Source of the DNA: a virus
Direction: 5' to 3' (one strand)
Virus record (IMG/VR): IMGVR_UViG_3300021963_000637
Coordinates: 1 to 24,329 of that record
Length of the DNA: 24,329 bases
Part shown: positions 1 to 24,329 of the stretch, piece after piece
Layout: each line of letters opens with the position of its first letter
Position numbering within the stretch: position 1 is the first letter of the stretch
Notes under the pieces: generated by a model
Database searches by the model: none
What the model saw: only the letters and a program-made list of their open reading frames with translations
Told to the model about the DNA's origin: nothing
Translations under genes and position numbers: made by a program

Positions 1-119
1 AAGTTCTTCCTGGAACTTATGAAGTCGTTGTGTCTTCTAAACTTTTGTCTCGTTTCACCAGCACCAACCACGATCTTTGCTATTATGTGGCTCTGGAACC
101 CGATTCTACTTTTGGATGA
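1..119 (+). CDS. 45: Sliding clamp gp45, C-terminal end only
   Basis: This is the last 38 codons of the DNA polymerase processivity clamp, reading in frame from base 3 to a TGA at 117-119; the 5' part lies outside the window. The peptide starts VLPGTYEVVV and ends YYVALEPDSTFG. It matches the end of T4 gp45 as I remember it (PGNYKV...YVIAMEADSKHDF), with the PG-x-Y-x-V strand and the YV-A-E-x-DS ending conserved. The clamp is a ring that holds gp43 on DNA and, in T4, also activates late transcription. The downstream gene starts inside the stop codon (ATGA), and clamp loader gp44 follows, as expected for this module. The identification rests on a short fragment plus context. Confidence 0.8.
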   Translation, partial: VLPGTYEVVVSSKLLSRFTSTNHDLCYYVALEPDSTFG

Positions 120-628
120 ACATCTTCGTAACATCACCATTCCCTGCTGAGAGTGCTATCTGCCTCCCAGATAAACATATTGTCAAGATGCCCCTAGAGT
201 GCTGTCAGATGCTCTCTATTGTGGCATCGAACAAGTGGGGACATAACTACGGCACTCTTCCCAAGACTGATGGTACTCCCTACAGAACTGAGAAGGGTGC
301 TTTTCGCAATCACCCATGTACCAAATGGGCAATGGATAGTATCCACAATGCCTATTGGTTAATCAAGTGGGGACTAAACTTGTGTGATGAGTATACTTTA
401 CGCTATAATAAAGTTCACTCTTGCTACAAGACTCTTGTAGATGCTTATTATCTCTTCCCAAAAGGAAAGATAACTAGTGTAAGCCCATTTGCTCGCGCTA
501 TGCCTGAAGAGTGGAAGTTTGATGATAGCATTGATACATTCACTGCTTATAAACTTTATATTGCTTCTAAACCGTGGGTGAAGGATAACTATCTCCGTAT
601 TCCCGAACGTAAACCTGATTGGATTTAA
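116..628 (+). CDS. DKHIVKM-family conserved phage protein
   Basis: A 170-aa protein. The ATG at 116 overlaps the gp45 stop (ATGA); the open frame extends upstream to 77, but that part lies inside gp45 and lacks the family start. Visible motifs are MNIF at the N-terminus, DKHIVKM (residues 19-25), NHPCTKWA (65-72), CDEYTLRYNKVH (90-101) and a C-terminal KPWVKDNYLR segment. H21, H66 and H101 lie in these motifs. I recall similar proteins in many T4-like phages, where they are uncharacterised or loosely labelled pyrimidine-dimer glycosylase-like; I cannot confirm any catalytic role from sequence. It is translationally coupled to the clamp and followed after one base by a small membrane protein. 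The gene is secure, the function unknown. Confidence 0.8.
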   Translation: MNIFVTSPFPAESAICLPDKHIVKMPLECCQMLSIVASNKWGHNYGTLPKTDGTPYRTEKGAFRNHPCTKWAMDSIHNAYWLIKWGLNLCDEYTLRYNKVHSCYKTLVDAYYLFPKGKITSVSPFARAMPEEWKFDDSIDTFTAYKLYIASKPWVKDNYLRIPERKPDWI

Positions 629-629
629 A

Positions 630-887
630 ATGTCTTCTACTGATAAATTTATTCACCCACAATACCCAAGATTAAGTTGGCTTAGAATTATTGGAAATGC
701 CTTCTTTATTTTTGGATATGCTGTTATCTTATTCGATAGTGTTCAGTTGGGAATTTATTTTCGGTTGTTTGGTAACGTATTATCGTTCCCTTATTTTTTT
801 CGGGTTAGAATGTGGGATATGATGACTATTCGTAGTTTCTTTGCTATCATTGAATTGGCTAAACTGATTGAAATTTTCTTTTTCTAA
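630..887 (+). CDS. Small membrane protein between gp45 and gp44
   Basis: An 85-aa protein starting one base after the preceding stop. Residues about 17-58 are strongly hydrophobic and aromatic (IIGNAFFIFGYAVILF, then YFRLFGNVLSFPYFF), suggesting one or two membrane segments. A second apolar stretch at the C-terminus ends in IFFF. I recognise no enzymatic motif. gp44 starts 3 bases after its stop, so it is part of the clamp/clamp-loader transcription unit. A role in anchoring the replisome to membrane would be speculation. Confidence 0.7.
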   Translation: MSSTDKFIHPQYPRLSWLRIIGNAFFIFGYAVILFDSVQLGIYFRLFGNVLSFPYFFRVRMWDMMTIRSFFAIIELAKLIEIFFF

Positions 888-890
888 ATT

Positions 891-1838
891 ATGAGTCGTG
901 ATGAATTCCTTTGGGTTGAAAAGTATCGTCCCAAAACAATTGAAGAATGTATTCTTTCTGAGAATATTAAAAAAACCTTTACTGATTTTCTAAATAAAGG
1001 TGAAGTGCCCAATCTACTTCTTGCTGGTCCTGCTGGATGTGGTAAGACTACGGTAGCTAAGGCACTCTGTAGTGAATTAGGAGTAGATGTATATGTCATC
1101 AATGGATCCGACGAAGGTAGATTCCTCGATACTGTTAGAAACACTGCAAAAAACTTCGCTTCGACCGTATCGCTTTCGTCAACTGCTAAACACAAAGTCA
1201 TCATCATTGATGAGGCAGATAATACAACCAACGATGTACAACTCCTCCTACGGGCGTCTATTGAGGAATTTAGTGGTAATTGCCGATTCATCTTCACTTG
1301 CAACTACAAAAACAAAATCATTGAACCCCTCCACTCCCGATGTGCAGTTGTTGAGTTTGGAATCAAAGGAAAAGAAAAGCAACAACTTGCTGCAAACTTT
1401 TTTAAGCGTCTTCAAGATATTCTTCGACAAGAAGGAGTAGAATACGATCAGAAAGTTCTGATTGAACTGATCAATAAACACTTTCCAGACTGGAGACGTG
1501 TACTTAATGAGTGTCAACGATATTCTTCTAACGGTAAAATTGATTCGGCCATTCTCGCATCATTCTCTGATGTTTCTGTAAATGAACTTGTTAAGAACCT
1601 TAAGGAAAAGAACTTTGCGGAAGTTCGGAAATGGGTTGTCAATAATCTTGATAATGATTCTTCTGTTCTGCTTCGGCGCATTTATGATGCGCTTTATGAG
1701 TCTCTTGTTCCTAGTAGCATTCCTGCTGCTGTTTTGATCGTGGCTAAATATCAATATCAGATCGCATTTGTTGCTGATCAAGAAATTAATCTCCTTGCAG
1801 CACTAACTGAAATTATGGTGGAGTGTGAATTTAAATGA
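891..1838 (+). CDS. 44: Clamp loader large subunit gp44 (AAA+ ATPase)
   Basis: A 315-aa AAA+ ATPase that, with gp62, opens the gp45 ring and loads it onto primer-template DNA. The N-terminus carries the typical WVEKYRPKTI segment (residues 8-16). The Walker A motif is GPAGCGKT (46-53), Walker B is IIIDEAD (104-110), and the SRC motif that supplies the trans-acting arginine in clamp loaders is at 149-151. The length is close to T4 gp44 (319 aa). The ATG at 891 follows the upstream stop by 3 bases. The stop overlaps the next start (ATGA at 1835). Unlike T4, gp62 does not follow directly: three other genes come between. Confidence 0.95.
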   Translation: MSRDEFLWVEKYRPKTIEECILSENIKKTFTDFLNKGEVPNLLLAGPAGCGKTTVAKALCSELGVDVYVINGSDEGRFLDTVRNTAKNFASTVSLSSTAKHKVIIIDEADNTTNDVQLLLRASIEEFSGNCRFIFTCNYKNKIIEPLHSRCAVVEFGIKGKEKQQLAANFFKRLQDILRQEGVEYDQKVLIELINKHFPDWRRVLNECQRYSSNGKIDSAILASFSDVSVNELVKNLKEKNFAEVRKWVVNNLDNDSSVLLRRIYDALYESLVPSSIPAAVLIVAKYQYQIAFVADQEINLLAALTEIMVECEFK

Positions 1839-2386
1839 TAATCACTTTTCATGAGATTTGGTGGTTTATAGAAACAACTTATGTTGATAAAAAGATTCTT
1901 GAATTAATTCATCCAAATACTGGAGAAAGGATAGATTCGGAAAATTATATCATTTCAACTCATTGGGAGAAAAGATATGACATGGATATATTGAGAAAAC
2001 TGTGGGAAGAAAATTATACGTTTATTGTTCATGGCAGTTGCGTAACTCCTGCTGTTCGAAATTTAATTGAAGAAATTGAAAAGGATAATAATGTTCAAGC
2101 TCAATCTCACATTTATATGGGAAAGAGTGGTAGTAAATCTTTTTCAATTCATGCGGATGAACCAAATAATCTGATAGTTCAGTGTATTGGCAAATCAAAA
2201 GTTACCATTTATAATGAGTATTCCGATTGTGCTGGAGTATTTCCTAATGCAAATGTAACTATTAAAGAGCAACATATCCTTGAACCAGGAAATACAATTT
2301 TCATTCCTTCTTTTCAATTTCATCTTTTTGAACCATTAACTGACCGATTAAGTATAAGTATTCCAATGATTGAAAATGATTATTAG
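1835..2386 (+). CDS. Cupin/JmjC-like putative 2-oxoglutarate Fe(II) oxygenase
   Basis: A 183-aa protein, translationally coupled to gp44 (ATGA). Its second half looks like a double-stranded beta-helix oxygenase. An H-x-D pair (H106, D108 in FSIHADEPNN) is followed by a strand (LIVQCIGKSKVTIYN) and a distal segment LEPGNTIFIPSFQFH with H163, giving a complete 2-His-1-carboxylate set in the cupin-type context. An R171 on the last strand could bind the co-substrate. Such enzymes hydroxylate proteins, nucleic acids or small molecules; the substrate here is unknown. The coding DNA is more AT-rich to the eye than gp44. It lies between the two clamp-loader subunit genes, where T4 has nothing. A non-catalytic cupin remains possible. 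Confidence 0.65.
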   Translation: MIITFHEIWWFIETTYVDKKILELIHPNTGERIDSENYIISTHWEKRYDMDILRKLWEENYTFIVHGSCVTPAVRNLIEEIEKDNNVQAQSHIYMGKSGSKSFSIHADEPNNLIVQCIGKSKVTIYNEYSDCAGVFPNANVTIKEQHILEPGNTIFIPSFQFHLFEPLTDRLSISIPMIENDY

Positions 2387-3491
2387 TGAAAGTGATGCAG
2401 TTTGGGCTGCGAATGAATTTATTGAATATTTTTCTCATATGTCTAACATTGAGGACTATTTGAGGTTTGTAAAAAAAGAAGTAATTGCATCTACAAGTTC
2501 TCTTGTATCGTTGCATGATGAATTCTTCAATGAAGATATTCATCCCGAAGATATGGACTTTGATATTAAGTTTGTGGGAACTAGATTTCAGAATGCTGTT
2601 CCTCAAGAACATTATGTCAATCTTTTGAGAGCAGTTTCTTCTCATAATAATGAATCAAATATTCCTGGAAGGGAATTGCGCTGGATGGTATTTGAAAAGA
2701 ATACTAAAAAGGTTCTTGGATTTATTCGTTTTGGTTCACCTACAATTAACTCCAAACCAAGAAACGAATGGTTGGGACAGTCTCCAGATCTGTCTATTTT
2801 CAACCGACATGCAGCCATGGGATTTGTAATTGTTCCATCACAACCATTTGGATATAACTATCTTGGCGGGAAATTGCTGGCACTTCTTTGCTGTTCACAC
2901 TTTGCAAGAGAATCCCTCAACGAAGTATTTGAAAAGGATATTGCTTTGTTTGAGACAACATCATTGTATGGATCAACGACAGATGCATCTCAGTACGATG
3001 GTTTGAAACCTTTTATGAGATACAAAGGTCTTACTGAAAGTAAGTTTCTTCCACTGCTTCATGATGAGATATTTCACAAGTTGCATGATCGATTTACTCT
3101 TCTGAATAACAACACTCCTTTGACTGATAATAAAGCTTCATCTAAAAAGATGAAACGTCAGACAAAGATGATTTCTATTATCAAGAACTCTCTTCAGGAT
3201 AAACAAAAACTTGAGGAGTTTAATTCTGTGATTGATGCAGCATTTGCTTTAACTCAAAAGAAAAGATTTTACATTTCCGACTATGGTTATGCAAATGTTC
3301 GTGAAGTAATTCTTGGTGAACAGAAAGAACTTCTTCGTGGTCCTAATTGGGATAAGTTTTATCTTGAAAATATTATTTCCTGGTGGAAGAAAAAAGCAGC
3401 AAAGAGATATGAAAAATTAAAAGAGGAAAATAGATTCAGAACTAAGGTTGAACTCTGGACTGATGATGACGAAATTCAAATTATCCGATGA
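2376..3491 (+). CDS. DUF4338/DruA-like domain protein
   Basis: A 371-aa protein. I chose the ATG at 2376, 11 bases inside the preceding gene; a TTG at 2370 in frame is less likely. The central part (residues about 98-230) has the succession I associate with DUF4338, the domain of the Druantia protein DruA: RELRWMVF, then VLGFIRFGSP, then NEWLGQSP, then an FNRHAAMGFVIVPSQPFG block, GGKLLALL, a beta-strand ending LFETTSLYG, and SQYDG followed by RYKGLTES. The C-terminal third is basic and helical. The family resemblance is from memory and not searched. It sits between gp44 and gp62, and its stop overlaps a 47-aa gene (ATGA). No function is known to me for the phage form; DNA binding or modification is possible. 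Confidence 0.6.
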   Translation: MIISESDAVWAANEFIEYFSHMSNIEDYLRFVKKEVIASTSSLVSLHDEFFNEDIHPEDMDFDIKFVGTRFQNAVPQEHYVNLLRAVSSHNNESNIPGRELRWMVFEKNTKKVLGFIRFGSPTINSKPRNEWLGQSPDLSIFNRHAAMGFVIVPSQPFGYNYLGGKLLALLCCSHFARESLNEVFEKDIALFETTSLYGSTTDASQYDGLKPFMRYKGLTESKFLPLLHDEIFHKLHDRFTLLNNNTPLTDNKASSKKMKRQTKMISIIKNSLQDKQKLEEFNSVIDAAFALTQKKRFYISDYGYANVREVILGEQKELLRGPNWDKFYLENIISWWKKKAAKRYEKLKEENRFRTKVELWTDDDEIQIIR

Positions 3492-3631
3492 AAGTTGAAG
3501 TAACTCTCTACAAAGCAGGAACTGTTTTTAAAGAAGAAGTCATTGCAAGAGATTATCAAGATGCAAAAGAAGTTGCACTTGCACGTAATCCTGGAGCAAA
3601 AGTTGTTAGTGTCACTGCGGTATTTAAATAA
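3488..3631 (+). CDS. Small conserved-type protein, 47 aa
   Basis: A 47-codon gene whose ATG overlaps the preceding stop (ATGA at 3488) and whose TAA overlaps the gp62 start (TAATG at 3629). The product begins MKVEVTLYKAGTVFKEE and ends GAKVVSVTAVFK. It alternates strand-helix-strand: a beta strand at 2-8, a second at 13-19, a helix DYQDAKEVALA, and a final strand VVSVTAVF. This looks like a tiny folded beta-beta-alpha-beta domain. The exact couplings on both sides argue strongly that it is translated. No function is recognised. Confidence 0.8.
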   Translation: MKVEVTLYKAGTVFKEEVIARDYQDAKEVALARNPGAKVVSVTAVFK

Positions 3632-4014
3632 TGGAACTCAAAGACTGGCTTAATTCAATCAATCATACAAAGGAAGATTTATCCGAGGATATAAAGTCCT
3701 ATCCACCCTATATTATTAATCGCTGTCTTTCTGGGCACATTGACTGTGTGTTGTTTGCAAACGAGATGAATATGAATCATCATCTTGGTAAAGATATGCA
3801 ATATTCGTTTTATCTAAATAGTCTAAGGAAAAAAAAGAGATTCTCTCCTTGGCTCCGAAAAGATAATATCAAAGATTTAGAATGTATTAAATCATACTAT
3901 GGTTATAGTAATGAGAAAGCATTTCAGGCTTTGAAGATTTTATCCAAAGAACAAATCGACTTCATAAAACAAAAACTTGAAACTGGTGGAAACAATGGCA
4001 AACCAAACAATTGA
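3631..4014 (+). CDS. 62: Clamp loader small subunit gp62
   Basis: A 127-aa protein in the T4 gp62 position, directly before regA. It shows the pattern of the gp62 C-terminal part: a YPPYIINRCLSG helix, NEMNMNHHL, a YSFYLNSLR segment, then KKKRFSPWLRK, which corresponds to T4's GKRYGKWAKL, followed by a helical tail with YYGYSNEKA. T4 gp62 is about 187 aa, so this form lacks roughly the first third. It has no ATPase motifs, as expected; it links the gp44 tetramer to the clamp. The start overlaps the previous stop, and the 3' end overlaps regA by 20 bases. The identity is inferred from weak similarity plus strong context. Confidence 0.8.
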   Translation: MELKDWLNSINHTKEDLSEDIKSYPPYIINRCLSGHIDCVLFANEMNMNHHLGKDMQYSFYLNSLRKKKRFSPWLRKDNIKDLECIKSYYGYSNEKAFQALKILSKEQIDFIKQKLETGGNNGKPNN

Positions 4015-4435
4015 ACCTCAAGTAAATTGGGCTCCTAACATGATGGTAGAAGTCCTTTTGAATGAGCCTGACGATTTTTTAAAAGTTCGTGAGACTTTGA
4101 CTCGTATCGGAGTTGCATCGAGAAAAGAAAAGAAACTATATCAGAGTTGTCACATCCTTCATAAGCAAGGTAAGTATTATATTGTTCATTTTAAAGAACT
4201 ATTTGCACTTGATGGTAAGTACGCAAACCTGACAGTCAACGATGTTCAGCGTCGTAATCGAATCGTTCGTTTACTTGCTGACTGGGGATTAGTCACGATT
4301 GTTAATGAAGACCTGGTTCAGGACATTGCACCTTTGAATCAGATTAAAGTAATCGCTCACCGAGACAAGAATGATTGGGTTCTTGAGCAAAAATATAATA
4401 TTGGCAAAAAAACAAAACCTGTTGATGCAGAATAA
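3995..4435 (+). CDS. regA: RegA translational repressor of early genes
   Basis: A 146-aa RNA-binding protein that blocks ribosome binding on early phage mRNAs. The similarity to T4 RegA (122 aa) is plain along most of the length: EPDDFLKVRETLTRIG, then LYQSCHILHKQGKYYIVHFK, then LLADWGLV, and a C-terminal WVLEQKYNIGKK. A 15-residue N-terminal extension precedes the MMVEVLL segment where T4 RegA starts. I chose the ATG at 3995 because GGTGG lies about 8 bases upstream; a TTG at 3977 in frame is less likely. The gene overlaps the end of gp62. A hairpin and a terminator follow, so it closes the clamp-loader unit. Confidence 0.93.
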   Translation: MANQTIEPQVNWAPNMMVEVLLNEPDDFLKVRETLTRIGVASRKEKKLYQSCHILHKQGKYYIVHFKELFALDGKYANLTVNDVQRRNRIVRLLADWGLVTIVNEDLVQDIAPLNQIKVIAHRDKNDWVLEQKYNIGKKTKPVDAE

Positions 4436-4448
4436 ATAAAACTGAGGC

Positions 4449-4471
4449 CTTTCGTGCGGTCTCTACGAAAG
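4449..4471 (+). other. RNA hairpin upstream of the regA terminator
   Basis: A perfect 7-bp inverted repeat, CTTTCGT (4449-4455) and ACGAAAG (4465-4471), with a 9-base loop. It lies between the regA stop and the terminator hairpin, so the regA mRNA would end in two stem-loops. It lacks its own T tract. Possible roles are 3'-end stability or RNA processing; this is inference. Confidence 0.55.
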
Positions 4472-4483
4472 TCGGAACACCCT

Positions 4484-4519
4484 AAAAAGAGGATCGGTTT
4501 TTACCCTTCCTCTTTTTTT
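4484..4519 (+). terminator. Rho-independent terminator after regA
   Basis: Inverted repeat AAAAAGAGGA (4484-4493) and TCCTCTTTTT (4508-4517) with a 14-base loop, running into a 7-T tract (4513-4519). It separates the clamp/clamp-loader/regA unit from hsp20. Confidence 0.8.
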
Positions 4520-4528
4520 CGTATCTTT

Positions 4529-4534
4529 TATAAT
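4529..4534 (+). promoter_or_regulatory. TATAAT -10 box before hsp20
   Basis: A consensus TATAAT just downstream of the regA terminator and about 60 bases before the hsp20 start. I find no good -35 at 16-18 bp, so it would be a weaker or activator-dependent promoter. The placement between a terminator and a gene with a strong RBS supports it. Confidence 0.4.
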
Positions 4535-4594
4535 TAGTAATGGATGCCGTAAGGATCCACAAAACACAAACTCGCTTTTAAAGGAGCTACCATA

Positions 4595-5029
4595 ATGACT
4601 AATCTCATGCGATATACCGCTGCGGATCTTCCTGCTTTGATGGATAGAATCACCCGCAATAGTATCGGAATGGACGAATATCTTGATCGATTATTCAATC
4701 TTCATGAAACTACATCAAATTATCCTCCATATAATCTTGTTCAACTAAGTAATACTGAGTCTCGTTTAGAACTCGCACTTGCAGGATTTAAAAAGGAAGA
4801 AATCCGTGTGTTCACCGAGTATGGAAAACTTTTTATCGAAGGACAAAAGGAGGATAAAGAATCTGATTCCAACTACATCCATAGAGGAGTGGCTCAACGA
4901 TCTTTCCAGAGAGCATGGACTATTGCAGATGATACAGAAGTCAAAGAAGTTATCTTTGAAGATGGACTTCTTCGAGTTGAATTGAGAAAGATTGTTCCAG
5001 ATCATCATGCCAGAAAAGATTATCTATAA
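4595..5029 (+). CDS. hsp20: Small heat shock protein, Hsp20/alpha-crystallin family
   Basis: A 144-aa chaperone of a type carried by nearly all T4-like cyanophages. After a short variable N-terminus come YPPYNL (43-48), the alpha-crystallin strand LELALAGFKKEEI (58-70), KLFIEGQKE (78-86), and YIHRGVAQRSFQRAWTIADD (94-113), the characteristic RG...R-F...LPD-like turn. FEDGLLRVEL (121-130) is the family's NGVL-type strand, with G-L-L conserved. It would hold unfolding proteins in the infected cell, perhaps during capsid assembly or photosystem stress. AAGGAG lies about 10 bases upstream of the ATG at 4595, a strong RBS. It has its own intergenic region with a terminator before it. The TAA overlaps a TATAAATA box for the next gene. 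Confidence 0.93.
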   Translation: MTNLMRYTAADLPALMDRITRNSIGMDEYLDRLFNLHETTSNYPPYNLVQLSNTESRLELALAGFKKEEIRVFTEYGKLFIEGQKEDKESDSNYIHRGVAQRSFQRAWTIADDTEVKEVIFEDGLLRVELRKIVPDHHARKDYL

Positions 5030-5032
5030 ATA
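5025..5032 (+). promoter_or_regulatory. T4-late-type promoter TATAAATA
   Basis: An exact TATAAATA (preceded by C) overlapping the hsp20 stop, 10 bases before the ATG of the 51-aa gene. This is the T4 late promoter -10 consensus recognised by the gp55 sigma factor; its use here is inferred. Confidence 0.6.
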
Positions 5033-5042
5033 AAAATAAAAA

Positions 5043-5198
5043 ATGCTAACCTTCCAGCAGTTCATGGAAAAGGTGGGTGACTTTGGGAATCCTCCACAGA
5101 AGACAAAAGAAAAATGCTATAAAACTATTAAGTATGCTATGGCTCCAGGTGGAAAAGCATGTGCAAAGCGTTCTTCTTCAAGTGCTGCTGGAGACTAA
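5043..5198 (+). CDS. Small protein with capsid-targeting-like N-terminus, 51 aa
   Basis: A 51-codon gene between hsp20 and a strong terminator. The product starts MLTFQQFMEKVGD, which resembles the T4 internal-protein capsid-targeting start MKTYQEFIAE. It continues with a basic, glycine/serine-rich tail containing PPQKTKEKCYKTI, KACAKRSSSS and a final AAGD. The gene lies 10 bases behind an exact late box, which fits a structural or packaged protein. No clear Shine-Dalgarno is visible in the A-rich leader. The start and the terminator position argue that it is real; the function is unknown. Confidence 0.7.
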   Translation: MLTFQQFMEKVGDFGNPPQKTKEKCYKTIKYAMAPGGKACAKRSSSSAAGD

Positions 5199-5221
5199 AT
5201 AATTAAGAATATCGTCGGCGC

Positions 5222-5263
5222 AGAGGGGAAACTGGCACAATCCAGTTGACTCCCCTCTTTTTT
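5222..5263 (+). terminator. Strong nested-hairpin terminator
   Basis: Outer stem AGAGGGGA (5222-5229) with TCCCCTCT (5251-5258), inner stem AACTGG (5230-5235) with CCAGTT (5242-5247), a 6-base loop and a short 3-base bulge, then a T tract. It ends transcription of the 51-aa gene. Its 3' arm overlaps the -35 of the next promoter. Confidence 0.88.
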
Positions 5264-5274
5264 ATTGGTAGAAT
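5246..5274 (+). promoter_or_regulatory. Sigma70-type promoter for the polymerase operon
   Basis: TTGACT (5246-5251), a 17-bp spacer and TAGAAT (5269-5274). The start site would be near 5281, 14 bases before the ATG of the 81-aa gene that leads the gp43-uvsX-gp41-mazG unit. It overlaps the 3' half of the terminator. Confidence 0.7.
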
Positions 5275-5294
5275 GGGTACATTGGAGAAATACT

Positions 5295-5540
5295 ATGATT
5301 AAACTTTTAGTTCTTTTGACGGGTCAAATTCTCGTTTCAAAAATTGAAGAAGTCGGTTCTGAAATGGGAGAACCAGATTGCAAATTGACAAATCCATTTG
5401 TTTTAAATGGAGATAACTTGGAACCATGGTTAGTAGACTATACTAATCAAAATGTGTTTATGATTCACTCTGACAAAATTCTTACAATTACTGATCCCAA
5501 GCCCACCACTGTTGAAAAATACGAACAACTGATTAAATGA
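5295..5540 (+). CDS. Conserved-type 81-aa protein leading the gp43 operon
   Basis: An 81-aa protein. I chose the ATG at 5295, 9 bases after a GGAG; an in-frame TTG at 5265 would sit in the promoter. It begins MIKLLVLLTGQILVSKIEEV, then KLTNPFVLNG, WLVDYTNQNVFMIHSDKILTITDP and a short helical tail. The run of about five short beta strands with a conserved LLTG...L.NP.....P pattern recalls small Sm-like barrels seen in marine phage genomes, but this is an impression only. Its stop overlaps the polymerase start (ATGA at 5537), so the two are co-translated. A partner or regulator of polymerase synthesis is possible. Confidence 0.8.
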   Translation: MIKLLVLLTGQILVSKIEEVGSEMGEPDCKLTNPFVLNGDNLEPWLVDYTNQNVFMIHSDKILTITDPKPTTVEKYEQLIK

Positions 5541-8032
5541 GATTTTATACCAACGTACAATTAATCGGTAATCAGTTCCTTGTTCGTGCTTATGAAAATG
5601 GTGACCATGTAATGTTTAAAGAAGAGTATACTCCTACTCTCTTTGTTCCTACAAAAAAAGAATCGAAGTATAAAACTCTGGAAGGCGAAAGCGTTGAACC
5701 AATTCAACCAGGCTTTGTGCGAGATTGCAGAGAGTTTTATAAGAAATACGAAGGTGTAGATGGGTTTCGTATTTTTGGAAACGATAGATACGTGTCTCAA
5801 TACATCTCAGAAAAATATCCAGAGGATGAAATTAAGTTTGATATTTCTAAGATCAGACTTTATACTTTGGATATTGAGGTTGCATCAGAGAATGGGTTCC
5901 CCGATGTAGAATCTGCTTCTGAAGAAATTCTTCTTATTTCTATTCAGGACTATAATACTAAAAATATTATTACCTGGGGCGTCAAACCATTTACAAATAA
6001 ACAGAGTAATGTCACATACATTCTTTGTGAGAGTGAGTATGGTTTGCTTCAAAAGTTTATTGAATGGTGGGATAAAAATCCACCAGATGTAATTACTGGT
6101 TGGAACGTTCAACTGTATGACGTTCCATATATCTGTCGTCGATTGAGTCGTGTTCTTGGCGAAAAGCAAATGAAGCGACTTTCTCCATGGGGGTTAAACA
6201 CGGAGAATGAGATCTATGTAAGCGGTAGAAAGCAAGTTTATTTTGATGTTGGTGGTATTACTCAACTTGATTATCTTGACCTTTATAAGAAGTTCACTTA
6301 TAAAGCACAAGAATCATATCGTCTTGATCACATTGCTGAAGTAGAACTTGGCCAGAAAAAACTGGACCACTCTGAGTTTGATACCTTCAAAGATTTTTAT
6401 TCTAAGGGTTGGCAAAAGTTTGTAGAGTATAACATCGTTGACGTGGAACTTGTTGATCGTCTGGAAGACAAGATGAAACTGATTGAACTTGCATTGACCA
6501 TGGCTTTCGATGCTAAGGTTAACTTTGGTGACGTTTTTTACCAAGTTCGCATGTGGGATAACATCATTTATAACTATCTAAAGAAGAGGGATATTGTTAT
6601 TCCTCCTAAAGAACGTACAGCAAAGGACACTAAGTATGCGGGAGCATATGTTAAGGAACCGAATCCTGGGGTATATGATTGGGTGGTTAACTTTGACCTT
6701 AATAGCCTTTACCCTCATCTCATCATGCAATACAACATCTCCCCAGAAACCCTTCTGGAAGAGAGACATCCCACTGCAAATGTTGAGAGGGTCTTAAATC
6801 AAGAGATTAACTTTGAGATGTACAAAGATTATGCAGTTTGTGCCAATGGTGCAATGTTCCGTAAAGATGTTCGTGGGTTCCTTCCAGAACTCATGGAAAA
6901 AATGTATGGAGACCGTGTAATCTTTAAAAAGAAGATGATCGAAGCTAAGAAAGCATATGAAAAGAATCCGACGAAAGAACTTGAAAAGGAGATTGCAAGA
7001 TGTAACAACATCCAGATGGCAAAAAAGATTTCTCTTAACTCTGCTTATGGTGCCATCGGTAATCAGTATTTCCGCTATTATAAATTAGCCAACGCAGAGG
7101 CAATTACTCTTTCTGGGCAAGTCAGTATTCGCTGGATTGAAGGAAAGATGAACTCATATCTCAATAAAATTCTTAAGACAAATGATGTTGATTACGTTAT
7201 TGCTTCAGATACTGATTCTATATACCTTAATATGGGTCCTTTGGTTGAACGTGTATTCTCGGGACGAGAGAAAACTACTGAGAGCATTGTCGCTTTCCTT
7301 GATAAGGTCTGTGAAATGGAACTTGAAAAGTATATTGAAGGTTCTTACCAAGAATTGGCTGACTATGTAAATGCTTATGACCAGAAAATGCAGATGAAGC
7401 GAGAGAACATCGCTGATCGTGGCATCTGGACTGCTAAGAAGAGGTACATTTTAAATGTGTGGAACAGTGAGGGTGTTGCTTACTCAGAACCTAAACTGAA
7501 AATTATGGGAATTGAAGCAGTTAAATCATCTACACCTGCACCTTGCAGAAAAATGATTAAAGATGCACTCAAGATCATGATGACTGGCAGTGAGGATGAT
7601 GTAATTAACTTCATTGATAAGTCTCGTGAGCAGTTTAGATCTTTGCCTCCAGAACAGATTGCATTTCCAAGAACTGCATCTGATGTTCAAAAGTATCGCT
7701 CTGCTTCTGAAATCTACAGTAAAGGAACTCCAATTCATGTAAGGGGAGCTTTATTGTTTAACCATTATATCAAGCAAAAGAAACTGACAAATAAGTATTC
7801 TTTGATTGGTAATGGTGAAAAAATAAAGTTTGTATACTTGAAAAAACCAAATACAATACAAGAAAATATTATTTCTTTCATTCAAGATTTCCCTAGGGAA
7901 CTTAACCTTGACAAATATGTAGATCATGACCTACAATTTGAGAAAGCATTTCTTGAACCACTCAAATCAATCCTTGATGCAATTGGTTGGAGTGTAGAAA
8001 AAACTGTAAACCTTGAATCATTTTTTAACTAA
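5537..8032 (+). CDS. 43: DNA polymerase gp43, family B with 3'-5' exonuclease
   Basis: An 831-aa replicative polymerase. The exonuclease domain shows Exo I (LYTLDIEVAS with D112 and E114), Exo II (GWNVQLYDVPYI, about 188-199) and Exo III (EYNIVDVELVD, D302). The polymerase domain shows motif A DLNSLYP (387-393), motif B KKISLNSAYGAIGNQYF (about 496-512) and motif C ASDTDS with catalytic D558 and D560. The C-terminus ends SFFN, an aromatic tail as expected for binding to the gp45 clamp. T4 gp43 is 898 aa, so this one is somewhat shorter, typical of cyanophages, and is intact with no intein or intron. It overlaps the upstream 81-aa gene and the downstream 54-aa gene by a few bases. Confidence 0.97.
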   Translation: MRFYTNVQLIGNQFLVRAYENGDHVMFKEEYTPTLFVPTKKESKYKTLEGESVEPIQPGFVRDCREFYKKYEGVDGFRIFGNDRYVSQYISEKYPEDEIKFDISKIRLYTLDIEVASENGFPDVESASEEILLISIQDYNTKNIITWGVKPFTNKQSNVTYILCESEYGLLQKFIEWWDKNPPDVITGWNVQLYDVPYICRRLSRVLGEKQMKRLSPWGLNTENEIYVSGRKQVYFDVGGITQLDYLDLYKKFTYKAQESYRLDHIAEVELGQKKLDHSEFDTFKDFYSKGWQKFVEYNIVDVELVDRLEDKMKLIELALTMAFDAKVNFGDVFYQVRMWDNIIYNYLKKRDIVIPPKERTAKDTKYAGAYVKEPNPGVYDWVVNFDLNSLYPHLIMQYNISPETLLEERHPTANVERVLNQEINFEMYKDYAVCANGAMFRKDVRGFLPELMEKMYGDRVIFKKKMIEAKKAYEKNPTKELEKEIARCNNIQMAKKISLNSAYGAIGNQYFRYYKLANAEAITLSGQVSIRWIEGKMNSYLNKILKTNDVDYVIASDTDSIYLNMGPLVERVFSGREKTTESIVAFLDKVCEMELEKYIEGSYQELADYVNAYDQKMQMKRENIADRGIWTAKKRYILNVWNSEGVAYSEPKLKIMGIEAVKSSTPAPCRKMIKDALKIMMTGSEDDVINFIDKSREQFRSLPPEQIAFPRTASDVQKYRSASEIYSKGTPIHVRGALLFNHYIKQKKLTNKYSLIGNGEKIKFVYLKKPNTIQENIISFIQDFPRELNLDKYVDHDLQFEKAFLEPLKSILDAIGWSVEKTVNLESFFN

Positions 8033-8196
8033 TGGATTTGCCTATTTCTGACGAAGAACTGAATACAATTATTAATGCTATGGCTTTGGGTGGAGACACT
8101 GCACTGTTTCAAAAACTTAAACTAGTAAAAGAACTTAGAGAACAAGGTTTACCTTACAAAAAAATCTTACGCGAAGACTACGGGATGGTTGCTTAA
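8032..8196 (+). CDS. Small helical protein between gp43 and uvsX, 54 aa
   Basis: A 54-codon gene linked at both ends by TAATG overlaps (8030-8034 and 8194-8198). The product is acidic at the N-terminus ([21 protein letters not shown]) and then forms a likely helix ([16 protein letters not shown]) followed by [12 protein letters not shown]. This reads as a two- or three-helix mini-protein. The precise couplings to polymerase and recombinase genes support translation. No function is recognised. Confidence 0.8.
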
Positions 8197-9203
8197 TGGA
8201 CTTTTTAAAAGATATTGTAAAAGAAATTGGTGATGATTATACCAAACTCGCTTCCGACATCGACGAGACGGAAACTTATGTTGACACAGGTTCGTATATT
8301 TTTAACGCACTGGTTTCAGGTAGCATATTTGGTGGTGTATCTGGGAATAAAATTACTGCTATTGCTGGAGAGTCTTCTACTGGAAAAACTTTCTTCAGTC
8401 TCGCCGTTGTTAAGAATTTTCTCGATAATAATCCCGATGGTTATTGCCTCTATTTTGATACTGAAGCCGCTATCACTAAGTCCTTACTAGAGTCTCGTGG
8501 TGTTGATACTAGTCGTACTGTAGTTGTAAACGTTGTAACCATTGAAGAGTTCCGTAGTAAGGCACTCAAAGCAGTGGACATGTACTTAAAGAAACCTGTA
8601 GAAGAACGCAAACCTTGTATTTTTGTGTTAGACTCTTTGGGTATGCTCTCTACAGATAAAGAGATCACTGATGCACTGAACGAAAAACAAGTTCGTGATA
8701 TGACTAAATCACAACTGGTCAAAGGTGCATTCCGAATGCTCACACTCAAATTAGGTCAAGCAAATGTCCCGCTCATTGTCACAAATCATACATACGATGT
8801 CATCGGAGCTTACGTTCCAACTAAAGAGATGGGAGGAGGTTCTGGACTCAAGTACGCAGCGTCTACGATCATCTATCTCAGCAAAAAGAAAGAGAAAGAC
8901 GGAACGGAAGTGGTCGGCAATATTATCAAAGCTAAGACTGCTAAGTCGCGTTTGAGTAAGGAAAATAAAGATGTTGAAGTCCGTCTGTATTATGATGAGC
9001 GCGGCCTTGATCGTTACTATGGTCTTCTGGAACTTGGTGAGATTGGTGGACTCTGGAAGAATGTAGCGGGACGCTATGAGATGGATGGTAAGAAGATCTA
9101 TGCAAAACAAATTCTTGCAAATCCTGAAGAATATTTTACTGAAGAAGTAATGCAAAAGTTGGACGAAATCGCAAGAAAGGAATTTAGTTATGGAGAAAGT
9201 TGA
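8196..9203 (+). CDS. uvsX: UvsX RecA-like recombinase
   Basis: A 335-aa strand-exchange recombinase that drives recombination-dependent replication and repair. The RecA core shows Walker A GESSTGKT (58-65), the catalytic glutamate region YFDTE (86-90) and Walker B IFVLDSL (142-148). The DNA-binding loop region around [12 protein letters not shown] follows, with the VTNHTYD motif before it. The length is a little below T4 UvsX (391 aa), as usual in cyanophages. The ATG at 8196 overlaps the previous stop. The 3' end overlaps gp41 by 14 bases. It is placed between polymerase and helicase, as in other T4-like cyanophages. Confidence 0.95.
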
Positions 9204-10566
9204 GTTTCTAATTCTTAGAAACCTTTTACACAATGAAGAATACTTAAGAAAAGTTTTACCGTTTATCAAACCAGATTACTTTGAAGATACAAATCAAAAG
9301 ATTGTTTTTGAGGAGATTGTTTCTTTTGTGCAAGAATATAATAAACTTGCAACAAAGGAGATTCTTTGCATCGAAGTAGAAAATCGTAAAGATATCACTG
9401 ATGCATCATTCAAAGAGATTGTTCACTTGATTGACAATCTTGAAGATGTTGTTGTGGAATTTAATTGGATTGTCGATACTACAGAAAAGTGGTGCCGTGA
9501 TCGAGCAATTTATTTGGCTCTAATGGAGTCAATTCATATTGCAGATGGTAAAGATGAAAAGAAGAATCGTGACAGTATCCCTAGTATTCTGTCAGATGCT
9601 CTTGCAGTTTCTTTTGACACTCATGTTGGACACGATTACTTAGAGGACTATGAGCAACGTTACGAGTCATATCACAAGAAGGAAGAAAAAACTGAGTTCG
9701 ACCTTGAGTACTTTAACAAGATCACAAAAGGTGGTCTCCCTAATAAGACTCTCAACATCGCTCTTGCTGGTACGGGTGTCGGAAAATCTTTATTCATGTG
9801 CCATGTGGCTGCTTCCGTCTTATTGCAAGGAAAAAACGTTCTCTACATCACTCTTGAGATGGCTGAGGAGCGAATTGCAGAGCGAATTGATGCAAATCTC
9901 CTTAATGTCCCGATCCAAGAGATCTCAGAACTACCAAAACAAATCTTCGAAAACAAAGTAACAAACCTTGCAAAGAAGACTCAAGGCACTCTTATAATTA
10001 AAGAGTACCCAACTGCATCCGCGCACAGTGGTCACTTTAAATCACTTCTTAATGAACTTGCACTTAAGAAGTCATTTAGACCTGATATTATTTTTATTGA
10101 TTACCTTAACATCTGTGCTTCCTCTAGGTATCGGGGAAATCTTTCTGTTAACTCTTATTCGTATATCAAAGCCATTGCTGAAGAACTTAGAGGACTCGCA
10201 GTTGAATTCAACGTTCCAATCGTCTCCGCAACCCAGACTACTCGTTCAGGTTATGGTAGCTCTGATGTTGAACTTACTGATACTTCTGAATCCTTTGGCC
10301 TTCCTGCTACTGCCGATCTTATGTTTGCTCTTATTAGCACAGAAGACCTTGAAGGACTTGGACAGATTCTTGTAAAACAATTGAAGAATCGTTATAACGA
10401 TCCTACGATCCATAAACGTTTTGTGGTTGGTATTGATCGTGCTAAGATGCGTCTTTATGATTGTGAACAATCTGCACAGGACGATATCCTTGACAATCGA
10501 CAAGAAGAGGAGTATGATTATGAAGAAAAGAAACCAAAAAAATCATTTGAAGGATTTAAATTCTGA
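9190..10566 (+). CDS. 41: Replicative DNA helicase gp41 (DnaB-like)
   Basis: A 458-aa hexameric 5'-3' helicase. The N-terminal helical domain (about 1-145) precedes a RecA-like ATPase domain with Walker A AGTGVGKS (193-200), H1a [16 protein letters not shown] (about 219-234), Walker [10 protein letters not shown], and the [16 protein letters not shown]3 segment followed by [14 protein letters not shown]. An acidic/basic C-terminal tail ([18 protein letters not shown]) may contact partner proteins. Together with gp61 primase it forms the T4-type primosome. The start lies 14 bases inside uvsX and its TGA overlaps the mazG ATG, so the four replication genes form one coupled unit. Confidence 0.95.
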
Positions 10567-10979
10567 TGACACAAGTTATTGACACTAACAAATATATTGA
10601 ATTCGTTCGTCAAACAACGAGTCCTGCAAGCAGCAATTATGCAGATCTAATTTCACGTCTATCTCAACTGGAAGTCGAAACAAATACTGATGTTCCTCGT
10701 CTTCTGACTGCTGCTCTGGGTATGACTGCTGAAGCCGGTGAGTTTACTGAAGTTGTCAAAAAGATTTTCCTTCAAGGCAAACCTTATAACGAAGAAAATG
10801 TTTTTCATCTGAAGCGTGAACTTGGCGATATCTGTTGGTATCTTGCACAAGCATGTATGGCTCTTGATACTAACTTTGAAGAAGTTCTTCAAATGAACTT
10901 TGATAAACTGAGTGCTCGTTATCCTGAAGGAACCTTCGATGTTTATCGCTCAGAAAATAGAGTCAAAGGAGATCTATAA
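10566..10979 (+). CDS. mazG: MazG-type nucleoside triphosphate pyrophosphohydrolase
   Basis: A 137-aa all-alpha NTP pyrophosphatase. The metal-binding signature is complete: E59-x2-E62 in TAEAGEFTEVVKK and E85-x2-D88 in LKRELGDICWYL. Cyanophage MazG proteins were first proposed to alter ppGpp; published biochemistry instead found activity on deoxynucleotides such as dGTP and dCTP, so recycling of host nucleotides for phage DNA is the better reading. The ATG at 10566 overlaps the gp41 stop. It is the last gene of the polymerase operon; its TAA overlaps a late box, and a small hairpin and tRNA-Ala follow. Confidence 0.93.
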   Translation: MTQVIDTNKYIEFVRQTTSPASSNYADLISRLSQLEVETNTDVPRLLTAALGMTAEAGEFTEVVKKIFLQGKPYNEENVFHLKRELGDICWYLAQACMALDTNFEEVLQMNFDKLSARYPEGTFDVYRSENRVKGDL

Positions 10980-10982
10980 ATA
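10975..10982 (+). promoter_or_regulatory. T4-late-type promoter TATAAATA
   Basis: An exact TATAAATA preceded by C, overlapping the mazG stop. It would start a late transcript reading through tRNA-Ala into the 240-aa gene. The same CTATAAATA string occurs at the hsp20 end. Confidence 0.55.
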
Positions 10983-10986
10983 AATT

Positions 10987-11002
10987 ACCCTTCGGGGTTT
11001 TT
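10987..11002 (+). terminator. Short UUCG hairpin before tRNA-Ala
   Basis: ACCC (10987-10990), TTCG loop, GGGT (10995-10998), then T residues to 11002, directly before the tRNA. The stem is only 4 bp but has the very stable UUCG tetraloop. It could terminate mazG transcripts weakly or mark a processing site for the tRNA 5' end. Confidence 0.5.
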
Positions 11003-11075
11003 GGGGATATAGCTCAGTTGGTAGAGCGCCTGCTTTGCAAGCAGGATGTCAGGAGTTCGAGTCTCCTTATCTCCA
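11003..11075 (+). tRNA. tRNA-Ala (anticodon TGC)
   Basis: A complete cloverleaf. The acceptor stem GGGGATA (11003-11009) pairs with TATCTCC (11068-11074) with one G-T; discriminator A at 11075; no encoded CCA. The anticodon stem CCTGC/GCAGG is perfect and the loop TTTGCAA gives anticodon TGC at 11036-11038. The TTCGAGT T-loop is standard. It stands alone between mazG and the 240-aa gene, away from the four-tRNA cluster at the end of the window. Confidence 0.95.
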
Positions 11076-11109
11076 CTAAATATTAAAGAAGAATAATAAG
11101 TTTGAAAGG

Positions 11110-11832
11110 ATGGCAGGGTTACTCGCTGAGCGTCAAGAAAGAGGATTGGTTGATGCTATTAATAGTGGATATGGAAAAAATGGAGCGAAACCATTTACCC
11201 TTGTTGGTGCAAATGGAGTGAGAATAACTAATGTAATCTCAGCAGAAAAATTTGAAGGAAGATCATCTGCTGGAACTGAACCATATACCGATGTAATTAT
11301 TACAACTACAACAAAAAAAATTAATGTTTCAAATAAAGGTGAGAGTGCTCCCAGTATTGCGGGTGGAGGATTAGCTGGATTAGAACTTGCTGTTCCAGGT
11401 TTAACTAAATTGTTTTTGGAAGCAGCATTAGCAGAATATAAGAAAAAAGGATTCAAGGCAGGAATGTCTGGACTTCCCGATATGTATGGAAAGGTAAGTG
11501 ATTCTTTAAAAGAAACAATTGTGGTTGGTAATAAAAAAATGGGTGGACCAATTCATTATATGTACATTGGACCCATGGATGTTACATCTTCATTTTCTGG
11601 TGGTACGTTGAAAGTTAATGGTAATTTTTACGAAGCAAAGAAATATGCTAAAGATAACGACTTATATTTAAGACTTAGAAAAAGAAGAGAAGACCAACCT
11701 TTTGAACCAAAAAAGAAAGATTCTAAAGGTCTTCCATTAATTCTTGGGAGATCTCCAAGTAGAGGGGATTCTGGAAGAAGAATCGTAACAGCAAAAAAAC
11801 CACCTAAAAATGCTCTAACTGTAGAGTTTTGA
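11110..11832 (+). CDS. Unrecognised 240-aa protein, possibly nuclease-like
   Basis: The start ATG at 11110 overlaps an AAGGA, unusually close for an RBS. The N-terminal helix AERQERGLVDAI is followed by short strands (FTLVGANGVRITNV), a GTEPYTDVIITTTTKK segment, INVSNKGESAPS, and the loop AGGGLAGLE. The order E10, D61, then S74-x-K76 after a beta hairpin is compatible with a PD-(D/E)XK-type nuclease core, but these residues do not prove it. The C-terminus (from about 180) is basic, with RLRKRRED, KKKDSKG and KKPPKN, and could bind DNA or pack beside it. It sits behind a tRNA and a late box and before a likely head-packaged protein. Confidence 0.75.
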   Translation: MAGLLAERQERGLVDAINSGYGKNGAKPFTLVGANGVRITNVISAEKFEGRSSAGTEPYTDVIITTTTKKINVSNKGESAPSIAGGGLAGLELAVPGLTKLFLEAALAEYKKKGFKAGMSGLPDMYGKVSDSLKETIVVGNKKMGGPIHYMYIGPMDVTSSFSGGTLKVNGNFYEAKKYAKDNDLYLRLRKRREDQPFEPKKKDSKGLPLILGRSPSRGDSGRRIVTAKKPPKNALTVEF

Positions 11833-11839
11833 ATAAATA
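11833..11839 (+). promoter_or_regulatory. Late-box-like ATAAATA
   Basis: ATAAATA overlapping the end of the 240-aa gene, 20 bases before the next ATG. It lacks the first T of the full TATAAATA. It could be a late promoter for the nucleotidyltransferase gene; such AT-rich strings also occur by chance at gene ends here. Confidence 0.35.
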
Positions 11840-11858
11840 AGAGTATATTAAGATAAAT

Positions 11859-13073
11859 ATGAAACAGTTTTTCAATTTTCTGAACGAAGCAAAAGATTCC
11901 CAAGCGTCAATGCAGGCAAAGCGTTTGGGTCTTAAGGGCGATGGCCATGGTGGGTGGTATAATCCCCAAGGAGAATTTGTTGCAAAAACAGAAAAGGGAG
12001 AACTAAAGTTTTATAATCAGGGGCAGAGAACTGGGGAAAGAGATCTTCCTCAGCAAAGAACTAAAGCAAATCAACAAGTTGCAGCAACTCAAGCAGCAAC
12101 AAAACCACAAGAACAGCAACCAGAAAGAAAGCAGGCAGAAGTTCTTCGTGGTGATGAAGAAGGCAAAGGTGTAACCGTTGTGTTTGGTCGTTTTAATCCA
12201 CCAACAACTGGACATAAAAAACTTTTAGATTCTGCATCGAGCATTTCTTCTGGTTCTGAGTTAAGAATTTATCCTTCAAGATCACAAGATCCTAAGAAGA
12301 ATCCATTAGATCCTTCAACAAAGATTGAATATATGAAAAAAATGTTCCCCAAGTATGAGGAGAGCATTATTGATGATGATAATATGAAGTCTATCTTTGA
12401 TGTATTAAAGACTGCTGATGACGAGGGATTTACTGATGTAACAATCGTCGTTGGTGCAGATCGTCTTGGAGAATTTAAGAACTTAGCTAATAAGTATAAT
12501 GGAGATCTTTATACATTTGATATGATTAATGTTGTATCAGCAGGAGAAAGAGATGCTGATGCAGAAGGTGTGGAAGGAATGTCTGCATCTAAGATGAGAA
12601 AAGCAGCAGCAGATGATGATTTTGATACATTTAAGTCAGGAATTCCTAAGTCATTGAGTCCAGAAGAGACCAAAAATCTTTTTAATGCCCTCAAGAAATC
12701 AATGAAAGTGTCTGCAAAGGAATCTTATAATCTGTGGGAGATTGCTCCTAAATTCGATTGGAAAAATCTCCGCGAAAATTATATTAGTGGAGCAATTTAT
12801 CAAGTTGGAGATTTGATTGAAAATTTAAACACAGGTCTTGTTGGTAGAATTATTCGTAGGGGAACTAATTACCTGATTTGTGTAACGAAAGAACAGTACA
12901 TGTTTAAGTCGTGGATTCGTGATGTCATGGAAACAGTTGTAAATTATTCTGGTCCTTCTGGAGTTCCTGCAAAACAAAGGGAAATTGGAACCGATGCAAT
13001 TCGAAAATATACAATGAGAATGACGGGTACAACAGATATTAAGAATTTCATAAATAAATACAGGAAAAAATAA
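11859..13073 (+). CDS. Nucleotidyltransferase-domain protein with capsid-targeting-like start
   Basis: A 404-aa multidomain protein. Residues 1-11 (MKQFFNFLNEA) resemble the T4 internal-protein head-targeting start MKTYQEFIAEA, and LNE|A (8-11) fits the T4 prohead protease consensus (L/I)xE|(G/A). Residues 20-56 form a small glycine-rich module and 65-92 are Gln/Ala-rich. Residues 104-280 form a cytidylyltransferase-like domain: VVFGRFNPPTTGH with the TTGH variant of HxGH (116-119), TIVVGADRLGEF, and MSASKMR (241-247) in the place of ISSTxxR. This is the NMN/pantetheine adenylyltransferase fold; the substrate is unknown. The C-terminal 100 residues (YQVGDLIENLNTGLVGR, SWIRDVME) form another compact domain. 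No clear RBS is visible before the ATG. Confidence 0.85.
   Translation: MKQFFNFLNEAKDSQASMQAKRLGLKGDGHGGWYNPQGEFVAKTEKGELKFYNQGQRTGERDLPQQRTKANQQVAATQAATKPQEQQPERKQAEVLRGDEEGKGVTVVFGRFNPPTTGHKKLLDSASSISSGSELRIYPSRSQDPKKNPLDPSTKIEYMKKMFPKYEESIIDDDNMKSIFDVLKTADDEGFTDVTIVVGADRLGEFKNLANKYNGDLYTFDMINVVSAGERDADAEGVEGMSASKMRKAAADDDFDTFKSGIPKSLSPEETKNLFNALKKSMKVSAKESYNLWEIAPKFDWKNLRENYISGAIYQVGDLIENLNTGLVGRIIRRGTNYLICVTKEQYMFKSWIRDVMETVVNYSGPSGVPAKQREIGTDAIRKYTMRMTGTTDIKNFINKYRKK
13050..13060 (+). promoter_or_regulatory. Tandem late-box-like ATAAATA
   Basis: Two overlapping ATAAATA copies (13050-13056 and 13054-13060) inside the end of the nucleotidyltransferase gene, 25 bases before the 482-aa gene. 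They are partly forced by coding, so the evidence is weak. Confidence 0.3.
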
Positions 13074-13084
13074 TCTGTATAAAG

Positions 13085-14533
13085 ATGTCTGAAAACATTT
13101 TAAATGATATCTCCAAGGTATACCTGGAGAAAATCGCTGTTGATGAAGCGGTAAGAGGTCAAGATACTGAGATGAGAAAGGCTGCCTCTGCAGAAAGAAG
13201 AGCAGGTGATACCTTAACTAAAAAGTTACCCGCATATAAGGGTAAAGAATACGGAAAGTTCCAAAAAGATCAAATTTCTTACATCAATAAAAAAACCAAA
13301 GGAAAGCATATTCCTGGTATGGCTAATGAAGCACTTGATCCTGTAGGTAAAGAAGATTCAGATATTGATAATGATGGTGATACTGATAAGTCGGATAAGT
13401 ATCTTCATAAGCGCCGTAAGGCAATTGGAAAAGCAATCGCTACTAGAAAAGAATCTTTCTCAAACTGGAGACAAGATCTTGTAGAAGTAATGGATGAGGT
13501 TGAGGGAGATAAAAAGATTAAGGAAAAAAAAGTAGAGAACAAGATTATTATTAATCCCGAACTCAAAGAAGCAGTTGAGGAACTTGGTGGCCAACTGATT
13601 GAAATGGTTGAGATTGAAGAAGGTTACAAACCAATTGGTAGAGAAAAAGAGTCTGCAATGTATCGTCGTGCAGGAAATCTTGCTCGTACTGCAGTATCTT
13701 CTACTGGAAAGAAAAAAGAAGTTGCACAAAAGAAGTCTTCTAACATCGTAAGTGCAATCACCAGACAAAAAGAGAAAGAAAGATTTGATCGCATTGGTCA
13801 ATCTCCTGCACATAATGAAGAAGTTGAGTATGAGATTGAAGAAGGTTATAAAGAGATTGATCGTGAAAAGCATGGACGTATGTATGATAGATATAAAAAA
13901 CTGAGAACTGCTGCTATGAATGATGCTAGAGAGACTGGTGAAGCATCAGGTTTAAACAGATATAAAATGGGTAAAATGGGTAAAGTTATTGATAAATCTG
14001 CAGAGAATCTTAGAAACAAAACTAAGAATGAAGAATTTGAATTGAATGAAAAGACTCTGACTCCTGCAGAAACAAAGAAGAAGGAGCAAATTGTCAAGTC
14101 AATGAAGAAGAGTGCAGGTGACTTTGAAAAGAGATACCCTGGGCGTGGCAAAGAGGTCATGTATGCAACTGCTACGAAGCAAGCAAAGAAGTTGGCTGAG
14201 GAAGAAACTCAGGATCCTGCTGAAAAAAGAATTCAAAAGCAGCAGCAACAGAGAATGTTACAACTCCTCCAGCAAAAGCAGAGAGCTGTAAGATCTGGTG
14301 TAACAGATATCAGTGCTTCCTATGAAGCGAATGGTGAGCAACTTACTGAAAAGCAAAGTGCTCTGGACATTGTAAGAGCATCTGTCGAAGATAAGTATGG
14401 CAAAGGTGCTCTGATGACTGGAAAAACAAAGAAACCAAAGGCAACTGCCGCACAGAAAGCAGCAGCACAAAAAGCATCTAATGCTTACGTTAAAAAAACC
14501 TCCGATTACTTACACTCATCTCCAAGAGATTGA
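13085..14533 (+). CDS. Lys/Glu-rich repeat protein with EF-hand loop, probably head-associated
   Basis: A 482-aa, highly charged, mostly helical protein. An EF-hand/dockerin-like calcium loop lies at D93-D104 (DIDNDGDTDKSD, with D at positions 1, 3, 5, 9 and 12 and G at 6). A unit is duplicated: EIEEGYKPIGREK...MYRR from 176 and EIEEGYKEIDREK...MYDR from 250, a 74-residue period. Both copies contain IEE|G, matching the prohead protease consensus. A later segment (YPGRGKEVMYATATKQAKKLAEE, about 351-373, split here as YPGRGKEVMY and ATATKQAKKLAEE) recalls sequences in other cyanophage virion proteins. Glu-rich prohead-core composition, possible cleavage sites and its place after a head-targeted-looking gene suggest a scaffold or internal head protein. 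The exact role is unknown. Confidence 0.8.
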   Translation: MSENILNDISKVYLEKIAVDEAVRGQDTEMRKAASAERRAGDTLTKKLPAYKGKEYGKFQKDQISYINKKTKGKHIPGMANEALDPVGKEDSDIDNDGDTDKSDKYLHKRRKAIGKAIATRKESFSNWRQDLVEVMDEVEGDKKIKEKKVENKIIINPELKEAVEELGGQLIEMVEIEEGYKPIGREKESAMYRRAGNLARTAVSSTGKKKEVAQKKSSNIVSAITRQKEKERFDRIGQSPAHNEEVEYEIEEGYKEIDREKHGRMYDRYKKLRTAAMNDARETGEASGLNRYKMGKMGKVIDKSAENLRNKTKNEEFELNEKTLTPAETKKKEQIVKSMKKSAGDFEKRYPGRGKEVMYATATKQAKKLAEEETQDPAEKRIQKQQQQRMLQLLQQKQRAVRSGVTDISASYEANGEQLTEKQSALDIVRASVEDKYGKGALMTGKTKKPKATAAQKAAAQKASNAYVKKTSDYLHSSPRD

Positions 14534-14573
14534 TTTTCTAAATAGTCCAGGATAATTCCACACGGAGATTATT

Positions 14574-14753
14574 ATGTCTGCACTCGTCGCATGGTGTCTT
14601 GCTAACCAGGCTTTAATTGCAACCGTTCTGTTTGCAGTTTCAGAAGCACTGGGAGCAAACCCAAAGGTAAAAGCAAACGGACTTCTTTCGTTAATTCTTT
14701 TACAGGTTCAAGGTCAATTAAAAGCAAAAGGTGCTAAGGATATTACTCCTTGA
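14574..14753 (+). CDS. Small membrane protein, 59 aa, holin-like in form
   Basis: A 59-codon gene with GGAG 9 bases upstream of the ATG at 14574. The product begins MSALVAWCLANQALIATVL, a hydrophobic helix spanning about residues 3-26, followed by SEALGANPKVKANG, a second apolar stretch LLSLILLQVQ and a basic tail (KAKGAKDITP). The one-TM, small, basic-tailed form is seen in holins and in many small phage membrane proteins; no lysis gene is adjacent. A strong terminator follows 20 bases later. It is probably the last gene of the unit begun near 11110. Confidence 0.75.
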   Translation: MSALVAWCLANQALIATVLFAVSEALGANPKVKANGLLSLILLQVQGQLKAKGAKDITP

Positions 14754-14776
14754 TAAACCTTCAATTTAATTGAAAG

Positions 14777-14805
14777 GGAGACCAAAAGTAGGGTCTCCTT
14801 TTTTT
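14777..14805 (+). terminator. Rho-independent terminator before the structural gene
   Basis: Stem GGAGACC (14777-14783) with GGTCTCC (14792-14798), an 8-base loop and seven Ts (14799-14805). Just upstream lies a near-perfect palindrome TTCAATT-T-AATTGAA (14760-14774). The last T is also the first base of a TATAAATA box. Confidence 0.88.
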
Positions 14806-14812
14806 ATAAATA
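14805..14812 (+). promoter_or_regulatory. T4-late-type promoter TATAAATA
   Basis: An exact TATAAATA immediately after the terminator T tract, 30 bases before the MALWGNN structural gene. The terminator-then-late-box order makes this the most convincing late promoter in the window. Confidence 0.7.
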
Positions 14813-14842
14813 TTTCTAGCAAAATTTTTTACGGGAAAGAAC

Positions 14843-15367
14843 ATGGCACTCTGGGGAAATAATGACAATAAAGGTTCAGGTGGAACCGTAACGCTGAATT
14901 ATTCTACCCGCGTTGTAATTGGTAGTGGAACCACTTTTGGCCAAGTTGGCGCAGCTGCAACTGGAGATGTAATTCGCTTTGGTCCAAAAGGAGAAATTGG
15001 AAATGCTGTAATCGTCGGTATTGCAAGCACCACACAACTCTCTATTGCCTCAACCGCTGGATTGAGTGGCGTTGCAATCGCTGCCACCGACTTCCAAATC
15101 AGTGAACAACCTAAGTATACTGTTCTTGATAGTCGTTGGAGTGAAATCAATACTAACTATGAACCACATGTTTATGGTGTTGCAGCTGCAGGTCTGGCTA
15201 ATGCTCAAGGAACAAAGTATCAACTAACACACGCTGGTTGGGTAGGTGTTACAACTTACAATGATAACACTGGGACACTGAGAGTTAAGACAGAAACTCT
15301 TGTTGCAATGTCTGGTATTACAACTGGCAACCTTCCAATTTACGACGGCGATCCAACAGTTGCTTGA
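14843..15367 (+). CDS. Virion structural protein, MALWGNN family
   Basis: A 174-aa protein starting MALWGNNDNKGSGGTVTLNY. It is rich in G, A, T, S and V with alternating beta strands (RVVIGSGTTFGQVGAAATGD, then IRFGPKGEIGNAVIVGI, then LSIASTAGLSGVAIA), ending PIYDGDPTVA. It matches a family I know from cyanophage genomes, with MALWGNND starts and a GTTFGQVGAA...TGDVIRFG core, labelled virion structural protein and often present in several copies. The composition is typical of a head decoration or fibre protein. It follows an exact late box, and GGGA lies about 10 bases upstream of the ATG. The precise virion location is unknown. Confidence 0.85.
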   Translation: MALWGNNDNKGSGGTVTLNYSTRVVIGSGTTFGQVGAAATGDVIRFGPKGEIGNAVIVGIASTTQLSIASTAGLSGVAIAATDFQISEQPKYTVLDSRWSEINTNYEPHVYGVAAAGLANAQGTKYQLTHAGWVGVTTYNDNTGTLRVKTETLVAMSGITTGNLPIYDGDPTVA

Positions 15368-15373
15368 TAATAT

Positions 15374-15757
15374 ATGATCTTTAGTGAATTGACGGAGGAG
15401 AATTTTCTTCTGTTTGCGATTAAACATTATGAAAATGCTCAAGCGGTAACCAAAGAAGATTTTGATAAGGATCTTCAGCATTTTAAGTACATCAAAAGAT
15501 TACTTAAGAAGTATAAAAATTCTGGTGAGTTGAAAGCACATCTGCTTCTGAATCATTTTATTATTCTTTATAATATCTTTGGTGATGCTGCTACTCCAAT
15601 GCTATTCTTTAAGATTGAAAAGGATCTTTGGTCAACTATCAAGACGTTTATAATCTTTTTGAATAAACTTCCTGAGACTCCGAAGTGTTATGTTCATGAT
15701 GTTCCTGTTGATATAACTTGTCTTTCACAACTTCAGAACCTTTGTAAAAATGGCTAA
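15374..15757 (+). CDS. Helical 127-aa protein of unknown function
   Basis: A 127-aa protein starting MIFSELTEENFLLFAIKHYEN, 7 bases after the structural gene. It is predominantly helical: DFDKDLQHFKYIKRLLKKY, then LKAHLLLNHFIILYNIFG, then LWSTIKTFIIFLNKLP, ending in a conserved-looking VPVDITCLSQLQ. I recall very similar small proteins across T4-like cyanophages without an assigned role. The second helix contains H-x5-H in a hydrophobic context, but no known metal-site motif is complete. It overlaps the following 62-aa gene by 8 bases, so the two are coupled. Confidence 0.8.
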   Translation: MIFSELTEENFLLFAIKHYENAQAVTKEDFDKDLQHFKYIKRLLKKYKNSGELKAHLLLNHFIILYNIFGDAATPMLFFKIEKDLWSTIKTFIIFLNKLPETPKCYVHDVPVDITCLSQLQNLCKNG

Positions 15758-15938
15758 TCTGGATAGAATAATTCAAATTATCAGAGAGCAAATGGCAGCA
15801 GGCACTGGGGGATTCACCGGTTCTTCAGATCCAAAAGGTCCTGTAGCAGGATTCGATCCTGTCATGAAGTTTGTTAGAAGAAAGAAGTATGCATCCCTTG
15901 GTGTGGGTTCTCGTAAAAGGTGGAAAAAAGATAAATAA
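15750..15938 (+). CDS. Small basic protein, 62 aa
   Basis: The start lies 8 bases inside the preceding gene. The N-terminal helix MANLDRIIQIIREQMAAG is followed by a flexible GGFTGSSDPKGPVAG linker and a strongly basic C-terminus (FVRRKKY, GSRKRWKKDK). It looks like a nucleic-acid-binding or internal structural peptide. Its neighbours are virion-type and membrane-type genes. No family function is recognised. Confidence 0.75.
   Translation: MANLDRIIQIIREQMAAGTGGFTGSSDPKGPVAGFDPVMKFVRRKKYASLGVGSRKRWKKDK
15931..15937 (+). promoter_or_regulatory. Late-box-like ATAAATA
   Basis: GATAAATA over the stop of the 62-aa gene, 55 bases before the next ATG in a 53-base intergenic stretch. A possible late promoter for the coiled-coil membrane gene; weak because it overlaps coding sequence. 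Confidence 0.3.
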
Positions 15939-15991
15939 TAGCGATCTACAAAATGCCATTTGTTGAGATATAGGAGCAAAAAATTCTCACC

Positions 15992-16372
15992 ATGGCCGAA
16001 GAAATTAGGGTCGCAGTTCTAGAACAAAAACTAGAAGATTTAAAAGATATCATTGTCAAGATTGATAATGCTATTGAAAAACTTAGTGAAGTAAATACTA
16101 ATGTAGGCAGAATGCTTGCAGTACATGAAGAACGAATCACCAAGCAAGAGGAAACCGACAGTATACTCTTTGCAAAAATTGACAAACTCCGTGATAAGGT
16201 TGACAGCGATTATGACATCATTGTGTCAAGAGTATCATTGATCGAGAAACGTGTCTGGATGGCTATTGGAGCAATTGCCTGTCTGACATTTTTAATGAAC
16301 ACAAACGTTGTAAAAATCTTGACACCAGGAAGTCATAGTCCTATAATGGAGCAGCGAAATAATAGAGTTTGA
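15992..16372 (+). CDS. Coiled-coil protein with C-terminal membrane anchor
   Basis: A 126-aa protein. Residues about 5-85 form a long amphipathic coiled coil (VAVLEQKLEDLKDIIVKID, then NVGRMLAVHEERIT, then FAKIDKLRDKVD). A single hydrophobic segment at 89-103 (WMAIGAIACLTFLMN) is followed by a short polar tail. The MLAVHEERI block is typical of a family shared by cyanophages. The topology resembles XhlA-type holin-associated proteins, with a cytoplasmic coil and a tail anchor, so a lysis-related role is possible but unproven. GGAG lies about 14 bases upstream of the ATG. The 3' end contains the promoter for the primase-nrd unit. Confidence 0.8.
   Translation: MAEEIRVAVLEQKLEDLKDIIVKIDNAIEKLSEVNTNVGRMLAVHEERITKQEETDSILFAKIDKLRDKVDSDYDIIVSRVSLIEKRVWMAIGAIACLTFLMNTNVVKILTPGSHSPIMEQRNNRV
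16319..16347 (+). promoter_or_regulatory. Perfect sigma70 promoter for gp61-nrdA-nrdB
   Basis: TTGACA (16319-16324), exactly 17 bp, TATAAT (16342-16347). The start site would be near 16354, about 20 bases before the primase ATG. It lies inside the 3' end of the coiled-coil gene. Both boxes match the consensus completely. Confidence 0.8.
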
Positions 16373-16374
16373 TT

Positions 16375-17343
16375 ATGGATTATGTTGATGTTAAATACAT
16401 CAATTTGATTTCTGCAAGACTGGTAAATTTTAAAAGAGTAAAAAATAATCTTTATAATTTCAGATGTCCGATTTGTGGAGACTCGAAGAAGAACAAGAGT
16501 AAATCTAGAGGATATCTGTATCAAGTAAAGAACAATACAAACTTCAAGTGTCATAACTGTGGAGTCAATGTTTCTTTCAATAATTTTCTGAAGCAGTTAG
16601 ACTCTACAACGTATAAGCAATATACGTTTGAAAAGTTCAAAGAAGGCTATACTGGAAGAAACTTTATTACAGATGAACCTGAGTTTGTTTTTGAGAAACC
16701 TGTATTTAAAACCAAGATTGTTCTCCCTCTATGTTCTGAAGTGGAGCGTGGTAGAACCTATCTTGAGAAGCGTAAACTTGACCCAAAAAAGTTTTATTAT
16801 GCAGAAAAGTTTAAGCAGTTTGCTAACTCGCTTAAGCATACATTTGCAAACACAGATTTGGAAGAGCCTAGAATCATAATTCCTTTGTACTACCAGAAAG
16901 ATCTGGTTGGTTTCCAAGGAAGAGCGTTGGGTCCATCTCCAAATAAATACATCACCGTGATGCTTTTTGATGATGCTCCAAAGATCTATGGACTCGATGA
17001 ACTCAATAAGGAGAAAACAGTTTATGTTACCGAAGGACCATTTGACTCAACTTTCATTTCAAACTCGATTGCTCTGTGTGGAGCTGACGGTGATCTTAGT
17101 AAGTGGGGCATTAACAATCCTGTGTGGATCTACGATAACGAACCACGAAATGCAGAAATTGTATCCCGCATCTCCCGCACCATTAATGCAGGAGAAAGAA
17201 TTGTCATCTGGCCACTGGGCATAACAGAAAAGGATATTAACGATATGGTTCTTGCTGGACATGATGTTCAGTCTGTGATAGAATCGAATACCTATTCTGG
17301 TTTAGAAGCAAAACTTAAATTTACCACCTGGAAGAAAATATGA
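16375..17343 (+). CDS. 61: DNA primase gp61
   Basis: A 322-aa DnaG-type primase that makes RNA primers for lagging-strand synthesis with gp41. The N-terminal zinc ribbon has C31-x2-C34 (CPICGDSKK) and C59-x2-C62 (KCHNCG). The TOPRIM catalytic core shows YVTEGPFDSTFI with E220, and WIYDNEPRN with D254, preceded by the RNA-polymerase-like region GFQGRALG. I chose the ATG at 16375, 2 bases after the upstream stop; a TTG at 16369 in frame is less likely. The length is close to T4 gp61 (342 aa). The stop overlaps the nrdA start (ATGA). A perfect early promoter lies just upstream. Confidence 0.93.
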   Translation: MDYVDVKYINLISARLVNFKRVKNNLYNFRCPICGDSKKNKSKSRGYLYQVKNNTNFKCHNCGVNVSFNNFLKQLDSTTYKQYTFEKFKEGYTGRNFITDEPEFVFEKPVFKTKIVLPLCSEVERGRTYLEKRKLDPKKFYYAEKFKQFANSLKHTFANTDLEEPRIIIPLYYQKDLVGFQGRALGPSPNKYITVMLFDDAPKIYGLDELNKEKTVYVTEGPFDSTFISNSIALCGADGDLSKWGINNPVWIYDNEPRNAEIVSRISRTINAGERIVIWPLGITEKDINDMVLAGHDVQSVIESNTYSGLEAKLKFTTWKKI

Positions 17344-19640
17344 GTAATGGAACCAAAGTTGTCAAGAGAAATGGTTCAATTGAGTCTCTTGATCTAGATA
17401 AGATGCACCTGATGGTTGAAGAGGCATGTAGCGGTCTTGCAGGGGTCTCTGCGAGTCAAGTGGAAATGACATCGGGCATTCAATTTTACAATGGAATCTC
17501 CACAGCTGAGATTCAAGAAATTCTGATCCGTAGTGCAAGTGATCTGATTGACCTTGAACATCCAAACTATCAATACGTTGCTGCTCGTCTTCTTCTGTTT
17601 GCTGTACGTAAACAACTTTATGGGAAGATGAAAGAACTTCCTACTTTAGAACAACACATCATTGATTGTGTGTCTGCTGAAGTTTATGATCATGATATTT
17701 ACAACAAATATTCGCAGGAAGAAATTGCTAAGGCTGATTCGTTTATCGATCATTCTCGTGATTTCTTGTTCACTTATGCCGGTCTGCGACAGGTTGTTGA
17801 TAAGTACCTTGTGCAAGACCGCAGCAGCGGAGGAGTCTATGAAACTCCCCAGTTTATGTACATGATGATTGCTCTGACCATTTTTGCAGAGTATCCAAAA
17901 GAAACCAGAATGTCATACGTTAAGAGGTACTATGACGCAATCAGCAAGCACAAAATTAACATTCCTACGCCAATCATGGCAGGTGTTAGAACCCCACTTC
18001 GCCAATTTGCAAGTTGCGTTCTTGTTGACGTTGATGACACCCTTGATAGCATCTTCAGCTCTGATATGGCAATTGGTCGCTATGTTGCTCAAAGAGCAGG
18101 AATTGGTATCAACGCAGGTCGAATCCGGGGCATCAACTCTAAGATCCGAGGTGGTGAAGTTCAACACACAGGTGTTGTACCTTTTCTCAAAAAGTTTGAG
18201 GCAACTGTCCGATGCTGCACTCAAAATGGCATCCGAGGTGGATCTGCAACAGTCCACTTCCCAATCTGGCACCAAGAAATAGAAGATATTTTAGTTCTTA
18301 AAAATAACAAGGGTACGGAAGATAATCGTGTCCGTAAACTTGATTACTCTATTCAGATTAGCAAGTTATTCTATGAACGATTTATTCAAGACGGTGAGAT
18401 CACGTTATTCTCCCCCCATAACGTACCTAGACTTTATTCTAGCTTTGGACTCCCTGAGTTTGATGATCTCTATGTACAATATGAAAACGATCCGACCATT
18501 CCGAAAAAGACTGTTAAGGCACAAGAACTCATTCTTGATCTCCTTAAAGAACGTGCAGAGACGGGTCGCGTCTACATTATGAATATTGACCATTGCAATT
18601 CTCATTCATCCTTCAAGGATAAGATTGAGATGAGTAATCTGTGTCAAGAAATTACTCTGCCAACATATCCGATTCAACATATCGATGACGAAAATGGCGA
18701 GATTGCATTGTGCATTTTGTCGGCAATTAATGTAGGCAAAGTGAAGTCTGATGAAGAACTGGAAGAACTCTGCGATCTTTCTGTTCGCGGCCTGGATGAA
18801 TTGATTGATTATCAGAAGTATCCAGTAGTATCCGCAGAGTTAGCCACAAAGGCACGTAGATCGCTTGGAATCGGTTTTATCGGTCTTGCACACTATCTTG
18901 CTAAGTTGGGATTTAATTACGAGTCCCAGGGCGCATGGGATGCTGTTCATGGACTCTCAGAGTCTTTCCAATATTATCTTCTCAAAGCATCAAATCAACT
19001 CGCCAAGGAGAAAGGCCACTGCGAAAACTTTGGTCGCACCAAGTATGCAGATGGAATACTGCCCATTGATACTTACAAGAAAGAAGTAGACGAAATCGTT
19101 ACCCCGAAGTACCAACATGACTGGGAAGCTCTTAGAGTATCTATTCAGCAGCACGGTCTCAGACACAGCACACTGTCCGCACAGATGCCATCGGAGAGCA
19201 GTTCCGTTGTGTCAAATGCAACCAACGGAATTGAACCCCCTCGTGCCTTCCTGTCCATTAAGAAGTCCAAGAAAGGGCCTCTTAAGCAGATTGTTCCACA
19301 GTATGCTACGCTGAAGAATAATTACACATTGTTGTGGGACATGAAGAGTAACGAAGGTTACATTAAAATTGTCGCTATGATGCAGAAGTTCTTCGATCAG
19401 GCTATTTCTGGTAACTGGAGTTACAATCCAGAGAATTATCCTGACAATGAAGTTCCTACTTCGGTCATGGCAAATGACTTTTTGACTACATACAAGTACG
19501 GGTGGAAGACTTCTTATTACCAAAACACTTACGACATCAAAACTGATGAGGTAATTGAAGATAAGAAACCCAATCTTGAAGATCTAATGAATGAGTTAAG
19601 TAAAGTTGAGGAGGGAGAGTGTGAATCCTGTGCAGTTTAA
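17340..19640 (+). CDS. nrdA: Ribonucleotide reductase large subunit NrdA, class Ia
   Basis: A 766-aa catalytic subunit that reduces ribonucleoside diphosphates. The N-terminus has an ATP-cone-like segment (VVKRNGSIESLDLDKM). Active-site residues align with E. coli NrdA: C226 in ASCVLVD, NLCQE with N433, C435 and E437, C458 in ALCILS, and the MPSESSSVVSNATNGIEPPR loop. The C-terminal shuttle cysteines are present (C761 and C764 in ECESCAV), and tyrosines for radical transfer lie in WKTSYYQNTY. The gene appears intact with no intron or intein, which are common in phage nrdA. It overlaps gp61 by 4 bases and is followed directly by nrdB. Confidence 0.97.
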   Translation: MSNGTKVVKRNGSIESLDLDKMHLMVEEACSGLAGVSASQVEMTSGIQFYNGISTAEIQEILIRSASDLIDLEHPNYQYVAARLLLFAVRKQLYGKMKELPTLEQHIIDCVSAEVYDHDIYNKYSQEEIAKADSFIDHSRDFLFTYAGLRQVVDKYLVQDRSSGGVYETPQFMYMMIALTIFAEYPKETRMSYVKRYYDAISKHKINIPTPIMAGVRTPLRQFASCVLVDVDDTLDSIFSSDMAIGRYVAQRAGIGINAGRIRGINSKIRGGEVQHTGVVPFLKKFEATVRCCTQNGIRGGSATVHFPIWHQEIEDILVLKNNKGTEDNRVRKLDYSIQISKLFYERFIQDGEITLFSPHNVPRLYSSFGLPEFDDLYVQYENDPTIPKKTVKAQELILDLLKERAETGRVYIMNIDHCNSHSSFKDKIEMSNLCQEITLPTYPIQHIDDENGEIALCILSAINVGKVKSDEELEELCDLSVRGLDELIDYQKYPVVSAELATKARRSLGIGFIGLAHYLAKLGFNYESQGAWDAVHGLSESFQYYLLKASNQLAKEKGHCENFGRTKYADGILPIDTYKKEVDEIVTPKYQHDWEALRVSIQQHGLRHSTLSAQMPSESSSVVSNATNGIEPPRAFLSIKKSKKGPLKQIVPQYATLKNNYTLLWDMKSNEGYIKIVAMMQKFFDQAISGNWSYNPENYPDNEVPTSVMANDFLTTYKYGWKTSYYQNTYDIKTDEVIEDKKPNLEDLMNELSKVEEGECESCAV

Positions 19641-19680
19641 AGTTACTTCTAACCAAGAAAAACAAATGCAAGTCAAAGGA

Positions 19681-20811
19681 ATGACAGTATTCAATACTGA
19701 TCACTTTGATTCTAAAAAACAACCAATGTTCTTTGGAAAACCACTTGGCATCCAAAGATATGATTCATACAAATATCCAGTCTTTGAAAAACTTACAACT
19801 CAACAATTAGGATACTTCTGGAGACCAGAAGAGGTATCTCTTCAAAAAGATCGTGGAGACTATCAAACACTTCGTCCAGAGCAAAAGCACATTTATACTT
19901 CCAATCTGAAGTATCAAATCATGCTTGATTCTGTTCAAGGTCGTGGGCCTGGTATGGCATTCATTCCTTATTGTTCGCTTCCAGAATTGGAAGCTTGCAT
20001 GGAGGTATGGGGATTTATGGAGATGATCCATAGTCGTTCATATACATACATTATCAAAAATATCTACCCAGATCCATCTGAAGTCTTTGATACTATCATC
20101 ACAGATGATCGAATTCTTGAACGATCTGCTAGTGTCACGGAATCATATGATGATTTCATAAACTCTGCCCAAGGTTATGGTGCATCTAATACTTGGATGC
20201 ACAATATCGAAGGAGTTTCATACGCTAAGGAAACACTCAACGATGTTAAACGAAAGTTGTACAGAGCAGTCGCAAACGTTAACATTCTTGAAGGTATTCG
20301 GTTCTACGTTAGTTTTGCTTGTAGTTTCGCCTTTGGTGAACTTAAGCTTATGGAAGGATCCGCTAAGATCATCTCTCTTATCGCAAGAGACGAAAACCAA
20401 CACCTAGCAATCACGCAAAATATTCTGAACAAGTGGCGTGATGGTGATGATCCAGAAATGAAACAAATTGCTAAAGAGGAAGAAGAGTGGGTTTATGCGA
20501 TGTTTGATCGTGCTGTAAATGAAGAAAAGAGATGGGCAGATTATCTGTTCAAAGATGGCAGCATGATTGGACTTAACGATAAACTTCTTCAACAGTACGT
20601 AGAGTGGATTGCAAATCGTAGACTCAAAGCAATAGGACTTAAACCACAATACGATATTTCAGCAAACAACAATCCTCTTCCTTGGACTCAGCACTGGATT
20701 TCTTCTAAAGGTCTCCAGGTGGCTCCCCAGGAAACGGAAGTAGAAAGTTATGTTGTGGGTGGAATCAAACAAGATATGAAAAAAGATGCATTCAGTGGTT
20801 TCAAATTGTAA
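19681..20811 (+). CDS. nrdB: Ribonucleotide reductase small subunit NrdB
   Basis: A 376-aa diiron-tyrosyl radical subunit. All key residues are present by motif: D83 (LDSVQGRGP), E114 and H117 with the radical tyrosine Y121 (MEMIHSRSYTYI), E204 (ILEGIRFYVSFAC), and E238 and H241 (ARDENQHL). The start is uncertain. The ATG at 19681 gives MTVFNTDHFD, matching T4 NrdB (MSTVFNTNP), but its AAAGGA is too close to it. A GTG at 19621 has an excellent GGAGGGAG at good spacing and would add 20 residues, overlapping the end of nrdA. I keep the T4-like start. A strong terminator follows 24 bases after the stop. Confidence 0.95.
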   Translation: MTVFNTDHFDSKKQPMFFGKPLGIQRYDSYKYPVFEKLTTQQLGYFWRPEEVSLQKDRGDYQTLRPEQKHIYTSNLKYQIMLDSVQGRGPGMAFIPYCSLPELEACMEVWGFMEMIHSRSYTYIIKNIYPDPSEVFDTIITDDRILERSASVTESYDDFINSAQGYGASNTWMHNIEGVSYAKETLNDVKRKLYRAVANVNILEGIRFYVSFACSFAFGELKLMEGSAKIISLIARDENQHLAITQNILNKWRDGDDPEMKQIAKEEEEWVYAMFDRAVNEEKRWADYLFKDGSMIGLNDKLLQQYVEWIANRRLKAIGLKPQYDISANNNPLPWTQHWISSKGLQVAPQETEVESYVVGGIKQDMKKDAFSGFKL

Positions 20812-20835
20812 TATTTCAAACAATAATTTATACAT

Positions 20836-20862
20836 AGAGGAGCATTAGTCTCCTCTTTTTTT
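20836..20862 (+). terminator. Terminator after nrdB
   Basis: A perfect stem AGAGGAG (20836-20842) with CTCCTCT (20850-20856), a 7-base loop and a 7-T tract (20856-20862). The T tract directly abuts the ATG of the next gene at 20863. Confidence 0.88.
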
Positions 20863-21024
20863 ATGCCTAGGAATCAGATTTCTAAAGAAGAAATCAAAAC
20901 TCGCGTATTAGAGTTAAAGAATAAACTTTATATGGATCACATAAGACCTGACATGGACATGAAGGGCCTTGCTCATAAATATCTGAATGAAGTCATTGAT
21001 ATGATTAATGAATACCGATATTGA
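20863..21024 (+). CDS. Small helical protein, 53 aa
   Basis: A 53-codon gene whose ATG is the first triplet after the nrdB terminator T tract, with no free Shine-Dalgarno. The product starts MPRNQISKEEIKTRVLELKN and continues KLYMDHIRPDMDMKG and LAHKYLNEVIDMINEYRY: two amphipathic helices around a proline turn. The pattern resembles small conserved cyanophage proteins. It overlaps the sulfotransferase gene by 17 bases. Translation would require readthrough of the terminator or initiation inside it, so the gene is likely but not certain. Confidence 0.65.
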   Translation: MPRNQISKEEIKTRVLELKNKLYMDHIRPDMDMKGLAHKYLNEVIDMINEYRY

Positions 21025-21850
21025 TAAAAGAATTGTTCCTTTAACTGGTCTTCCAAGATCAGGATCCACTTTGTTAATGAGCATTTTGAATCAAAATGAT
21101 TTATTTACAGTAGCTCCAGACTCAGACCTTTCTCCATTATTAGGTTCAATTCGTAACTGGGGGTCTGATATGTTAAAAAAATCACAACTTCCCCATAAGA
21201 ATTTTCATAACTCTATTTTAAATTTTTGTAGATCTGGTGCATTATCCTGGTTAAATGATAATTGTAAGACAGATTTTTTGATTGATAAGAATAGATTCTG
21301 GATATATCAACACCAATTTATGTTTCAAGTTTTTCCAAATATTCAAATGATTTTGAATATTCGAGATTTGAGATTTGTCATTAATTCGATGTTAAAATCT
21401 CAATCTAATACTTTTTGTATAAATTTTCAAAATTATTACTCGGATATGAATGAAGATTTTATGCTTCAAAGAGTAAAAGATTGTTTAAATACTTGGTGGT
21501 TAAAAGAAGTTTTAGTTAGTTTAAAAGAATTGATTGAAGTTTCTCCAAATTATAGAGAGCAACTCTTAATTTTTAGACATGAGCAATTAATTTTAAATCC
21601 TCAAGACTCAATGAATATAATTTATGATTTTTTTGAACTACCAAGGTATGAACATGATTTTAATAATATTGAAAAAATAGAGCCTCATTATGACAACATG
21701 TATATGCCCTATGGGGATCATCAAATACAATCAAAATTGTCAACTAAATTGCCAGATAAGTTATCGCATCTTCCAGAAAAATATGCTAACTGGATTGTTG
21801 AAGAATATAAATGGTATTATGAAAAATTTTATCCAGAAGTTCTTCAATAA
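21008..21850 (+). CDS. Sulfotransferase
   Basis: A 280-aa PAPS-dependent sulfotransferase. The 5'-phosphosulfate loop TGLPRSGSTLL is at 13-23, and the 3'-phosphate-binding motif is NIRDLRFVINS with R119 and S127 at the usual 8-residue spacing. A C-terminal helix-rich part (EEYKWYYEKF) ends the domain as in other family members. The acceptor could be a glycan, lipid or small molecule; it is not predictable. The coding DNA is clearly more AT-rich than its neighbours: 44 of 180 bases are G or C in 21421-21600, against 27 of 60 in 18001-18060 of nrdA. This suggests a recent acquisition. It overlaps the 53-aa gene upstream, and its TAA overlaps the endonuclease ATG. Confidence 0.88.
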   Translation: MNTDIDKRIVPLTGLPRSGSTLLMSILNQNDLFTVAPDSDLSPLLGSIRNWGSDMLKKSQLPHKNFHNSILNFCRSGALSWLNDNCKTDFLIDKNRFWIYQHQFMFQVFPNIQMILNIRDLRFVINSMLKSQSNTFCINFQNYYSDMNEDFMLQRVKDCLNTWWLKEVLVSLKELIEVSPNYREQLLIFRHEQLILNPQDSMNIIYDFFELPRYEHDFNNIEKIEPHYDNMYMPYGDHQIQSKLSTKLPDKLSHLPEKYANWIVEEYKWYYEKFYPEVLQ

Positions 21851-22287
21851 TGAGTTGCAATTACGAAAATCCGTGGTATTATATGGGGGAAGTCTTTGAG
21901 TCTGAAAACATTGAAGACAATTTTGGATTTGTTTATCTGATTGAAAATAAGATAAACGGTAGAAAATACATTGGAAGAAAATACTTTTGGTCATTTCGAA
22001 AACCAAAAGGTAAAAGTCGAAAAGTAAAATCTGAATCTGATTGGAAAAAGTATTATGGGTCTTGTCCGGAACTTAAAGAAGACGTTATCAAGTTTGGCAG
22101 AGAAAATTTTAGTCGAACTATGTTATCAGTACATAAAACAGGCGGCAAAACAAACTTCGAAGAGACGCGCCAGTTATTTGCGAACAATGTACTCACAGAA
22201 TCGCTTGACGATGGAAGCCCAGCGTGGTACAATAGTAACATCCTCAGCAGGTACTTCCGAAAAGACTACTATGGAAAAGACGATTGA
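21850..22287 (+). CDS. GIY-YIG-type endonuclease (Seg-like)
   Basis: A 145-aa protein. The N-terminal half matches the GIY-YIG nuclease pattern: GFVYLIENKINGRKYIGRK (26-44) has the F-V-Y strand, an 11-residue gap and YIGRK with R43. DWKKYYGSCPELKEDV and FGRENFSRTML follow, and NFEE gives a candidate catalytic glutamate. A C-terminal AWYNSNILSRYFRKDYYG block completes the form I associate with proteins labelled Seg-like or putative endonuclease in cyanophages. It could be a free-standing homing endonuclease or a resident repair/packaging nuclease. The start overlaps the sulfotransferase stop (TAATG), and the next gene begins 17 bases inside it. Confidence 0.8.
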   Translation: MSCNYENPWYYMGEVFESENIEDNFGFVYLIENKINGRKYIGRKYFWSFRKPKGKSRKVKSESDWKKYYGSCPELKEDVIKFGRENFSRTMLSVHKTGGKTNFEETRQLFANNVLTESLDDGSPAWYNSNILSRYFRKDYYGKDD

Positions 22288-22495
22288 ACCAGTCAAGTAT
22301 GCTCGTGAGTGGAGTATTGATCGTATTCATGAACTTGCAGAAGGAGATGTTCAGAGTCAGTTTGATGCTCTTGCAATCGCAGAAGAATTTCATGAGTGGA
22401 TTCATCTTCCTCAAGGTCCCAACTACCTGCAGTGTTTGGTGATGGAGAGACCCCCTGGATTTGGAGATCAAGAGATTGACATTCTTGACAAATAA
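22271..22495 (+). CDS. Acidic 74-aa protein of unknown function
   Basis: I chose the ATG at 22271, 17 bases inside the endonuclease gene, because the open frame further upstream only shadows that gene. The product begins MEKTIEPVKYAREWSIDRI, is acidic and helical (HELAEGDVQSQFDALAIAEEF, split as HELAEGDVQ and FDALAIAEEF), then HEWIHLPQGPNYLQCLVMER and a C-terminal GFGDQEIDILDK. It is compact, with no known motif. The last codons overlap the -35 box of a perfect promoter. Confidence 0.75.
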   Translation: MEKTIEPVKYAREWSIDRIHELAEGDVQSQFDALAIAEEFHEWIHLPQGPNYLQCLVMERPPGFGDQEIDILDK

Positions 22496-22513
22496 TAAAT
22501 AATCACTTATAAT
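22485..22513 (+). promoter_or_regulatory. Perfect sigma70 promoter before the lysozyme
   Basis: TTGACA (22485-22490), exactly 17 bp, TATAAT (22508-22513). The predicted start near 22520 falls in the 5' arm of a terminator hairpin, so the transcript would begin with a stem-loop. It would drive the lysozyme and the following small genes. Confidence 0.75.
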
Positions 22514-22517
22514 GCAT

Positions 22518-22546
22518 AAAACCCACTTCTAAAGAGTGGGTTTTTT
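22518..22546 (+). terminator. Terminator hairpin after the 74-aa gene
   Basis: A perfect 10-bp stem AAAACCCACT (22518-22527) with AGTGGGTTTT (22535-22544), a 7-base loop and a T tract (22541-22546). For transcripts from upstream it is a good terminator. For transcripts from the promoter at 22485 it is a 5'-end hairpin. Confidence 0.82.
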
Positions 22547-22562
22547 ATTATGAGTCATTGAT

Positions 22563-23276
22563 GTGAAAATTAGAGCCCAGGAGATTGCCCCCAGAGATGG
22601 GGGAAGTGCGCTTTCTCTATTGGGATGTAGAGTTCAATTTAACCTAGTGCAAAACTTCTTTACTGTAGCCCTGCCCCTTCTGGCATCGGTTACAACCAAC
22701 GTGGCAACGATGCCGATCTTTCCTCCTTTGAGTGCTCCTCCAGCACCATTCTCAATCATTAAGGAGTTTGAAACGACAGCGACCAAGGAGGTTGCTCCTG
22801 AGAAGCCAAAAGAACAAAGGCTAATTTGTAAAGGGTGTAATGAACATGAGAATGCTACCCTGGCATTCTTCCAGGATCGTGGTATTAAAGACAGAAACGC
22901 CCTTGCTACCATCATGGGTAACATTCGTCAGGAATCAACTTTTATTCCTAACATTTGCGAAGGTGGTAGTAGAACCAGTTATCATAACTGCTGGCGCGGT
23001 TACGGACTGATTCAATGGACATCTGCCAATCGTTATTATGGATTGGGTGATTTTGCTAGAAAGTTTGGTGGGTCACCATCAACACTTGAAACGCAACTTC
23101 GTTATCTAACGACTGAGGTTCAGTGGCAACGAATTGAGGAGAAGATGAAAACTCCAGGAAAATCAATCGACCGCTACATGGACTATGCGTACAGCTGGAT
23201 CGGGTGGGGGCATCATGGTGCTCGTACCTCCTATGCATATGATTATGCTTCCCGTCTGATTAAGGTAGAAGTTTAA
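22563..23276 (+). CDS. Phage lysozyme-like muramidase with membrane segment
   Basis: A 237-aa protein, provisional GTG start at 22563; a GTG at 22647 directly before the hydrophobic stretch is another option. Residues about 29-46 (LVQNFFTVALPLLASVTT) form a possible signal-anchor, followed by a Pro-rich linker (PIFPPLSAPPAPF). The catalytic domain (about 95-235) matches the phage tail-lysozyme family: FFQDRGIKDRNALATIMGN, then RQESTFIPN with probable catalytic E124, CEGG...NCWRGYGLIQWT, and a terminal WGHHGARTSYAYDYA. It would cleave peptidoglycan, either at lysis with signal-arrest-like export or as a virion enzyme. It follows a perfect early-type promoter, and a hairpin follows its stop. 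Confidence 0.85.
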   Translation: MKIRAQEIAPRDGGSALSLLGCRVQFNLVQNFFTVALPLLASVTTNVATMPIFPPLSAPPAPFSIIKEFETTATKEVAPEKPKEQRLICKGCNEHENATLAFFQDRGIKDRNALATIMGNIRQESTFIPNICEGGSRTSYHNCWRGYGLIQWTSANRYYGLGDFARKFGGSPSTLETQLRYLTTEVQWQRIEEKMKTPGKSIDRYMDYAYSWIGWGHHGARTSYAYDYASRLIKVEV

Positions 23277-23281
23277 TATAT

Positions 23282-23310
23282 AAGGGGAGTGCTGCAGACC
23301 TCCCCTTTCT
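23282..23310 (+). terminator. Hairpin/terminator after the lysozyme
   Basis: A perfect stem AAGGGGAG (23282-23289) with CTCCCCTT (23300-23307) and a 10-base loop, then a weak T-rich run interrupted by C. The next ATG (23312) follows at once. Confidence 0.72.
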
Positions 23311-23311
23311 T

Positions 23312-23497
23312 ATGTCAATCTCAGCAAAGGTTGTAAATAAAGTATTATCGTGGTCGAGTGATAATCAATTAAAGAATTCATGCAAAAGAGTTCTTGATAC
23401 TTATGTTTACAGTGAGCCTGAATTAACAGAAGAAGAATTAGAATCTGCTCTGAAAATTTATCTTGAAGGTCTAGAAGATGAACTTCAAATTTGGTAA
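23312..23497 (+). CDS. Small acidic protein, 61 aa
   Basis: The ATG is 2 bases past the terminator tail, with no free RBS. The product (MSISAKVVNKVLSWSSDNQL at the start) is a basic N-terminal helix followed by CKRVLDTYVYSEPELTEEEL and an acidic helix ESALKIYLEGLEDELQIW. It has no membrane segment or known motif. Its 3' end overlaps the next gene by 20 bases, suggesting coupling. The gene is likely but supported mainly by this overlap and by the lack of other coding in the stretch. Confidence 0.65.
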   Translation: MSISAKVVNKVLSWSSDNQLKNSCKRVLDTYVYSEPELTEEELESALKIYLEGLEDELQIW

Positions 23498-23873
23498 TAA
23501 GAAACCAGATATAAAACAATATGCTATTATAGGAATTGTGTTGTCATCTATTATTGCAGCACTTTCACAATGTACAGGAGCATCTCAAGATGGACTTTGG
23601 GACTTACTGGATGAGGTTCAAAGAAAATATTTCCCACAGACTATTCTTAACGAGTTTGTTATTAAAGATCCTGCGAAGTTAGAACGTAGGATAAAGCGTG
23701 ATGTAGACGCGGCCATCGCAGAGTATGAACGCTTGACGGGTGATGATGGAACTGTTAGAATGCCTAAACCAAGATTGGTTGAGAAACCATCTGATGGTAG
23801 CAAAGCGCAAGAACTACTCGGTGGTGAAATGCGACTTTGTGCTCCTTGGGTTGACGACTGCCCCAAGGACTGA
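23478..23873 (+). CDS. Membrane-anchored 131-aa protein
   Basis: Residues 15-30 (YAIIGIVLSSIIAALS) form a membrane or signal segment after a basic start (MNFKFGNKKP). The rest is soluble and charged: GLWDLLDEVQRKYFP, a long helix (LERRIKRDVDAAIAEYERL) and a C-terminus with two cysteines (MRLCAPWVDDCPKD). The cysteine after the hydrophobic segment (LSQC) is a poor lipobox because of the Q at -1. The N-anchored helical form beside a lysozyme invites comparison with spanins, but nothing specific supports it. The 3' end carries the -35 of the tRNA promoter. Confidence 0.75.
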   Translation: MNFKFGNKKPDIKQYAIIGIVLSSIIAALSQCTGASQDGLWDLLDEVQRKYFPQTILNEFVIKDPAKLERRIKRDVDAAIAEYERLTGDDGTVRMPKPRLVEKPSDGSKAQELLGGEMRLCAPWVDDCPKD

Positions 23874-23879
23874 TAGAAT
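23851..23879 (+). promoter_or_regulatory. Sigma70-type promoter for the tRNA cluster
   Basis: TTGACG (23851-23856), exactly 17 bp, TAGAAT (23874-23879). The start would be near 23886, two bases before tRNA-Arg, so it appears to fire almost directly into the tRNA. The -35 lies inside the 131-aa gene. Confidence 0.7.
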
Positions 23880-23887
23880 ACTCTCAT

Positions 23888-23962
23888 GTCTCAGTAGCTC
23901 AGTCGGAATAGAGCATCTGCCTTCTAAGCAGTTGGTCGGGGGTTCGAGTCCCTCCTGAGACG
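23888..23962 (+). tRNA. tRNA-Arg (anticodon TCT)
   Basis: The acceptor stem GTCTCAG (23888-23894) pairs perfectly with CTGAGAC (23955-23961); discriminator G at 23962. The loop CTTCTAA gives anticodon TCT at 23923-23925, reading AGA. The anticodon stem has a T-T mismatch at its outer pair. No CCA is encoded. Confidence 0.93.
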
Positions 23963-23963
23963 C

Positions 23964-23992
23964 TTGACAATTATACTCAACTACTCTATAAT
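23964..23992 (+). promoter_or_regulatory. Perfect sigma70 promoter inside the tRNA cluster
   Basis: TTGACA (23964-23969), exactly 17 bp, TATAAT (23987-23992), starting one base after tRNA-Arg. The start site near 23999 is 4 bases before tRNA-Gly. Both boxes lie in a 10-bp inverted repeat. Confidence 0.78.
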
Positions 23993-23996
23993 TGTC
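23966..23996 (+). repeat. Inverted repeat spanning the tRNA promoter
   Basis: GACAATTATA (23966-23975) and TATAATTGTC (23987-23996) are perfect reverse complements with an 11-base spacer. The arms cover most of the -35 and all of the -10. In RNA read from tRNA-Arg this would be a stem-loop without a T tract. Confidence 0.8.
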
Positions 23997-24002
23997 TCAT
24001 AA

Positions 24003-24073
24003 GCGGGTGTGGTGTAGCGGTAACACGCCATCCTTCCAAGTTGGAATCACGAGTTCGATCCTCGTCACCCGCT
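24003..24073 (+). tRNA. tRNA-Gly (anticodon TCC)
   Basis: The acceptor stem GCGGGTG (24003-24009) pairs perfectly with CACCCGC (24066-24072); discriminator T at 24073. The loop CTTCCAA gives anticodon TCC at 24035-24037, reading GGA. The anticodon stem CCATC/GTTGG has an internal T-T mismatch (24031 with 24041). No CCA is encoded. Confidence 0.92.
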
Positions 24074-24075
24074 CT

Positions 24076-24089
24076 GAACCTTCGGGTTC
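24076..24089 (+). other. UUCG hairpin between tRNA-Gly and tRNA-Asn
   Basis: GAACC (24076-24080), TTCG loop, GGTTC (24085-24089): a compact, very stable hairpin in the 20-base gap between two tRNAs. It may guide tRNA processing or weakly terminate. A similar UUCG hairpin precedes tRNA-Ala. Confidence 0.65.
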
Positions 24090-24093
24090 TTAT

Positions 24094-24165
24094 TCCTCTG
24101 TAGCTCAGCGGTAGAGCTATCGACTGTTAATCGATTGGTCGCAAGTTCGAATCTTGCCGGGGGAG
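24094..24165 (+). tRNA. tRNA-Asn (anticodon GTT)
   Basis: The acceptor stem TCCTCTG (24094-24100) pairs with CGGGGGA (24158-24164) using two T-G pairs; discriminator G at 24165, followed by CCT rather than CCA. The anticodon stem ATCGA/TCGAT is perfect and the loop CTGTTAA gives anticodon GTT at 24126-24128. Confidence 0.93.
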
Positions 24166-24169
24166 CCTA

Positions 24170-24241
24170 GGGCGATTGGCGCAGCGGTAGCGCAGCTGCT
24201 TTACACGCAGACGGTCATTGGTTCGAATCCGATATTGCCCA
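24170..24241 (+). tRNA. tRNA-Val (anticodon TAC)
   Basis: The acceptor stem GGGCGAT (24170-24176) pairs with ATTGCCC (24234-24240) with one G-T; discriminator A at 24241. The loop TTTACAC gives anticodon TAC at 24202-24204, reading GTA. The outer pair of the anticodon stem is a G-A mismatch. It starts 4 bases after tRNA-Asn. Confidence 0.93.
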
Positions 24242-24242
24242 T

Positions 24243-24250
24243 TATAAATA
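24243..24250 (+). promoter_or_regulatory. T4-late-type promoter TATAAATA
   Basis: An exact TATAAATA one base after tRNA-Val and 23 bases before the ATG of the last, truncated gene. Its position between an early-type tRNA unit and a new gene fits a late promoter. Confidence 0.6.
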
Positions 24251-24273
24251 ACTCAAAAGAAGCGCAAGCAATA

Positions 24274-24329
24274 ATGAAAAAGAAAACGTTCAGTAAACTT
24301 ATTCAGGGCCCTTTGCGGTTTCATCACCA
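24274..24329 (+). CDS. Start of a gene cut by the window end
   Basis: An ATG at 24274 opens a frame that continues to the end of the window: MKKKTFSKLIQGPLRFHH. It lies behind a TATAAATA box. The N-terminus is basic with a short amphipathic segment (TFSKLI). Only 18 codons are visible, so neither the family nor even the start is certain. Confidence 0.5.
   Translation, partial: MKKKTFSKLIQGPLRFHH

Follow-up and report, generated by a model that had tools for sequence, protein, structure and literature searches.

Gene and surroundings

The DNA analyzed here, which we call the window, is a virus contig of 24.3 kb from a T4-like cyanophage, a virus infecting marine cyanobacteria, and its genes match those of Kyanoviridae. 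On its plus strand lies an intact open reading frame with an ATG start (11859-13073) encoding 404 amino acids. The original prediction proposed that this gene specifies a nucleotidyltransferase that may be loaded into the phage head and injected; the frame, its start MKQFFNFLNEA, and the motifs GRFNPPTTGH (residues 110-119) and MSASKMR (residues 241-247) are exactly as described there. The features of the locus are as follows.

11833-11839 (+): ATAAATA upstream of the enzyme gene, like a T4 late promoter (putative promoter)
11853-11859 (+): second ATAAATA, overlapping the enzyme start codon (putative role)
11859-11891 (+): residues 1-11, MKQFFNFLNEA, like a capsid targeting sequence (T4 determinants from PMC9026906); predicted helix, residues 2-12
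after base 11888 (+): predicted prohead-protease cut, after E10
11892-12023 (+): residues 12-55, small DGHGGWY module, common to the virion-detected S-CREM2 proteins gp12 and gp14
12024-12158 (+): residues 56-100, Q/K/E-rich linker, unconserved and predicted to be disordered
12159-12713 (+): residues 101-285, nucleotidylyltransferase domain, PF01467-like
12186-12215 (+): residues 110-119, catalytic motif GRFNPPTTGH
12579-12599 (+): residues 241-247, second nucleotide-binding motif MSASKMR
12759-12938 (+): residues 301-360, C-terminal KOW/SH3-like barrel (best Foldseek E value 3e-3, a weak match)
12939-13070 (+): C-terminal tail, ending in FINKYRKK
13085-14533 (+): neighboring gene, homologous in its N-terminal part to S-SCSM1 gp92 (43% over 122 amino acids)
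14843-15367 (+): neighboring gene, homologue of S-SCSM1 gp95 (61%)
15750-15938 (+): 62-amino-acid gene, homologue of S-SCSM1 gp97, resembling the major capsid protein N-arm

Matches to the enzyme family occur in 533 phage records. PHROGs names the window protein a cytidyltransferase (E value, 4e-105), and it is a direct member of the T4-GC190/phrog_395 cytidyltransferase family, with no difference in kind; the best matches, in S-SM2 and S-SCSM1, are 59% identical over the full length, and three relatives have been reported in virions. Downstream of the enzyme gene, the gene order is that of a run of virion genes in S-SCSM1 that are positive by mass spectrometry (MS); gp92, gp95, and gp97 are each annotated as virion proteins on that basis. 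The upstream gene (11110-11832) had no Pfam or PHROG match and no similarity to S-SCSM1 gp90. In many relatives this place, directly upstream of the enzyme, is held by a T4-GC71 gene (for example, L099:3145-4014 and L102:2262-4037), whose product contains KWDGAPA, a motif reminiscent of KxDG in ligases and nucleotidyltransferases; in S-PM2 it forms a fusion with the enzyme.

The window contains ATAAATA 13 times, always on the coding plus strand and twice just ahead of the enzyme gene. The expected mean over both strands is 6.7, and 13 sites were reached in 2 of 100 shuffles. The resemblance to T4 late promoters suggests that the enzyme gene may be expressed late. Elsewhere in the window is a sulfotransferase-family gene (21008-21850, plus strand; PF13469, E value 2e-15). 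PADLOC models gave no match.

The KOW/SH3-like barrel is a separate open reading frame in S-PM2 and S-RIM32. The S-PM2d141 label "possible cytitidyltransferase" and the label "ribonucleotide reductase alpha subunit" were set aside, since what they name is the KOW-like piece alone. In databases, the stand-alone KOW-like domain (phrog_4808; L095:3031-3312) wrongly carries the name of the ribonucleotide reductase alpha subunit or of NrdB.

The N-terminus resembles the T4 capsid targeting sequence

The T4 internal proteins encoded by ipI, ipII, and ipIII carry a capsid targeting sequence (Mullaney and Black 1996; review, PMC9026906). In mutational work reviewed there, the first ten residues of IPIII sufficed for head incorporation; residues 4 and 7 were important to targeting, and residues 8 and 10 to processing (PMC9026906). 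In the T4 record, ipII and ipIII both begin MKTYQEFIAEA, which confirms the start from which the resemblance had been drawn. The window protein has F4, F7, L8, E10, and A11, which includes every published T4 determinant. Like the T4 internal proteins, it joins the same targeting (4 and 7) and processing (8 and 10) residues to an E↓A cut site. Unlike those proteins, which are small and have no known enzyme domain, it carries the tag at the head of a 404-residue multidomain protein with an adenylyltransferase fold.

Relatives found with the whole protein as the query mostly start MK[STQ]F..F(L/I/F).E(A/S). Across 39 homologues, both targeting residues are kept: F7 is invariant, and F4 is found in at least 90%, giving an aromatic residue at position 4 and F at position 7. 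E10 is likewise invariant. Among the relatives, one subgroup has S at residue 11, and F or C occurs at residue 8 in some.

The proposed match to the prohead protease consensus (L/I)xE↓(G/A) is present as L8 N9 E10 A11. Would such a site be used in these phages? In S-SCSM1 and S-CREM2, the capsid proteins that resemble gp23 align with the FLTE↓A of T4 gp23 as FLAE↓A and LLTE↓A; LAE↓A and LTE↓A in these proteins indicate that the same kind of site is present in these phages. Residues F59, F62, L63, E65, and A66 of T4 gp23 correspond in register to F4, F7, L8, E10, and A11 of the tag. Judged from these alignments, the window protein is likely cut between E10 and A11.

The T4 gp23 cut site, FGSFLTE↓A, and the targeting tag share this register. 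T4 gp61.1 (L217, record positions 18966-19130) has a targeting-like start, MKTFKEFIKE, and aligns with gp23 over 37 residues around the cleavage site with a score reached in 0 of 2,000 shuffles. The stretch of the major capsid protein N-arm that follows the predicted cut is repeated in short proteins detected in virions (loci 15750-15938, plus strand, in the window; L085:43121-43306; L090:28342-29235). The window copy, GTGGFTGSSDPKGPVAGFDPVMKFVRRK, matches the S-CREM2 capsid protein, GADGFTGAAAPGGPNAGFDPVMIGLIRR, at 51% over 35 amino acids.

Conservation of the tag

Perhaps the N-terminus resembles the T4 tag by chance? The set of relatives found with the whole protein had been partly seeded by the N-terminus, so the collection was repeated with queries that lacked it. 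The tag was present in all 81 homologues obtained in this way, of which 80 form one lineage (position 9 being its most variable) and the remaining one, L105, lies far from it. With the sequences thinned to 70% identity, mean conservation was 2.7 bits per column over residues 1-11, on par with the enzyme domain (2.5 bits) and against 1.1 bits in the linker (residues 56-100). Diverged members also keep the tag: S-CREM2 has MKNFSSFLTEA, S-N03 has MKGFSNFLIEA, S-CRM01 has MKLFNQFFKEA, and P-RSM6 has MITFHVFITEA. In S-CREM2, S-N03, and P-RSM6, it is kept though the following 90 residues cannot be aligned.

Residue shuffles predict about 0.09 matches to a T4-derived N-terminal pattern among the open reading frames of a cyanophage genome; 4 and 2 were seen in two genomes. 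At the DNA level, the tag pattern had 26 matches in 25 phage records, about half of them the adenylyltransferase-like enzyme itself, versus 1 for a reversed-pattern control. Across all of T4, the DNA pattern matches just three genes: ipII, ipIII, and 61.1. Shuffles, the reversed-pattern control, and conservation together rule out a chance resemblance.

Relatives in jumbo phages, Cr30, HTVC008M, S-PM2, S-RIM32, and MED4-213 have the enzyme without the tag. Hence, the enzyme does not depend on packaging. Within the main lineages, we found no homologues lacking both the N-terminal motif and the active site, and the untagged relatives retain the enzyme.

The enzyme domain and its substrate

The cytidylyltransferase-like domain proposed at the outset is borne out. 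Pfam PF01467 matches residues 108-206 at 23.0 bits, above the gathering cutoff of 21. F109, G110, R111, N113, P115, G118, and H119 around the first motif and S242, A243, S244, and R247 in the second do not vary across 39 homologues. The AlphaFold model is confident for a domain at residues 101-285 and also has the helix (residues 2-12) and the C-terminal barrel; VIA-align matches this predicted model to the fold with Z scores of 12.6 to 13.9 over about 155 residues (root mean square deviation about 3). The invariant residues of GRFNPPxxGH and SASxxR, with the modeled fold, indicate that the protein is very probably an active nucleotidylyltransferase.

Fold and motifs alike uphold a nucleotidylyltransferase and make no choice between a CoaD type, acting on pantetheine phosphate, and an NMN/NaMN type: Z scores for CoaD (13.9), NadD (13.0), and NMNAT (12.8) tie within about 1. 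The window protein resembles NadD, NadM, NadR, and CoaD in fold and in both signature motifs (T/HxGH and SxSxxR). It is unlike them in showing 12-19% identity in the aligned structures, in falling short of the family cutoffs, and in adding the tag, the DGHGGWY module, and the C-terminal barrel. With TIGR01526 (NadR type), for example, it scores 19.8 bits, short of the equivalog cutoff of 341. We rejected filing it as NadR, NadD, or CoaD, as curated cutoffs were not reached and the folds tie. A sequence-profile search of the PDB with the window protein returned no usable match.

Among the 39 members, NCBIfam models for NMN/NaMN enzymes match 21 and 16 (best E value, 3e-6) and coaD matches 11 (best, 2e-4), all with weak scores. 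We put NMN or NaMN as the substrate at an even balance of belief. Restoration of NAD+ against an NAD-depleting defense is known in other phages, according to one report (PMC12774641); by that analogy, and not by evidence from this locus, an NMN/NaMN transferase acting early is plausible. A packaged and delivered enzyme with another substrate, one of CoaD type or one that modifies a host macromolecule with nucleotides, would be a version of the explanation we prefer and is compatible with packaging. CoaD as the top structural match, in that near tie, and scores below every curated cutoff for a specific enzyme speak for it; against it, the NMN/NaMN models match more members with better, if weak, E values. 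We regard this variant as a tentative alternative.

Tagged homologues in virions

Virion proteomes have been published for several relatives. S-SM1 virions held the cytidylyltransferase T4-GC190, and S-PM2 encodes T4-GC190, which was not detected (PMC3037559). The S-SCSM1 homologue, ORF91, called NMNAT, is in the virion proteome (PMC9602691) and is also marked as a virion protein in GenBank; the S-CREM2 homologue, ORF154, was detected by 3 peptides (PMC10665884). All three virion-detected homologues are tagged (S-SM1, MKKFSAFLNEA; S-SCSM1, MKSFLQFLKEA; S-CREM2, MKNFSSFLTEA). The S-PM2 copy is untagged; depending on the record, it either runs on from the gene before it or is interrupted by a frameshift. 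This comparison spans four phages and is therefore a pattern, not proof. An "NMNAT" has also been reported in S-CBWM1 virions; we rejected it as a fourth tagged virion homologue, since the sole such open reading frame is a different one without the tag.

Virion presence of the enzyme family and its possible injection are thus already published: PMC9602691 and PMC10665884 proposed, without a targeting sequence, that the particle brings the enzyme into the host, where it would act on NAD. In the open literature we searched, no paper linked capsid targeting to the cyanophage enzyme. Since related viruses share the tag and the enzyme is in the particles of three of them, the window enzyme is probably loaded into the head. 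With the T4 determinants and the conservation across the family, this part of the original prediction is well supported, and we hold head packaging of the window protein to be highly likely, the published virion data being those of its relatives.

Other tagged proteins

We read the N-termini of 24 S-CREM2 virion proteins outside the annotated structural set. All three of those listed as regulatory are tagged: gp6 (MKDFDSFLEE), a SAM hydrolase (Pfam SAM lyase, E value 2e-19); gp14 (VKRFDAFLTE), a kinase; and gp154 (MKNFSSFLTE), the enzyme itself. S-CREM2 gp13 and gp136 also match the tag, and gp12 has FASFMAEA at residues 19-26. The Cas9 label of gp12 was discarded, as it has no Pfam match.

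With a relaxed tag pattern built on T4 residues, 5 of 6 matching annotated S-CREM2 proteins are MS positive (Fisher P = 0.003; P = 0.0009 when pooled with S-SCSM1), values that are optimistic because the pattern was chosen after the S-CREM2 N-termini had been seen. A stricter, earlier pattern (K/R at position 2, A/G/S/T at position 11, and an ATG start) recovered nothing but the enzyme in each genome and missed S-CREM2 gp6, gp13, gp14, and gp136.

S-N03, S-H34, and S-CRM01 have tag-like starts on the same genes, some of them degenerate (the S-H34 kinase begins MRLSQFNENA). In S-CRM01, genes 131-127 (L224:2249-6827) are five consecutive genes with tag-like starts, the enzyme last, and may form a cargo operon. 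A further S-CRM01 protein begins MKTFDEFLTE, followed by a GNAT-like domain scoring just below Pfam cutoffs.

We lean, cautiously, toward a broader reading in which an N-terminal address code directs a whole array of enzymes into the heads of Kyanoviridae; the tagged set would comprise a SAM lyase, a kinase, a GNAT-like protein, and DGHGxY-module proteins along with the adenylyltransferase, its most widespread cargo. If so, the delivered enzymes could counter restriction or NAD-depleting defenses before phage gene expression.

A probably packaged enzyme that may act early in the host

The reading we prefer, with reasonable confidence, is that the window protein is a T4-type internal head protein with an adenylyltransferase cargo, one member of a wider set of tagged cargo, which would be bound to the core, cut, delivered, and active early in the host. 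The enzyme would be made late in infection, and its N-terminal helix, MKQFFNFLNEA, would tie it to the prohead scaffold core. A gp21-like prohead protease would then cleave after E10, freeing the mature protein, from A11 onward, inside the head alongside the DNA. At the next infection it would exit through the tail; such delivery into the host is, in our judgment, probable. There it would act early, most likely in dinucleotide synthesis, for example, of NAD from NMN or NaMN, and the originally suggested effect on host NAD or CoA pools may follow.

T4 Alt is a packaged ADP-ribosyltransferase that takes ADP-ribose from NAD. The window protein would be like Alt, which is cleaved by the prohead protease (PMC9026906), in being a virion-borne enzyme tied to NAD chemistry. 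It would be unlike Alt in its reaction, making a dinucleotide rather than transferring ADP-ribose.

Might the protein instead be a tagged structural or core part of the prohead, packaged without being a delivered effector, its enzyme domain serving assembly or being incidental after ejection? The gene does have other virion protein genes as neighbors, the linker and the C-terminal barrel of its product resemble interaction parts, and ejection is itself a deduced step. Against this, the catalytic residues are invariant in 39 homologues, and the tag on an unrelated SAM lyase and a kinase-like protein in S-CREM2 is explained more simply as a mark of cargo. We consider the structural role unlikely.

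Carry-over, in which an intracellular enzyme sticks to particles and the N-terminus, an ancestral amphipathic helix, serves another purpose, draws on the low peptide count in S-CREM2, on the untagged NMNAT of S-CBWM1 virions, and on the proteome authors' own concession of carry-over in CsCl preparations (PMC9602691, PMC10665884), but it is improbable given that tagged proteins are overrepresented among virion proteins, that the tag reproduces the T4 determinants residue by residue, cleavable E↓A included, and that it recurs on unrelated proteins.

Cytidylyltransferases and kinases have repeatedly been found in cyanophage particles, and proteomics groups could not separate cargo from contamination. 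The conserved T4-type tag offers a mechanism and a test, as a predictor of packaged unknown proteins in abundant ocean phages. What cyanophages deliver at infection thereby becomes directly testable, and the tag points to early metabolic or antidefense action on photosynthetic hosts.

Small tagged proteins

A family of 105 to 108 amino acids, with the start MK[ST][FY]..F[MLI]SE[SA]VNI...GDFNGNLY, is found in four phages (L195, L206, L207, and L208). Its S-SCSM1 member, gp30 (106 amino acids), is tagged, yet MS negative. Caulobacter phage Cr30 encodes a 106-amino-acid protein (L196:1213-1530, minus strand) that begins MKTFKQFFNES and weakly matches an ADP-ribosyltransferase/KptA-like profile (PARP, E value 0.002, below the cutoff). 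From this similarity, it is possibly a small tagged analogue of Alt.
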